From Candidatus Bathyarchaeota archaeon (GTDB lineage Archaea > Thermoproteota > Bathyarchaeia > Bathyarchaeales > Bathycorpusculaceae): a stretch of DNA of 52,887 nucleotides. The notes under the pieces were generated by a model. That model was not told the DNA's origin and did not search any database. It was given only the letters and a program-made list of their open reading frames with translations. The translations under genes and the position numbers were made by a program. This document shows positions 1 through 52,887 of the stretch, one piece after another; the first letter of the stretch is position 1; each line of letters opens with the position of its first letter. The stretch spans positions 1 through 52,887 of the forward strand of contig JAOZHW010000010.1 of assembly GCA_026014685.1 (NCBI GenBank), read 5' to 3'.

Positions 1-28
1 CCTCTTTTTGCGAACTGGCTTTGAACAT
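1..28 (-). CDS. possible start of a gene running off the left edge
   Basis: Nine codons open to the window edge after an ATG on the minus strand (M-F-K-A-S-S-Q-K-E). A purine-rich AAAGGAG lies 13 bases upstream, which is longer than usual for a ribosome binding site, and a TATA-like GTATATG lies about 55 bases upstream. No product can be named from so short a piece. The palindrome just beyond the TATA box makes a regulated gene plausible. Confidence 0.35.
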
Positions 29-62
29 GTCTGATTTTTTTCTCCTTTGTGTATTTTTGTCC

Positions 63-112
63 AACAGTTCGGCTGTTAGACGCATATACAATATGTCCAC
101 AACTGGACATAT
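63..112 (-). promoter_or_regulatory. candidate promoter with palindromic operator
   Basis: A perfect 9-bp inverted repeat, ATATGTCCA-CAAC-TGGACATAT, occupies 91-112. A TATA-like stretch (about 81-88, read on the minus strand) follows directly, then a small AACAG/CTGTT hairpin. The order fits a regulator site immediately upstream of the promoter of the gene leaving the left edge. The regulator is unknown. Confidence 0.4.
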
Positions 113-347
113 CTTGAATACAGAGTAACAATACACAACCATATAAACCCTAACACATAACCCAAGCATAACAAAACACAACCAAACACAACAAAAAACA
201 CGAAAAACCATCAAAACATACATCAAAAAATGGAAAAAATAACCCCCAAAACAAACTGTACAACAAATCAACAAAAAACACACAACAAAACATCACCCCC
301 ATGAAAAAAATGGGTATCTCAATTGAATCAGAATGTAATAGCACGAA
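113..347. other. A/C-rich low-complexity intergenic stretch
   Basis: No gene is supported here. The plus strand is strongly enriched in A and C with very little G or T, made of loose ACAAAACACAACC-like repeats, so the minus strand is T/G-rich. It sits just downstream of the tRNA-Gly 3' end, so it may act as a U-rich termination zone. A minus-strand reading frame exists, but its protein is only F, V, L and C rich and looks like a composition artefact. Confidence 0.4.
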
Positions 348-424
348 TGGTGCGGTAACCGGGATTTGAACCCGGGTCCTAGACTTGGCAAGCCTATGTA
401 CTAACCAAGCTGTACTATTACCGC
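348..424 (-). tRNA. tRNA-Gly (anticodon GCC), CCA encoded
   Basis: The minus strand folds into a full cloverleaf. The acceptor stem is GCGGTAA/TTACCGC, the D arm GTAC/GTAC with a GG-containing loop, the anticodon stem TAGGC/GTCTA with loop TTGCCAA, the variable loop 4 nt, and the T arm CCGGG-TTCAAAT-CCCGG. The discriminator A is followed by a genomically encoded CCA. Anticodon GCC reads Gly codons GGC and GGU. No intron is seen. The tRNA-Ala at the other end of the window lacks an encoded CCA. Confidence 0.96.
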
Positions 425-625
425 ACTCAGTTTCGCAACCAACAATCTAAAAACTTCCTAATAAACTATAACAGTTCCCTAACCCTCTCCCCTTCGTACA
501 AACACAACCTTAAGCAAGTTCTACGCGATTGCACCAGCACTTCTTGCTTTTTGCCAAAATAATTGAAAGTAGTTTGAACTATTTGGGATTACGATTCAGC
601 ATGAAGAGACTGCTGATGTCAGGTA

Positions 626-650
626 TGCACGCGTGCACGAACGGTTTATA
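626..650 (+). promoter_or_regulatory. thioredoxin promoter with upstream palindrome
   Basis: GGTTTATAT at 643-651 is a good archaeal TATA box, placing transcription start near 672, about 25 bases before the thioredoxin ATG. Directly upstream, 626-637 is the perfect 12-bp palindrome TGCACGCGTGCA, a candidate regulator site. The stretch from 425 to 625 shows no gene. Confidence 0.45.
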
Positions 651-696
651 TCAAACATCCCCTTAACTTTAGTAAGGTTTTAGAGGAGAAAAATTG

Positions 697-1020
697 ATGA
701 GCACCGAACCTTTCCATGTAACTGATTCAAATTTTGAACAAACCCTAAAAACTAACAAGTTTGTTTTGGTTGACTTCTGGGCTAACTGGTGTGGTCCCTG
801 CCGAGCGTTAGCACCCACAATAGCTGAAATCGCCAAGGAATACAGCGGCAAAGTGTTGGTGGGCAAACTTGACGTGGACGAGAACCCTGTTACAGCAGAG
901 AAATTTCAGGTTTTTAGCATCCCGACTATGATCTTGTTTAAAGACGGAGTGGAAGTTGATCGCCTTGTCGGTTTATGCCCAAAAAACCGAATAACCGACA
1001 CTTTAGCTAAACATCAGTAA
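697..1020 (+). CDS. trxA: thioredoxin
   Basis: Small cytosolic disulfide reductase of 107 residues, the usual thioredoxin length. The active-site motif WCGPC sits near residue 31 in a typical F-W-A-x-W-C-G-P-C context. The cis-proline loop S-I-P-T and the closing G of the fold are also present. GAGGAG lies 8 bases before the ATG; an in-frame TTG one codon earlier is possible but is spaced less well. Thioredoxin keeps cytosolic cysteines reduced and passes electrons to reductases and peroxidases. It has its own promoter and converges on the next gene across a short palindromic terminator. The family assignment is secure; the physiological partner is unknown. Confidence 0.95.
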   Translation: MSTEPFHVTDSNFEQTLKTNKFVLVDFWANWCGPCRALAPTIAEIAKEYSGKVLVGKLDVDENPVTAEKFQVFSIPTMILFKDGVEVDRLVGLCPKNRITDTLAKHQ

Positions 1021-1037
1021 GCGCTTAGGCGCTTTTC
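1019..1037. terminator. short hairpin between convergent genes
   Basis: AAGCGC-TTAG-GCGCTT forms a perfect 6-bp stem with a 4-nt loop, followed on the plus strand by TTCATTTT. It overlaps the thioredoxin stop codon and the end of the opposing gene, so it could end transcription in both directions. Confidence 0.45.
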
Positions 1038-1657
1038 ATTTTCTCATACATCTTCTCAAACGTCCAGCGTACACTGGATTTGAGTTCCTTTAAGCGGTCT
1101 TCATCGACGTTTTTGATGATGATTTCTCGTATTAAGTCGCCTTCGCGGACGATGTTGTAGCTGAACATTTTGTCAGGGGTGAGTTGTCCGAGGCGGACGA
1201 GTTCTTTGTCTTTTTCCTGCATCTTTGCAAAGACTTTTTCCACCAAGAAATTGGTGAACGGAGGCGTGTTGACGTTGAAGTTTTTGCTTTCGTCAGGCAT
1301 AACATGGATGGTTTGTTTATCAAAATACATCAATGCGAGTGCTTCGTCTGTCATGGTTTTTAGGGGTATGACGGTTTCCTGTTCCGCTGGAGTTGCGGGT
1401 GGTGCTGGCGCTTGTGTGGGTTTGGGTTGCTCAGCGGCCGATTTGGGCAAGACCACTTCTTTAGGCATTGACGCAGGCGGGGCTGTGGTGACTTCTTTTA
1501 TGTCGCCTCGCTTGAAACCTTTCTCGAGCAAAATAGTGTTAACAGTGTCCAGCGTTGCCTGAACTTCTTTAACTTCCGCGTTGAGCCTTTCAAGCTGGTC
1601 TTCGAGCCTTTTTTTGAAAGCAATCATGGACTTCATTTTTTCAGGGTCTTGAGCCAA
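1025..1657 (-). CDS. conserved hypothetical protein, coiled coil plus C-terminal domain
   Basis: A 210-residue soluble protein that I do not recognise as a named family. Residues 5-50 are rich in K, E and L with heptad spacing and look like a coiled coil. Residues 60-98 form a Pro/Ala-rich flexible linker. Residues 100-210 form a compact alpha/beta region ending in a basic amphipathic helix with W near residue 199. There is no signal peptide or membrane segment. The start ATG gives a short N-terminus before the coiled coil. It lies downstream of DNA ligase on the same strand with a gap of about 50 bases and may be co-transcribed with it. A role as a scaffold or adaptor is only a guess. Confidence 0.75.
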   Translation of the reverse strand: MAQDPEKMKSMIAFKKRLEDQLERLNAEVKEVQATLDTVNTILLEKGFKRGDIKEVTTAPPASMPKEVVLPKSAAEQPKPTQAPAPPATPAEQETVIPLKTMTDEALALMYFDKQTIHVMPDESKNFNVNTPPFTNFLVEKVFAKMQEKDKELVRLGQLTPDKMFSYNIVREGDLIREIIIKNVDEDRLKELKSSVRWTFEKMYEKMKSA

Positions 1658-1711
1658 ACAATTGCACCCGCACTACAATGCGTACTTGGGCTTTATCTGT
1701 TTTAGCTTTTG

Positions 1712-3481
1712 TTATGCGGGCAATTCACCGATTTTTTTGAGTTGCGCATTGTACATTTCCACGATTTCCTTTGACGTGGTAGCGTCCGTTGGGCTTTTGT
1801 CAGTGCGGTATTTGCCCGTGAATCGCGGAAAACGAATAGCCATGCCGCTGCCTTTTCGTACGGAATCCATAGCCGCCATGTGAATAGGGCTCAAGGTGAC
1901 TTCTGCACCCAAAATCTCCAACACCACCGCAGGCTCAAACCACACATCTGCCTCCAATGTAGATTGGACGCGACTGTTTTTGCGTGGAACAACATGTTTC
2001 TGGAGCATTTCGTGGAGGGTTGCAAGGTCTTTATCGGTGAAACCTGTGCCACATTTGGTAACCGTCTCAAACGTGTCAGATTCAGGGTTATAAGTTGCCA
2101 AAAGTAGCGCACCATATGCGCCGACGCGTTTTCCCCGCCCATGAAAAGCACCCACCACAACCAAATCAACGGTGTCGGTCATTTCGCTCTTGTAGTCGCG
2201 CTTGTACTTTATCCACAACCAGCCTCTGTTGCCTGCTTGGTAGACGGATTCTTTGCCAACGGATTTACACATCACGCCCTCACAGCCGTCTTCTATGGCT
2301 TCCTCAAAGAAATCCTCCAATTCCTTGGGGTTCTTGACGAGTTTTTGGGTGGCGGGTTTTAGGCGGTCGTTTGGTTTTATGATTTTTTCAAGAGTTTTCC
2401 GCCTTTGCGGAAAGGGTTCCTGTGTTAGGTCTTTGCCGTCGACGTAGAGTGCATCGAAAGAAAACAGAGAAATTGGATATTGAGCTATGGCTTCTGCGAC
2501 GCCGTATTTGCGTCTGCGATGCATGAGTTCTTGGAAGGGACGCATGTCGCCTGACTCTAAATCCATAGCGACGCATTCAGCTTCAAGTATAGCTTCTTTT
2601 GCGTCAACCTGAGTGCGAATTAACTCAACAGCATCGGGGTACTGGTCTGAAATGTTCTCCAGCCTCCGAGAAAAAAGGACCACTTTGTCCCCACTTTTGT
2701 GCGCTTGAACGCGCTCACCGTCGTATTTGTATTCGGCTACACATTTGCCGCCGAATTTTTCCAGTATCTCCTCAGGGGCACCTAAGCGTTCAGCTAGCAT
2801 GGGACGTATGGGTTCCCCGAACATTACTTGGAATTTTTCGATGCCTTCTAAACCTTTTTCAGCCACTACGCTGGCGACCCGTCCTAAATCCGAGGAAATG
2901 TTGTAGGCACGTTCGATTTTTTCTCGAGCTTCTTTACCGCCACCATAAGCGATGGCTAAGGCGTCAAGTACAGTCATGTCAGCGATGCCGAGGCGCAGGT
3001 TGCCTGTCACGGTTCGGATGAGCCATTTGGCTTCTTTGGGCGATGCATCTGTGAGCAAACCTGAGAGGAGCGCCATCTTCGTGTCTACCGCGCCCGAACC
3101 AGTCGTCTTAGCGAGTTTGTCCAGTGTTTCGTAGACGCGCTGCACAGTGAGTGTTTTGGTGAAGAAAGTTGATTGCTTGCGTTTTGAGAGCTGTTTTTCT
3201 GCGGTTTCGCCGATGTCTCCGCTTTTCTGCAGTTCCGCTTGGATTGCGCTTTCGCTGCCGCCTGAGGCGCGGATGAGGGCTTTTATGGCAAGTTTTTCAG
3301 CCACGCCCATCTCGATGCCGACGAAGTCCGGGTAGAGTTTTCCCTGTGTTAGGTAAACTACTCGGGAGATGATGTCTTTGGGTGTTTTTTTGAGCAACTC
3401 CACTAGGTGGTCGGTCATTTCTAGGCGTTTGGTGGTGGCTTCGATTTTCTCGTAGGATTCCGCGATTACTTTGTAGTCCAT
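1712..3481 (-). CDS. lig: ATP-dependent DNA ligase
   Basis: A 589-residue replicative DNA ligase that seals nicks through an enzyme-AMP intermediate. The nucleotidyltransferase motif I is K252-Y-D-G, with K252 as the adenylated lysine. Residues 1-220 form the archaeal/eukaryotic DNA-binding domain. The adenylation domain follows, with E-A-E-C-V and S-F-D-A-L-Y motifs and the E-G-V-M-C-K motif near residue 400. The C-terminal OB fold contains W-I-K-Y-K-R-D-Y near 425 and ends with the F-P-R-F motif. The length matches archaeal LigI (about 560-600). The ATG start agrees with the conserved N-terminus. It is the first gene of a probable two-gene minus-strand unit. Confidence 0.96.
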   Translation of the reverse strand: MDYKVIAESYEKIEATTKRLEMTDHLVELLKKTPKDIISRVVYLTQGKLYPDFVGIEMGVAEKLAIKALIRASGGSESAIQAELQKSGDIGETAEKQLSKRKQSTFFTKTLTVQRVYETLDKLAKTTGSGAVDTKMALLSGLLTDASPKEAKWLIRTVTGNLRLGIADMTVLDALAIAYGGGKEAREKIERAYNISSDLGRVASVVAEKGLEGIEKFQVMFGEPIRPMLAERLGAPEEILEKFGGKCVAEYKYDGERVQAHKSGDKVVLFSRRLENISDQYPDAVELIRTQVDAKEAILEAECVAMDLESGDMRPFQELMHRRRKYGVAEAIAQYPISLFSFDALYVDGKDLTQEPFPQRRKTLEKIIKPNDRLKPATQKLVKNPKELEDFFEEAIEDGCEGVMCKSVGKESVYQAGNRGWLWIKYKRDYKSEMTDTVDLVVVGAFHGRGKRVGAYGALLLATYNPESDTFETVTKCGTGFTDKDLATLHEMLQKHVVPRKNSRVQSTLEADVWFEPAVVLEILGAEVTLSPIHMAAMDSVRKGSGMAIRFPRFTGKYRTDKSPTDATTSKEIVEMYNAQLKKIGELPA

Positions 3482-3592
3482 GCAGTTTTCGCTCTCTGAT
3501 ACTGGATTGTGGGTATTATAATTTAAACCCCTTCATGCTTTGTCGGAGAATAATGATAACGCATGGTTACATCTAAGAATAGTATGCTGTTA

Positions 3593-3621
3593 CAAAAATT
3601 AAAAAAAGGAAAAAGGGGGAA
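3593..3621 (-). terminator. U-rich terminator of the beta-propeller gene
   Basis: Read on the minus strand just after the stop of the large secreted protein, this is a C-run followed by TTTTTCC and TTTTTTTAATTTTTG. Runs of U without a strong hairpin are the usual archaeal termination signal. Confidence 0.5.
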
Positions 3622-3636
3622 GAGTTTAGGTTTTGT

Positions 3637-6264
3637 TTATGGCCGTTTGCGTAGAACTACGATAATGACTACGCTCATGATGGCTACGAACACGAAGAGA
3701 CCTGCGATTGCTGGAATGAAGTAGAGGTCAGCTGCGGAGGGTTCCTGTGTGGGTTGTGGGGTTGGTGTTGCTGGAGCAGAGACTGCGTAGAATGATGTTC
3801 TGGCTGATGATCCGTAGTAGCCGTTGGTTCCTTCAAAGATTGCTATTACAGTGTATGCGCCGTCAATGTCGGGTGCCCACGCATAGGTGAACATGCCGCT
3901 TGCGTCGGTTGTTGTGGTGCCGATTGTGCGGTAGTTGCCGTTTGAGTCAACTACGTTTATGGTTACAGGTACGCCTGTGACGTCCATGGGCATTGGTTTC
4001 TGCATGTAGACGTATTCCATCCATGAGCTCATGCTTGCGTCAGAAACACAGGGAACACCATTGGGGAACCGTGCTGCTTGCTCGTTCTGTGTTGTGCCTG
4101 CTGCGATGTCGGTAACGGTTCCTCTGATGACTATGGGTGTGCCGACGGTTGTTGCGACATCTGGAGCGGTCACGGTCATTTTGCTCGGTCCTTTGCCGAT
4201 GGAGTAGACCTGCATGTCGTAGGCGTTGAGGTAAGCTATTTGTCCGTCTGCTGTTGGGAAGCCAAAGTCAGCGAATCCGCCAACTGAAGCCCAACTGTCC
4301 ATCTTCCAGATTTCTTGGCCTGTCGTTGCGTTTAAGCATCGGATCTTGTAGTCTCTGTATAGTGGAACGTTTGGTGAGTGTTCGTTGCTGTAGACGTAGA
4401 CTTTGTCGTCGCAGATTGAGCCGACAAAGGTTGGGTAGAGTCCCCAGGAGGTTTCTGTGCCGCTGTTTGTGCTGTTGCCTTCGCCGCCGCCACCGTAAGA
4501 CCAGACTACTTTGCCGTTAGATGTGTCGTATGCGAAGATTTCGCCACCGTAGCCGCCGACGTAGAGTTTGCCGTATGCTACGTAGCCGATTTGTGCGACA
4601 CCGCCGCTGCCGATGGTTGGGTAGTAGTTGAATGCGCGTGTTTCACCGACTGGGCCCCATTTGAGGTTGCCGTTGTCGAGGCTGTAGCCGTACCATTGCA
4701 TGGTTTCTTTGGTGCTTACGAAGAACATGCGGTTTGTTGGGTCTACTGTGCCGAGTTGTAGGGTAATGTTGCCTGGTGGTGTTTGTATGTCTTTAGACCA
4801 CATCAATGAACCGCGTGAGCCTTCTTTGAGGTTGATTGCCCAAATGGTTGCGAAAGCTGTGCTACTGCCTGCTGCGACGCCACCCCATGTGGGTTGGCCA
4901 AAGGTTGATCTCATGTTGCTGTAGCCTAAGAGCAAGTCGTTATCGATTACCCAGCCTACACCAGCGTTGGTTGTTGGCAGTGTTGGAAGGGTTACGTTCC
5001 AAGAGTATGATTGGCGTAGTGTTGTGTTGAAGACTTGGTTTACTGGTCGGTAACCACCTGATGATAAGAGGTTAACTGGACCGTTGCTTACGACCTGTGT
5101 GAAGTTCCACAATGCTAGCCACTTGTTTGGAATGTTGATTTGATAGATTATTGGTTCACCGTATGGTCCGTAGCTCATGGTTCCTGAGGGGACGTCGGTT
5201 ATGTTGCATACCCAGTTTCCTGTCCATGGATCAAACATCATCCATGTAGTGCCTTGAGTAGAGATCAAGTACGAGATTGCACCGTGCTGGTTTGGTGTTT
5301 CAACGTTTATGACTGCTCCAAACGAGGGGTTAACGCTGTAGTTTTGGAACCATATTTGTTGGCCAGTGCGTAAGTCGACACATATGTATCCGCCGCCTGC
5401 ACCGTTGTTGCTGTGGGGTAATCCGTAGTAGAGTCTACCGCTAATGATGATTGGGTTGTTGAACTTAGTTTCGTAAGACAAGCCTGTGTAGAATGCTGCG
5501 CCTTCAACGCCTGTTGGAGATGATGGCGAGTTCGGTAGTTGGTCAAGGTTGTTTCCGCCCATGATACCGCCGAAGGTTATGGGTTTAGTCCACATAACGT
5601 GTGGTGTATCTGGTGCTGTGCCGTCTGGTTGGAAGCGTACTGAACCGAAGCTGTATGCTGCGCCCATTGGTCTGATGTAGTTTGAGGAAATTGAGTACCA
5701 AAGTGCGTTCTGTCCTTCGATTGGTCTTGTCCAGTATTCAGTCGGCAGGGGTGTTACTTCTCCGCCGGGTGCTGGTTCTTCTTGGACGGTTAAGGTTGTG
5801 ACTGCTGAGCTAGGTAAGTATGTGTCGTTAACGAATAGTGAAGCAGGGTTGTATGCGTAGTCTGTGTATTTTTGTCCGGGGAAGGTAAAGTTGAATGTGT
5901 ATGTGCCAATCTGGTTCGGTGTAAATGCGGTGTATGCAGATGAGGTTGTGTCCCAGACTGTTTCCCATGTTACAGTTTCGGTTTTTCCGTCAGGAGCAGT
6001 TATTACCACTTTGAAGTTGTGGAATCTGATGTTGTTGGTAATCAGTGCCCCGTCAGGGATTTTGTCAAGCCAAACTACCACTGCGACTTGTTGGCCGACG
6101 CCTGCTGGGTTGGGTGAGACGTTGATAAATGCAAATGTTGGGATTTGCCATGCTGGGGTATGTGCTGATGCTGTTTGCATTAGTGCCAGTGAGGCACCTG
6201 TTGATATTACTAGTATTGTTGCGATTAAAAGTGCTAGAGTTTTCACTTTGTTTTTATTTGACAT
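3637..6264 (-). CDS. secreted, membrane-anchored PQQ-like beta-propeller protein
   Basis: About 875 residues. I start at the ATG preceded by AAGGAGAAAAG, not at an upstream in-frame codon. A signal peptide occupies residues 1-35 (basic start, then a hydrophobic core ending at A-S-A). An Ig-like domain covers roughly 40-160. The centre (about 190-690) has repeated blades with A-x-D/N-x-x-x-G-x-x-x-W motifs such as A-Y-D-T-S-N-G-K-V-V-W, typical of PQQ-like propellers. An Ig-like domain follows at about 700-825. A Thr/Pro/Gln linker then leads to a C-terminal membrane helix and a K-R-P tail. The protein should face outward, anchored by its C-terminus. Such propellers usually bind ligands or polymers; cofactor binding cannot be judged here. 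Base composition is G/T-rich on the coding strand. Confidence 0.85.
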   Translation of the reverse strand: MSNKNKVKTLALLIATILVISTGASLALMQTASAHTPAWQIPTFAFINVSPNPAGVGQQVAVVVWLDKIPDGALITNNIRFHNFKVVITAPDGKTETVTWETVWDTTSSAYTAFTPNQIGTYTFNFTFPGQKYTDYAYNPASLFVNDTYLPSSAVTTLTVQEEPAPGGEVTPLPTEYWTRPIEGQNALWYSISSNYIRPMGAAYSFGSVRFQPDGTAPDTPHVMWTKPITFGGIMGGNNLDQLPNSPSSPTGVEGAAFYTGLSYETKFNNPIIISGRLYYGLPHSNNGAGGGYICVDLRTGQQIWFQNYSVNPSFGAVINVETPNQHGAISYLISTQGTTWMMFDPWTGNWVCNITDVPSGTMSYGPYGEPIIYQINIPNKWLALWNFTQVVSNGPVNLLSSGGYRPVNQVFNTTLRQSYSWNVTLPTLPTTNAGVGWVIDNDLLLGYSNMRSTFGQPTWGGVAAGSSTAFATIWAINLKEGSRGSLMWSKDIQTPPGNITLQLGTVDPTNRMFFVSTKETMQWYGYSLDNGNLKWGPVGETRAFNYYPTIGSGGVAQIGYVAYGKLYVGGYGGEIFAYDTSNGKVVWSYGGGGEGNSTNSGTETSWGLYPTFVGSICDDKVYVYSNEHSPNVPLYRDYKIRCLNATTGQEIWKMDSWASVGGFADFGFPTADGQIAYLNAYDMQVYSIGKGPSKMTVTAPDVATTVGTPIVIRGTVTDIAAGTTQNEQAARFPNGVPCVSDASMSSWMEYVYMQKPMPMDVTGVPVTINVVDSNGNYRTIGTTTTDASGMFTYAWAPDIDGAYTVIAIFEGTNGYYGSSARTSFYAVSAPATPTPQPTQEPSAADLYFIPAIAGLFVFVAIMSVVIIVVLRKRP

Positions 6265-6500
6265 TTTTCTTTTCTCCTTGTGGCAGTAAACTAAGCGTTT
6301 GATGCATATTAACGTTTCAGGGGTCGCCAAAATCAAAGAATTCAGGCACTTTTTTGGACAATTATACCAAGCAAACCTGCACTTCTTTGTATTTATTTAA
6401 TAATGAAAGTATACGTTTCGCCGAAAAGCACCGCGGTTGTTACAAAAAATTTCTCAAAAGAATCCTTAAAGAGCATTTAAAGCAAGAACGCTCTAGAAGA

Positions 6501-6531
6501 TTATATAGCCAAGTAAAAGCTACTAACCCCT
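6501..6531 (+). promoter_or_regulatory. TATA box of a leaderless gene
   Basis: GATTATATAGCC is centred about 26 bases before the flavodoxin ATG and there is no ribosome binding site between them. Transcription should therefore begin at or within a few bases of the start codon. Confidence 0.55.
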
Positions 6532-6948
6532 ATGAACGCTTGTGTAGTTTACTTTTCCAGAACTGGAAACACAAAAAAATTCGCCCAAGCCATAGCAGAC
6601 GCCACAAAAGCCCCCCTATACGACCTAAATTCGGCAGCAACCTCAACACTGGAAAACTGCGACCTGCTAATCTTCGGAACCCCCGTTGAAGGCGCCAGCC
6701 CCACAAAAGAAGCCCTCACCTACATAGAAAACATGCCCACTGTTTCAGGCAAAAAAGCAATCTTGTTCTGCACCTATCGCCTCTTTGGAAACCAGCGAGC
6801 CATGAAAACCGTAGAGAAGGCACTATCTGCTAGGGGCTACGAGACGATTTTGAAGGTTTCAAAGAAGGGGATGAAGCCTGAGCAGCAGCAAGTTGACTTC
6901 TCAAAAGAGCTAGCTCAAGTGAAGAAAGCTCTGGAAACTGTAACATAA
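6532..6948 (+). CDS. flavodoxin-fold protein
   Basis: A 138-residue FMN-binding electron carrier of flavodoxin size. The N-terminal phosphate-binding loop reads S-R-T-G-N-T-K-K directly after the first beta strand. The second conserved loop, F-G-T-P-V-E-G, is near residue 49 and contacts the flavin ring in this fold. The C-terminal region is short and basic. Its likely role is low-potential electron transfer in the cytosol. Neighbours are a tiny cysteine protein and a nitroreductase, so this stretch looks like a redox group, although the genes are on different strands. The start appears leaderless. The partner enzymes are not known. Confidence 0.85.
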   Translation: MNACVVYFSRTGNTKKFAQAIADATKAPLYDLNSAATSTLENCDLLIFGTPVEGASPTKEALTYIENMPTVSGKKAILFCTYRLFGNQRAMKTVEKALSARGYETILKVSKKGMKPEQQQVDFSKELAQVKKALETVT

Positions 6949-7002
6949 AATAAAGAAAGGACAAATGGACGTTCGGTATCAAAACGTAGTGATGATGCTA
7001 TT

Positions 7003-7128
7003 TTAGGCTCCGTCTATTAGGTGTGCTGTTCCGTCTGGACAGTATACTTTGTCAAATACTTCAGCAATATGATAGCGTTTGCTACATGCTTTCATTTCGG
7101 AGCATCCATCGCAATCTCGCGACAACAT
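7003..7128 (-). CDS. small four-cysteine protein (41 aa)
   Basis: A 41-codon gene: it begins M-L-S-R-D-C-D-G-C-S-E and has cysteines at 6, 9, 14 and 30, a spacing able to bind one metal ion or an iron-sulfur centre. The rest is mildly charged and ends L-I-D-G-A. A strong AGGAGG lies 12 bases upstream of the only possible ATG. An in-frame stop two codons before that ATG fixes the start. It lies between a flavodoxin gene and a nitroreductase gene, both flavin-linked, so a redox or metal-binding role is reasonable but unproven. I do not recognise a named family. Codon content looks like that of the neighbours. Confidence 0.6.
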   Translation of the reverse strand: MLSRDCDGCSEMKACSKRYHIAEVFDKVYCPDGTAHLIDGA

Positions 7129-7318
7129 TTCTATTCTTTTCCTCCTGATTACTATTAAAGAGGCACTTTAGGTGTGTTATGATCAGCGTTCTACTGATTC
7201 ACACATCTAACTGTTACCTCAGATAAAGCCACATAGAAATATGGATGTGACTTTTAAATTTTATGATGTCTCAATACTAACGCCTCAACCTTGAAATCGA
7301 GCAGAAAAACCGCTTCAG

Positions 7319-7840
7319 CTAAAAGCTTTCGTTGTAGACCACTTCACTTGCGGGTCGTCTGGACCTTGCAGGCGGAGACTCATCGGGGTACCCGACGGGA
7401 ATCATGGCGACTGGCCGCATCTCTTCGGGGGCTTTCACGATTTTTCTAACCGCCTCTTCCCTGAATGCGCCAACCCAGCAGGCACCCAAACCCAAAGAGC
7501 AAGCAGTTAAAAGAATGTTCTGAGTTGCTGCCGCGGTGTCTTGAATGCAATAAAGCATCCTGCCGCGTTCCCCGTAGCTTTGTTGGGCACGTTTTTCATC
7601 CGCGCAAACAACAAACACAACCGGTGCCTCTGCAACCATCCTTTGCCCCAGAGCGGCTTTTGAGAGAGCCAGCTTTGTCGCTTGGTCTTTGACGAGCACA
7701 AACGCCCATGACTGTGCGTTGCCTGCGGAGGGCGCGAGGAGTGCCGCTTCGACGAGTTTGTCGATTGCTTCTTGGGAGACATCTTGTTTTTTGAAGGCTC
7801 TTATGCTTCGGCGGTCTTTAATTGCTTCTACGAGTTCCAT
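7319..7840 (-). CDS. nitroreductase-family FMN oxidoreductase
   Basis: A 173-residue NAD(P)H-dependent flavin enzyme. The N-terminal R-R-S-I-R-x-F motif starts at residue 11 and binds FMN phosphate. A-P-S-A-G-N-A-Q-S-W near 37-46 and the G-L-G-A-C-W-V-G-A segment near 118 are family hallmarks, and the C-terminal G-Y-P motif is present. The family acts as homodimers that reduce nitro groups, quinones or dehalogenation substrates, so the true substrate cannot be told. GGGGACC lies just before the ATG. The length matches small single-domain members. Confidence 0.9.
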   Translation of the reverse strand: MELVEAIKDRRSIRAFKKQDVSQEAIDKLVEAALLAPSAGNAQSWAFVLVKDQATKLALSKAALGQRMVAEAPVVFVVCADEKRAQQSYGERGRMLYCIQDTAAATQNILLTACSLGLGACWVGAFREEAVRKIVKAPEEMRPVAMIPVGYPDESPPARSRRPASEVVYNESF

Positions 7841-7938
7841 AATGGTCCCCTACACTGAAGTTTGGTTGTAGAAAATAAAACCGTTTCTTTCTGCGGCACT
7901 TTAAGCGTAAGAGTCTTAAGTTTTACTGGAGATTTTAC

Positions 7939-8008
7939 TTTTGGAATGATGTGCACTAGAGTCTGAGCTTACGCTGTGAATAAGACTCGACGGGCAAACT
8001 GACCAAAA
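7939..8008 (+). ncRNA. candidate box C/D guide sRNA
   Basis: The order of elements matches an archaeal C/D sRNA of about 70 nt. A terminal stem TTTTGG (7939-7944) pairs with CCAAAA (8003-8008). Box C is ATGATGT at 7946-7952, one base off RUGAUGA. Box D' is CTGA at 7963-7966, a weak C' is TGTGAAT at 7975-7981, and box D is CTGA at 7999-8002 directly against the closing stem. This is the kink-turn layout. The guide next to D is about 13-17 nt and the one next to D' about 10 nt. It fills the gap before the zinc-finger gene. The rRNA or tRNA targets were not identified. The weak C' box and long second guide lower certainty. Confidence 0.45.
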
Positions 8009-8009
8009 A

Positions 8010-8222
8010 TTAACCAACATGAATGGCCGTTACGTCTTCGCCGTGGAATTCTCCATGCACAGTCCGCAGATGCTTCAAATGCACCGTGTGAAGATGTTGC
8101 TCAGCAGCCTCTTTTAAGTCGAATTTTCTGCCGCATTCGGGACACATGAACTCTTTATCGCTGATAGGGGTTATTTTTGTGCTGTGTCCTTCGGTATGTT
8201 TGGGTTCATCTAAATTGGACAT
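8010..8222 (-). CDS. single C2H2 zinc-finger protein
   Basis: A 70-residue protein with one classical finger: M-C-P-E-C-G-R-K-F-D-L followed by H-L-H-T-V-H, i.e. C-x2-C and two or three candidate histidines about 12 residues later. Residues 1-25 are polar and probably disordered, and the tail is His-rich (H-G-E-F-H-G-E-D). The ATG with GAGG 7 bases upstream is chosen over an upstream in-frame TTG that overlaps the ribosome site. Such small C2H2 proteins in archaea are probable nucleic-acid or protein binders; the target is unknown. It is divergent from the eL22-like gene. Confidence 0.75.
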   Translation of the reverse strand: MSNLDEPKHTEGHSTKITPISDKEFMCPECGRKFDLKEAAEQHLHTVHLKHLRTVHGEFHGEDVTAIHVG

Positions 8223-8414
8223 GAACAAACCTCAGTTCCAATGTCTGCGAGAATTTATTTTAACGTATGTGGCTGTAAGCAAGTAACCACAAACACTGCT
8301 CCATAAGGAACATGCCACTGAAGTAGCATGAGCGGAAAATTTATCAAGCCTGTAGCTGTCAACAAACAAGCACAACGCAAACTTATTGCGATGCTCATCG
8401 AGGTGAAATAGAAC

Positions 8415-8684
8415 ATGGTTGAAATGAAAGTTGACGCTTCCGAACTCAAAGGCGACCTAATAGAAAAACTCTCAGATTTCCTCAAAGAAAAAACAGGCGG
8501 AGAAGTCAGCACAGAAGGCAAAACCGTAACCGTAAAAGGCGAAGGCGAAGCACTCAGCAAAAAATACGTGCGCATAACCGTCAAAAAATTCCTACACAAG
8601 AACGAGTTGACCGACACCTTCAAAGTCATCGGCGACGAGGAAGCACTCAAAATTAAAGAGCGCAAAATAGTCGAAGAAGACTAA
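8415..8684 (+). CDS. eL22-like ribosomal protein
   Basis: 89 residues, all in the size range of an L22e core. The central part aligns by eye with eukaryotic eL22: a T-V-x-V-K-G strand, then the basic stretch L-S-K-K-Y-V-R-I-T-V-K-K-F-L-H-K-N-E-L-x-D, corresponding to the S-K-R-Y-L-K-Y-L-T-K-K-Y-L-K-K-N-x-L-R-D pattern. A strand and an acidic tail E-E-D follow, another eL22 trait. AGGTGA lies 8 bases before the ATG. eL22 sits on the large subunit of eukaryotic ribosomes and is reported from few archaeal groups. Whether this copy is a true ribosomal component or a relative is not shown by sequence alone. Confidence 0.75.
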   Translation: MVEMKVDASELKGDLIEKLSDFLKEKTGGEVSTEGKTVTVKGEGEALSKKYVRITVKKFLHKNELTDTFKVIGDEEALKIKERKIVEED

Positions 8685-8832
8685 ACCCTCTTTTCCCAAA
8701 ATTAGTTACTTTTTGTATGACCTAAATCTTAGTTTTTGTTGTCCTAAAGTTTGAACACCTTGTTCGATGGCTTAGCATTAAATCAAAACTTCACATAATG
8801 ATACTTGTATATGTGCGTGTGAGGGTAAAGAT

Positions 8833-9018
8833 TTGAGCCACAAAAATCTAACCTTAGGCGGGATCGCAATTTTTGTCTCCGCCATCGTTGCAACTGCAGT
8901 CTTGGCGACTTCATACTCTGCCCTGCAATCCCTTCAAGCCATAAACCCAGTTGCAGCCCTCACCGCCATTACAGCCGCCATAATCGGCTTAGCATGGTTC
9001 AAAAAAACCTGCCGTTAG
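8833..9018 (+). CDS. small two-helix membrane protein
   Basis: 61 residues with two hydrophobic segments (about 9-28 and 38-55), rich in Ala, Ile and Val, joined by a short polar turn and ending in the basic tail K-K-T-C-R. I start at TTG, with GAGGGT six bases upstream and a TATA-like TTGTATATG about 25-30 bases before the message start. No family recognised. Spontaneous open frames of this size exist, but the ribosome site, promoter and clear hairpin topology support a real gene. Confidence 0.55.
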   Translation: MSHKNLTLGGIAIFVSAIVATAVLATSYSALQSLQAINPVAALTAITAAIIGLAWFKKTCR

Positions 9019-9074
9019 TCCACTTCTTCCTCCCACGCTGTTTCTATAAGAATAAACTAGATTTTAAGGAGGGC

Positions 9075-9148
9075 TAAGCATGAACACATACTAAAAGAGG
9101 AGAAACAGCGGCATGGCAGTTAACTTTGTGTTCATGCTTAACCAATAA
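9075..9148 (+). repeat. 14-bp inverted repeat containing two mini reading frames
   Basis: TAAGCATGAACACA at 9075-9088 is repeated exactly inverted at 9127-9140, with a 38-base loop. Two very short frames with good ribosome sites overlap it: AAGGAGG before ATG-AAC-ACA-TAC-TAA (4 codons, at 9080), and GAGGAG before an 11-codon frame at 9113-9148 (M-A-V-N-F-V-F-M-L-N-Q). The hairpin would place the start of the first frame in one arm and the end of the second in the other. It could be a leader-peptide attenuator of the ABC operon or a remnant of a mobile terminal repeat. The rest of 9019-9181 shows nothing else. Confidence 0.5.
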
Positions 9149-9181
9149 TCACCCAAGTGTTTTTTGGTTAAATGCTTTTTT

Positions 9182-9275
9182 GTCAAGGTTTCTGGACTAA
9201 GGCTTAGTCAAGGTTTCTTGACTAACTTTGCAGAAGCTTTCACAGCTTGAAAACGGTTTCGCCTAACTTAAATAC
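9182..9275 (+). promoter_or_regulatory. double-palindrome operator and TATA box of an ABC operon
   Basis: Two 19-bp direct repeats (9182-9200 and 9207-9225, 18 of 19 identical, 25 bases apart) each contain a palindrome. The second includes the perfect AGTCAAG-GTTT-CTTGACT. CTTAAATAC at 9267-9275 is a TATA box placing transcription start near 9298. Two operators on one face upstream of the promoter suggest a dimeric regulator, perhaps binding cooperatively. Confidence 0.55.
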
Positions 9276-9330
9276 CTACAACCCAATAAAGTAACTCCAC
9301 TCGCCAGTAAACGTTGATCGGGTGACTCCT

Positions 9331-10296
9331 ATGAGCAAACGCCTAAACACAAACCAAGATTTCGTCATCCTAGACAAATTAACAAAGAACTTCAACGGCT
9401 TCAAAGCCCTAAACGAAGTATCCTTAACAATAAAACAGGGCGAAATCTTCGGCTACATAGGCCCCAACGGCGCAGGCAAAACCACCACCATGAAAATCCT
9501 CGTCGGCTTAATCAGCGACTTTCAAGGCCAAGTCACCATAGGCGGCTACTCAGCACCCGAAAAGAAAGACGAAATCCACAAACTACTAGGCTATCTGCCC
9601 CAAAGCGTAGCCTTTCAAGATTGGCGCACTATTGACCACGCACTGAAAACCTTCGGCAAACTCTCAGGCTTAACTGACGCACAACTTGAAGAACGCATCC
9701 CCCCGCTTCTGGACATGCTGGGCTTAGCTGACGCCAGACATAAACGGATTTCCTATTTATCGGGCGGTATGACGCAGAAAGTTGGGTTGGCTCAGGCGCT
9801 TCTTCATGAACCTAAACTATTGGTTTTAGATGAACCGATGGGTGGACTTGACCCACTGAGTCGCCGCCAATTCAAAGACATCGTGCTTAAACTCGCAGAA
9901 AAAGGCACCACAGTCCTCTTCTCCTCCCACATCCTAAGCGATGTACAAGATGTTGCCGACCGAGTGGGCATAATTAGCCACGGTCGAATCAAAGAAGTAG
10001 GCACAATTAGCGAGCTAAAAACCCACTTTATGCTCCAAAAAACCGTGCAAGTGCTCCTCTCAGGCGAAAGCAGCAGCTGGAAACAGTTAGGTTCAGTGAG
10101 AAACGTTTCAGAAGTGGTTCAACCTTCTTCGGGGGTAGTGTTGTTGAAGCTTAAAGCTGAAGCAGACGCAGACCAAGCCGTAAACGACATTGTGCAAAAA
10201 ATCGTTGAATTACACATCCCTGTTCGGGGTATCTGGCAAGTGGAACCTTCGCTAGACCAAATCTACTTCAACTACGTTTCGGAGGCTGAAAACTAA
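9331..10296 (+). CDS. ABC transporter ATP-binding protein
   Basis: 321 residues from the ATG that has GGTGA five bases upstream; an in-frame GTG three codons earlier is less likely. Walker A is G-P-N-G-A-G-K-T at about 44-51, the signature is Y-L-S-G-G-M near 140, and Walker B is L-L-V-L-D-E-P near 160 with G-G-L-D-P after it. The switch histidine follows in S-S-H-I-L. The C-terminal extension of about 90 residues is typical of the DrrA/NatA/CcmA-like exporters. It drives the membrane partner encoded by the next gene, whose ATG overlaps this stop by one base. The cargo could be a drug, ion or lipid. Confidence 0.93.
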   Translation: MSKRLNTNQDFVILDKLTKNFNGFKALNEVSLTIKQGEIFGYIGPNGAGKTTTMKILVGLISDFQGQVTIGGYSAPEKKDEIHKLLGYLPQSVAFQDWRTIDHALKTFGKLSGLTDAQLEERIPPLLDMLGLADARHKRISYLSGGMTQKVGLAQALLHEPKLLVLDEPMGGLDPLSRRQFKDIVLKLAEKGTTVLFSSHILSDVQDVADRVGIISHGRIKEVGTISELKTHFMLQKTVQVLLSGESSSWKQLGSVRNVSEVVQPSSGVVLLKLKAEADADQAVNDIVQKIVELHIPVRGIWQVEPSLDQIYFNYVSEAEN

Positions 10297-10961
10297 TGCA
10301 GCTCGCACTACTCTTCACCGATGAATTGAAGGGCTTTTACAAGTCTAAAGTTATGGTCTTCCTCTGGATAGGGTTACCCGTAATCGCCCTGTTATTCCGC
10401 TTCATTCAAGTCAGCTCAACAGGCCAAGAGATTCCCTTCACAGTTATCTCTTCGCTGGTTGTCTCAAGCATAGGAGGAACCTTAGCGGCGGTTATGTTGG
10501 CAGTGTTTTTAATTAACGAAAAGAACCGTCGTGTCTATGACCTATTCTTGATTAGACCCATAAAACGCCGAGACATATTGCTGGCCAAGTTTTTCTCGGT
10601 TTACACATGTGTTGCCATAGCAGCCGCCATAGCTGTGTTTGTTGGGATTGTGACAGACTTTGCCACAACAGGAACCCTTTCCTCTACAGTACTTACAAAC
10701 GCAGGGCAGTCACTTGCAATAAGCTTAAGCATGATTGCTGTTTCCTGCGCGGCCGGCGTACTCATCGGTGTCGCTTCGCCCTCGGTGCTTGTCGGAGCCA
10801 TACTGGTAATTTACGGAGGTAACCAGATTTCAGTCATTCCGCTCCTACCAACTTTGCTCAATTTACCCGACGCAACACTATTCACCATTATTATCGCCGT
10901 TGCCGTAGCTACTGGGTTACTTGCGGGAGCGATTGCACTGTTCAACAAAAAACAGTTCTAA
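10296..10961 (+). CDS. ABC-2 type permease
   Basis: 221 residues with six hydrophobic segments (about 20-38, 48-72, 98-120, 135-160, 165-180 and 195-215), the ABC-2 layout. The N-terminal cytoplasmic stretch is short and basic. A motif I-N-E-K-N-R-R-V-Y-D-L-F-L-I-R-P in the first cytoplasmic loop resembles the coupling region of ABC-2 permeases. Its start overlaps the ATPase stop (TAATG), implying translational coupling, and the two form an exporter. A small CGCCA-TGGCG hairpin follows the stop. Confidence 0.88.
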   Translation: MQLALLFTDELKGFYKSKVMVFLWIGLPVIALLFRFIQVSSTGQEIPFTVISSLVVSSIGGTLAAVMLAVFLINEKNRRVYDLFLIRPIKRRDILLAKFFSVYTCVAIAAAIAVFVGIVTDFATTGTLSSTVLTNAGQSLAISLSMIAVSCAAGVLIGVASPSVLVGAILVIYGGNQISVIPLLPTLLNLPDATLFTIIIAVAVATGLLAGAIALFNKKQF

Positions 10962-11016
10962 TTCAAACACGTCTTTATCGCCAAAATAATGGCGCTCAAA
11001 CCTTTTTCCAGTTGCT

Positions 11017-11060
11017 TTCTTTAAATAAGGGAGGGGAGGTAGCGGCAGAGACGTCGCGTG
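11017..11060 (+). repeat. promoter-like repeat element, copy 1
   Basis: A 44-bp element reading TTCTTTAAATAAGGGAGGGG, then AGGTAGCGGCAGAGACGTCG and CGTG. It matches the inverse copy at 17921-17964 at 40 of 44 positions. It starts with a TATA box, so transcription should begin near 11048 at the conserved GAGACGTCGCGTG. A perfect ATACGG-AA-CCGTAT hairpin and a T7 run (11112-11118) follow, so either a roughly 70-nt RNA or a structured leader of the UPF0200 gene is made. Confidence 0.6.
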
Positions 11061-11159
11061 ATTCCAGCAGGTACGGATACGGAACCGTATGCGGTTTTAA
11101 ATATGGGAATGTTTTTTTGTGTGGGTGTCTGCTATACAACCAAAAAAGGGTTAGAGAGA

Positions 11160-11726
11160 GTGGACGCTAACAAACTTGTTGTGGGCTTAGGCGGCATGCC
11201 AGGCGCAGGGAAATCGCTCGTTGTCGAAACCGCTAAAGAATTGGGCTATGACGTTGTGGCTATGGGTGACGTGGTGCGGGAGCAAACGCGGCTGCGTGGT
11301 TTAGAGCCGACGCCGCAAAACGTGGGTAAAGTCATGTTGGAATTACGTGCACAAGAAGGCAACTATGTTATAGCTAAGAAATGTATCCCCAAAATCGAGC
11401 AGCAACCCAGCAACCGTGTTCTAATCGACGGCTTACGTAGCCTTTTTGAAGCAGACATTTTCAGGGAGCACTTTGCAAGCTTTACGCTTGTGGCTGTCCA
11501 TGCTCCTCCGCAGGTTCGTTTTGAGCGGCTTAGACTTCGCGGTAGAAGCGACGACCCCCCAAACTACGAAGTCTTTCACGAACGTGACATGCGTGAGTTG
11601 GGTGTAGGTTTGGGAAATGTTATAGCGATGGCTGAAAAGATAGTAGTTAACGATAACAGTATAGAGGGCTTCAAGGCGTTGGTGAAGGAGAATTTTGGTA
11701 GGATAGAGCAGAAATGGTTGAAGTAA
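11160..11726 (+). CDS. UPF0200-family P-loop kinase-like protein
   Basis: About 188 residues from a GTG; a longer frame upstream is open but lacks family similarity and overlaps the repeat element. The P-loop is G-M-P-G-A-G-K-S at about 11-18. M-G-D-V-V-R-E, L-I-D-G-L-R-S, A-V-H-A-P-P-Q-V-R-F-E-R and R-S-D-D are the hallmarks of archaeal UPF0200, a dephospho-CoA-kinase-like group of uncertain substrate. The gene overlaps the UPF0201 start by 13 bases; the two families are recurrent partners and are fused in some archaea. The reaction is unknown; a nucleotide or CoA kinase is a family-based guess. Confidence 0.85.
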   Translation: MDANKLVVGLGGMPGAGKSLVVETAKELGYDVVAMGDVVREQTRLRGLEPTPQNVGKVMLELRAQEGNYVIAKKCIPKIEQQPSNRVLIDGLRSLFEADIFREHFASFTLVAVHAPPQVRFERLRLRGRSDDPPNYEVFHERDMRELGVGLGNVIAMAEKIVVNDNSIEGFKALVKENFGRIEQKWLK

Positions 11727-12121
11727 CGGTTATTGTGGAAGTGGAAGTTAACCCCACTGAAGACGAGACAAAAGTTCGTACTGCAATCAACAATGTTTTG
11801 GGAAACGCGGAGATAATCTTAAAACCTGCTCAGCGAGGCAGCATCCTAATTGCAGAGGCGAAAGGGCAGGATTCACTTACCAAACTCCGCAACATGCTCC
11901 GAAACGACCGCATCCGCGACGCCGCCAGACGTCTACTCTTCAAATCCACCCGCGGCAACACCATCAGTTTCTGCTTAAACAAGCAAGTTGCCTTTGCAGG
12001 GCATGTTTCTTTCTGTGAAGAAATCGCTGAGTCACCGCTTGGACCCATACGCTTTAAAATCGAAACTGACAATGCACAGCAACTGATTGAGTGGCTTGCC
12101 GAGAAAACAGAAAAAACCTGA
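11714..12121 (+). CDS. UPF0201-family protein
   Basis: 135 residues, soluble, with an N-terminal strand V-E-V-T-V-I-V-E-V-E-V-N-P-T-E that is diagnostic for UPF0201, a helix with R-x-A-I-N-N-V-L-G, and L-R-N-M-L-R-N-D-R-I-R-D-A-A-R. A central N-K-Q-V-A-F-A-G-H-V-S-F segment and a final E-W-L-A strand/helix complete the fold, which resembles part of ribosomal L5-like domains. It overlaps the preceding kinase-like gene and precedes a beta-lactamase-fold nuclease, suggesting an RNA-related or coenzyme-related cluster. Function unknown. Confidence 0.85.
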   Translation: MVEVTVIVEVEVNPTEDETKVRTAINNVLGNAEIILKPAQRGSILIAEAKGQDSLTKLRNMLRNDRIRDAARRLLFKSTRGNTISFCLNKQVAFAGHVSFCEEIAESPLGPIRFKIETDNAQQLIEWLAEKTEKT

Positions 12122-12136
12122 CTTGAAGGCTTAACC

Positions 12137-13153
12137 TTGGCGGAACGGGCTCTTGTAACCAAAAACGGCGCGGTTCTCTTAGGAGACAGTGTCGCTTGCG
12201 ACGCTTATGATGCCACGCGTCCGCTGCGGGTTGTTACGCATGCTCACTCTGACCATCTTTATGGTTTGCGCAAGAGCGTTAAGTGCTGCGAAAAAGTGCT
12301 CATGACCAAAGCTACCCGCGACTTAGCTGAAACACTCGATGAAAAGCTAAACCTGCACCAGAAATCCGTTCGAACCTTAGAATACGGTAAACCATTCAAG
12401 TATGGAGATGAAAAAATCACTTTGCTCAAAGCCGACCACATTTTGGGTGCATGTCAAGTGCTAGTTGAAGATGCAGGGGGAATTCGCATTGCGTGGTCGG
12501 GGGATTTTCGAATTGAAGGCACCAAAGCTGTTGACTGTGACGTTTTGGTGGTTGAAGCAACTTATGGTACCCCGAGTTGCAGGCGCAATTTTGACGTGGA
12601 TGTGCGGCAACTGCTGGTTGATATGGTTGAGAAGCGCCTGCGCGGCGGCGCGGTTTACGTTTTTGGTTATCATGGCAAACTCCAAGAAGTAATGAAGCTG
12701 CTCCGTGACGCCGACGTTGCGGTGCCGTTTGTTATGCCTGAACGCGTTTTTGAAGTTACTAAGGTTTGTGAAAAACACGGCATGAACCTCGGTCCTATCT
12801 CATTATCCACCGATAAGGAAGGTCATCAACTCTTAGACGGCAACTTACCCTGCGTCGCCTTCTACCACATGAACCAACGCCAACATGTGGGGTTGCGTAA
12901 CGCGCGGATATGCGTCAGCGGATGGGAATTCCAAAAGCCCTGCCGCCAAATCGGCGACCGCGAACACCTCATTGCTCTTAGCGACCACTCTGATTTTGAC
13001 GGCTTAATCGAATACGTCAAGCGCACCAAAGCTAAACAAGTCATCACCGACAACTTCCGAAGCAACGGCGACGCCTTAGCCAAAGAAATCTGCAAACGCC
13101 TCGGCGTCTCCGCAGTTGCCATGCCAAGAAGCACACCCCAAACTACCCTCTAA
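12137..13153 (+). CDS. metallo-beta-lactamase-fold nuclease-like protein
   Basis: 338 residues starting at TTG. The metal site H-A-H-S-D-H is at about residue 35-40. Further ligands lie in K-A-D-H-I-L-G-A near 100, S-G-D-F-R near 120 and the late S-D-H-S-D-F-D near 295, the pattern of the beta-CASP/exonuclease branch (mRNA 3' processing factor-like). Compared with full CPSF-like proteins the beta-CASP insert is short and there is no KH domain. It follows UPF0201 by 15 bases in the same direction. RNA or DNA 5'/3' processing is the likely role. Confidence 0.8.
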   Translation: MAERALVTKNGAVLLGDSVACDAYDATRPLRVVTHAHSDHLYGLRKSVKCCEKVLMTKATRDLAETLDEKLNLHQKSVRTLEYGKPFKYGDEKITLLKADHILGACQVLVEDAGGIRIAWSGDFRIEGTKAVDCDVLVVEATYGTPSCRRNFDVDVRQLLVDMVEKRLRGGAVYVFGYHGKLQEVMKLLRDADVAVPFVMPERVFEVTKVCEKHGMNLGPISLSTDKEGHQLLDGNLPCVAFYHMNQRQHVGLRNARICVSGWEFQKPCRQIGDREHLIALSDHSDFDGLIEYVKRTKAKQVITDNFRSNGDALAKEICKRLGVSAVAMPRSTPQTTL

Positions 13154-13308
13154 CGAATTGGGGCAGATTTGTGCTTCTTGACGTAGAAAAACAAAACAGT
13201 TGTTGTAACTACCGCTCCCAAGATAACAGCAACTTCTGTAGCTGGAAAAGGAGTTAGTGCCACGGTGAAATCGACGGTTTTTGAAGCAAAGTTACCGTAC
13301 CGAACCAA
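13150..13308 (-). pseudogene. remnant of a C-terminal membrane anchor
   Basis: An open minus-strand frame of about 52 codons (61 if counted from the upstream stop), with no ATG and no convincing ribosome site. It reads as the tail of a secreted protein: a beta-type segment ending D-F-T-V-A-L-T-P-F-P, one membrane helix A-V-I-L-G-A-V-V-T-T-T-V-L-F-F, and the basic tail Y-V-K-K-H-K-S. This is how surface proteins in this genome end (compare the beta-propeller protein), so I read it as the surviving 3' end of a lost gene. Its stop overlaps the stop of the opposing nuclease gene. Confidence 0.4.
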
Positions 13309-13392
13309 ATCTTCAAAACCATTGTTTATAGTTTTGATGAGTTAAAAGTTTAAAAGCTCAAAATCGAACAGAAACATGCAAAGTGAAACCGT

Positions 13393-14661
13393 ATGTCTAA
13401 GTCATCTGTTATTTCAGGCTTCTATAAGTTGTCGCCTAAAGAGCGGCTAGCGTTAATCGCAGATTTTGCAAACTTAACCGAGGAAGAGCAGCAGCTTCTG
13501 CAGCAACCCTGCTCTCTGCCCCTTGATGTCGCAGACCACATGGTTGAAAACCTCATCGGCGTCTTCCCCGAACCCCTCGGTGTAGCCGTTAACTTTCTCA
13601 TTAACGGCAAAGACTACCTCATCCCGATGGCGACCGAGGAACCAAGCGTCATCGCAGCTGCCAGTTACGCTGCAAAGATGGTTCGTGACGGCGGTGGTTT
13701 CAAGACCAGCAGCACTGACCCTGTTATGATTGGGCAAATCCAAGTTGTTAAGCTTAAAGATGCAGAGTACGCGCAGATGAAGGTACTTACTGCTAGAAAT
13801 GAAATCTTGAAGAAAGCAAATGAGCAAGACCCAGTTTTGAATTCTTTCGGCGGCGGTGCTAAGGATCTTAACGCCAAAATTATTCAAACTTCTATGGGGA
13901 AAATGCTTATAGTGGAATTGTTCGTGGACTGCCGAGACGCCATGGGCGCCAACGCTGTGAATACTATGGCTGAAGCTGTTTCACCCATGATTGAGGAACT
14001 CACAGGCGGACATGTCTTCCTAAGAATTATCTCAAATTTGGCTGTGAAACGCCTCGCCAAAGCAACCTGCACCGTACCCAAAGAAGCAGTAGGCGGCGAA
14101 GCAGTCGTTGAAGGCATCGCTTACGCTTCGGCTTTCGCTGCAGCTGACCCATACCGCGCGGCAACCCACAACAAGGGCGCCATGAACGGCATAATCGCCG
14201 TCGTCTTAGCCACAGGAAACGACCACCGCGCCATCGAAGCAGGCGGCCACGCCTATGCAGCACTAAATGGTCCGTATACATCGTTTTCGAAGTGGACCAA
14301 AAACGCAAACGGCGACTTGGAGGGTTCAATCGAGTTGCCGATGGCAGTTGGCTTGATTGGCGGTGCAGTAAAAACTCATCCCATAGCGCGTATCGCCATG
14401 AAAATCCTAAACGTGAAGAGCGCCAACGAATTCGCTGAAGTCTTAGCGGCTGTTGGTTTGGCTCAGAACCTTGCTGCGCTCCGTGCACTTTCCAGTGAGG
14501 GCATTCAGCGGGGGCACATGTCTTTGCATGCCAGAAACATCGCAGTAAATGCGGGCGCTAAGGGCGAGCAGATTGAGATAGTGGCTGAGCGTATGGTTAA
14601 GGAACGCAAGGTTCGTGTGGATCGTGCTAAAGAGATTCTTGAAGAATTAACCAAGCAGTGA
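13393..14661 (+). CDS. mvaA: hydroxymethylglutaryl-CoA reductase, class II
   Basis: 422 residues, the size of the soluble class II enzyme. It makes mevalonate from HMG-CoA for archaeal isoprenoid lipids. The substrate motif E-P-S-V-I-A-A-A-S is at about 83-91, with D-A-M-G-A-N near 180, the catalytic lysine region T-H-N-K-G-A-M-N-G near 258, and the C-terminal H-M-S-L-H-A-R-N with the catalytic His near 375. The first 20 residues match the class II lead-in. The class II form is the less common one in archaea and is better known from bacteria and some Archaeoglobi, so horizontal origin is possible. It has its own promoter (TTTAAAAG about 35 bases upstream). Confidence 0.94.
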   Translation: MSKSSVISGFYKLSPKERLALIADFANLTEEEQQLLQQPCSLPLDVADHMVENLIGVFPEPLGVAVNFLINGKDYLIPMATEEPSVIAAASYAAKMVRDGGGFKTSSTDPVMIGQIQVVKLKDAEYAQMKVLTARNEILKKANEQDPVLNSFGGGAKDLNAKIIQTSMGKMLIVELFVDCRDAMGANAVNTMAEAVSPMIEELTGGHVFLRIISNLAVKRLAKATCTVPKEAVGGEAVVEGIAYASAFAAADPYRAATHNKGAMNGIIAVVLATGNDHRAIEAGGHAYAALNGPYTSFSKWTKNANGDLEGSIELPMAVGLIGGAVKTHPIARIAMKILNVKSANEFAEVLAAVGLAQNLAALRALSSEGIQRGHMSLHARNIAVNAGAKGEQIEIVAERMVKERKVRVDRAKEILEELTKQ

Positions 14662-14693
14662 TGCTTGGCATTTTTTTCTTTTTTTTTCTTGTC
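14651..14693 (+). terminator. hairpin plus U-run after HMG-CoA reductase
   Basis: CCAAGC-AGTGAT-GCTTGG forms a perfect 6-bp stem that includes the stop codon, followed by CATTTTTTTC and a further run of nine T. It looks like an intrinsic terminator. Confidence 0.65.
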
Positions 14694-14772
14694 GATGTTT
14701 TATGTGTTTTGGCTGATGTTTGGGGTAATCTTTAATTTCTCGATGTTACCCATTCATAACATCGGAACGTAG

Positions 14773-15345
14773 ATGAACCAACCAAACCCACCCCTCCGCC
14801 ACAGCAACCTCAAAATCGCAACCGTCGACCTAGTCCTTATGGCGCTCTTTGCAAGTTTGGGTTTAGCTACAAAAAACGTCTTCCACCCTTTAGTAGCACT
14901 GCTAACAGGTCCACTTCGAGTACCTGCAGGCGCAGTTGCAGGAGGGTTATACATGATGTGGCCTGTGATGGCATACGGTTTGGTGCGTAAACCTGGCGCG
15001 GCAACCTTGGTGTCGCTAACGCAAGCCTTCATCAGCTTGGTAGTGCCCTTTGGCAACTTTGGGGTATTATCCTTTGTCATCTACCTCTTACCAGGCGTGG
15101 CTATCGACACGTTTTTCTTCCTATTGAAACACAAAGCCTGCTGTTTACCCTGCTGTATGGGTGCCTGCGCCATCGCAAACGTTGTTGGAACCACCCTTAT
15201 TGGAGCACTGGTGCTTTTTTTGCCAACTGTTGTGTTGGCGTTTTTGGCAATTATAGCGGCAATCAGCGGTTCTATAGGCGGATTCATCGCTAACATGCTT
15301 CTCGTTAGAATAAGCAAAGTCTATGCTGGAGGGAAAAACAGTTGA
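14773..15345 (+). CDS. ECF-type transporter S component
   Basis: 190 residues with about six hydrophobic segments and few charges, the size of ECF substrate-capture subunits. The stretch G-P-L-R-V-P-A-G-A-V-A-G-G near 55 and L-P-G-V-A-I-D-T-F near 110 resemble the vitamin-type S components (YkoE/ThiW-like). No energising ATPase or T subunit is nearby, so it would share a module encoded elsewhere. Its stop overlaps the start of the next gene by four bases (TTGA), a sign of coupling to the exported protein there. The substrate is unknown. Confidence 0.7.
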   Translation: MNQPNPPLRHSNLKIATVDLVLMALFASLGLATKNVFHPLVALLTGPLRVPAGAVAGGLYMMWPVMAYGLVRKPGAATLVSLTQAFISLVVPFGNFGVLSFVIYLLPGVAIDTFFFLLKHKACCLPCCMGACAIANVVGTTLIGALVLFLPTVVLAFLAIIAAISGSIGGFIANMLLVRISKVYAGGKNS

Positions 15346-16250
15346 AAAACCAAAAAATTGTTGTTTTAGCAATTTTGGCGATGACCCTCCTCTTTGGTGT
15401 ATCAATCTATTATTTAAAAGAGAATTCTGTGCTGTCTCCAACGTTACCCACTGGAACACCTCCAAATGCGGAACTGAAAATTACAGGCGACGTAGAAACA
15501 GAAAAAACACTGACCATTACCGACTTAAAACAGATGCCACTTACAATGGTTACCCAAACCAGCAGTGGAGAAACCGCAAACTACGTTGGAATCTCGGTAA
15601 CTGAATTGTTGAAAAATGTCGGGGCAGAGTGGGATGTAGGGCTTGTTAGTTTTCGCTCTAAAGACGTAACTAAATGCACAATCGACATCTATCAAGCTTA
15701 CAATAGCACCCTCTTTAGTGGAAGTGAGTTCATCTTGGCGTTTGCGAAAAATGGGCAATGGTTAAATGGCGAAACTCAAGGACCCTTTGTTCTTGTAGCG
15801 CCAGGTTTAGAGCGCAACATTGTTTTTGGGATATCAGAAATGAATTTACAGCCGTGGATTATCGTGGTAAACGGTGCCGTTGATCATCAACTTATCATAA
15901 CAGGAAAAGACATCGAAGACTACGAAATCAAAACCGTGCAAGCAACCTATGCGCCGCCTGATGGCCCGCAGCGGGTTTCTAACTGGACGGGAGTTACGCT
16001 TTCAAGCATTCTACAGACAAGTGGAGTTTCCTCAGAAGCAAACAAAGTTACCATATCCGCGATGGATGGTTACAGCAAAGAATTTTCACTACAAGAGACG
16101 CAAAGTTTAGGTTTGCTGATTGGTTACCAAGAAAACGGTGTAGCTCTATCTAAGGTTGATAGTCAACCGTTTCGGTTAATTGTGCCCTCTGAAGAGTTTA
16201 AGTGGGCGCAGTTTTGGGTTAAATGGGTTTCAGAAATAAAAGTAAGCTGA
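15342..16250 (+). CDS. exported protein with two molybdopterin-oxidoreductase-like domains
   Basis: 302 residues starting at TTG, with GGAGGG eight bases upstream. An N-terminal helix (about 5-25) is a signal or anchor. Two repeats follow, about 42-160 and 170-300. Each begins with an I-T-G-D/K strand, then a Y-x-G-V/W-T-G-V-x-L-x-x-L-L motif and a D-G-Y-x-K-x-F-S-L type strand, the pattern of the sulfite-oxidase molybdopterin fold. The only cysteine (in T-K-C-T) is not in the position of the molybdenum ligand and no W-C context exists, so catalysis is unlikely. It may be a surface-binding partner for the ECF S component. Confidence 0.65.
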   Translation: MKNQKIVVLAILAMTLLFGVSIYYLKENSVLSPTLPTGTPPNAELKITGDVETEKTLTITDLKQMPLTMVTQTSSGETANYVGISVTELLKNVGAEWDVGLVSFRSKDVTKCTIDIYQAYNSTLFSGSEFILAFAKNGQWLNGETQGPFVLVAPGLERNIVFGISEMNLQPWIIVVNGAVDHQLIITGKDIEDYEIKTVQATYAPPDGPQRVSNWTGVTLSSILQTSGVSSEANKVTISAMDGYSKEFSLQETQSLGLLIGYQENGVALSKVDSQPFRLIVPSEEFKWAQFWVKWVSEIKVS

Positions 16251-16260
16251 CGGATGAAAG

Positions 16261-16767
16261 ATGAAAAAAAGCAACAAATTTGCTCTAATAGTTTTCTTTG
16301 CTCTCATCGTAGCTGCCATTCCGCTCTATTACCTTGCGCTCCCCGATGCGTCACAGCCAGAGGAAACTCTACTTATTAAAGGAAAAGTAAACTGCCCTAC
16401 AAACGTTACTTTCACTGAACTGGAATCATTTCAAGCAGTTACGTTGCACGTAACTTTGACATCTAGCAGTCGCCTCAAAGACAACGGAGACTTCAACTAC
16501 ACAGGCGTGCGCCTAAACGATCTCCTAAACTTAGTGGAACCATACGAGAACGCAACCTCAATCTACATTCAAGCCTCTGACGGATACGGAACAACGCTGA
16601 GTTTACAAGAAGCAAGAGGCGAAAACGTCATCATCGCTTACCTCAAAGACGGGCAAAAACTATCTTTACTCAAAGACGGCGGCGAAGGCCCTTTAAGGTT
16701 AATTATAGGTGACGACGAGTTTGCGCAACGTTGGACACGCGGCGTTGTAGTTATTGAAGCCCGTTAA
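16261..16767 (+). CDS. exported single-domain homologue of the preceding protein
   Basis: 168 residues: an N-terminal hydrophobic helix (about 6-26) and one molybdopterin-oxidoreductase-like domain. It repeats the neighbour's motifs, Y-T-G-V-R-L-N-D-L-L near 80, A-S-D-G-Y-G-T-T-L-S-L-Q-E-A near 102 and a G-P-L-R-L-I-I strand near 140. The molybdenum-ligand cysteine is again missing; the lone Cys lies in K-V-N-C-P-T. It follows ten bases after the preceding gene, with GGATGAAAG as ribosome site. Tandem duplication of one domain through the cluster is likely. Confidence 0.65.
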   Translation: MKKSNKFALIVFFALIVAAIPLYYLALPDASQPEETLLIKGKVNCPTNVTFTELESFQAVTLHVTLTSSSRLKDNGDFNYTGVRLNDLLNLVEPYENATSIYIQASDGYGTTLSLQEARGENVIIAYLKDGQKLSLLKDGGEGPLRLIIGDDEFAQRWTRGVVVIEAR

Positions 16768-16828
16768 ACTTGAGGAGCTTCATCCTTTTTATGGTTTTTT
16801 CAAATCGAAACTATTCAAAAATCGAATA

Positions 16829-16854
16829 GAATATAAACACAAACACAACTGTGT
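16829..16854 (+). promoter_or_regulatory. LysR gene promoter with palindrome
   Basis: GAATATAAAC is the TATA box and ACACA-AC-TGTGT at 16843-16854 sits close to the expected transcription start. Two ATCGAA repeats lie just upstream. The layout suggests autoregulation by the LysR protein and possibly control of the ECF cluster, but the site is short. Confidence 0.4.
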
Positions 16855-16878
16855 ATTTGCTAAGGAGAAAAGAAGTGC

Positions 16879-17796
16879 ATGGAGAACATACGCATCGATT
16901 ACCTAAATACCTTTTTAACCGTCGATAAACTGCATAGTTTCTCTTTGGCGGCAAAAGAACTCAAAACCAGCCAAGGAACAGTAAGCCACCATATAGCGGC
17001 ATTGGAAACTTTTTTTGATGCCGAACTCTTCAAGCGAACAGCACACGGCGTCGAAGTCACCGATGCAGGAGCTATCCTAAAAGAGGCAGCTGAACGAATC
17101 CTAAAAGAAACACAAACCGCTAAAGCAAACATATCCAGCGCAAAAACTGTGCTTTCAGGAACCATAAAAATCTCGGCGGCAAGCGTACTTGAAAAACAAA
17201 TTATCCCAATTTTGATTGCTGAATTCCAAGATAAACACCCAGAAGTTAAGTTTAAGATAAAAGCTCAAGACAGCTTAACCAGCTTTGCCAGTTTACAGTC
17301 AAACGATGCAGATTTTGCCGCCTTAAACTCAATCGATGCGCTCGGAGAAAAATACGAATGCCTCCAAATAGGCGAGGAACAGTTGGTTTTCATCACTGCA
17401 CCCAACACAAAATTAGCTGCAAACAAATCAATAAAACTCTCTGAAATCGTGACTTACCCCTTCATTAACCGTGATGTAACCTCTGGAACAAGACTTGAAA
17501 TCGAAAAACTACTCAAAGACAACAAAATAAACCCCGATACACTTAAAACAAAACTAGAGTTAGGCAGCACCTGCTCAGTCATAACCGCTGTTTCAGAAGG
17601 CAAAGGAGTAAGCATAATCCCCTCTGGTGACGCAGCCAAAGCCGAGAAAGCAGGATTAATCAAAGCAATCCCAATCGTTGAAGCAAAAAAACCCTACAAA
17701 CTCTACCTCGTAAGACCCAAAAAAGCCATGTTAAAACCAGCAGAAGCGTTTTGGGAATTCTGTAAACAATACAAATTCAACAAAAGCAACCCCTAA
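16879..17796 (+). CDS. LysR-family transcriptional regulator
   Basis: 305 residues. The N-terminal winged helix is classical: F-L-T-V-D-K-L-H-S-F-S-L-A-A-K-E-L at 12-28, S-Q-G-T-V-S-H-H-I near 31-39 as recognition helix, and L-F-K-R at 51-54. A linker helix follows, and from residue 90 the periplasmic-binding-type co-inducer domain with G-T-I-K-I-S-A-A-S and the late G-K-G-V-S-I-I-P. AAGGAG precedes the ATG. Its placement after the ECF S component and the two exported proteins suggests it senses the transported compound. LysR regulators are bacterial in origin but common in archaea. Confidence 0.92.
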   Translation: MENIRIDYLNTFLTVDKLHSFSLAAKELKTSQGTVSHHIAALETFFDAELFKRTAHGVEVTDAGAILKEAAERILKETQTAKANISSAKTVLSGTIKISAASVLEKQIIPILIAEFQDKHPEVKFKIKAQDSLTSFASLQSNDADFAALNSIDALGEKYECLQIGEEQLVFITAPNTKLAANKSIKLSEIVTYPFINRDVTSGTRLEIEKLLKDNKINPDTLKTKLELGSTCSVITAVSEGKGVSIIPSGDAAKAEKAGLIKAIPIVEAKKPYKLYLVRPKKAMLKPAEAFWEFCKQYKFNKSNP

Positions 17797-17920
17797 ACGG
17801 TTACACAGGCTGAATTCAGCGACAGACTACCCACAACTTCTTTCTTATTATCACTGGTCTAAACCCGTTAAGCCACAGGGTATTAATGGCGCAAAAGAAG
17901 CCTTATCCGTAACGCGGGGG

Positions 17921-17964
17921 CACGCGACGTCTCAGCGTCTACCTCCCCTCCCTTATATAAAGAA
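17921..17964 (-). repeat. promoter-like repeat element, copy 2
   Basis: The inverse counterpart of the 44-bp element at 11017-11060, 40 of 44 identical, including the TTTATATAAG TATA box, GGGAGGGGAGGTAG and GAGACGTCGCGTG. Transcription would start near 17930 and run leftward into a gene-free stretch (17797-17920), so here no protein gene follows. Downstream the two copies still share TACGGATA after a small gap. Confidence 0.6.
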
Positions 17965-18082
17965 CAAAATGTTGTCCCTATAATGCGGTTGTGGATGACG
18001 GGGGTTTGAGCGTTAGGGGGTTTAGTCACCTGAAGGCAGGTAGGGACGCCTTTGGAGGAAGAAAAAACTTTCTGTACTGTAA
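17965..18082. other. gene-free, possibly structured G-rich stretch
   Basis: No gene is supported. The nearly palindromic TATA box of the adjacent repeat could also fire rightward, giving an RNA from about 17981. This stretch can fold ACCTG-AAGG-CAGGT (18028-18041), and GTCCCT at 17974 is complementary to AGGGAC at 18042. GGATGACG and CTGA resemble C/D boxes, but the flanks do not pair. I cannot assign an RNA family. Confidence 0.3.
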
Positions 18083-18135
18083 AAAAAGGTCGTTTAAAAA
18101 ATAAAAAGAAAGCTTTTACGGCTTAAACCGTTTCA
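18083..18135 (-). terminator. U-rich terminator after the first P-type ATPase
   Basis: On the minus strand the gene end is followed by a small ACGG-TTTAAG-CCGT hairpin, then CTTTCTTTTTATTTTTT and, further on, a T7 run. This is a typical archaeal U-rich termination zone. Confidence 0.5.
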
Positions 18136-18144
18136 ACGCGTACC

Positions 18145-20898
18145 TCATTTTTTGCGTCTGCTTGTAACGTATTTACCCACTTCAAGCGTTGTAAAGACTA
18201 TCGCAGCGTATAGAGCTGCAACTGCCCAGTCGATTAGTTCTGGCGTGTGTACATCGAATAATTCTTGGACACCTGGGGTGTAGAGGACTACAAGCTGCAA
18301 GGCAAACGATGAGAGGACTGCAAGCCAGAGGAACTTGTTTTTGAATGCGCCGACTTTGAAAATTGGGTACTTGAAAGAACGCGCTGAGATGGCTATGGTT
18401 AATTCTATGACGACCATTGCAGTGAAGAGTTGTGTTCGAGCTTCCAGCAACGCAAACTCGCTTGTCCAGGGCAAATGCGAGAAGTATGCCCCTAGCAGTA
18501 GGATCGTAGTGAATATTGGTACAAAGACCAAGTACGTTTTGACGTCTCTTGTAAAGACGCTCTCGGTGGTCTTGCGGGGCTTTCTGTCCATCAAATCAGG
18601 GTCACCTGGGTCAACACCTAACGCTATAGCGGGCAAACCATCAGTGACAAGGTTGATCCAGAGGATTTGCACGGCAGTTAGAGCTATGGCTGAGCTGCCT
18701 ATCAGTTCCATGCTTGAGCCGGGGGATAGCCAGCGGGCGATGTAGGGGACACTGACGACGGCGATGAACATTACCAAGATTTCCATGATGTTGCATTGGA
18801 GCAGGTATGTGAGGTATTTTTTGATGTTGTCATAGATTTCTCTGCCTTCGCGCACCGCTTTAACGATGCTTGCGAAGTTGTCGTCTGCTAATACCATGTC
18901 TGCGGCTTCTTTGCTGACTTCTGTGCCGGATATGCCCATAGCTATGCCTATGTCACTCATTTTGAGTGCTGGTGCGTCGTTAACTCCGTCGCCGGTCATT
19001 GCTACGACTTGGTCTTTCTTCTTCCAGGCTTTGACGATGCGGGATTTGTGTTCGGGAGCTACGCGAGCGTATACTACGACTTTTTCAACTACAGCTTCAA
19101 GCTGTTCGTCGGTCATTTTTTCAAGGTCATCGCCGGTAAGCACCTGTCCCTCTTCGACGGTTTCGCCGAGCAATGTGAGTTCTTTTGCGACGGCTGTGGC
19201 GGTGAGTTTGTGGTCACCTGTAATCATGATGGGACGTATGCCTGCTTTTCGGCAAATCTTTATGGCTTCTTTAACTTCTGAGCGGGGCGGATCAATCATC
19301 CCTGCTATGCCGACGAAGACAAAGTCATGCTCGATTTCTTCACTGAAATCCTTAGCACTTGCGGGGAGTTCTTTGTAGGCAAATCCAAGGTTTCTGAGCG
19401 CTTGCTGCGCCATGGTTTCGGTCATTTTGTGATGTTTCTCGATGACTTCTTTAGTTAGGGTTTGAACTTTACCGTTGAGCAATATTTTGCTACATTTTCC
19501 CAAAACGATTTCGGGCGCGCCTTTCATGTAAGCAAAGTATTTGCCGTCGGCTTGGTGTATGGTGGTCATACGCTTGCGCTCAGACGAGAAGGGTATCTCA
19601 GCGATGCGTTTTTCGCTTCGGTCAAGTGTTTCTTTTTTGATGCCTGCTTTCTCAGCGGCTACGACTAGTGCGCCTTCTGTTGGGTCGCCCTTTACAACCC
19701 ACTTCCCAGATTTAGCATCCATCTCCAAACCAGAATCATTGCATAAGACTGCAACTTTGAGTAGCTGCTCTAATTCTTCGTCTGGTTTTATTTCTTTGTC
19801 ATCATCTAGGAAGAAGTGGCCTTCTGGGGAGTAACCTATACCTGTGACTTTTATTGATTTGTCGTTGCCGTAGATGCGTTGTACGGTCATTTCGCCTTTG
19901 GTTAGTGTGCCTGTTTTGTCACTGCAAATAACACTGGTGCATCCGAGCGTTTCTACGGCTGGGAGACGTTTGACTATGGCGTTTACTTTGACCATACGGT
20001 ACATGCCGATAGCGAGTGCGCCTGTAATGATTGCGGGTAGAGCTTCGGGAACTGCTGCGACAGCAAGACTGATTGCCCACAGCACCATTTCAATGATATC
20101 GCGCCCTTCAACAACGATGCCGACTACACCTACACTTATGGCGATGACGACTGCTAAGAGACCGATCCATTTACCCACCGCAGCCATGCGTTTCTCGAGG
20201 GGGGTTTCGTCTTCTGGTGCCGACTGTACCATCGCGGCGATTTTGCCGAACTCAGTTGTCATGCCTGTGTTAGTGACTATGGCTTTGCCTCTGCCGTAAA
20301 CTACAACTGTTCCAGAAAAGACCATGTTATCGCGGTCATTAAGTTGCGTATCCTCGGGCAAAGTTACAGTTGATTTCTCAGCGGGTGCAGATTCACCAGT
20401 CAGAGGCGCTTCATCGGTTTTGATGGTGAAGGATTCGATTAATCTGGCATCAGCAGGGACTTTGTCGCCGGTGTAGAGAATAATGATGTCTCCCGGGACA
20501 AGCTCCGAGGCGGGAACTCGGGTTTCTTTGCCATCGCGGATAACATTCGCTGTAGGTGCAGCCATCTTTTTAAGGGCGTCAACGGCTTTTTCGCTGCGGA
20601 ACTCCTGTGTGAACCCCAAGACTGCGCTGGCTATAACTATGGCTAAGATGATTAGGGCGTCTGCTACTTCGCCTACTGCGATGGAGAGGCCGATAGCGAT
20701 TAGAAGGATAACCATGAGGACGTTTGTGAATTGACCTATGAAGAGTTTGAGTGGAGATTTGCCTTTTTCTTTGGTCAACTCGTTGGGTCCATATTGTGTT
20801 AGTCGCTGTTTTGCGTCTTGTGTGGTTAAGCCATTGTTGGTTACTTTTAGTTCGTTCATTATGTTTTCAACGTTTTGGCTGTGCCAATTTTTGGTCAC
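18145..20898 (-). CDS. Ca2+-type (P2A) cation-transporting P-type ATPase
   Basis: 917 residues. It starts at GTG with GAGGG six bases upstream and a CTATATAC TATA box. The phosphorylated Asp is D327 in S-D-K-T-G-T-L-T; T-G-E-S near 167-170 is the actuator loop, and T-G-D-G-V-N-D-A-P near 600 is the hinge. Calcium-site residues of the SERCA type are present: P-E-A-L-P in M4 (E285), N-I-M-E in M5, N-L-V-T-D-G-L-P in M6 and an E in the M8 stretch V-V-I-E-L. Ten membrane helices are expected. It would pump Ca2+ (possibly Mn2+) out of the cell. It is divergent from a homologue of the same class. Confidence 0.93.
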   Translation of the reverse strand: MTKNWHSQNVENIMNELKVTNNGLTTQDAKQRLTQYGPNELTKEKGKSPLKLFIGQFTNVLMVILLIAIGLSIAVGEVADALIILAIVIASAVLGFTQEFRSEKAVDALKKMAAPTANVIRDGKETRVPASELVPGDIIILYTGDKVPADARLIESFTIKTDEAPLTGESAPAEKSTVTLPEDTQLNDRDNMVFSGTVVVYGRGKAIVTNTGMTTEFGKIAAMVQSAPEDETPLEKRMAAVGKWIGLLAVVIAISVGVVGIVVEGRDIIEMVLWAISLAVAAVPEALPAIITGALAIGMYRMVKVNAIVKRLPAVETLGCTSVICSDKTGTLTKGEMTVQRIYGNDKSIKVTGIGYSPEGHFFLDDDKEIKPDEELEQLLKVAVLCNDSGLEMDAKSGKWVVKGDPTEGALVVAAEKAGIKKETLDRSEKRIAEIPFSSERKRMTTIHQADGKYFAYMKGAPEIVLGKCSKILLNGKVQTLTKEVIEKHHKMTETMAQQALRNLGFAYKELPASAKDFSEEIEHDFVFVGIAGMIDPPRSEVKEAIKICRKAGIRPIMITGDHKLTATAVAKELTLLGETVEEGQVLTGDDLEKMTDEQLEAVVEKVVVYARVAPEHKSRIVKAWKKKDQVVAMTGDGVNDAPALKMSDIGIAMGISGTEVSKEAADMVLADDNFASIVKAVREGREIYDNIKKYLTYLLQCNIMEILVMFIAVVSVPYIARWLSPGSSMELIGSSAIALTAVQILWINLVTDGLPAIALGVDPGDPDLMDRKPRKTTESVFTRDVKTYLVFVPIFTTILLLGAYFSHLPWTSEFALLEARTQLFTAMVVIELTIAISARSFKYPIFKVGAFKNKFLWLAVLSSFALQLVVLYTPGVQELFDVHTPELIDWAVAALYAAIVFTTLEVGKYVTSRRKK

Positions 20899-21219
20899 TT
20901 CGTTCCCTCGCTTCTCAGAATAGTTGAAACATTAGGTATATAGGTGTTGAGGTTTATTCGGCACAGCTTAACAATTTAACATGTATTTTAGTGATTAATG
21001 TACAAACGACCAGTAAAACTGGGATAAACTGAACTAACCGCATAGTATGCTACGATACTAGCTTTATCAATCTACAATTTTCTAACTAACAGTTGTTAGA
21101 GCTAAAGGAATATTAATCTATTTTTTCTTAAGCAATTTTAGTAAATCTCAATCATTAAAAAATTGTTTTTCTATCAGTACATTATTATTGAAGAATTCAA
21201 ATCCAAAACTGGATACTTT
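20899..21219. promoter_or_regulatory. divergent promoter region between two P-type ATPases
   Basis: About 320 AT-rich bases without a gene. The left part holds CTATATAC, the TATA box of the leftward ATPase with a message start close to its GTG. The right part has several AT stretches (TTAATCTATTTTTTCTTAAG, 21111-21130) that could serve the rightward gene. An in-frame TTG at 21163 would lengthen the right-hand protein by 19 residues with no family similarity. No clear shared operator is visible. Confidence 0.45.
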
Positions 21220-23916
21220 ATGAGCACAGAGGAATCTTGGCACTCTTTAGATGCAGACGAGACATTAAGCAAGTTATCTTCAAATAACAAAGGATTAACT
21301 TCAGCAGATGCAGCGGAAAGGCAACGCAAATACGGCTTAAACCAACTAGTTGCAGCCCAAAAAAGTTCACCCATAAAAATTTTCTTAGCTCAATTCAAAA
21401 GCATCTTGATTCTGATTCTTTTAGCCGCTGCCTTGATTTCTTTTGCAACAGGCCATCAATTTGATGCGATAATCATACTAATTATCGTGGTTCTTTCCTC
21501 TGTGCTAGGTTTCGTTCAAGAATACAGAGCGGAAAAAGCGCTTGAAGCATTAACAAAAATGTTGGTTCCAACCGCGCTTGTGCTCCGGGATGGCAGAGAA
21601 ATTCAAGTGCCCGCAAAAGACATCGTGCCAGGCGACATACTCATACTCCGAGAAGGCGATAAGGTCGCTGCTGATGCACGGCTTATTGAAGTTAACAACT
21701 TGCACGTCAACGAAGCGCCGTTAACGGGTGAATCTATCCCTGTTGAGAAAGATTTACAAAAAGCTCCAAAAAACGCCGCTATTTTAGATAAAAAATGCAT
21801 GGTTTTCTCTGGAACAGAAGTCACCTGTGGAAAAGCCAAAGCTGTAGTCGTCGCCGTTGGAATGAAAACAGAATTCGGAAAGATAGCCGGTCAAGTCAGC
21901 ATCGTGGAAAAGAAGGAAACACCACTGGAGAAGAGAACCAAAGAAATCGGGAAATGGCTTGGTGCAGCCGCGTTAGGTGTGAGTGTAACTGTTATAATTT
22001 TGGGTATCTTGCGGGGGCTAGATATTCTTGAAATGTTCCTCTTTGGCATAGCCTTAGCAGTTGCTGCGGTTCCCGAAGCACTGCCTGCCATTGTAACGGG
22101 AAGCTTAGCAATCGGCATGTACAAAATGGCGAAGAGAAATGCATTAGTTAGAAAAATGCCTGCTGTCGAAACTTTAGGTTCAACTACGGTTATTTGTTCA
22201 GATAAAACTGGTACATTGACTAAAGGCGAAATGACGGTCCGCAAGATTTGGACGGCAGATAAGTTATTAGAGGTCTCTGGAGTAGGTTATTCGCCACAAG
22301 GCAAATTGGAAACAAACGACCCTGAGATATTGAAGAGCCAATCTTTTTCGCTTCTGATGAAAGCTTCTGTTTTATGTAACGACGCCGACATTGTTTCCGA
22401 TGGAGACAAATGGATTGTTAAAGGCGATCCAACCGAAGGCGCACTGGTAGTTGCTGCACTTAAAGCTGGAATCAAAAAAGAGGAATTACGCAATGACTAT
22501 CCGCGTGTAGACGAGTACCCGTTCTCTTCAGATCGCAAACGCATGACCACTATACATAGTCTAAGGGTAAAAGCAGATGACAAAAACTTGATCTTCATGA
22601 AGGGTGCCCCCGAAATAATCCTTAGGCACTGCACCCATCTTTCTACAGAAGGCAAACCCGAAAAACTCACTGAACAAAGACGAAAACAGGTTCTCGGCGT
22701 GAACGAGGAAATGGCAAGCGATGGCTTGAGAGTTTTAGGTGTAGCTTATAAAGAAGTGTCGGGCGACGGCACAAGCTACAAAGAAGAAGACGCTGAAAGT
22801 GAACTTTCCTTCTTAGGTTTGGTGGGCATGATGGATCCACCACGGAAGGAAGCTATGGAGGCCGTGAGACTTTGCCGGCAAATCAACATTAAACCTGTAA
22901 TGATAACAGGTGACCACAAGCTAACTGCGTTGGCTGTCGCTAAAGAGATAGGCATATTCAAGGAAGGAGATGAAGTCCTCACTGGTGAAGATCTAGAACA
23001 GCTCTCTCAAGAGGAATTTGAAGCCAAAGTTCGCAACGTGTCCGTGTATGCTCGTGTTTCACCGCTTCATAAACTCAAGATCGTGGATGCGTGGAAGAAG
23101 AAGGGCGAAGTCGTAGCGATGACTGGCGATGGAGTAAACGACGCACCAGCACTCAAAAAGGCAGACATCGGCGTCGCCATGGGAATCACTGGAACCGAAG
23201 TCACCAAAGAATCCGCCGATTTGGTTCTAGCAGACGATAACTTCGCAACCATAGTCAACGCTGTGGAACTGGGTCGCTGGACATACGATAACATAAAGAA
23301 GTACCTCACTTATCTGCTGCAAGCAAATCTGGTTGAAATCGTGATTCTTTCCTTTGCGGTTTTGGCTGGTTTTCCACTGCCCCTTCTGCCAGTTCACATT
23401 CTCTACGTTAACCTTGCCACAGACGGGTTGCCTGCTATTGCGTTGGGTTTGAGCCCTGCGGAACCCGACGTTATGAAGAGACCGCCTAGAAACCCAAAAG
23501 AATCCATATTCACAAAAGACGTTAAAGCATTCTTAATCCGCGCTCTACTCATTGAAACACCGCTACTGCTAGGTGTCTTCATCAGTTCACTTCCACTGGG
23601 AATTGAAGTAGCTCAAACTCGATTGTTCCTGCTCTTAATTGCCTTCGAGCTGATCTTAGCGATATGCTGTCGCTCGCTGAAATACCCCGTCTTCAAAGCA
23701 AGACCACACAAACTTCTAGTTGCAACGATCCTTTGGGAAATCGGCTTAATCGCTCTCATAATTAACGTGCCGTTCCTCAGAGATGTCTTCAAACTTGCTC
23801 CAATAGGACTATACGAAATAGGTCTCATTGTTGGATTGTCCGCGCTGGTCTTTGGAACCATAGAGTTAACCAAGTGGCTAATGCACCGTCGAGACGACAA
23901 ACAGGCACAAGCCTAA
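21220..23916 (+). CDS. Ca2+-type (P2A) cation-transporting P-type ATPase
   Basis: 898 residues from the ATG that opens M-S-T-E-E-S-W-H-S-L, the point where family similarity begins. D328 lies in S-D-K-T-G-T-L-T; T-G-E-S is near 169 and T-G-D-G-V-N-D-A-P in the hinge. SERCA-type calcium ligands are kept: P-E-A-L-P in M4, N-L-V-E in M5, N-L-A-T-D-G-L-P in M6 and E in A-F-E-L-I in M8. It lacks the roughly 20-residue M5-M6 insertion of its divergent neighbour. The ribosome site before the ATG is weak. Likely a Ca2+ exporter with somewhat different affinity or regulation from the neighbouring copy. Confidence 0.93.
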   Translation: MSTEESWHSLDADETLSKLSSNNKGLTSADAAERQRKYGLNQLVAAQKSSPIKIFLAQFKSILILILLAAALISFATGHQFDAIIILIIVVLSSVLGFVQEYRAEKALEALTKMLVPTALVLRDGREIQVPAKDIVPGDILILREGDKVAADARLIEVNNLHVNEAPLTGESIPVEKDLQKAPKNAAILDKKCMVFSGTEVTCGKAKAVVVAVGMKTEFGKIAGQVSIVEKKETPLEKRTKEIGKWLGAAALGVSVTVIILGILRGLDILEMFLFGIALAVAAVPEALPAIVTGSLAIGMYKMAKRNALVRKMPAVETLGSTTVICSDKTGTLTKGEMTVRKIWTADKLLEVSGVGYSPQGKLETNDPEILKSQSFSLLMKASVLCNDADIVSDGDKWIVKGDPTEGALVVAALKAGIKKEELRNDYPRVDEYPFSSDRKRMTTIHSLRVKADDKNLIFMKGAPEIILRHCTHLSTEGKPEKLTEQRRKQVLGVNEEMASDGLRVLGVAYKEVSGDGTSYKEEDAESELSFLGLVGMMDPPRKEAMEAVRLCRQINIKPVMITGDHKLTALAVAKEIGIFKEGDEVLTGEDLEQLSQEEFEAKVRNVSVYARVSPLHKLKIVDAWKKKGEVVAMTGDGVNDAPALKKADIGVAMGITGTEVTKESADLVLADDNFATIVNAVELGRWTYDNIKKYLTYLLQANLVEIVILSFAVLAGFPLPLLPVHILYVNLATDGLPAIALGLSPAEPDVMKRPPRNPKESIFTKDVKAFLIRALLIETPLLLGVFISSLPLGIEVAQTRLFLLLIAFELILAICCRSLKYPVFKARPHKLLVATILWEIGLIALIINVPFLRDVFKLAPIGLYEIGLIVGLSALVFGTIELTKWLMHRRDDKQAQA

Positions 23917-24056
23917 ACTCCGAGAATCCCCCTTTTCATTCCATATTTCTTTAAGAATACCCATTCAGAAGCCCTAACAAGGCGGTAGCGGAAAATGAAA
24001 CCTTGACTGATACCTCAGTAAAGGATACAAAAAACTCGCATTGAGCAATCATTCAA

Positions 24057-24605
24057 TTACTCAACGGAAAGTTCAGTATGTCTCCGTCGGTAATCTTTAC
24101 TATGCACATACAGCGAGACGGCACCGACAGCCAACACAATCCAACTCAAAACATAGAGCCCCCAAGCGAAGACAGGCCCAAAACTCATTATCTGCTTCTG
24201 CCATTGCCAAGGCAAATCAACCACGTTCTGAAGAGGCCACGCCCCCACAATTTGGTAACCAAACCCAAACGCAGTCAGAACAATGGCGATGTGCTTATCC
24301 ACCGCTGAACCTGCGCGAAGTGCACGGACACTGATGACGCAGAGCATTGTTGCTCCGATGATTAAGGCGGGCAGGCTTGTGACGAAAAAAAGGGGCGCAA
24401 TGTAGCTGCGAGGGATGAGAGCTTGAACTGCGGCGGCGGGGGCATCGAAGGTGTCTTTGCCCCAATCTGAAAGTGACCAACCGCCCATGATGACCACCGC
24501 AAGGTAGAATACACCATAGGAAGCTAAAAACAGTCCAAGCGAAACCTCGTGGCGTTTAACGTAATCTGTTATTCTCCACTTGAGGGGGGCTCGGTATTGT
24601 GTCAT
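24057..24605 (-). CDS. hypothetical multi-pass membrane protein
   Basis: 182 residues with four clear hydrophobic segments (about 22-42, 68-90, 106-122 and 143-166). The N-terminus is basic and cytosolic (W-R-I-T-D-Y-V-K-R-H-E) and the tail is basic too (H-S-K-D-Y-R-R-R-H). I do not recognise a family. A TATA box (GAATATATGG on the minus strand) about 25 bases before the ATG indicates a leaderless message. It is divergent from the flavin oxidoreductase gene, which may hint at a shared redox context, but that is weak. Confidence 0.7.
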   Translation of the reverse strand: MTQYRAPLKWRITDYVKRHEVSLGLFLASYGVFYLAVVIMGGWSLSDWGKDTFDAPAAAVQALIPRSYIAPLFFVTSLPALIIGATMLCVISVRALRAGSAVDKHIAIVLTAFGFGYQIVGAWPLQNVVDLPWQWQKQIMSFGPVFAWGLYVLSWIVLAVGAVSLYVHSKDYRRRHTELSVE

Positions 24606-24711
24606 TGGATTATTCTACGCTGACTACGCCATATATTCTTTTCAAAGATTAGCCTAAACAAAAAGTACTAATGCGGTTGTGGCACACTAGAACCTGTTTT
24701 AGGTGCTTATC

Positions 24712-25413
24712 TTGAAGTACGAAACCACATTCCAAACCATCATCCCGCGCACCCCAAGCATAACTAGCTTCAGGTTTCCCCGCCCAGCAGAACTTAACTA
24801 TAAAGCTGGACAATACTTCTTTGTCACGCTACGTCATCAAGGCAAAGAGTTAACACATCACTTCAGCTACAGTAGCAGCCCTACCGAAAAAAACCACATA
24901 GAATTCACCAAACGCTTAAGCGACAGCCCCTATTCAGATGCGCTCAGAGCCGCAAAAGCTGGGGATTGGGTGCGAATTGATGGGCCATACGGGAAATTCA
25001 CGTTTGACGGCGAGCACCCCAAAATCGCGATGCTAGCTGGCGGCATAGGCGTAACACCGTTTATCAGCATATGCAAGAACGCCACCGACAAAGCATTAGA
25101 TAGCCGAATTGTGTTGTTTTTTGCTTGCCGATCACCAAGCGACATACCGTTCCGTGTGGAATTTGAGGAACTTGTACGCAAAAACAGGAACCTAAAAGTT
25201 GTTTTCACTGTAAGTGACGCCACGCCAGATTGGACTGGCTTAACAGGAAACATAGACGCAGAAATGGTGAAAAAACAGCTCCCCGACTACGCCGACTACG
25301 TTTTCTACGCCTGTGGTCCGCCGCCTATGGTTAAAGCCATGCAGGTGCTAGCGGAGAATCTGGGCTTAGACAAAGACAGGTTGAAAATCGAGTTCTTTAC
25401 GGGTTACACCTAA
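24712..25413 (+). CDS. ferredoxin/flavodoxin-NAD(P)+ reductase-like FAD protein
   Basis: 233 residues from a TTG with AGGTG six bases upstream; an in-frame GTG three codons earlier overlaps that site. The FAD-binding motif is H-F-S-Y-S-S-S-P near 48, equivalent to R-x-Y-S/T. G-D-W-V-R-I-D-G-P-Y-G-K-F near 85 and the NAD(P)-binding G-G-I-G-V-T-P-F near 110 follow, then Y-A-C-G-P-P-P-M near 203 and a final F-F-T-G-Y. It has no fused ferredoxin domain. It transfers electrons between NAD(P)H and a small carrier, possibly the flavodoxin encoded upstream in the window. Confidence 0.88.
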   Translation: MKYETTFQTIIPRTPSITSFRFPRPAELNYKAGQYFFVTLRHQGKELTHHFSYSSSPTEKNHIEFTKRLSDSPYSDALRAAKAGDWVRIDGPYGKFTFDGEHPKIAMLAGGIGVTPFISICKNATDKALDSRIVLFFACRSPSDIPFRVEFEELVRKNRNLKVVFTVSDATPDWTGLTGNIDAEMVKKQLPDYADYVFYACGPPPMVKAMQVLAENLGLDKDRLKIEFFTGYT

Positions 25414-25424
25414 AAATAAAAAGG

Positions 25425-26708
25425 TTAGGGGTAGAACCTGCGGGTCGTTCTTGGGAACGGAATGGCGTCGATGATGTTTTCCAAATCAAGCATCCAAACC
25501 AGCAACCGCTCCAAACCCATGCCAAAACCAACATGTGGCACAGTTCCATAGCGCCTCAGATCAAGATACCACTCGTAATCCTCAGGCTTCAAACCCTGCT
25601 CCTTCATACGCTGAATCAGCAAGTCTTTGTTGTCTTCTCTTGCGCCGCCCGTGCTGATTTCGCCTATGCGCGGTACCATCATGTCCACGGACATGGCGAC
25701 TTCGGGGTGGTCTTTGTAGGTTTTGCAGTAGAAAGCTTTGATGGCTGTGGGGTAATCGTAGACGAAGAAGGGTTTGCCGAAGTCTTCAGCTAGGACTTTT
25801 TCGTCTTCGTAGCCCAAATCCGAGCCCCAGTCCAAAGCAGGGTTTTTGGGTTTGAGACGTTCGATAGCTTCTTTGTAGGTGATTCTTGGGAATGGGGTTT
25901 TAACGGCTTTGACTTTTTCGATGTCTGCGCCTAATTCTTTGAACTCTTTTTCACATTTTGCCGCGACGGTTTGGCAGATGTGAGTCATTAAGCCTTCCTC
26001 GAAAGTCATGAGGTCGTTCATGTCTGCAAACGCCCACTCACCCTCCATATGCCAGTACTCAGTGAGGTGACGTATTGTTCGGCTTTTTTCTGCACGGAAC
26101 GAAGGCGCAATACAGTAAACATTCTCTAGCGAATACATCAAAATCTCCAAATAAAGCTGGCTGCTCTGGGTGAGGTAGAGTTCCTGCTCAAAGTATTTCA
26201 GGCCGAAAAGCGTTGAGCCGCCTTCCACCGCTGCTGAGATGAACATGGGTGGTGAAACTTCGGTGTAGTTTTGTTTTTTGAAGTATTCGCGTGCTGCTTC
26301 GAGGACTTCAGCGCGGACTTTCATGACGAGGTTCATTTTTCTGCTTCGGAGCCAGAGGTGGCGCATGTCACGGATGAATTCCTCGCTTTTATCTTTGGAT
26401 ATGGGGAAGTTTTCAGCTAAGCCAACTATTTCGATTGTTTCTGCGCCGATTTCAAATCCGCCGGGTGCGCGTGTGTCTTCTCGGGCGGTTCCTGTCAGAA
26501 CAAGTGAGGATTCGATTGTGAGTTTTTGGGCGTCGTTCCAGCAGGAGCTGTCTTTTTTAATCGTTGACTGGATGACTCCTGTGGAGTCTCTGATTACTAG
26601 GAATATGAGTGCTTTTCCTTCACGTTTGCGGTACACCCAGCCGCGAACGGTGACTTTTTGTTCTGTGCATTTGCCTTCTAGGATTTGGCTTATCTTCACT
26701 ATTGCCAT
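25425..26708 (-). CDS. asnS: asparaginyl-tRNA synthetase
   Basis: 427 residues, class IIb. An N-terminal OB fold (1-105) with V-R-G-W-V-Y-R-K-R recognises the anticodon. The catalytic domain has E-G-G-S-T-L-F near 163 and S-Q-S/L-Y-L-E. Motif 2 is F-R-A-E-K-S-R-T-I-R-H-L-T-E-Y-W-H-M-E-G-E near 205, and the final motif 3 is G-F-G-M-G-L-E-R-L near 400. The motif 2 form and the absence of AspRS-specific E-H-N-T-T-R-H favour AsnRS over archaeal AspRS. It charges tRNA-Asn directly, so this organism need not rely only on tRNA-dependent amidation. It converges on the reductase gene. Confidence 0.9.
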   Translation of the reverse strand: MAIVKISQILEGKCTEQKVTVRGWVYRKREGKALIFLVIRDSTGVIQSTIKKDSSCWNDAQKLTIESSLVLTGTAREDTRAPGGFEIGAETIEIVGLAENFPISKDKSEEFIRDMRHLWLRSRKMNLVMKVRAEVLEAAREYFKKQNYTEVSPPMFISAAVEGGSTLFGLKYFEQELYLTQSSQLYLEILMYSLENVYCIAPSFRAEKSRTIRHLTEYWHMEGEWAFADMNDLMTFEEGLMTHICQTVAAKCEKEFKELGADIEKVKAVKTPFPRITYKEAIERLKPKNPALDWGSDLGYEDEKVLAEDFGKPFFVYDYPTAIKAFYCKTYKDHPEVAMSVDMMVPRIGEISTGGAREDNKDLLIQRMKEQGLKPEDYEWYLDLRRYGTVPHVGFGMGLERLLVWMLDLENIIDAIPFPRTTRRFYP

Positions 26709-26781
26709 CGTGCATCAACTGTTGCAGACTATACTTCTCTTCAACCCTAAATGCCTATCTATAGATTTTTCGGTGCAGTCG

Positions 26782-28026
26782 TTATGCTTCTCTGACTTTT
26801 GGTTCATGAACACGCCAATAAACAAAAACCGAAAGCGGAATCATAGCCGAAGCAAACAAGATAAAAGGCAACTGCGGCGAGACATTAACATAGATTTGTC
26901 CTATAATGATGTACAGGATGGCTTGGAATATGAACATAAAGAAGTTCAAGCAGCCCGTAACTGTGCCGCGAAGGGTGCGTGGAACAAGGTCACCCATAAG
27001 CACTTGGTAGCTGTTGAGTTGAAGGATGTTGCCTAAGCCGAAGAAGAAAAACGACAACAACAGCATGTTAAAGTCGGCGTTTATGAATAGCAACATGCCT
27101 GGTACATAGAGCAGGTACCCCAGTATAAGGAAGCGTTTTCGTCCAAACGTATCCATGCTGAACCCTGCGATTATGGCGGGTATGGCGATGGTTAAGTACC
27201 TAAACGCTGTGACAAGCGCCCACTGCTCCAAAGACACATCAAGCACCTTGGTGGCGTAAACCACAAAATAGGTTTGACAGCTCACAACGAACCCATTTGC
27301 AACGATTATTGCGATGAAAAGGTTGAAGGCGGATTTTGGAACCTTGGTCCACACTCGGATGCTTTCTTTTACCGCAGTGGGATAACTCCGCAGGGCGCCG
27401 ACGAAGCTGATTTTTTTGTCTTCACCGTTCGGCGGCAATGTTTCGGTGAGCTTCAACCGCAAAATGGCGATGGTAAAATATGCAATAGAAGTGAGTGAGT
27501 AGGCGATACGCATACCCAAATCAAACTCGAACGTAACCACAAGATACTGAGCAATGATTGGTGCAGGCAACAGAACAAGCGAACTCACAACAGATTGAAA
27601 GCTGAAACCTGCCCCGCGATTCTCCGCAGGCAACGAATCAATAACCATAGCCATCAAGGCGGGTCCATAAATCGAGCACACGTTCTGCACAAGCAAGCCA
27701 ATCAAAATAAAGGGCCACGAGGGAGCAAAGACAAAGAATAAGCTGCCGATGGCGATGCCAAAAGTCATTGTGACGATGAGTCGCCGTCTGCCATGTTTAT
27801 CCGCCAGATATCCACCTGGAAACTGCACCAACGCAACAGCGATGGAGCCCGCGAAGCCCATGATGGAGAGCAGCAGTTCGTTGGCACCGAGGTGAAGGTA
27901 GAAGAGGCTGGCGTAGGTGTCGGGGATCGGCTGGGCGGTGAACATGATTATCCAGCTGATTGTTATCAGTAGGAAGTTGCCTCTGAGGACAGCTTGGTCC
28001 CCGCGGAAAAGCCCCGAGAAACGCAT
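26782..28026 (-). CDS. major facilitator superfamily transporter
   Basis: 414 residues with 12 predicted membrane helices in two halves. The MFS A-motif appears as G-G-Y-L-A-D-K-H-G-R-R-R between helices 2 and 3, and a weaker G-F-S-M-D-T-F-G-R-K-R in the second half. TTATATAA lies about 25 bases before the chosen ATG, so the message is leaderless; an upstream in-frame TTG would lie before the transcription start. The substrate is unknown; drug/proton antiport or sugar uptake both fit. Confidence 0.88.
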   Translation of the reverse strand: MRFSGLFRGDQAVLRGNFLLITISWIIMFTAQPIPDTYASLFYLHLGANELLLSIMGFAGSIAVALVQFPGGYLADKHGRRRLIVTMTFGIAIGSLFFVFAPSWPFILIGLLVQNVCSIYGPALMAMVIDSLPAENRGAGFSFQSVVSSLVLLPAPIIAQYLVVTFEFDLGMRIAYSLTSIAYFTIAILRLKLTETLPPNGEDKKISFVGALRSYPTAVKESIRVWTKVPKSAFNLFIAIIVANGFVVSCQTYFVVYATKVLDVSLEQWALVTAFRYLTIAIPAIIAGFSMDTFGRKRFLILGYLLYVPGMLLFINADFNMLLLSFFFFGLGNILQLNSYQVLMGDLVPRTLRGTVTGCLNFFMFIFQAILYIIIGQIYVNVSPQLPFILFASAMIPLSVFVYWRVHEPKVREA

Positions 28027-28264
28027 CTTAAAAATAGAAGTCAACGTGGAATTATATAAGCTAAGAGCGGATGCGGTGTTTTTTTTTTGCTCGGTTTGCG
28101 GTGACGATGTCTAAATTGTGGTTAATCTCAGCGAATATTTTTTGTTTCTCTTATAATTTGGGCGTATGAACAGGGTTGATGCTAATACCTTCCAGAGCTT
28201 GGACAAAAAGTGGGACTTTGTAGAATGAAAACCAATAATTAGTTCTGATGCACTGGTGTTTGTT

Positions 28265-28849
28265 ATGACGCGTGTTGTTCTCATAACGGGCACACCTTGT
28301 GTCGGTAAAACAACAACTGCAAAAGCTTTAGCCGCCAAACTCAACGCCGAATATATCAACCTCACAGACTTCGCCAAAAAACACGGCCTTACACTCGGCG
28401 AAGACCAAGAACGATGCACAGTTATTGTAGATGAACAAAAAATGCAGCAAAAACTCGGCGAAACCATCGACGCCTCAGAGAACCCAAACATAGTCATCGA
28501 CGGTCACTTCGCAAGCGCAGTAACCCCCACCCAGCATGTAGCTCAAGTGTTTGTGCTCCGTAGACACCCAAAAGAACTCAAAGCATTCATGGAAAAAGCA
28601 GGCTACAGAGACAGCAAGATGTGGGAGAACCTACAAGCTGAAATCATCGATGTCTGCCTCGGCGAAGCCGTGGAAGTGCATGCAGGCAGGGTTTGTGAGT
28701 TGGATGTTACGGGCAAGTCAGTCGAGGAAGTTGTGGAGGACATCTTGGCGGTGTTGGAGAAACGTAAAACCTGCTTTGTCGGCGGAGTGGACTGGATGGG
28801 TGTTTTAGAACGTGAAGGTATCCTTGACGAATACCTAAAACCAACGTAA
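28265..28849 (+). CDS. adenylate kinase family protein, Fap7/AK6-like
   Basis: 194 residues. The P-loop is G-T-P-C-V-G-K-T at about 7-14, the hallmark of the Fap7/hCINAP group. An NMP-binding segment D-E-Q-K-M follows, then I-D-G-H-F-A-S near 81 and the short lid V-L-R-R-H-P-K-E-L near 97, with L-D-V-T-G-K-S near 148. Eukaryotic Fap7 joins ATPase and adenylate kinase activity with small-subunit ribosome maturation through uS11. The archaeal homologue probably has the same role. GGTG lies six bases before the ATG and CTTATAATTT serves as TATA region. Confidence 0.87.
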   Translation: MTRVVLITGTPCVGKTTTAKALAAKLNAEYINLTDFAKKHGLTLGEDQERCTVIVDEQKMQQKLGETIDASENPNIVIDGHFASAVTPTQHVAQVFVLRRHPKELKAFMEKAGYRDSKMWENLQAEIIDVCLGEAVEVHAGRVCELDVTGKSVEEVVEDILAVLEKRKTCFVGGVDWMGVLEREGILDEYLKPT

Positions 28850-29206
28850 TTACCGGAAGCTACCGATTTTCTGCTTAGTCAGAAGTGAGATTTTGCGGCG
28901 GTTACTGTAGGACTTAGCATGGTCGCTAAACTTTTCCCCAATCATGATCGGAGCACCTAACTCTACGTCGTCCGATGCCGTGTCGAGGTTGATTATGACG
29001 TTTACGCCGATAGTGCGGTTCCAATCGCGGACCCAAACACCCTGTTCTTGGCGCCCCTTCTGGACTATCAGGTCGAAGTGGCGCATAACTCCGCTATGGC
29101 CTTCCATCATCACGTTTTCGCCGTTGATTTTGTAGCCTTCTTTTTTGAAGTACTTTATGGCCATATCCATCAAATGCGACCTCGGCTTGGACTCCTCTGT
29201 GCTCAT
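28850..29206 (-). CDS. degenerate Mrr-like PD-(D/E)XK protein
   Basis: 118 residues. H-F-D-L-I-V-Q-K-G, then G-V-W-V-R-D-W-N-R-T-I-G-V-N-V-I, matches the core of Mrr-like restriction-endonuclease folds (F-D-V-x-A-x-K...V-x-V-K-D-W-K-R-x-V-G-V). The acidic residue and the Lys of the E-x-K motif are replaced (V-W-V-R), so the nuclease centre looks lost. AGGGAGC precedes the ATG. Archaeal proteins of this shape are common and may serve as DNA-binding or structural proteins. It converges by one base on the Fap7-like gene. Confidence 0.6.
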   Translation of the reverse strand: MSTEESKPRSHLMDMAIKYFKKEGYKINGENVMMEGHSGVMRHFDLIVQKGRQEQGVWVRDWNRTIGVNVIINLDTASDDVELGAPIMIGEKFSDHAKSYSNRRKISLLTKQKIGSFR

Positions 29207-29279
29207 GGTTGCTCCCTAATCCCTCTACCAACACTCTTATCTGTCTGTGTATGGAAAAGCCTTTCGGAAGCAACCATCA

Positions 29280-29489
29280 ATGGCCCCAACCCTAATCGTA
29301 AAATGCACCCAATGCGGCGGCTACATGCTCTCAGCCAAAGACCAAAAAACCAAACATTGCCCATACTGCGGTGCCAACGTTAACCTCCAAAAAGCCCAAC
29401 GGGTTGCAGCAGCAAACACCGCTTTTGAGGCGTCGGAGATACTAAGGAAACTGAAAAGTGAACGCGGCTTCGACCGCAAACCTAACTGA
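29280..29489 (+). CDS. small zinc-ribbon protein (DUF1922-like)
   Basis: 69 residues starting at M-A-P-T-L-I-V-K. Two CxxC pairs form a zinc ribbon, C-T-Q-C-G-G at about 9 and C-P-Y-C-G-A at about 27, followed by a helix E-A-S-E-I-L-R-K-L-K. The layout, short ribbon plus R-K-L helix, matches archaeal DUF1922. The longer upstream frame from a preceding ATG adds eleven unlike residues and is not used. It overlaps the end of the opposing tRNA-thiolation gene by eight bases. Confidence 0.75.
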   Translation: MAPTLIVKCTQCGGYMLSAKDQKTKHCPYCGANVNLQKAQRVAAANTAFEASEILRKLKSERGFDRKPN

Positions 29490-30429
29490 TTTGGTGTAGC
29501 ATCTCGCAGGTTTTGCACAAATCCAACGCCGAGGGTTCACCGCATTCTTTGCAGGTTTTGAAGTTCTCTTTTTTGAGGGTTTCTTCTATGGCTGGTCGCA
29601 GTTTCTCTATGGCTCTTGCGACGGTAAATTTGGTTCCTGCATGCTTCTCTTCCATGCGGTTGAGCATTCCGCGGATGTCGTTGCGCAGGGCTTCTGAAGC
29701 GTATGGACAGGGAGTGTCTTGAAAATCGATCTTTTTGACGTAAGCGTAGAGTGCACTTTCTTTCTCGGGGATTTCACAGAACGGCTTAATTTTCTGTACA
29801 AATAGCGGATGCACTTCGCTTGTAACAGGCTTCTCTTTGGCTAAACGTGCGATGTCCCCGCGAAGTATGTTCATTAAAACCGTTTGGGCTTCGTCGTCAA
29901 GTGTATGTCCAGTGGCGATTTTATCTGCTTTAACTTGCCGTGCACCAACATTCATTGCCCTTCGACGTAAAACACCGCAGTAAGCGCAAGCAGTCAACTC
30001 AGCTTGCCCTTTTTCTCTGGCTTTAGCAACAATTTCGTCAAGGCTAAACCCATACAACTCCTTGAACGAAACCACGTGATGCGGTACTTCTAGCTTTTTG
30101 CATAGATTTGTTGCGATGTCAAGTGCTTCGTCACGGTAGCCTTTGATTCCTTCGTCAACTGTAACAGCGGTCAGGGTCGTTTTTGGTCTGTATTTGCGTA
30201 GTTTTGCTAAGATGTAGAGGATCGCGAGGCTGTCTTTGCCCCCTGAAACCGCTACCGCCAAGTGATCATCGAACCGCAACATATGGTAACGGGTGATGGT
30301 TGCGCGGACTTTAGCTTCGATGGATGCGGCGAAGCATCTTCTGCAGAGGCGTTCTCCAGAGTATTTTCTAAAGTAGAATGCTTCGTTGCGTTTGCAACAG
30401 GTGCAGAGTAAGGCAGCCATCGACTTCAC
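29482..30429 (-). CDS. tRNA 2-thiolation protein, TtuA/Ncs6 family
   Basis: About 312-315 residues. Zinc fingers flank a PP-loop ATPase: N-terminal C-x2-C (C-T-C-C) with a second C-R-R-C near 34-37, and C-terminal C-K-E-C...C-K-T-C near 290-306. The PP-loop S-G-G-K-D-S is near 61-66. Catalytic cysteines C-A-Y-C-G near 149 and a C near 237 hold an iron-sulfur centre in TtuA-type enzymes. It activates tRNA uridine-54 or wobble uridine-34 by adenylation for sulfur insertion. GTG or the ATG three codons later may start it; the GTG overlaps a repeated TCACAGTTAAC motif. Confidence 0.88.
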   Translation of the reverse strand: MKSMAALLCTCCKRNEAFYFRKYSGERLCRRCFAASIEAKVRATITRYHMLRFDDHLAVAVSGGKDSLAILYILAKLRKYRPKTTLTAVTVDEGIKGYRDEALDIATNLCKKLEVPHHVVSFKELYGFSLDEIVAKAREKGQAELTACAYCGVLRRRAMNVGARQVKADKIATGHTLDDEAQTVLMNILRGDIARLAKEKPVTSEVHPLFVQKIKPFCEIPEKESALYAYVKKIDFQDTPCPYASEALRNDIRGMLNRMEEKHAGTKFTVARAIEKLRPAIEETLKKENFKTCKECGEPSALDLCKTCEMLHQIS

Positions 30430-30477
30430 AGTTAACTGTTTGGGGCGTTAAGGTAAATAAACGATGTCACAGTTAAC
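30426..30477. promoter_or_regulatory. divergent promoter with repeated TCACAGTTAAC
   Basis: TCACAGTTAAC occurs at 30426-30436 and again at 30467-30477 in the short space between the thiolation gene and the nucleotidyltransferase gene, with an AT stretch (AAGGTAAATAAACG) between them. Two copies in 52 bases is unlikely by chance and suggests one regulator for both genes. Confidence 0.4.
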
Positions 30478-30497
30478 CTAAAAATGTCAGGTAAACC

Positions 30498-31205
30498 ATG
30501 GCGACTAAACCAAAAAGAAGCGGCGAATACAAAGAAGTCACCTACAGCACTACACATTGGACTCAACTCAGGGCTCTACGAGAGAAAGCAAAGCCCATAA
30601 TGGCTGCGCTGGAAACCGCCCATCTCCAGTCAACCATACACGGCAGCGCCGCTAGGGGCGACGTAAAAAAAAGCAGTGACATAGACATCTTCATTGCTGA
30701 GGTACAGAGCAGCTTTTTGGTGGAGACCGCCCTCGAAAAAGCCAACGTACCCATAAACACTCGCTGGATAGTGCAGGCAACACCGAACTATGCCATGAAA
30801 GCCCACATAGTAATCGACCAAACCACAACCGTGACTTTCCCGCTTATGGAAATGCGTCGCGTCGAGCGCGAGTTTTATCGTTTCGGGGGCGAAGCAAACC
30901 TTGCGCAACTGAAAGCGGATGTTCGGGTGGCTGGTGTGGATAAACGCCTCATGCTAATCGAACCCACCCTAAGTGGTCATGTTGAAAGTAGCATAATCGG
31001 CAAAGAAGAATCAACCGCGCGGTTATTGGGGGTTTCAGCTCAGACCGTGCTTGACCGAGCGCATGCACTTACCAAACGCGATACAGTTGGCAGAACAGGT
31101 GTGTTCATCAAAAAAGAACTCTCGCCAAGCGAGACTTTTGAGTTAGCTTTAAAAAAGTTGGCTGAGGCAAACCCTGCGGTTCGCCGAAGAAATAAAGGGG
31201 TTTAA
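30498..31205 (+). CDS. nucleotidyltransferase-domain protein
   Basis: 235 residues. The Pol-beta superfamily motif H-G-S-A-A-R-G-D-V near 48 with S-D-I-D-I-F-I near 59 gives the metal-binding D-x-D; the usual G-S-x-x-x-G is intact. The C-terminal half (130-235) is alpha-helical and ends in a basic tail R-R-R-N-K-G. It resembles the archaeal predicted nucleotidyltransferase family COG1665. No HEPN partner is next door. It may modify RNA or a protein, which is not determinable here. The gene overlaps the opposing TBP gene by four bases. Confidence 0.75.
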   Translation: MATKPKRSGEYKEVTYSTTHWTQLRALREKAKPIMAALETAHLQSTIHGSAARGDVKKSSDIDIFIAEVQSSFLVETALEKANVPINTRWIVQATPNYAMKAHIVIDQTTTVTFPLMEMRRVEREFYRFGGEANLAQLKADVRVAGVDKRLMLIEPTLSGHVESSIIGKEESTARLLGVSAQTVLDRAHALTKRDTVGRTGVFIKKELSPSETFELALKKLAEANPAVRRRNKGV

Positions 31206-31765
31206 GAGGGGTAGTAGATTAGTTCTTTTTCTTCGAGTAGCTGCTGGATTTTGTCGACTGCTTCGTAGACTTGTTCTTCTTTCTTTGCACCGACACAGAC
31301 GAGTTTGCCTGCGCTAAAGATTAAGAAGACGACTTTGGGTTCATCCATGCGGTAGACTGCGCCTGGGAACTGTTCAGGTTCATACATGACGCGGCTGAGT
31401 TTGTAGACGAGGCTTTCAAGGTCGATTTCTCCGCCGAGTTCTGCTGAGGCAACGATGTTTTGGATGTTAACGATTGGTTTCTCGGTGATTTGGATGCCTT
31501 CGCTGCGGAGTTCTTTAACGACTTTTTCTACTGCGCTGCGGGATTCTTTTTCGGATTTAGCGCCTGTGCATACCATTTTGCCTGTGCCGAAGATGAGGGT
31601 GGCTGTTTTGGGTTTTTTAAGGCGGAAAACGAGGCCTGGGAATACGGAGGGGTTGTACTCGGTTTGTGGGAACTTTTCCACTATTTTCTGTAAGTCGATT
31701 TTCTGGTTAAGTGAAACAGAAGCGACTATGTTCTGGATGCTTATGATTGGTTTTCGTTTACTCAT
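31202..31765 (-). CDS. tbp: TATA-box-binding protein
   Basis: 187 residues, the archaeal TBP size. It has two direct repeats: I-Q-N-I-V-A-S-V near 6 and near 100, then F-P-G-L-V-F-R (near 42) and F-P-G-A-V-Y-R (near 137), with I-F-G-T-G-K-M-V-C-T-G-A and I-F-S-A-G-K-L-V-C-V-G-A. The Phe pairs that kink DNA are kept. It nucleates transcription by binding TATA boxes with TFB. The acidic tail seen in some archaea is short here. It is expressed from a promoter that itself carries several TATA-like sites. Confidence 0.96.
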   Translation of the reverse strand: MSKRKPIISIQNIVASVSLNQKIDLQKIVEKFPQTEYNPSVFPGLVFRLKKPKTATLIFGTGKMVCTGAKSEKESRSAVEKVVKELRSEGIQITEKPIVNIQNIVASAELGGEIDLESLVYKLSRVMYEPEQFPGAVYRMDEPKVVFLIFSAGKLVCVGAKKEEQVYEAVDKIQQLLEEKELIYYPS

Positions 31766-31780
31766 GTCAACTCACGAGCT

Positions 31781-31829
31781 TCCCTATTTAAATAACAAAG
31801 GGAGTATATAAAGCATCTATTTAAATAGG
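31781..31829 (-). promoter_or_regulatory. tbp promoter bracketed by TATA-like inverted repeat
   Basis: CCCTATTTAAATA at 31781-31793 and its exact inverse TATTTAAATAGGG at 31817-31829 flank CTTTATATAC, the TATA box (31803-31812). Each arm contains TATTTAAATA, itself a plausible TATA box, one just upstream of the core and one at the expected transcription start. TBP could therefore occupy three sites on its own promoter. Confidence 0.6.
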
Positions 31830-31931
31830 GTGGCTAAGCTCAGGTTTTTGAGGGTTTTCGTGTTCAAGTATTCAGTTTTTGAAGGTTTTTGGCGTTTTTC
31901 TTTAGGTTTTTAGCCCTTAATGTTTATTTTA

Positions 31932-33296
31932 TCATTTAGGCTCAATATGAACAGTGACAACAGCATTGGAGAAGCGATCCTTAGTTCCCTTCTCAACAAG
32001 CGACGCCAAATGATGCGCTTGCTTTATCGGCACGTTTTTGGTGAAGCAACAATCGATGTTAATGTAACGTTTCCCCTCCGACGCATAGGTAACTACCCGA
32101 TTAACCTGCAAGTCACCATTCACGCTTCTTGCTACATCTCGAACCACAACCTGTAGCTTCAACTCATCAAACTGTTCACTAGGAATAACCACACCTGCAG
32201 GTTCAACGTGCACAGTAACGTTCTCAAGCGGCTTAATCTCAGCGCGTATCCTGCGTTCAATGTTCTCCGCGATTTTATGTGCTGCCTCGACCGACAAGTC
32301 AGGATTGACATGTGCATGTAAAGTAACGTAACGTTTGCCCGCGACGTAGTTAGTTGTGATTTCATGCACTTCCCTTATGCCTTCAAGCGCCGCAAGTTTC
32401 TGGACGGCTTTTTGGACTTTTTTGTCCTGTTCAGATGGCTCAATGTGTATTGTGGCATCCACGTTTTCAAAGGAATCTTTTAGGCAGCTTTCGATTTTTG
32501 ATGAAAGCGAGTGGGCTTCATCTAAACTCATAGCGCTTGGAACCTGCACTGAGGCGTCCACGAAGACTTTTGAGCCGACTTTGCGGACTTTGAGGTTTTC
32601 CACCTTAACCACGCCCATGCAGTCAAGAATGATTTTTCTTGTTTTGTTCACGAGGTCTTTTGTCGCGCTGTCGCTTAGCTCCATAACGCTGGATCTGGCT
32701 AGTTTGATACTAAGGTAGGTGAGCATTGAACCCAAGAAGATAGATGCGAAGGCGTCTGCTCCAGTGAAACCCAACAGGGCCAACCCGAAGCCTAAGAGGG
32801 CGATTATTGTTGAGCCTAAATCGGAAATTGCGTCGTAGAATCCTGCCTTCATAGACTGGCTTTCGCCATGTTGGTTTCTCTTGAAAACCGTAACTCTCAG
32901 TGAAGCCACGAAAAGTGCGTACGCGATGGCTCCGAAACCCGCAAATTCTACACCGCTTGACAGTTCTGTGCCTGCTATGAGTCTGAGTGCGGCTTCGTAG
33001 AAGATTATGCATGCAACCGCCACCAAAACGATGCCGCCTATTAATCCGCCGATAGCCTCAAACTTTTCATGCCCATAAGTGTGTTCCTCGTCTGGCGGTT
33101 TAAGTGCCGCTCGAACTGCAAAGTATAGCATCACGCTTGTTAGGGCGTCTAGAAGTGCGTGTAAACCGTCGCTTATGATTGCTAAGCTGTTTACTGCCGC
33201 GCCGATGGTCACCTCGACGATGACGACGCTAAATATGGCTACTGCAGAGATTTTTAGTGCCTTAAGCTTAGCTTGTCCTTGAAGGCCGCTTTGCAT
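31932..33296 (-). CDS. cation diffusion facilitator with three C-terminal domains
   Basis: 454 residues. Residues 1-210 are the CDF membrane part with six helices. The metal site appears as S-D-G-L-H-A-L-L-D in helix 2 and D-A-I-S-D in helix 5, i.e. the D-x-x-x-D and H/D-x-x-x-D positions. From about 215 three ferredoxin-like cytosolic domains follow, each with an A-H-x-x-x-x-x-I/V-E helix and a closing T-V/I-H-I/V-E-P strand (near 300, 380 and 450). Normal CDF exporters have one such domain. It probably exports Zn2+, Mn2+ or Fe2+ using proton flow. Confidence 0.88.
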   Translation of the reverse strand: MQSGLQGQAKLKALKISAVAIFSVVIVEVTIGAAVNSLAIISDGLHALLDALTSVMLYFAVRAALKPPDEEHTYGHEKFEAIGGLIGGIVLVAVACIIFYEAALRLIAGTELSSGVEFAGFGAIAYALFVASLRVTVFKRNQHGESQSMKAGFYDAISDLGSTIIALLGFGLALLGFTGADAFASIFLGSMLTYLSIKLARSSVMELSDSATKDLVNKTRKIILDCMGVVKVENLKVRKVGSKVFVDASVQVPSAMSLDEAHSLSSKIESCLKDSFENVDATIHIEPSEQDKKVQKAVQKLAALEGIREVHEITTNYVAGKRYVTLHAHVNPDLSVEAAHKIAENIERRIRAEIKPLENVTVHVEPAGVVIPSEQFDELKLQVVVRDVARSVNGDLQVNRVVTYASEGKRYINIDCCFTKNVPIKQAHHLASLVEKGTKDRFSNAVVTVHIEPK

Positions 33297-33611
33297 TACT
33301 ATCTATCTATGCTCGATGTAAGGGCGATTTAAGAATTGTGGGGCATAAACTAGTTTGAGATGGTACTTTAGGTGAGGGCGGCTTTCGAGGGAGTTCAGTT
33401 GCTCTGGCCCACCTTAGATAACCGTTAATGGATTAAATGTTGTGAAGATGATTTGTCCCAGATGTCCTCGACGCTACGTTCAGCGATATTTTCTCTGCAG
33501 CCTCTTTTGCTGATGCTTATGGCCAAAGTTTTAGGTTAATTGTTTATGTCTCAGACGTTGGTTGGGAAGGTTTTTACTCTTCGAGCAGTAACCCCTAAAC
33601 AGGAATTCAAC
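33297..33611. other. intergenic stretch without a secure gene
   Basis: About 315 bases between the divergent CDF and UPF0282 genes. A 21-codon frame at about 33449 (M-I-C-P-R-C-P-R-R-Y) has a CxxC but only a weak ribosome site and is too short to support. AT stretches near 33531-33545 may form the promoter of the UPF0282 gene. Confidence 0.4.
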
Positions 33612-34601
33612 ATGGGCGCTGAGCTAAAGAAAATCAAGGTTACCCCATTGGCATCGGAGAGCTTCGGCGTCCGCTCCATGTGCACACTCGTCGAAACCCC
33701 AGATGTAGCGGTGCTTTTGGACGCAGGCATCTCGCTTTGCCCATACCGCTTTAACTTGCCTCCGCATCCCATCGAATTCCAAACCATTCAGCGCCTCCGC
33801 CAAACAATAGCCGAAGCCGCCAGCAAAGCTACAGTAACCACGATTAGTCACTATCATTTTGATCATCACACGCCCAGCTACGAGGACTGGGTCGTCAACT
33901 GGACCGATGGCACCGAGACCGCAAGGCAAATCTACCAAAACAAAACCGTACTCGCCAAAAACCCTAAAGAACACATCAACGCTAGCCAACGTCAGCGGGC
34001 GTGGATGTTCCAGAAGACAGGCGGTAAACACGCCAAAAGCGTGGATGCGGCTGATGGTAAAACTTTCAGTTTTGGCGAGACTCGGCTGATGTTTTCTGAG
34101 GCGGTGGTGCATGGTTCGGAGGATTCGATACTAGGCTGGGTCATCATGGCAGTAGTGGCGTATGGGCAGGAACGTTTTATGTTTGCTCCCGACGTGCAAG
34201 GACCCATGGCAACGCGCACGACTGAGTTGATTTTGGCTGCTAAACCCGCCGTCATCATGTTGGGTGGCCCGCCGCTCTACCTTGCAGGCTTCCGCGTTGA
34301 AGAAGCACAGCTTGAATTGGGTATACGGAACCTTGAGCGCATCGTCGCAGCAGTGCCCACGGTGGTTTTGGAGCATCATGCACTGCGCGATGAAGCGTGG
34401 CAGTTAAAACTGGAGAGGGTTTTTTTGAAAGCCCAAGCAACGGGGCATAGGGTAATGACTGCCGCTGAATACGCAGGCAAAGAAAACGTTTTCTTGGAAT
34501 CTAAACGCAAACAACTCTTCAAAGAGCATCCTGTCTCAGAGGAGTTCAAACAGTGGACCAAAACACTTAGCGACAAGAAAATCACTAAACCACCCTTATA
34601 G
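33612..34601 (+). CDS. UPF0282-family metallo-beta-lactamase-fold protein
   Basis: 329 residues from the ATG with AGGA seven bases upstream; an upstream in-frame extension is not similar to the family. The opening V-T-P-L-A-S-E-S-F-G-V-R-S-M and L-L-D-A-G-I-S-L-C-P-x-R-F-N-L-P-P-H-P are UPF0282 hallmarks. The metal motif is S-H-Y-H-F-D-H-H near 101, with further ligands in H-G near 175 and F-A-P-D near 200, and late H-H near 265. An archaeal-specific hydrolase of unknown substrate. Confidence 0.85.
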   Translation: MGAELKKIKVTPLASESFGVRSMCTLVETPDVAVLLDAGISLCPYRFNLPPHPIEFQTIQRLRQTIAEAASKATVTTISHYHFDHHTPSYEDWVVNWTDGTETARQIYQNKTVLAKNPKEHINASQRQRAWMFQKTGGKHAKSVDAADGKTFSFGETRLMFSEAVVHGSEDSILGWVIMAVVAYGQERFMFAPDVQGPMATRTTELILAAKPAVIMLGGPPLYLAGFRVEEAQLELGIRNLERIVAAVPTVVLEHHALRDEAWQLKLERVFLKAQATGHRVMTAAEYAGKENVFLESKRKQLFKEHPVSEEFKQWTKTLSDKKITKPPL

Positions 34602-34607
34602 CCCTAT

Positions 34608-36605
34608 TTAGCGTTCTTGTCTACGCAGTGTTTGACTGTTAATCGCCACCAGAACCGTCGATAGAGACATCAAAATCGCCCCCACCGCAGGATCCACAAC
34701 CACCCCTAACCCCGCGAAAACTCCCGTCGCCAGCGGAATCGCAAAGATGTTGTAGCCAGCAGCCCACCAGAGATTTTGTACCATCTTTGAGTATGTTCGC
34801 TTTGAATAGTTGATGGTTCGGGTGACGTCTTGGGGGTTGTTTTTAACGAGGATAACGTCGGCGCTCTCTATTGCGACATCAGTTCCTGTCCCGATGGCGA
34901 TTCCCACGTCGGCGGTTGCCAGTGCGGGTGCGTCGTTTATGCCGTCACCCACCATCGCAACTCGGTAACCCTGATTTTTTAACTGCACGATTTTTTGAGC
35001 TTTCTGGTCAGGCAACACACCTGCAAAGAACTCGTCGATGCCCAACTCTTTAGCCACTGCTTGAGCCACTTCTTGGGAATCACCCGTTAACATGTAAACT
35101 TTTATGCCTGCAGCCTTCAAACCCTGCACTGCTCTTCGGGATTCTTCGCGGATTTTATCTGCCAATGCAAAAGCTCCCACAAGCTTACCATCTACAACGG
35201 TGTAAACAACGGTTTTACCTGCCATTTGAAGTTGAGATGTTTTCTCGTCAGTTATGGCGATGTTGAGTTCTTTCAGAAGATGCAGGCTGCCAACGTAGAT
35301 GCTTTTGCCGTTGACCTCTGCTTTGGCGCCTTTACCGGGGAATGCTTGAAAGCCCTTGCTGACTGGAATGGAGATGACTTTTGTTTTGGCGTGTTCTACT
35401 ATGGCTTTTGCGATTACGTGCTCGGAGTTCTGCTCTACCGCTGCCGCCATTGCCAACAACTCAGCCTCTGAAATGTAGGGTACGACGTCGGTTACACCGA
35501 ATTGCCCCATCGTCAAGGTGCCCGTCTTGTCAAAAACCACAGCATCCACGGATTTGGCGTCTTCAAAGGCTTTTCGGTCCCGAATCAAAATACCCCGTTT
35601 AGCGGTCAAAGAAGTTGACAAGGCAACCACAAGCGGGATAGCCAAACCCAACGCGTGAGGACATGCAATAACAAGCACGGTTACAGACCTTGTGAGAGCA
35701 AACTGTGGGCTGGCGATTAACGCCCAAACAAAAAACGTCACGGCACCGACAGCAACTGCGACATAAAATAGAAGTGCAGCTGCGCGGTTAGCCAAATCCT
35801 GCGTCCGCGACTTGCTTTGCTGGGCTTGCCTAACCAGCTTAACTACCTGTGAAAGGTACGTTTCTTCTCCAGTACGCTCGATTCTTGTGAGCAAAACCCC
35901 GTCGCCGTTAACTGCTCCCCCGATAACCTTGTCAGTTGCTGTTTTGTGCACTGGGTTAGATTCACCTGTTAGAAGTGACTCGTTAACGTATGATTCGCCC
36001 TCAACGACTACGCCGTCGGAGGGAATTTTTTCACCCGGCTTAACCAACGCCACAGTTCCCACCCGCAAATGAGAAACAGGCATATCCATAACGTCCCCAT
36101 CCATGACAACATGGGCGGTCGTAGGCATCACCCTTACAAGTTCTTCAAGAGCCCTTGACGCCCCCATTACGCTGCGGGCTTCAAGCCAATGTCCCAAAAG
36201 CATAACGTCGATTAAGGTGGCGAGTTCCCAAAAAAAGTCGTTGCCCACAGGGAAGAACACTGTTGCAGCTGAAAAAAAGAAAGCCACAGATATGGCGGTA
36301 CCCACCAGAGTCATCATTCCCGGTTGGCGAGCCTTGAGTTCCTGTATTAACCCTGTTAAGAAGGGCCACCCGCCATAACCGTAGAGAACTGCTGATAAGA
36401 CAAGTAGGATGTATGACTGATAAGGTACAGTCAGAGTATATTGAAACCAGAATTGAATCATTTCTGAAAGCGCCAAAACAGGAATCGTAAGGAAGAGGCA
36501 AACAAAGAGCCTATTTCTCAGGGTTTTGATGTGCATACTATGCGATGGCGTTTCATGCTTCGTTTCCTGCATATTTGTCTGGTGCGATTTCCCGTGATGC
36601 TCCAT
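34608..36605 (-). CDS. copB: copper/heavy-metal P1B-type ATPase, CopB-like
   Basis: 665 residues. The N-terminal 25 residues are His-rich (H-H-G-K-S-H, H-E-T-P-S-H-S-M-H) and replace the usual Cys-type metal domain. The transmembrane metal motif is C-P-H (315-317), the P1B-3 type linked to Cu2+/Cu+ or Ag+ export. D359 in D-K-T-G-T-L-T is phosphorylated, T-G-E-S is near 213, G-D-G-I-N-D-A-P is in the hinge, and M-S-L-S-T is in the last helix. It follows the small four-helix membrane gene by one base, so the two form an operon. Confidence 0.93.
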   Translation of the reverse strand: MEHHGKSHQTNMQETKHETPSHSMHIKTLRNRLFVCLFLTIPVLALSEMIQFWFQYTLTVPYQSYILLVLSAVLYGYGGWPFLTGLIQELKARQPGMMTLVGTAISVAFFFSAATVFFPVGNDFFWELATLIDVMLLGHWLEARSVMGASRALEELVRVMPTTAHVVMDGDVMDMPVSHLRVGTVALVKPGEKIPSDGVVVEGESYVNESLLTGESNPVHKTATDKVIGGAVNGDGVLLTRIERTGEETYLSQVVKLVRQAQQSKSRTQDLANRAAALLFYVAVAVGAVTFFVWALIASPQFALTRSVTVLVIACPHALGLAIPLVVALSTSLTAKRGILIRDRKAFEDAKSVDAVVFDKTGTLTMGQFGVTDVVPYISEAELLAMAAAVEQNSEHVIAKAIVEHAKTKVISIPVSKGFQAFPGKGAKAEVNGKSIYVGSLHLLKELNIAITDEKTSQLQMAGKTVVYTVVDGKLVGAFALADKIREESRRAVQGLKAAGIKVYMLTGDSQEVAQAVAKELGIDEFFAGVLPDQKAQKIVQLKNQGYRVAMVGDGINDAPALATADVGIAIGTGTDVAIESADVILVKNNPQDVTRTINYSKRTYSKMVQNLWWAAGYNIFAIPLATGVFAGLGVVVDPAVGAILMSLSTVLVAINSQTLRRQER

Positions 36606-36606
36606 A

Positions 36607-37041
36607 TTAAAGCAAACCTAAAAGGTGAACAAGAGCTCCATTAACAATCGAAATAACCCAAATAACAAAAAGGGGCGTCATCAATTTTTTCCACCGCACA
36701 CAAACCATCTTGGAAGGCCTCTTAATTACCCATGCGACGACAAGGATTATACCTATTACTTCGGCTGTTGTCCCTAAAATAACATGTGACCACACTGTAA
36801 CAGAGCCAAAAATCGAAAGTTCAAAAAGCTCTTCTGCCTCAGACGCAAAACTGGGCACCATTACAATAAAGATTAAAATTGTGTGCAAAATTAAGGCAGC
36901 TACAGTTGAGTAACCATGAAGCATAAAGGTTTTTGTGCTTTTTTGTTTTCGAAAAAGAGGCAACCCTAAAAACAAGAGGGCTACGATCAGGATTTGTAGT
37001 GACAGACTAACGTTCCCAATTAGGTCTAACTCCATAGACAA
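36607..37041 (-). CDS. four-helix membrane protein upstream of copB
   Basis: 144 residues with four hydrophobic segments (about 12-30, 46-66, 82-104 and 121-142). Histidines near helix starts (H-G-Y near 43, V-W-S-H-V-I near 86, V-H-L-L-G near 140) could bind a metal or heme, reminiscent of DUF420-like proteins, but I am not sure of the family. TTG at the stated start has GAGG ten bases upstream; an ATG two codons later is possible. It is likely co-transcribed with and functionally linked to the copper ATPase. Confidence 0.7.
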   Translation of the reverse strand: MSMELDLIGNVSLSLQILIVALLFLGLPLFRKQKSTKTFMLHGYSTVAALILHTILIFIVMVPSFASEAEELFELSIFGSVTVWSHVILGTTAEVIGIILVVAWVIKRPSKMVCVRWKKLMTPLFVIWVISIVNGALVHLLGLL

Positions 37042-37160
37042 AACAAATCAGCCTCAGAGCGCTTCTTTAATCAAGCGATATCGTCTAGTGCTTAAGCTAA
37101 ACTCATAAACATTTCCACATCAACCAGCATCTTAAAACTGCTTCTAATATGAAAGAACGA

Positions 37161-37508
37161 TTAAGTGTTTTCTCTGTATGTGTAGCCGCATCTGATGCAA
37201 CGTAGAAACTGTGTTGAAGACTCATCTGAGCCGCGGGTCTGTACCTGCCAGACGTTGGCGGTGTTGTTTCCGCATCGGGGGCACTCGACGTGTATGGTTG
37301 GCATAGGGTTTAGTTCCTGCTCTTCCCTGCCGATTACCGCAACGAACTGTTTTGGGTTGTGCTCGAATACTTTGGCGCTGAACAGTTTCGCGTTTGCTTC
37401 CTCTTTTTTGCGCCCACATTTACTGCAAACAAGCATTAGCAGGGTTTGGTTTCCTGAACGGATTTTGATTGGTTTTAGCATTGAACCGCATTCGCCACAA
37501 AACTCCAT
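37161..37508 (-). CDS. tfs: transcription factor S (TFIIS/RPB9-like)
   Basis: 115 residues with two zinc ribbons. The N-terminal one uses C-G-E-C-G near 4 and C-S-K-C-G near 24. The C-terminal one uses C-P-R-C-G-N near 79 and C-I-R-C-G near 104. Between the latter pairs, R-G-S-D-E-S-S-T-Q-F carries the acidic D-E hairpin that enters RNA polymerase to stimulate cleavage of backtracked RNA. GGGAG is eight bases before the chosen ATG; a longer frame begins eleven codons earlier without family similarity. Confidence 0.93.
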   Translation of the reverse strand: MEFCGECGSMLKPIKIRSGNQTLLMLVCSKCGRKKEEANAKLFSAKVFEHNPKQFVAVIGREEQELNPMPTIHVECPRCGNNTANVWQVQTRGSDESSTQFLRCIRCGYTYRENT

Positions 37509-37776
37509 ACAATCATCTCCCACACAAAGGTTGGCAATCAACGATTAGCTTTGACGCAAACCAAAGCGTTGAAGAGAGAGAAAACAGCTTTGCTTGCATC
37601 TCTGTTAAGCGTTGTTTTGCCTGTCGCATATGGATATTACCTCATCCTCTGCGCAGTAATGCATTAGACTATTTTTAGTGATAAATAACGTTGTGACTGC
37701 AGGATGTCAACAACAAGACCGACCGAACAACTTTTATTGCCGTCGCGTCACAGTGGCAGGTAAGGTTGGTTTAGAG

Positions 37777-38013
37777 ATGAAAGTCGGTGTATGCGGAATC
37801 GCATGTGAAAAATGCCCCAAAATGACCAAAGGCACATGTCCAAACGGCAGCGTCGGCTGCGTCGCGCGGCAAAACAAGTTTTGTCAAATCTGCAACTGTG
37901 CCTTCACAAAAGGCGTCAAGTTTTGCTTTGAATGCGCCGAGTTCCCCTGTGAAACTACCAAACAAGGCCCCATAAGCTACGGTTACTGCCAGTATCTTGC
38001 GGGTAAACAGTGA
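37777..38013 (+). CDS. cysteine-rich DUF3795-like protein
   Basis: 78 residues with about ten cysteines: G-I-A-C-E-K-C-P, G-T-C-P, G-C-V, F-C-Q-I-C-N-C and F-C-F-E-C, then F-P-C-E. The order G-x-x-C-x-x-C-P...C...C-x-x-C resembles DUF3795. It likely binds zinc or iron-sulfur. The ATG is where similarity starts; the frame is open upstream. It lies 37 bases before the ABC ATPase gene in the same direction and may be in its operon. Function unknown. Confidence 0.7.
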   Translation: MKVGVCGIACEKCPKMTKGTCPNGSVGCVARQNKFCQICNCAFTKGVKFCFECAEFPCETTKQGPISYGYCQYLAGKQ

Positions 38014-38050
38014 GAGTTACCCTTAATTGCGTGCTTCCGAATGATAAGTT

Positions 38051-38977
38051 ATGGTTTCTAGAGAAGTCCTCATAAAAGCAGAAGGGTTAACCAAAAAATA
38101 CGACGACTTTCAAGCCGTTGACCACATCGACTTTGAAGTTTACAGGGGAGAGTGCGTGGGGTTTTTGGGTCCCAACGGGGCGGGCAAAACTACCACTGTT
38201 CGCATGATGTACTGCTTTTTGGTTCCCACCGCAGGTGAACTCACTGTTGCGGGTTTAAGCGTTAAGTCGCAGTGCAGAGAAATCAAAGCCTTAATCGGTG
38301 TGGCGCCTCAAGAGGACAACTTAGACCCCGACTTCACCGTATTAAAAAACCTGACCGTTTACTGCCGGTACTTTGACATCCCAAAAGAAGAAGCGCTCAA
38401 ACGGGCGGAGGAACAGTTGAGGTTTTTTCAGTTGGAGGAAAAACGGGATGTGCCTATCTTGGCGCTCTCGACGGGGATGAAGCGCCGACTGATTTTTGCT
38501 AGGGCGCTGCTCAATCAGCCGCAGATTCTTATTCTTGATGAGCCCACTACAGGTTTGGATCCTCAAGCGCGGCATTTGGTCTGGGATGAAATTCGCTACC
38601 TCAAAAAGCAGCATGTAACCATCATCTTAACCACGCATTACATGGATGAAGCCCAAATCCTCTGTGACCGTATACTCATCGTAGATCACGGCAAAATCAT
38701 AGAGCAAGGCAACCCAGCTGAGCTCATCAAAAAGCATGTCGGTGAAGAAGTTCTTGAACTCGACTACGACGAAAAAATGATTCCTCTTCTAAAAGAGGCT
38801 TTTCCACAGTCCCGCATGGAGCGCATCGGCGACCGCATACAAATCTTCACCGACCAACCGCACGGCGTCTTCGAAGGTTTCCTGCAACAGCATAAACTTC
38901 AAAATGTCTCTATTCGCAACGCTAACCTCGAAGACGTTTTCTTGAAATTGACTGGCAGGGGGCTGAGGGCAGAATGA
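38051..38977 (+). CDS. ABC transporter ATP-binding protein (NodI/DrrA-like)
   Basis: 308 residues. Walker A G-P-N-G-A-G-K-T near 39, signature L-S-T-G-M-K-R-R near 133, Walker B I-L-I-L-D-E-P near 153, and switch His in T-T-H-Y-M-D-E-A near 190. The signature S-T-G-M (in place of S-G-G) is usual for the DrrA/NodI branch. A C-terminal domain of about 90 residues, ending L-E-D-V-F-L-K-L-T-G-R, also marks the branch. Its stop overlaps the permease start (ATGA). Confidence 0.92.
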   Translation: MVSREVLIKAEGLTKKYDDFQAVDHIDFEVYRGECVGFLGPNGAGKTTTVRMMYCFLVPTAGELTVAGLSVKSQCREIKALIGVAPQEDNLDPDFTVLKNLTVYCRYFDIPKEEALKRAEEQLRFFQLEEKRDVPILALSTGMKRRLIFARALLNQPQILILDEPTTGLDPQARHLVWDEIRYLKKQHVTIILTTHYMDEAQILCDRILIVDHGKIIEQGNPAELIKKHVGEEVLELDYDEKMIPLLKEAFPQSRMERIGDRIQIFTDQPHGVFEGFLQQHKLQNVSIRNANLEDVFLKLTGRGLRAE

Positions 38978-39807
38978 CAACACCCAACCTGCGCAAATCC
39001 CCCGCAAAATTCAGCATCCCCCACCTCACCTACAGAGTATGGACAGTATGGCGTAGAAACGCGGACGTTTTTATCAAAACAATAAAAGTCAACTTTATGC
39101 CCTCCCTTCTTGAGCCAATCCTCTATCTGGTCGCGTTCGGCTTTGGACTGGGTGGATTTGTGCAGAACATCAACGGTCAACCCTACATCAATTTCTTAGC
39201 GCCCGCATTGGTGGCGATTGCGGTCATGAACGGCTCGTTTTTTGAGTGCACGTATGCTTCGTTTGTGCGTATGTACTTCCAGAAGACATTCGACGCCATC
39301 GTCGCCACACCTGTGAGCGTGGAAGAGGTCGTAGCAGGCGAGCTGCTTTGGGGTGCTACGCGCTCAACCATCAACGTAACCATCGTGCTAGCAGTCATTG
39401 CAGCTTTCGGCTTAATCTCCAGTCCCCTGTTTTTGCTGGTGCCCCTTATTGCGTTCTTCGGCGGGTTAATGTTCGCCGCCATAGCCATGTGCTTCACCGC
39501 CTTGGCACCCAACATCGACTTCTTCAACTACCCCGCATTCCTCTTCGTTACGCCTATGCTGTTTCTAAGCGGAACCTTCTTCCCCCTCACCGCCCTACCA
39601 ACAGCTGTACAGGCGTTAGCGATGACCGTATTACCGCTCACACATGTGGTGAACCTCTGCAGAGGCGCGGTTGTGTCTACGGTGGAGCCGATTTTAGGGT
39701 TGAGCACAGAAATGCTACTACTGGTCAGCTTGGTTTGGTTGATTGCGGTGACGGCGTTCTTCTTTATCTTAGCCATAAACTTGATGAAGAAACGTCTAAT
39801 CGCCTAA
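38974..39807 (+). CDS. ABC-2 type permease (NodJ/DrrB-like)
   Basis: 277 residues, six helices. The first 35 residues are cytosolic, and P-S-L-L-E-P-I-L-Y-L-V-A-F-G-F-G-L-G begins the ABC-2 membrane domain. F-V-T-P-M-L-F-L-S-G-T-F-F-P near 190 is the hallmark loop. It pairs with the preceding ATPase to form an exporter of drug, polysaccharide or lipid type. It converges with the glycosylase gene, overlapping by four bases. Confidence 0.9.
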   Translation: MTTPNLRKSPAKFSIPHLTYRVWTVWRRNADVFIKTIKVNFMPSLLEPILYLVAFGFGLGGFVQNINGQPYINFLAPALVAIAVMNGSFFECTYASFVRMYFQKTFDAIVATPVSVEEVVAGELLWGATRSTINVTIVLAVIAAFGLISSPLFLLVPLIAFFGGLMFAAIAMCFTALAPNIDFFNYPAFLFVTPMLFLSGTFFPLTALPTAVQALAMTVLPLTHVVNLCRGAVVSTVEPILGLSTEMLLLVSLVWLIAVTAFFFILAINLMKKRLIA

Positions 39808-40727
39808 ACCACGACGCCTTTGACTTCAGCGAGTATAAGGTAGAACGCAGCTAACCCCCGCCATTTCCCCCAGTTTTTTGCGATTTCTCTGGCTTCCGCC
39901 GCCTTGATGTCTCTACTGTCGCAGTAATACGTGGAAATCACGCGCCTAATCCCGAAATCGTCGGCGGGCAACACATCCCACCGCTGCATCCCCCGCAGCA
40001 ACGTAAGCTCCGCAGTCCAAACTCCAATCCCCTTAAGCTCATCCAACTCAGCGATGACCGCGTCTGCGTCGGGGTTGTTTTTCATATCTTCAAGGTCCAA
40101 TTTGCCATCTGCAATTAAATGTGCCGCGTTGTAGATGTATTGGGCTTTGCGTTCGCTTAATCCGCAGCCGCGTATGTCGCTTATGCTTGCGGCGTAAATG
40201 TTTTGCACGTTAGGGAATGCATAGTAGGTTTCGTCGTCGATTTGGAGTTGGTCGCCGAATTTGGTGGCTAATCGTTCCTCGATGGTGCGGGCGACTTTTA
40301 TGGAAATTTGTTGCTCAACGATTGCATCCACTAAGCCTTCAAAAGCTGTTTGGGTGGTGGGGAATCTGAAGCCACGGAGTTGTTGAGCTATTCTATTCAT
40401 TGTTGGGTCGTTTTCTGCTTCTTTGTAGAAGGCTTTTAGATCAAAGTTGAGGTTGAAAACGTAAGTCAATGCCTCTTGGGCACTTCGTTTCGTTTCGGAA
40501 GTTATGGGCAAGTTTGATTTTAATCTGATTTCCAGCTTTGGCTGCTCAACACCGCCCCTAGAGGCAACCTCCGCCAAAACAAGCCCACCACCTAGACGCA
40601 GCACCTGATTAAACATGCCGTTACTGTATGCGCGTACATTGGGGTTGCCATTCGAAAAAACTTGGCAGCACAAATCGAAATCAAGCGGCGCCAGCGGAGT
40701 CATAGTGAAGGTTTCAGTGAAAGCCAT
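39804..40727 (-). CDS. AlkA-type DNA glycosylase
   Basis: 307 residues. The C-terminal HhH-GPD domain contains the helix-hairpin-helix L-K-G-I-G-V-W-T-A-E near 231 and the catalytic Asp in L-P-A-D-D-F-G near 253-259 (D257), the AlkA signature. V-E-Q-Q-I-S near 137 is another family mark. The N-terminal 110 residues form the AlkA beta-domain. There are no iron-sulfur cysteines. It removes alkylated bases such as 3-methyladenine. Confidence 0.88.
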   Translation of the reverse strand: MAFTETFTMTPLAPLDFDLCCQVFSNGNPNVRAYSNGMFNQVLRLGGGLVLAEVASRGGVEQPKLEIRLKSNLPITSETKRSAQEALTYVFNLNFDLKAFYKEAENDPTMNRIAQQLRGFRFPTTQTAFEGLVDAIVEQQISIKVARTIEERLATKFGDQLQIDDETYYAFPNVQNIYAASISDIRGCGLSERKAQYIYNAAHLIADGKLDLEDMKNNPDADAVIAELDELKGIGVWTAELTLLRGMQRWDVLPADDFGIRRVISTYYCDSRDIKAAEAREIAKNWGKWRGLAAFYLILAEVKGVVV

Positions 40728-40819
40728 GCGTTTTCTTCCTTAGGCATTGGCATATCTACGGCTCGCTATTAAAGATTTTTAACCCTCAACCGCATAAAGA
40801 AGCCCTAAGAGGAAGTAAA

Positions 40820-41494
40820 GTGCGCATCGTTATCCGAATAGGCGGCTCAGTCGTCGCCAACCCAATAAACACCGATTTGATGGCTAAGTATGCTGACGTA
40901 ATCAAAGTCCTCAAGATGCAGGGTCATGAGGTCGTGGTAATTTTAGGCGGCGGCTCCTTGGCGCGGGAATTTATCGGATTAGCAAAAAAGCTGGAGCTAG
41001 ACATGAACGCACAGGATGAAGTTGCGATTTCGTGTTCGCGGTTGTTTGCGCAGTTGTTCCTCAAAAAGCTAGGTGACATCGCATGCAGCAAAGTTGCGGT
41101 TTCGCTGGATGAAGCTGAGCAGTGCTTGGGCGAGGGTAAAGTGGTTGTGATGGGCGGTTTGAAGCCAGGAATCACCACGGACACCGTTGCTACACTTGTT
41201 GCTGAGCGGGTGCATGCGGATTTGCTCGTAAAGGGAACCGACCAAGAGGGCGTGTTCAATAAAGATCCAAGAAAACATCCTGACGCCGTTAAACTTGACC
41301 GCTTGACCTTTGACGAATTGGCGGGAGTTTTTGAGCAGAACGAACATAAAGCGGGAATCCACCAAATCCTCGACCCCGAAGCTGTCAAAGTGCTAAGGAT
41401 TAACCGCGTTAAAACTATCATCGTGAGCGGGTTCAAACCACAGAACATGCTGGCGGCAATTGCGGGCGAAAATGTGGGTACCGTCATAAGTTGA
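40820..41494 (+). CDS. pyrH: UMP kinase
   Basis: 224 residues, archaeal type. The start is GTG with GAGGAA nine bases upstream. R-I-G-G-S-V near 6-11 and the G-G-G-S-L-A-R-E loop near 48 mark the amino-acid-kinase fold. D-Q-E-G-V-F-N-K-D-P-R near 144 is the nucleotide-binding part. It makes UDP for pyrimidine biosynthesis. No operon partner is evident. Confidence 0.9.
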   Translation: MRIVIRIGGSVVANPINTDLMAKYADVIKVLKMQGHEVVVILGGGSLAREFIGLAKKLELDMNAQDEVAISCSRLFAQLFLKKLGDIACSKVAVSLDEAEQCLGEGKVVVMGGLKPGITTDTVATLVAERVHADLLVKGTDQEGVFNKDPRKHPDAVKLDRLTFDELAGVFEQNEHKAGIHQILDPEAVKVLRINRVKTIIVSGFKPQNMLAAIAGENVGTVIS

Positions 41495-41505
41495 TTGTGT
41501 TCCTA

Positions 41506-42291
41506 TTAAAAACTATCATTTAGCTCATTGCTGTTTCTTTTGATGGTTACTCTGCCGCTTGTTTGAGGTTGATCTAAGAGTTTTTTTAGGGTTAGGCAGT
41601 TTCTTGTAGCGTTAGCGTTATAGTCGTTGTTGAAGTAGCAGAGCACTTTAGCAGGGTTTTGACGCGTGATCTTCTCTGCCCACTGAGCGAGTTCATCGTC
41701 GGGATAGTTATGTTGGTACCAGCCGTTTTTGCCGTGAAACCGAACATAAAGGGAATCAGTAGTTTTTACGATTCCATCAGGTAACCCCGAAGCTGAGACA
41801 CAACAAAAAACCAAGTTCTGCGCCTGCAATAAGTCGTAGACTTCGCTGTCCCACCAGCTCGGATGCCTAAATTCTAAAGCATTAGTCACGGAGGGATCAA
41901 GCTGGGTTACGATTGTTTGAAGCAACTGCATGTCTTTGTGGATAGAGGGAGGCAACTGAAACAAAATGCAGAGAAGTTTTTCACGTAAGAGGTGTGCTAG
42001 TTGGTAGAAGTTTTTGGTGAGCTGTTCGGTGTTGTGGAATTTTCGGCTGTGAGTTATGGCTCTGTTGGCTTTAAGTGTGAACTTGAAGGTTTCAGGTGTT
42101 TTTTGGTACCAGTCTTTGAGCATTTTCTCGGTTGGGTAACGATAGAAGGTGCTGTTAGCTTCCAACGTGTTGAAGTGCGCGGCATAGTATAGTAGCCATT
42201 TCGGTTTAGCGAGACCTGCAGGGTAGAATTTGCCCCGCCAGTGGTCGTAGTAGAATCCTGAACACCCAAAATAGCACTCCAAAACCAGCAA
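41506..42291 (-). CDS. DUF72-family protein
   Basis: 261 residues with a TIM-barrel-type DUF72 pattern: G-C-S-G-F-Y-Y-D-H-W near the start, then F-N-T-L-E-A-N-S-T-F-Y-R near 40, F-Q-L-P-P-S near 115, E-F-R-H-P-S-W near 140 and Y-V-R-F-H-G near 190. The function of the family is uncertain; some members are linked to iron-sulfur or nucleotide chemistry. The exact start is unclear, since the frame offers several TTG codons before the conserved G-C-S-G. Confidence 0.8.
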   Translation of the reverse strand: MLVLECYFGCSGFYYDHWRGKFYPAGLAKPKWLLYYAAHFNTLEANSTFYRYPTEKMLKDWYQKTPETFKFTLKANRAITHSRKFHNTEQLTKNFYQLAHLLREKLLCILFQLPPSIHKDMQLLQTIVTQLDPSVTNALEFRHPSWWDSEVYDLLQAQNLVFCCVSASGLPDGIVKTTDSLYVRFHGKNGWYQHNYPDDELAQWAEKITRQNPAKVLCYFNNDYNANATRNCLTLKKLLDQPQTSGRVTIKRNSNELNDSF

Positions 42292-42420
42292 CCATTTTTT
42301 TTATTACTTCGCAGGTCTAATAGTTTTTGCGGCGACCAACCGCAAGCACACTTTAACTAGCCTCTCCCCAGACAGATAAGGTCTCTTGAGCACCCGCCTT
42401 TTAAAGGAAAAAGCGCAACC

Positions 42421-42642
42421 ATGGACCGTGAAATCATGACACAAAAACAAACCTTGACCGAAGATTTTTTGGTCGATTTGACTTTGCATAATTTTTCTGC
42501 AGCTATGCTAAGGGAGTTCGCTGTTAAAATTGTGAAGCCCTACTTTGGCGGTAACATAAACCAAGCGTTCAGAAGCCTTATGGCTAAGGCGATTGAAGAA
42601 GAAACCCTGTTCATGGATGCCGTAGCTAATACAAACAGGTAA
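42421..42642 (+). CDS. small conserved-type hypothetical protein
   Basis: 73 residues, soluble, mostly helical: the N-terminal M-T-Q-K-Q-T-L-T-E-D-F-L-V-D-L, then L-R-E-F-A-V-K-I-V-K-P-Y-F-G-G-N-I-N-Q-A and M-A-K-A-I-E-E-E. The middle resembles ribbon-helix-helix or similar small regulators, but without a clear motif. AAAGGA lies 12 bases before the ATG. It is divergent from the DUF72 gene and upstream of the histidine kinase, and could be a regulator or anti-regulator for it; this is speculative. Confidence 0.55.
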   Translation: MDREIMTQKQTLTEDFLVDLTLHNFSAAMLREFAVKIVKPYFGGNINQAFRSLMAKAIEEETLFMDAVANTNR

Positions 42643-42790
42643 ATCTCTTGATTTTCGCATTTTTGTTAATTAAAGTTGGATTTTGAATTCATAAATCTCA
42701 TAATAGCCCTCGTTGAACTTCTATAATAGGTGCACCTAACGATTACCCTTGCCAATACGCAAACGTTTGCTTACAGGAGCCGCCGCTGCA

Positions 42791-44893
42791 ATGGTTAAAA
42801 CAACCTACATTCATGCAGCTGCCTCAGTGGCTATCCTGTTAGGAAGCATGTCGTTGATAGCGTATCTTCTGGTTTTCATGGCTGATGGAACAGTATACAC
42901 GCACCTGCTTTATTTGCCCATTGTACTTTTCAGCGCATTGTGGAAAAGAAAAAGCGTGATTTTAACCTCAATCCTCATTGCATTCCTATTTGCAGCCGCC
43001 TTCCTTTTTGCCCCCCAACTCTCACTGACTGATAACTTGGTTAGGGCAGCGGCGTTCCTGATAGTAAGCTACATAACAGGCTACCTCTTTGAACGCAGAG
43101 CAAAAATCGAAAAAGAACTCGTTGCTCAAAAAGAAAAAACAGACCGCACCATAGACGGAATGGGCGATTTACTGTTTGTCTTAGACCAAAACCAAAGAGT
43201 CATCCGCGTAAACAAGGCAACCTGCAACGCTTTACAGAAGAAACCAGAAGAACTCTTAGGCAAACACTGCTACGAAATAGTCCACGGCACCCATTCACCT
43301 TGGCCCACGTGTCCAGCATCAAAAACATTACAGTCAAACCAGTCAGTTACAGAAGAAATTAATGACCCAAACTTGGGCAAGATATTACTAGTAACGACTT
43401 CGCCATTAACCGATGTAGATGGCAGAATCATTGAATGCGTTCACAGCGCCAAAGACATAACAGAAATCAAAAAAGCACAGCAAGAACTCACCATCGCAGG
43501 GCAACTGTTTGATTCCGTCTCTGACTCCCTCATAGTACACGACTTAGAAGGCAGAATTATCTTCTTCAATGAAGCCGCTCACCAGATGAGAGGCTACACC
43601 AAAGAAGAATTCCAAAACCTAAATGTAGCAAACCTTCAAGCACCCAACGATACCTGGGATATGACGGCAATCATCAAACAATTGGAAGATAATAAAGAAG
43701 GAACCTTTAATTCTTTCAACGTTCGAAAAGATAGAATCGTTTTTCCAATTGAAGTCCACTCGCGATTAGTCGAGTTGGAAGGCAAAAAATTCGTCGTATG
43801 CGCTGGACGCGATGTAACAGAACGCAAAAAAATGGAGGAAGCCCTCGGACTCTCCGAAGCAAGATACAGAGCTTTGGTTGAAAGCGCTGACGACGCCATT
43901 TTACTAAGCGACCTCAACGGAAAAACAATCTACCGAAACCCCGCCTACTATCGCCAACTTGGTTTTTCTGAAGGCGAATCTGACGATTTTGCACAGATAC
44001 ACCCCGAAGATTTGCCAGCAGTTGCCCAGAAGAGAAATCAACTGATAAAAACAGGTTCATCAACAACCGAGTATAGAGTCAAACATCGTAACGGTTCATG
44101 GGTTTACCGATTTGCACGGTCATCTTTAATCTACAACAAACGCCAAATGCCCTACGCAGTGCTATCCATAATCAGAGACGTAACAGAACAAAAAATGGTC
44201 GAACACCAACTAAGGGAAAACCAAGAAAAAATGGCACTCATCAACGAAAAGCTCCGCGTTGTAGGAAGCCTAACAAGACATGACGTACGCAACAAACTCG
44301 GCACCATCACTGGCTACTCCTACTTGATTAAAAAGAAGCTAAAAGACAACCCTGAAGTTGTCGACAAACTGGACAAGATGGTGCAGTCTGTTAGGGATGT
44401 GGAACGCATCTTCGATTTTGCGCGAGCGTATGAAAGATTAGGCTCAGAAGAATTAACGTTTGTCGATGTCGGAAAAGCCGTGAACGACGCAAAAGCCCTC
44501 TTCTCCGACCCAATTCCCTCAGTCATCAACAACTGCAGTGGCTTACTGGTTTTGGCCGATTCATTTCTAAGTCAAATGTTCTACAACTTCATAGATAACA
44601 CACGGAAGCACGGCAAAAAAGCCACAACCATAAAAATATCCTATGAAGAAGCTGATAACGAAGTTAAATTGATCTACCAAGACGACGGCGAAGGAATTTC
44701 AAAAGAAAACAAGCCAAACCTGTTTAAGGAAGGTTTTAGCACCGCGGGTAGCTCGGGGTTCGGTTTGTTCTTAATCAAGAAAATGATTCAGGTTTACGGT
44801 TGGGATATAAGAGAAGACGGGGAACCTGGAAAAGGCGTCCGATTCGTGATGAGCATTCCCAAAGAAAAAATCCAATCTACACCCCAACAATAA
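42791..44893 (+). CDS. membrane PAS-domain sensor histidine kinase
   Basis: About 700 residues from the ATG with AGGAG upstream; an in-frame TTG 14 codons earlier is possible. Four hydrophobic segments (residues 5-100) form a membrane module. Three PAS domains follow (about 120-220, 230-345 and 355-470), joined by D-V-T-E/D-I-T-E coiled linkers. The phospho-accepting His is H497 in T-R-H-D-V-R-N-K. The ATPase has D-D-G-E-G-I and G-S-S-G-F-G-L-F-L-I. It senses an unknown signal and phosphorylates a response regulator that is not nearby. Confidence 0.88.
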   Translation: MVKTTYIHAAASVAILLGSMSLIAYLLVFMADGTVYTHLLYLPIVLFSALWKRKSVILTSILIAFLFAAAFLFAPQLSLTDNLVRAAAFLIVSYITGYLFERRAKIEKELVAQKEKTDRTIDGMGDLLFVLDQNQRVIRVNKATCNALQKKPEELLGKHCYEIVHGTHSPWPTCPASKTLQSNQSVTEEINDPNLGKILLVTTSPLTDVDGRIIECVHSAKDITEIKKAQQELTIAGQLFDSVSDSLIVHDLEGRIIFFNEAAHQMRGYTKEEFQNLNVANLQAPNDTWDMTAIIKQLEDNKEGTFNSFNVRKDRIVFPIEVHSRLVELEGKKFVVCAGRDVTERKKMEEALGLSEARYRALVESADDAILLSDLNGKTIYRNPAYYRQLGFSEGESDDFAQIHPEDLPAVAQKRNQLIKTGSSTTEYRVKHRNGSWVYRFARSSLIYNKRQMPYAVLSIIRDVTEQKMVEHQLRENQEKMALINEKLRVVGSLTRHDVRNKLGTITGYSYLIKKKLKDNPEVVDKLDKMVQSVRDVERIFDFARAYERLGSEELTFVDVGKAVNDAKALFSDPIPSVINNCSGLLVLADSFLSQMFYNFIDNTRKHGKKATTIKISYEEADNEVKLIYQDDGEGISKENKPNLFKEGFSTAGSSGFGLFLIKKMIQVYGWDIREDGEPGKGVRFVMSIPKEKIQSTPQQ

Positions 44894-44934
44894 TTTGTTT
44901 TTGCAGCAAATTCTTATTGTTCAATGAGCCATAT

Positions 44935-45945
44935 TTGCAATCGGTGCCCGATTTGGCTGGACTACTCGACCCCCTAACCGTAAAAGGTGTTACTCTCCGT
45001 AATCGCATAGTTATGCCTCCGATGCAGTCAGGCAGAGCAGACTTCGACGGCGCCGTCACAACTAAACTCATCAACTTCTACGTTCGCCGCTCAGCCGCGC
45101 TTGGATTGCCAATAGTTGAGCACGCATACATCTCGCCTATGGGCAAAATCGGCCCCAAACAACTTGGAATATACGATGACAAACTGCTGCCAGGGTTTGA
45201 GAAGCTTGCCGCAGGTATTCACTCCGTCGGCGCCCCCGCAGTTGTCCAGATAAGCCATGCTGGTGCTGTAGCCACCAAGAAAGTCATAGGTGAAACTCCT
45301 GTCGGTCCCTCCATGCGAGACAAAACGCGGATGCTAGAAAAAAGCGAACTCTACGCTATCGCTGACGAATACGCCGCCGCGGCTGAACGTGCAGTTAAAG
45401 CGGGCTTTGATGGTGTGGAACTCCATGGAGCGCACGGATATTTGCTAAATCAGTTCTTCACGCCGTTGCTGAACAAGCGTCAAGACGAGTTTGGGGGTTC
45501 ATTGGAGAATCGAATGCATTTCCCGCTTCTTGTTGTGGAAAAGGTGCGTAAGACCTTGGGTGGTCTGCTTTTGCTTTATCGAGTTGGTTCGGATGATTTG
45601 GCGCCGATGGGCACGCACATTCAAGATGCAGTGGTTTTTTCACAGAAACTCCAAGAAGTAGGGGTAGACATTTTGGATGTTTCAGGTGGCATGTGTGGTA
45701 GCGAACCTAAACAGCTCCAACACATCAAAGGCTACTTCATACCCCAAGCCTCAGCCATTAAAAGCGCCGTGAAGGTTCCTGTGATTGGCGTCGGCGGCAT
45801 AAAAGAGGCAGAGTTTGCAGATAACTTGGTTAAAGCGGGGCGGGTTGATTTGGTTGCTGTTGGACGTGCGTTGTGGCATGATAACGAATGGGCAGTCAAG
45901 GCCTCAAAAACATTAAGTAACAGTCAGCAAAGTGTCCAAGTGTAA
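44935..45945 (+). CDS. old-yellow-enzyme family NADH:flavin oxidoreductase
   Basis: About 336 residues. L-L-D-P-L-T-V-K-G-V-T-L-R-N-R-I-V-M-P-P-M opens the FMN barrel. G-F-D-G-V-E-L-H-G-A-H-G-Y-L-L-N-Q-F near 158 is the family signature, including N-Q-F, and R-x-D-E-F-G-G-S-L-E-N-R follows. V-G-V-G-G-I and A-V-G-R-A-L bind FMN phosphate near the end. There is no C-terminal iron-sulfur/FAD extension of the 2,4-dienoyl-CoA reductase type. The true start is uncertain; the TTG codons after the kinase stop are the only ones close to the conserved part. The substrate is an activated alkene, unknown here. Confidence 0.85.
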   Translation: MQSVPDLAGLLDPLTVKGVTLRNRIVMPPMQSGRADFDGAVTTKLINFYVRRSAALGLPIVEHAYISPMGKIGPKQLGIYDDKLLPGFEKLAAGIHSVGAPAVVQISHAGAVATKKVIGETPVGPSMRDKTRMLEKSELYAIADEYAAAAERAVKAGFDGVELHGAHGYLLNQFFTPLLNKRQDEFGGSLENRMHFPLLVVEKVRKTLGGLLLLYRVGSDDLAPMGTHIQDAVVFSQKLQEVGVDILDVSGGMCGSEPKQLQHIKGYFIPQASAIKSAVKVPVIGVGGIKEAEFADNLVKAGRVDLVAVGRALWHDNEWAVKASKTLSNSQQSVQV

Positions 45946-45991
45946 AGTAACACACACATAATTATTACTTTTTTGCCCTTAAAATCTGCAA

Positions 45992-46279
45992 ATGGTGTGT
46001 ACTGTGAAGACTCAACGGCCCTCCCGACTAGAACTCTACATAGAAATCCTCGCTTCACTCGAAGAACTCCAAGTCGCCAACCTCCTCACCCTCCAAGAAA
46101 AAACTCAAATCGGACCTGCCTTCCTAAAACACGCCATAAGCTTCCTAGAAAAGCAAGATTTAATCCGCAAAGAAAACGTCGGAACACAAACCCTCTACAA
46201 AGCCACCCCCCGCGGCGAACGTGTAACAAGATACTTTTTGGTGCAAGGCGAAGAAGCAAGCTGTGCCCTAATGAAGTAA
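45992..46279 (+). CDS. winged-helix DNA-binding protein
   Basis: 95 residues of the small archaeal winged-helix type: E-L-Y-I-E-I-L-A-S-L, then K-T-Q-I-G-P-A-F-L-K-H-A-I-S-F-L as recognition helix near 45, and the wing L-I-R-K-E...T-L-Y-K-A-T-P-R-G-E-R near 62-78. It starts at ATG, or at a GTG four codons later; the AT-rich stretch about 25 bases before suggests a leaderless message. Before integration of the neighbouring element it would have lain directly against the tRNA-Ala 3' end. Its stop touches the attachment core. Confidence 0.8.
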   Translation: MVCTVKTQRPSRLELYIEILASLEELQVANLLTLQEKTQIGPAFLKHAISFLEKQDLIRKENVGTQTLYKATPRGERVTRYFLVQGEEASCALMK

Positions 46280-46308
46280 AAAGTGGACCGAGCGGGATTT
46301 GAACCCGC
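46279..46308 (-). repeat. attL, 30-bp tRNA-Ala core
   Basis: Identical to 51770-51799 over 30 bases. It contains the T arm and acceptor 3' strand of tRNA-Ala (from 46284 on) plus a few A bases beyond. No other part of a tRNA is present here, so this is a displaced fragment, not a gene. It lies at the element's left end, inside the N-terminal integrase piece. Confidence 0.93.
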
Positions 46309-46353
46309 CTCAAATAGCCTATCTAATTTTTCAGGGTGTGCTTGTTTATTCAT
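46279..46353 (-). pseudogene. N-terminal integrase fragment, Int(N)
   Basis: On the minus strand an ATG with AGGGAT just upstream begins M-N-K-Q-A-H-P-E-K-L-D-R-L-F-E-A and reads on through the attachment core as G-S-N-P-A-R-S-T-F. After the core the frame runs on into chromosomal sequence with no integrase similarity and stops near 46195. When the circle is closed, the frame continues without a stop into the catalytic integrase piece at the other end. This is the hallmark of SSV-type archaeal integrases, which are inactivated by their own integration. Confidence 0.85.
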
Positions 46354-46604
46354 TTTAATCCCTGTGAGGTTATGTGTTATAGTCTAGCTATAAGCTTTTG
46401 GTAATTCTATTTTTTGACTTTTTTGTTGCGCAAGTCCCATTCTTCTACGACGGCGGAAGAGGGGATTTAGGGGTCAAAGGGGGAACTTCTTACATCTTCA
46501 TCTATTCCTTAGAGACGGTGGGTGAATTCGACGCCACGGGCGGCGAAGAGGGAGTCGGGAGCGATGCCACTCCCTTGCTACCTTTTTCTTAAATTTTGAT
46601 TCGT
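46354..46604. other. G-rich non-coding stretch with hairpin
   Basis: No convincing gene. G-rich runs on the plus strand are followed by the hairpin GGGAGT-N13-ACTCCC at 46550-46574. A similar AGTCGGAGCG...ACTCCC pattern recurs at 47374-47394 after the next gene. It could be part of the replication origin or a terminator. A 64-codon plus-strand frame here has no sensible protein features and is not annotated. Confidence 0.35.
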
Positions 46605-46670
46605 ATTCTAACTATACAGTATAAGCGATAATGCGCAACATCTTTTTATCACTTATAGCTTAGTTAGAAT
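46605..46670. repeat. long imperfect inverted repeat before the HEPN-like gene
   Basis: The left arm 46605-46631 (ATTCTAACTATACAGTATAA then GCGATAA) and the right arm 46646-46670 are inverted copies over about 25 bases, differing by a 2-base gap and a few substitutions, with a 14-base centre. The arms carry TATAAG promoter-like sequence. The position, ending six bases before the gene start, fits an operator. It could also be an origin hairpin. Confidence 0.6.
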
Positions 46671-46675
46671 GGCGT

Positions 46676-47320
46676 TTGACCTTGCAATGTGAAAACAAGC
46701 TTAAAGAAGCGAGATTCTTTTTTAATAAACTTGAGAAAATTATGCAAGACACAGCAAATGAAGAAGAATTTCTGTATTTTTTAAGTGCTTTCCTTTGTTC
46801 CTGGCGGAGCGTAATTGATGTTATGTTGTATGATTATGCGGATAAATATCATTTTGGATTTTCTCGAGAAGAGAATTTAGTTATTCGCGATTTTGAGGTA
46901 GCTGCAAGAGTCACTAATAACGCTGATGCAACTCAATTTATCCAGTGGCTTTTACGACAACAAGGAAATCTTTCAAATAATCCGCTTTGGAGAAAGAGGA
47001 ATATAATAATTCATAGAGGTTATCCAGATATTGTATATCAAGTTTACACCTCTGGGTCAATGGCTTTTTCGTCTTCATTTGTTGTCGCTCAACCAACTGC
47101 GGTTAACGGGACATCTTTGCTGACGAGACAAGATTTAGAAACTCCTGCTTTGGCTGGAAGCGCTGTTCCTACATCAGTGACCAATAATGTTACTCCTACT
47201 AATGTAGGCGATATTACATTTCATGATTGCCCAGACAGAAGCGCTTTGGATTACTGTCGTGAGGCGCTAAAACAAATGGAAGACGTTGTGGCTTCTGCGT
47301 TCCAGCAATTCGGCAGGTAA
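46676..47320 (+). CDS. HEPN-like protein, possible ribonuclease toxin
   Basis: 214 residues starting at a TTG just after the long inverted repeat. Residues 1-125 are helical: a coiled segment F-F-F-N-K-L-E-K-I-M, then F-L-Y-F-L-S-A-F-L-C-S-W-R-S-V-I-D-V-M. R108-N-I-I-I-H113 gives the R-x4-H motif of HEPN ribonucleases, preceded by W-R-K. The C-terminal part (125-190) is Ser/Thr/Ala-rich and probably unstructured, ending with a helix. HEPN proteins cut RNA as toxins or defence effectors. No antitoxin of the MNT type is adjacent. The family call rests on the motif and helical context only. Confidence 0.5.
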   Translation: MTLQCENKLKEARFFFNKLEKIMQDTANEEEFLYFLSAFLCSWRSVIDVMLYDYADKYHFGFSREENLVIRDFEVAARVTNNADATQFIQWLLRQQGNLSNNPLWRKRNIIIHRGYPDIVYQVYTSGSMAFSSSFVVAQPTAVNGTSLLTRQDLETPALAGSAVPTSVTNNVTPTNVGDITFHDCPDRSALDYCREALKQMEDVVASAFQQFGR

Positions 47321-47371
47321 TCCAATAAACAACTTCCATTTTGTCCCTTTTCGACATAGACATCAATTAAT

Positions 47372-47396
47372 GAGAGTCGGAGCGCGTTACTCCCCT
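47372..47396. repeat. hairpin-like sequence resembling 46550-46574
   Basis: GAGAGTCGGAGCGCGTTACT followed by CCCCTC shares AGTCGG-AGCG and ACTCCC with the hairpin before the HEPN-like gene, so the gene lies between two similar short sequences. The similarity is limited to about 16 bases. The rest of 47321-47476 shows no gene. Confidence 0.35.
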
Positions 47397-47476
47397 CTGA
47401 GTTCTGCAAGAACGGAAGACTGTTCGATTAATCTTGTAAAAAATCGTTCTTTTTTAGCTTGCTTAGTGGATCACTC

Positions 47477-48022
47477 TTAGGGATCTTTGACTTTTGCTAG
47501 TTTGTTTTTGTGCGCTTTAAAATATTGTCTGGTTTTCTTATTACCTGATTTCTGTGAGTCATGGGTTTTTGCAAAGATTGGTAGAGATTTCACAGGTTCA
47601 ATAGGGGTAAATATGTCTCCAGTTCTTAATTGTGCCAAATTTATTAATTCTAATTTTTCCTTTCTGGTAATTGTTTTTTTAATTTTACAGACCGCTACCA
47701 TTTTTATAACATTTAGTCTGTATATCTTTTTGTATCTCGTTTGTACATTTTTGATTAGGAACTTCTTTTCTTCAAGGTGTTTTAGGTGTGAAATTAGTGT
47801 TGGGCGAGTCATTCTAGTAAGCTCAAGCAATTCTTTAAACCTAAATTCAACTTTATCGTTCAATTTAGCTTGCGAAAATAATTTGTCATAGATCTGTTGA
47901 CAAGGGGTATCTTGTAAACACTCGCGGAATTTGCAATTTTCCGCTTCTATATCTTTAAGATATCTCTGATATTTGCTATTCACTTCTTGAAGCGCTTTGT
48001 TTCTATCGTTAGCTTCTTCCAT
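47477..48022 (-). CDS. winged-helix regulator with N-terminal coiled coil
   Basis: 181 residues from the ATG with GGGAAG upstream; an in-frame TTG four codons earlier is possible. Residues 1-35 are polar and helical, likely a coiled coil for dimerising. Two cysteines follow (C-K-F-R-E-C, D-T-P-C). The winged helix lies at about 58-108: F-K-E-L-L-E-L, T-R-M-T-R-P-T-L-I-S-H-L-K-H-L-E as the recognition helix, and K-F-L-I-K-N-V as the wing. The tail is very basic. It is divergent from Rep and shares a promoter region with a candidate operator, so it probably controls copy number and itself. Confidence 0.7.
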   Translation of the reverse strand: MEEANDRNKALQEVNSKYQRYLKDIEAENCKFRECLQDTPCQQIYDKLFSQAKLNDKVEFRFKELLELTRMTRPTLISHLKHLEEKKFLIKNVQTRYKKIYRLNVIKMVAVCKIKKTITRKEKLELINLAQLRTGDIFTPIEPVKSLPIFAKTHDSQKSGNKKTRQYFKAHKNKLAKVKDP

Positions 48023-48037
48023 TTTGCTTCCCAAATT

Positions 48038-48075
48038 AGTAAAGGTCGCTCGCTTTACTTTGAAGTTTATTTATG
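48038..48075. promoter_or_regulatory. bidirectional promoter and operator between regulator and rep
   Basis: AGTAAAG-N8-CTTTACT (48038-48059) is a perfect 7-bp inverted repeat. GTTTATTTATGG next to it can serve as TATA box for Rep rightward and for the regulator leftward. The leftward start would fall inside the palindrome, as expected for autorepression. Confidence 0.5.
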
Positions 48076-48096
48076 GTTTAGATTTAAGGTTTCTCG

Positions 48097-49002
48097 TTGA
48101 TTAAAATGGCACCCAAAAGTGATGAGTTCTTTCCTGAATCGGGCGATTTCGAGGCTAAATGGAGGGATTATTCAGCTTATGAGCAGTTGCATGGCGATAT
48201 GGGTAATTCTCATGTTTTTCATTTCGAGCATGGTGACTGGATAGTTGTTGGTCATGGCGAGAAGACTAACAGTAAATGCGGTGTATGGAGAAGGCACGAT
48301 ATTTGTAACCGTGTTGAATTGCATGCTCAAGCTGACCTTTTAGGGGTGAGTCATGCTGGCGAAGTTTATGTTCATATGGTTCATACTTGGTGTCATAGTT
48401 ATTCTTGTCCTGTTTGCTATTTGAAAGGGGCATGTTTTCGTGAGGCTGAGCGTATTTCTCAACGTGTTGAGAAGGCGTCTAAGGGCGGAAAGGATGATAA
48501 GGGTATTTATCATGCGCCTTTAGGTGAGCCTCAGCATATTATCGTCTCGGCGCCTCAATCCGATTATAATTTGGCTGAGTTTGAGCATGAGAAGTGGTGT
48601 AAAAAGTGGCGGTCAATAGCTGCTGAAGTGGGGATTATTAATGGTGGTTTCTGTTTTCATGGGTTTAGGTTTGCTGATTATTCTGAGTCGTTAGAGAAGG
48701 GTGTTCCTTTCGGGTTTTATTGGTCGCCTCATGTGCATATTCTTGGTTTTATTGAGGGCGGTTATGGGAAATGTCGGCATTGTTCTAAGACTGAGAAGGT
48801 ATATCGTGCGGGTAGCGGCAAATTGATTACTAAGCATGGGGATAGCCGTTTTTGCGCTTCCTGTGATGGTTTTGAGAATCGGGTGAGACAGAGCTTTGAG
48901 AAGCATCGTTATATCATCAAGGTGACTGATGAGCGAAGGTCTGTTTTTGCTACCGCATGGTATCAGCTTTCGCACATGGCTATCAGAAAGGGGGCTCGAT
49001 AA
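48097..49002 (+). CDS. rep: HUH rolling-circle Rep protein, N-terminal part
   Basis: 301 residues. A Cys cluster C-H-S-Y-S-C-P-V-C near 99-107 is followed by motif 1 Q-H-I-I-V-S-A-P near 146 and the HUH metal motif P-H-V-H-I-L-G-F at 211-218. A second zinc ribbon (C-R-H-C...C-A-S-C) lies near 226-256. The catalytic Tyr is Y289 in A-T-A-W-Y-Q-L-S-H. This matches Rep proteins of archaeal rolling-circle plasmids. The frame ends at a TAA soon after the Tyr motif, and the same frame continues with the conserved C-terminal part. The start may be the TTG or the ATG three codons later. Confidence 0.82.
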   Translation: MIKMAPKSDEFFPESGDFEAKWRDYSAYEQLHGDMGNSHVFHFEHGDWIVVGHGEKTNSKCGVWRRHDICNRVELHAQADLLGVSHAGEVYVHMVHTWCHSYSCPVCYLKGACFREAERISQRVEKASKGGKDDKGIYHAPLGEPQHIIVSAPQSDYNLAEFEHEKWCKKWRSIAAEVGIINGGFCFHGFRFADYSESLEKGVPFGFYWSPHVHILGFIEGGYGKCRHCSKTEKVYRAGSGKLITKHGDSRFCASCDGFENRVRQSFEKHRYIIKVTDERRSVFATAWYQLSHMAIRKGAR

Positions 49003-49284
49003 ATGAGCATTTCCGCTTGTGCAGTCAAATATCGTGTTCGTGGGTTTGTTTGGTTTGGCTCTTTGAGTTATAGGCGTTTACATATCACTTATGAATCCCG
49101 TAAACTGCTTTGTCCATTATGTAAACATGAACTTGAGCCTGCACGGTACTTTGGCTCTATGGTTTTCCAACATGACCCTATTAAAAGCGATTATAAAAAT
49201 AATTTTTGGATGCCTCTAAAAGAGAATGGCGAAGTGGTTTGGGTTCTTGCGCCTGATTTGGAGAAGCGAATTTATGATTGGTAA
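49003..49284 (+). CDS. C-terminal part of Rep, after an in-frame TAA
   Basis: 93 residues in the same reading frame as the Rep part before it, starting with the ATG that directly follows the stop (TAA-ATG). G-F-V-W-F-G-S-L-S-Y-R-R-L near 14-26 corresponds to the R-W-F-G-S-x-S-Y block that follows the Tyr motif within archaeal plasmid Reps, and C-P-L-C-K-H-E-L is the C-terminal zinc ribbon. So one ancestral protein appears as two frames. It could be made by readthrough, by restart at the ATG, or be a recently broken gene. There is no own ribosome site, but AGAAAGGGGGC just before the stop could serve. Confidence 0.65.
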   Translation: MSISACAVKYRVRGFVWFGSLSYRRLHITYESRKLLCPLCKHELEPARYFGSMVFQHDPIKSDYKNNFWMPLKENGEVVWVLAPDLEKRIYDW

Positions 49285-49289
49285 TAGAT

Positions 49290-49457
49290 GTGAATATCTT
49301 GGTTAAGAAATGTGTTTCATGTGGCTGTGATATCGCGGATAGATACGTGCTTTGTCGTAAATGCTACAAGGCTGAGATGTTGGACATTCAGCGTGAGGAT
49401 GAGGAAGAGGATTCATTGACCGATGAGGAAAGGATGAATCGGTTTTTGGATAGTTGA
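49290..49457 (+). CDS. small zinc-ribbon protein with acidic tail
   Basis: A 55-codon gene starting at GTG, five bases after the Rep C-part stop. It has K-C-V-S-C-G-C-D near 8-14 and L-C-R-K-C-Y near 21-26, a compact two-CxxC ribbon. A strongly acidic tail follows (R-E-D-E-E-E-D, then D-E-E-R-M-N-R-F-L). The close spacing suggests co-transcription with rep. It may act in replication control or protein contact. No family recognised. Confidence 0.6.
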   Translation: MNILVKKCVSCGCDIADRYVLCRKCYKAEMLDIQREDEEEDSLTDEERMNRFLDS

Positions 49458-49484
49458 ATTTTTTGCTTGGTCTTTTGGTTTGAG

Positions 49485-49505
49485 CGCTTTCTACCTGAGA
49501 AAGCG
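49485..49505. other. hairpin downstream of the rep operon
   Basis: CGCTTTCT-ACCTG-AGAAAGCG is a perfect 8-bp stem with a 5-nt loop, followed by GAGCGAGCGCGCAAGCGCAAGC. It sits between convergent genes, so a two-way terminator is simplest. A rolling-circle nick site in the loop is also possible, but no known nick consensus is recognised. Confidence 0.4.
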
Positions 49506-49568
49506 GAGCGAGCGCGCAAGCGCAAGCGAAGCATTAAACTCAATCTAAAATGTTGGAACACCATAAGG

Positions 49569-50174
49569 CTAAGCCCTTTTTGGAACAATAAAGACCTTAA
49601 CTGTCATATTTTGAATTGCCCCGCTCAAGTCTCTTTCAATTCCTCTTGGATTAATGATGTTCTCCTCGGGGTCATATACGAAAAAATAAAGAATCCTGCA
49701 TTTAGGATGTGTTTTGTAGTGCGGTATATCATTTATTAATTCCTTTCCCAACTCTTTAGCATCAAGTTTTTTCCTTGTTCTTTTTACTTCTATACCTATC
49801 TGTTCTTGGTCAAGCAAAAAATCAAGCCGAGTTGAAGAGCCTGCAAATTCTGTAGTAGGGACTTCGCGCCTTATATCGTCAAAATAAAGGCGTAGTAATC
49901 CTTCTAAGAGGTCTTGAACGTCATACTCATCATTCATTGAAAATGGCAGTCTGTTATCATATCTATCACTTATTTCTTTGACCACTAAATGAAATCTTTG
50001 AATTATATTTTCCACTAAATTTTGGGCGACAACTAATTGAATAGGCGGCTGAAATTCAGATAAAATTTCGGCAATGCTCTTCTGAGCTCCGATTAGCCGA
50101 GTGGCTAAGTCACCGATTAATTTCTCAGTCTGATTTGAAGAGTTGCTCTCTGAGGGCTTTGAAAATGTTTTCAT
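49569..50174 (-). CDS. DpnII/MboI-like PD-(D/E)XK nuclease
   Basis: 201 residues. Residues 10-75 are helical. E-Y-D-V-Q-D-L-L-E-G-L-L-R-L-Y-F-D-D-I-R near 83-102 and S-S-T-R-L-D-F-L-L near 113 lead to the active site D118, E129-V-K131. K-R-T-R-K-K-L-D-A-K-E-L-G near 131, F-F-V-Y-D-P-E near 164 and N-P-R-G-I-E-R-D-L-S near 175 complete the pattern of DpnII/MboI-like restriction nuclease domains. No methylase is present in the element. The start lies 50 bases inside the end of the DUF5343 gene, so the two are tightly coupled. A phage or plasmid defence role is inferred. Confidence 0.8.
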   Translation of the reverse strand: MKTFSKPSESNSSNQTEKLIGDLATRLIGAQKSIAEILSEFQPPIQLVVAQNLVENIIQRFHLVVKEISDRYDNRLPFSMNDEYDVQDLLEGLLRLYFDDIRREVPTTEFAGSSTRLDFLLDQEQIGIEVKRTRKKLDAKELGKELINDIPHYKTHPKCRILYFFVYDPEENIINPRGIERDLSGAIQNMTVKVFIVPKRA

Positions 50175-50760
50175 AAACTTTTGCGTCTTCTGTTACTGGC
50201 AAAGTTATCTGGATATTCATATTGACCGCAAATCCTTCTGTGATTTGTGGAATTATTTGTTTTTTCTTTTCGCTCTTTATGCCGCTCTCCGAGTTGGCTT
50301 TTTCTTCATTTTCCTGTTTTTCTTTGGTTTCTTTAGGTGCTTCAGCTTCAAAGTCTGCTAATTGGCATAAATTAATGAAAGTGTTGACTATTAGGTCAAC
50401 GGTGTTTTTTGCTTTTCCTGTTTTTGAGCTAAAATAAGCATAGAGGTCATCTTTGGCTTTTCGATTTGCTTGAGGATAGAGTGAGAACAAATCACTGTAT
50501 CCACTCCTTATACCTTTAGCTAATGCTGCTCGCGCAGTTGCTGGTGACTTATAGGACACCCATAATTCTGTAGGATTTTTGCTTTCATCAATGAATCCAA
50601 TAAATTTCAGTACTTGCAGAATATATCTGTCATTTCTACTTTTGAATCCGCATTGATTTAACCAATTATAATCTACTTTTTGGGGAACTCCAGCTTCTTG
50701 AATTTTCTGGAAATATTTTGGAATTTTGCCAGCCAAGTTTGTATAGGGTATTTCTGACAT
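50125..50760 (-). CDS. DUF5343-family protein
   Basis: 211 residues. L-A-G-K-I-P-K-Y-F-Q-K-I-Q-E-A-G-V-P-Q near 9-27, G-F-K-S-R-N-D-R-Y-I-L near 38 and the helix F-S-L-Y-P-Q-A-N near 92 match DUF5343. Residues 138-170 are Lys/Glu-rich and probably disordered, followed by a strand-like M-N-I-Q-I-T-L-P-V and a helix. CTTAAATAC on the minus strand is a likely TATA box about 50 bases upstream of the ATG. DUF5343 genes often sit next to nuclease genes. It may be a DNA- or signal-sensing partner of the nuclease. Confidence 0.78.
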   Translation of the reverse strand: MSEIPYTNLAGKIPKYFQKIQEAGVPQKVDYNWLNQCGFKSRNDRYILQVLKFIGFIDESKNPTELWVSYKSPATARAALAKGIRSGYSDLFSLYPQANRKAKDDLYAYFSSKTGKAKNTVDLIVNTFINLCQLADFEAEAPKETKEKQENEEKANSESGIKSEKKKQIIPQITEGFAVNMNIQITLPVTEDAKVYENIFKALREQLFKSD

Positions 50761-50857
50761 TTTATTACCTTAACTTTTAATTATTTTTAGTCATTTATGT
50801 TGCTTTCAGTATTTAAGTTTAATTTTCACTCGGTTTTAGGTATCTATTTTGTTAGTC

Positions 50858-51721
50858 TTATTTTGGTTTTTTGAATATTTGGTAGCCTTCTATTTCTGTG
50901 AATTTTGTGAAGCCTGCTTCGGCTAGTTCGCATATTTCCTTTATTGTTGTTGGTGTTCCGAGTTGGACGGTTCTTGAGATGTATTCGTCGTTTGTGAAGT
51001 TGATTAGGTGCGTGTAGATTAGGGTGTGTTCGATGCGTTTGTGTCCTAATTGCTGTTTCACTAAAAGGATATCTTTTGTTTTGGCATAAAGCATGGTTGC
51101 ATAATAGTGCCTTAAATCGTATAATCGGTACTTGGTAAGTTCTGGTTGATTTAGTTTCTGGGCTAATTGGTTTCTTCTTAGTACCCATAGGTGGCATTGT
51201 TTTTTTGTGGGTGGAAACAAAACGTCTGTTTGCTTAAAGTTGTATTTTGTAAGGTATTCTTTGAGCATTGCTAATGTTGGGTTTGGTAGTTTTAGGATTC
51301 TTGCTGCGCCGTTTTTGGCGGTTCTTGGGGTTATTGTTCCATTTTCTAGATTGATGTTTTTTAGTCGTAGCCTGTGCAGTTCTATGGGTCTTAGTCCTGT
51401 ATCTCTAAGTATGCTAAAAATGGTCACGTATTTTCTGGTAAAAGTTGCGATTATTGCGTTGACTTGTTCGGTTGTTGGTACGTTTGGCAGTCTTTCCTCT
51501 CTTGTAAAAAACGGTTTTTGCCATTTTAATCCGTAGAATTTAACGAAATGGTCATAGGCGTTTGCGTATGCTTCTTTGTTTGCATTACTTGATTGCTGGT
51601 TAGTAATGTATTGTTTCACTGTCTCTGGGTTGTTTATATCGGTGTTCTTTGCGAGGTGCCTTAGTCGTCTGCTGTATCCGTTTATGGTGTCTTCGGCTTT
51701 CCCTTGCTTTTTAAGGTCCAA
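50858..51721 (-). CDS. int: SSV-type tyrosine integrase, catalytic fragment Int(C)
   Basis: 287 codons counted from a TTG; the frame is open further upstream through the attachment core. Catalytic residues are R111 (T-G-L-R-P-I-E-L), K136, R204 in Y-D-L-R-H with Tyr where bacterial enzymes have the first His, H227 (L-G-H-K) and the nucleophile Y236 in L-I-Y-T-H. The N-terminal core-binding region is short because the first 41 codons are at the far end of the element. In circular form the protein would have 328 residues. In the integrated state no start codon with a ribosome site is visible, so the enzyme is probably off. Confidence 0.9.
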   Translation of the reverse strand: MDLKKQGKAEDTINGYSRRLRHLAKNTDINNPETVKQYITNQQSSNANKEAYANAYDHFVKFYGLKWQKPFFTREERLPNVPTTEQVNAIIATFTRKYVTIFSILRDTGLRPIELHRLRLKNINLENGTITPRTAKNGAARILKLPNPTLAMLKEYLTKYNFKQTDVLFPPTKKQCHLWVLRRNQLAQKLNQPELTKYRLYDLRHYYATMLYAKTKDILLVKQQLGHKRIEHTLIYTHLINFTNDEYISRTVQLGTPTTIKEICELAEAGFTKFTEIEGYQIFKKPK

Positions 51722-51769
51722 AATAACAGCTAATGTTTGAGCGGATTCAAAAAGGGGGCGAGCGGGGGT

Positions 51770-51799
51770 AAAAGTGGACCGAGCGGGATTTGAACCCGC
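51770..51799 (-). repeat. attR, 30-bp tRNA-Ala core
   Basis: The right-hand copy of the 30-bp attachment repeat, identical to 46279-46308. Here it forms the 3' part of the intact tRNA-Ala gene plus five bases beyond its end. Confidence 0.93.
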
Positions 51800-51849
51800 G
51801 GCTTCCGCGTTGCGAACGCGGCGATCATACCAGACTGATCTACCGGCCC
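51775..51849 (-). tRNA. tRNA-Ala (anticodon CGC)
   Basis: Cloverleaf with acceptor GGGCCGG/TCGGTCC including the G3-U70 pair that identifies tRNA-Ala. The D arm is GATC/GATC, the anticodon stem CCGCG/CGCGG with loop TTCGCAA (anticodon CGC, codon GCG), the variable loop 5 nt, and the T arm GCGGG-TTCAAAT-CCCGC. The discriminator is A and CCA is not encoded. The gene is the integration target of the neighbouring element and is kept whole by it. Confidence 0.96.
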
Positions 51850-52014
51850 AATTCTGCCCTCAAAGACTTTGATTTATGGGATTTAGAGCTTTCGGTGTCA
51901 AGTAAGCAACTGGATTTGAATTAGTTAACTTTAGAGTAGATTTAGGCTTCATAAGTCTATTATAAACAAACCAACCAAACATAACGTTCCATCTGCTCAG
52001 GGGTACACTATTGT

Positions 52015-52887
52015 ATGTCTAGTAATGAAGCCTTAGAAAAACAATTAAAAGATCACATTAACAAAAACGCTGAATTAGAAAAAGAAATAAAAAAACTACG
52101 AGAAATGAACGACGGCTTAGTTAAAACACAAGTAAAGATTCTACAAAACGCTTTACGCGGCGACCAAGAAACAATAAAAATCAACGAAGAAACCATACAA
52201 AACGGCAAAAAAATGGCAGAATTAAGTAACCTTGTTGAGCAGGCAGTTCAAGAGGTTGAAAAACTCGCCAGAGAAGCAGCTGAAACAATCTCTAGAGTTA
52301 ATTCTAGCGCAAAAGCAGTTGGGCAGGTGGCAGGTGCAGTTTTCGAACAAGCAGATAACGTGATAAAAGGAACAGAAAAAGTTATTGAAATGGGCAAAGA
52401 AGTTGCTAATGTTTCTAATCAGATGGCTATTGGTATGCAGCAGGTTAGCACTGCATCACAGCAGGTGTCTACAGGCGCCCAAAAACTTGCCGAACTCTCT
52501 CAAAACGCCGCACGAAGCACAGAAGCGCTCAGAAAAGTAATGGATGAAGCGGGTGTAATAGCCCTAGATGCATCCAACACCACAGAGGAAGCATTAAAGA
52601 AAACAAAAGAAGCAAACGAAAAAAGCCAGCAGGGTCTCCAAGCAATAGAGAACATCAAAGCAAACATTTCGAAAGTCTCTGAAGCAGTAACCTCGATGGT
52701 GAGTTCGATCGAGCAGGTGGGTCAGATGGCTAATTCGGTTTCTGATATTGCTGGTCAAACCAACATGCTTGCTTTAAACGCGGCTATTGAGGCTGCTCGT
52801 GCTGGTGAAGCTGGCCGGGGATTCGCCGTCGTAGCCGACGCCGTTAAAGGCTTAGCGGGGCAGTCCAAGCAAGCTGCAGGCTCAGCA
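52015..52887 (+). CDS. soluble methyl-accepting chemotaxis protein (partial)
   Basis: 291 codons, open at the right edge. It starts [10 protein letters not shown] with a coiled coil of charged heptads and no signal peptide or membrane helix, so it is a cytosolic receptor. Long helical stretches with Q/A/S heptads follow, and from about residue 240 comes the signalling tip: [21 protein letters not shown] with G-R-G-F-A-V-V-A. This part contacts CheA and CheW in the family. AGGGGT lies about 12 bases before the ATG. No other chemotaxis gene is in the window. The C-terminal methylation helix is cut off. Confidence 0.88.

Follow-up and report, generated by a model that had tools for sequence, protein, structure and literature searches.

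The PDC defence candidates originate from an embedding survey (Payne et al. 2024, cited in PMC12988326), and most of them are untested according to PMC12988326. In one of these candidates, the apparently untested PDC-M34, a DUF5343 protein (PDC-M34A) is usually accompanied by a HEPN_Swt1 protein (PDC-M34B). Here we describe a gene pair from a Candidatus Bathyarchaeota archaeon whose DUF5343 product matches the PADLOC model PDC-M34A over nearly its full length (E 8.3e-54) and, as in PDC-M34, has a small effector gene directly downstream. However, the effector is a PD-(D/E)XK nuclease of Pfam family PF18742, which was hit by the PADLOC model Aga_Helical-REase (E 8.6e-23) instead of by the HEPN_Swt1-type model PDC-M34B; the pair is therefore a variant of PDC-M34 and not a member as modelled. 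The initial annotation, made from the sequence alone, had stated that no system was described for archaea of this type. This was too strong, since PADLOC already lists DUF5343 as a candidate defence component (PDC-M34A) and counts the nuclease family among the short-Argonaute effectors. The terms DUF5343, PDC-M34, DpnII-MboI and PF18742 were not mentioned in the literature searched, which did not extend to the PDC-defining preprint.

The nuclease domain is homologous to that of the Helical-REase effectors of short prokaryotic Argonaute systems: a profile of 11 nuclease sequences matched EcbAgaN in the PDB (23wq) at E 1.8e-10, which relates the protein to the Argonaute-associated nucleases. In contrast to these, its partner is DUF5343, and neither an Argonaute (MID-PIWI) nor an APAZ domain was found among the annotated ORFs of the element (Pfam, PADLOC). 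In another short-Argonaute system, NbaSPARDA, the PD-(D/E)XK domain DREN shows no activity by itself but turns into a collateral nuclease upon oligomerisation, and its catalytic residue is required for defence against phage and plasmid (PMC12205087). DREN provides a mechanistic model by analogy, although its catalytic residues are D-Q-K and those of the archaeal nuclease D-E-K. The likeness to the type II restriction-modification (R-M) enzymes DpnII and MboI is limited to a Pfam label and to the PD-(D/E)XK nuclease type, whereas a cognate methyltransferase is missing from the scanned ORFs of the element (Pfam), in agreement with the earlier view that this is not a classical R-M pair.

Solo PF18742 proteins of bacterial plasmids and phages (~264 aa, phrog_29450) contain this nuclease domain too, with 45-54% identity over residues 52-199. 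Unlike the archaeal nuclease, these carry a fused N-terminal domain of ~110 aa and have no DUF5343 neighbour. We found the solo domain in 208 bacterial plasmid records, mostly from conjugative enterobacterial plasmids (including L006 and L008), and in 14 viral contigs; the latter were recovered with a broader alignment, whereas a scan with a two-sequence nuclease alignment gave no match in viral contigs. Most of the plasmid and viral copies are longer proteins with their own N-terminal domain, without DUF5343. The solo plasmid proteins are often annotated as 'malate dehydrogenase', a clearly wrong name. In the viral collection, solo nucleases lie on small contigs (L081-L083), and a related copy in L007 is surrounded by genes typical of filamentous phages, namely Zot-family (zonular occludens toxin) genes and II/X-family replication genes.

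The DUF5343-nuclease pair and its integrated element

The window, that is, the whole stretch of 52,887 nucleotides analysed, is an entire contig (C10) of a 2.3-Mb genome, which is archaeal as judged by an archaeal SRP RNA scoring over the family cut-off; the archaeal 16S model found no match in the assembly. Both the nuclease and DUF5343 are encoded once in this genome. The pair is carried by an element of 5491 bp, integrated between two 30-bp direct repeats, 100% identical, that copy the 3' end of a tRNA-Ala(CGC) gene (Table 1). The initial annotation placed the pair as cargo on a 5.5-kb plasmid; its location on a mobile element stands, but the element is integrated, at tRNA-Ala(CGC), and its size is the spacing of the repeats. 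With a tyrosine integrase, tRNA-derived att repeats and a replication gene, it has the hallmarks of integrative archaeal plasmids. To the left of the element, chromosomal DNA (45700-46278) matches L075 with 87% identity, ending beside the att copy of that locus.

Table 1. Features of the integrated element and its target site. L073, sister element; L030, L051 and L130, other loci cited in the text.
Feature	Position	Strand	Support
attL-like 30-bp direct repeat	46279-46308		Copy of the tRNA-Ala 3' end; identical to 51770-51799
214-aa ORF, left variable slot	46676-47320	+	RNIIIH (RX4H, HEPN-like) motif by eye
185-aa ORF, weak winged-helix-like similarity	47477-48034	-	HTH_5 E 0.02; 40% match in Rep element L130
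Rep-like protein, 301 aa	48097-49002	+	HVH motif by eye; 88% identical in L073
Conserved backbone ORF, 93 aa	49003-49284	+	85% identical in L073, also placed after rep
PF18742 (DpnII-MboI) PD-(D/E)XK nuclease, 201 aa; proposed effector	49569-50174	-	PF18742 E 1.4e-46
DUF5343 protein, 211 aa; proposed sensor/regulator	50125-50760	-	PF17278 E 2.8e-40
Tyrosine integrase, 287 aa	50858-51721	-	PF00589 E 3.6e-21; 92% identical in L073, 42% in L030
attR-like 30-bp repeat	51770-51799		Inside the tRNA-Ala(CGC) 3' end
tRNA-Ala(CGC), integration target	51774-51849	-	Other elements at the same site in same-genus genomes

The Rep-like protein did not match any Pfam family, and its motifs suggest an initiator of the rolling-circle type. 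No family match was obtained for the 214-aa ORF of the left slot, and the syntenic slot of the sister element contains an unrelated ORF of 307 aa. Judging from its RNIIIH motif, the 214-aa product is possibly another HEPN-like protein. A second element of the same Rep and integrase family, with Rep at 9690-10712 and integrase at 7652-8614, was noticed on another contig of the same genome (L125, G000:C5:1-18000).

Families and coordinates of the two genes had been correctly assigned in the initial annotation, as had their overlap of 50 nt on the same strand. The overlapping start of the nuclease is plausibly the real one, because the next in-frame GTG lies as far downstream as about codon 54, and because its N-terminus can be aligned with that of the L051 homologue (see below). 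Transcription of both genes from one promoter is plausible, as they overlap on one strand and are preceded, as judged by eye, by a TATA-like CTTAAATA ~50 nt upstream of the DUF5343 ATG and an SD-like AAGGT a short way upstream of it. In strand and overlap the genes thus have the layout of the small co-transcribed pairs of type II toxin-antitoxin systems. Both reading frames are intact.

Residues D118, E129 and K131 of the nuclease, singled out from the start as retained, were invariant in homologue alignments of 6 and 11 sequences. The AlphaFold model (pLDDT 83.7) shows the PD-(D/E)XK order of helix, strands, helix and strands, so that residues and predicted fold both point to a PD-(D/E)XK nuclease. 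A long N-terminal helix (12-41) precedes the modelled core, and the first nine residues, encoded in the gene overlap, are disordered in the model. Comparison of the model with PDB folds placed Can2 and Shedu best, with Card1 also matching, all of them weakly (E 4e-3 or worse).

A second pair of this type was found in another genus of the same archaeal family (L051), with DUF5343 at 7465-8085 and a PF18742 nuclease at 8024-8641, overlapping by 62 nt. The two nucleases are 52% identical over their full length, and the L051 DUF5343 matches PDC-M34A (E 1.3e-46). Its presence in L051 indicates that the pair is a conserved arrangement and not a chance neighbourhood, with two nuclease-type pairs found in all. 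There is a tyrosine integrase gene ~2 kb upstream of the L051 pair and no homologue of the window's Rep beside it. The region adjoining the pair (3926-6975) encodes an integrase and a DNA glycosylase-like protein (PADLOC OGG, Pfam Adenine_glyco), perhaps as additional cargo.

Partners of DUF5343 and composition of the window protein

DUF5343 genes are rare and sporadic, being present in 3 of 349 sampled genomes of the window's own phylum, 4 of 257 of its class, 8 of 299 in the phylum of a Sphingomonas locus, and 10 of 297 in the phylum of a Thermodesulfobacteriota locus. None was found in viral contigs by pattern scan, or in phages or plasmids by tblastn. We read the flanks of all hits and considered as assessable those loci containing both the DUF5343 gene and its downstream side, leaving out L011/L013 and L052, which are cut by contig ends. 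Three weak PF17278 matches were set aside: that in L027 was not in a frame matching an ORF, that in L028 fell below the cut-off in a lipoprotein-like ORF, and that in L047 was a fragment.

A small putative effector was the next same-strand gene in all 18 assessable loci, and these effectors belong to five classes. Besides the PF18742 nucleases (window and L051), the partners comprise Swt1-type HEPN proteins (L022, L023, L024, L042 and L043; PF18731 E 2e-13 for L023), to which PADLOC assigned PDC-M34B in L023 and L042; Hypoth_Ymh proteins (L044 and L045; PF09509 E 1.1e-27 for L045); DUF4145-like proteins with a GD(K/Q)S(S/A)H motif (L025, L026, L046, L048, L049 and L050; E 0.003 for L025, below the Pfam cut-off); and unclassified proteins with an RNxCAH (RX4H) motif recognised by eye (L010, L029 and L030). 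The four types outside the nuclease class are putatively HEPN-like, an assignment that for the RNxCAH and DUF4145-like classes relies on motifs seen by eye or weak matches.

Several of these pairs lie among defence genes. In L010 the pair is inside a BREX-type operon (PglX, BrxHI and PglZ, with overwhelming matches), and in L029 a type IIG R-M gene is the next gene to the pair. Type I R-M genes are found on both sides of the pair in L049, and further R-M genes occur close to it in L030 (HsdR-like), L045 (IIG-like) and L048 (type II). The initial annotation had called for a survey of DUF5343 beside this nuclease and of its position in defence islands and mobile elements; confinement to housekeeping contexts was not seen in our sample, in which DUF5343 was always paired with an effector and repeatedly adjoined R-M or BREX genes.

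The window DUF5343 consists of an N-domain (~1-141), a linker and a C-tail (~171-211), and its two ends have different affinities. The N-domain is 61% identical to that of L030, which has an RNxCAH partner, and 35% to that of L051, which has a nuclease partner; conversely, the C-tail (171-211) is 66% identical to L051 and 46% to L030. As for phylogeny, the window protein groups with L030 and apart from L051 in the N-domain tree (support 100/99), and joins L051 in the C-tail tree with modest support (79/88). Of the sites that the window protein shares with only one of the two, 43 go with L030 and 7 with L051 in the N-domain, against 2 and 9 in the tail (Fisher p 2.8e-5), with the switch at about residues 150-170. 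The simplest reading of these comparisons is that recombination in the linker gave an L030-like N-domain a new tail and effector. Tail history follows the effector, and the C-tail is therefore probably the part that docks it, although linkage through the 50-nt gene overlap explains part of the signal.

On the effector side, the N-terminal segment of the nuclease resembles the N-terminus of the RNxCAH partner, the archaeal type of putative HEPN partner (hhalign E 1.9e-4). A docking segment common to all effectors was ruled out, as only these two share one. As regards the fold of DUF5343, Foldseek returned no significant PDB match, and the N-domain is predicted to be all-helical with a short hairpin in a model that rests on three sequences. 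A winged-helix N-domain, a weak guess from the sequence pattern, found no support in Foldseek or when its profile was compared with that of a local winged-helix family.

Cargo exchange in the sister plasmid and in related Rep elements

A sister element (L073) occupies the same tRNA-Ala site in a genome of the window's genus and shares closely related integrase and Rep proteins (Table 1), with ~85% DNA identity to the window's element up to the cargo slot. Where the latter has the DUF5343-nuclease pair, L073 contains Hypoth_Ymh, GmrSD_N, HNH and N6/N4-methyltransferase genes. Thus rep and int are kept, whereas the content of the slot is dispensable and gives way to unrelated cargo. In other species, att-like repeats of the tRNA-Ala(CGC) end flank an OLD/AriA-like ATPase (L074, 5512-7740) and a lone CD-NTase (SMODS; L078, 4647-6700). 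The tRNA-Ala(CGC) gene appears as a small hotspot in the genus.

Homologues of Rep were present in 23 of 257 genomes of the class, mostly beside an integrase. Small integrative Rep elements (L115-L132) are widespread in this archaeal class and often located at tRNA genes. Between or near their Rep and integrase genes we found TIR (L120), FRG and GmrSD_N (L131), PDC-M41A/B (L118) and a NERD-domain protein (L130); other Rep elements contained no recognisable defence gene, so that the carriage of defence cargo is a tendency of these elements. The literature searched apparently does not mention them as a family of defence-cargo carriers. Pentapeptide-repeat proteins are also found among their cargo. 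The DUF5343 gene of L030 and its RNxCAH partner lie beside an integrase gene whose product is 42% identical to that of the window.

Proposed function and alternatives

We lean towards reading the pair as a sensor or regulator with a swappable, docked nuclease effector, which would provide element-borne and probably abortive defence. In such a two-protein, immune-type module, DUF5343 would be the constant part, with a variable C-tail that holds the effector, the product of the overlapping downstream gene, in a docked and inactive state. The N-domain may recognise or respond to an invader, either a virus or a competing plasmid, sensing being a conjecture. Release or oligomerisation would then free the PD-(D/E)XK nuclease to cut nucleic acid without strict sequence choice, and the invader would be stopped, with the cell or all foreign DNA as the price. 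The integrative plasmid would bear this module in its defence-cargo slot; a role in defence or plasmid maintenance, as suggested in the initial annotation, fits its position as cargo of a mobile element.

The main rival is a toxin-antitoxin addiction module, with the nuclease as toxin and DUF5343 as antitoxin, that would retain the element in the lineage. Its appeal lies in the two small overlapping genes, the first for a putative regulator and the second toxin-like, borne by a 5.5-kb element that also encodes Rep and an integrase; docking of antitoxin and toxin is equally consistent with the tail-effector linkage, and the R-M genes standing in for the pair in L073 are also addictive. HEPN proteins are a common toxin type, to which the HEPN partners of DUF5343 would belong. 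We nevertheless judge addiction to be rather unlikely as the main role, since DUF5343-HEPN pairs also occur in chromosomes, within a BREX operon or next to R-M genes, where plasmid maintenance is unneeded, and since the TIR, FRG with GmrSD_N, and PDC-M41 genes in the slot of other family elements are not typical addiction modules.

That the pair stands in the slot where the sister plasmid has an R-M system, together with the intact catalytic triad of the nuclease, would also suit restriction without a methyltransferase, in which DUF5343 would bind DNA, perhaps in modified form, and guide the nuclease there, either in a type IV-like manner or for the exclusion of competitor plasmids, with no suicide involved. 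The helices and short hairpin predicted for the N-domain are compatible with a DNA-binding fold, but the winged-helix profile comparison was empty and DUF5343 had no PDB match. Moreover, most other DUF5343 partners are HEPN-like, and such proteins are normally RNases, so DNA targeting by DUF5343 is not the general pattern and we regard restriction of this kind as improbable. Finally, the small size of the element and the absence of the pair from other elements with a Rep of this family could be explained by a function in plasmid replication or copy number, or by a decaying passenger with no present role. We give this very little credence, because neither frame is broken and the catalytic residues are conserved, because unrelated cargo is swapped into a dispensable slot while rep and int are retained, and because the homologous pair of another genome has no such Rep next to it.

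Extending the sensor-effector reading beyond this locus, DUF5343 could be the half that serves recognition and as adaptor in a large, so far undescribed modular immune family, with a logic like that of Argonaute-APAZ or CBASS. HEPN RNases and PD-(D/E)XK nucleases would plug in through the swappable C-tail, recombination in the linker would re-arm the sensor by giving it a new effector, and the archaeal carriers would be integrative defence-cargo plasmids. We put this forward as a tentative possibility, in which we place less trust than in the reading of the pair itself.

Archaeal immunity beyond CRISPR and restriction-modification is poorly known (PMC12988326). To the catalogued DUF5343 component, the present locus adds a nuclease that replaces the HEPN partner, a second archaeal copy of the resulting pair, a chimaeric DUF5343 protein, and the exchange of the pair with R-M genes in a sister plasmid. 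It brings to light a plasmid family with a cargo slot that swaps defence genes, and the recombination point within the DUF5343 gene predicts which part of the protein contacts the effector. The window thus offers a compact, clonable case in which an uncharacterised DUF5343 protein is coupled to a nuclease related to Argonaute effectors, making the function of DUF5343 directly testable.
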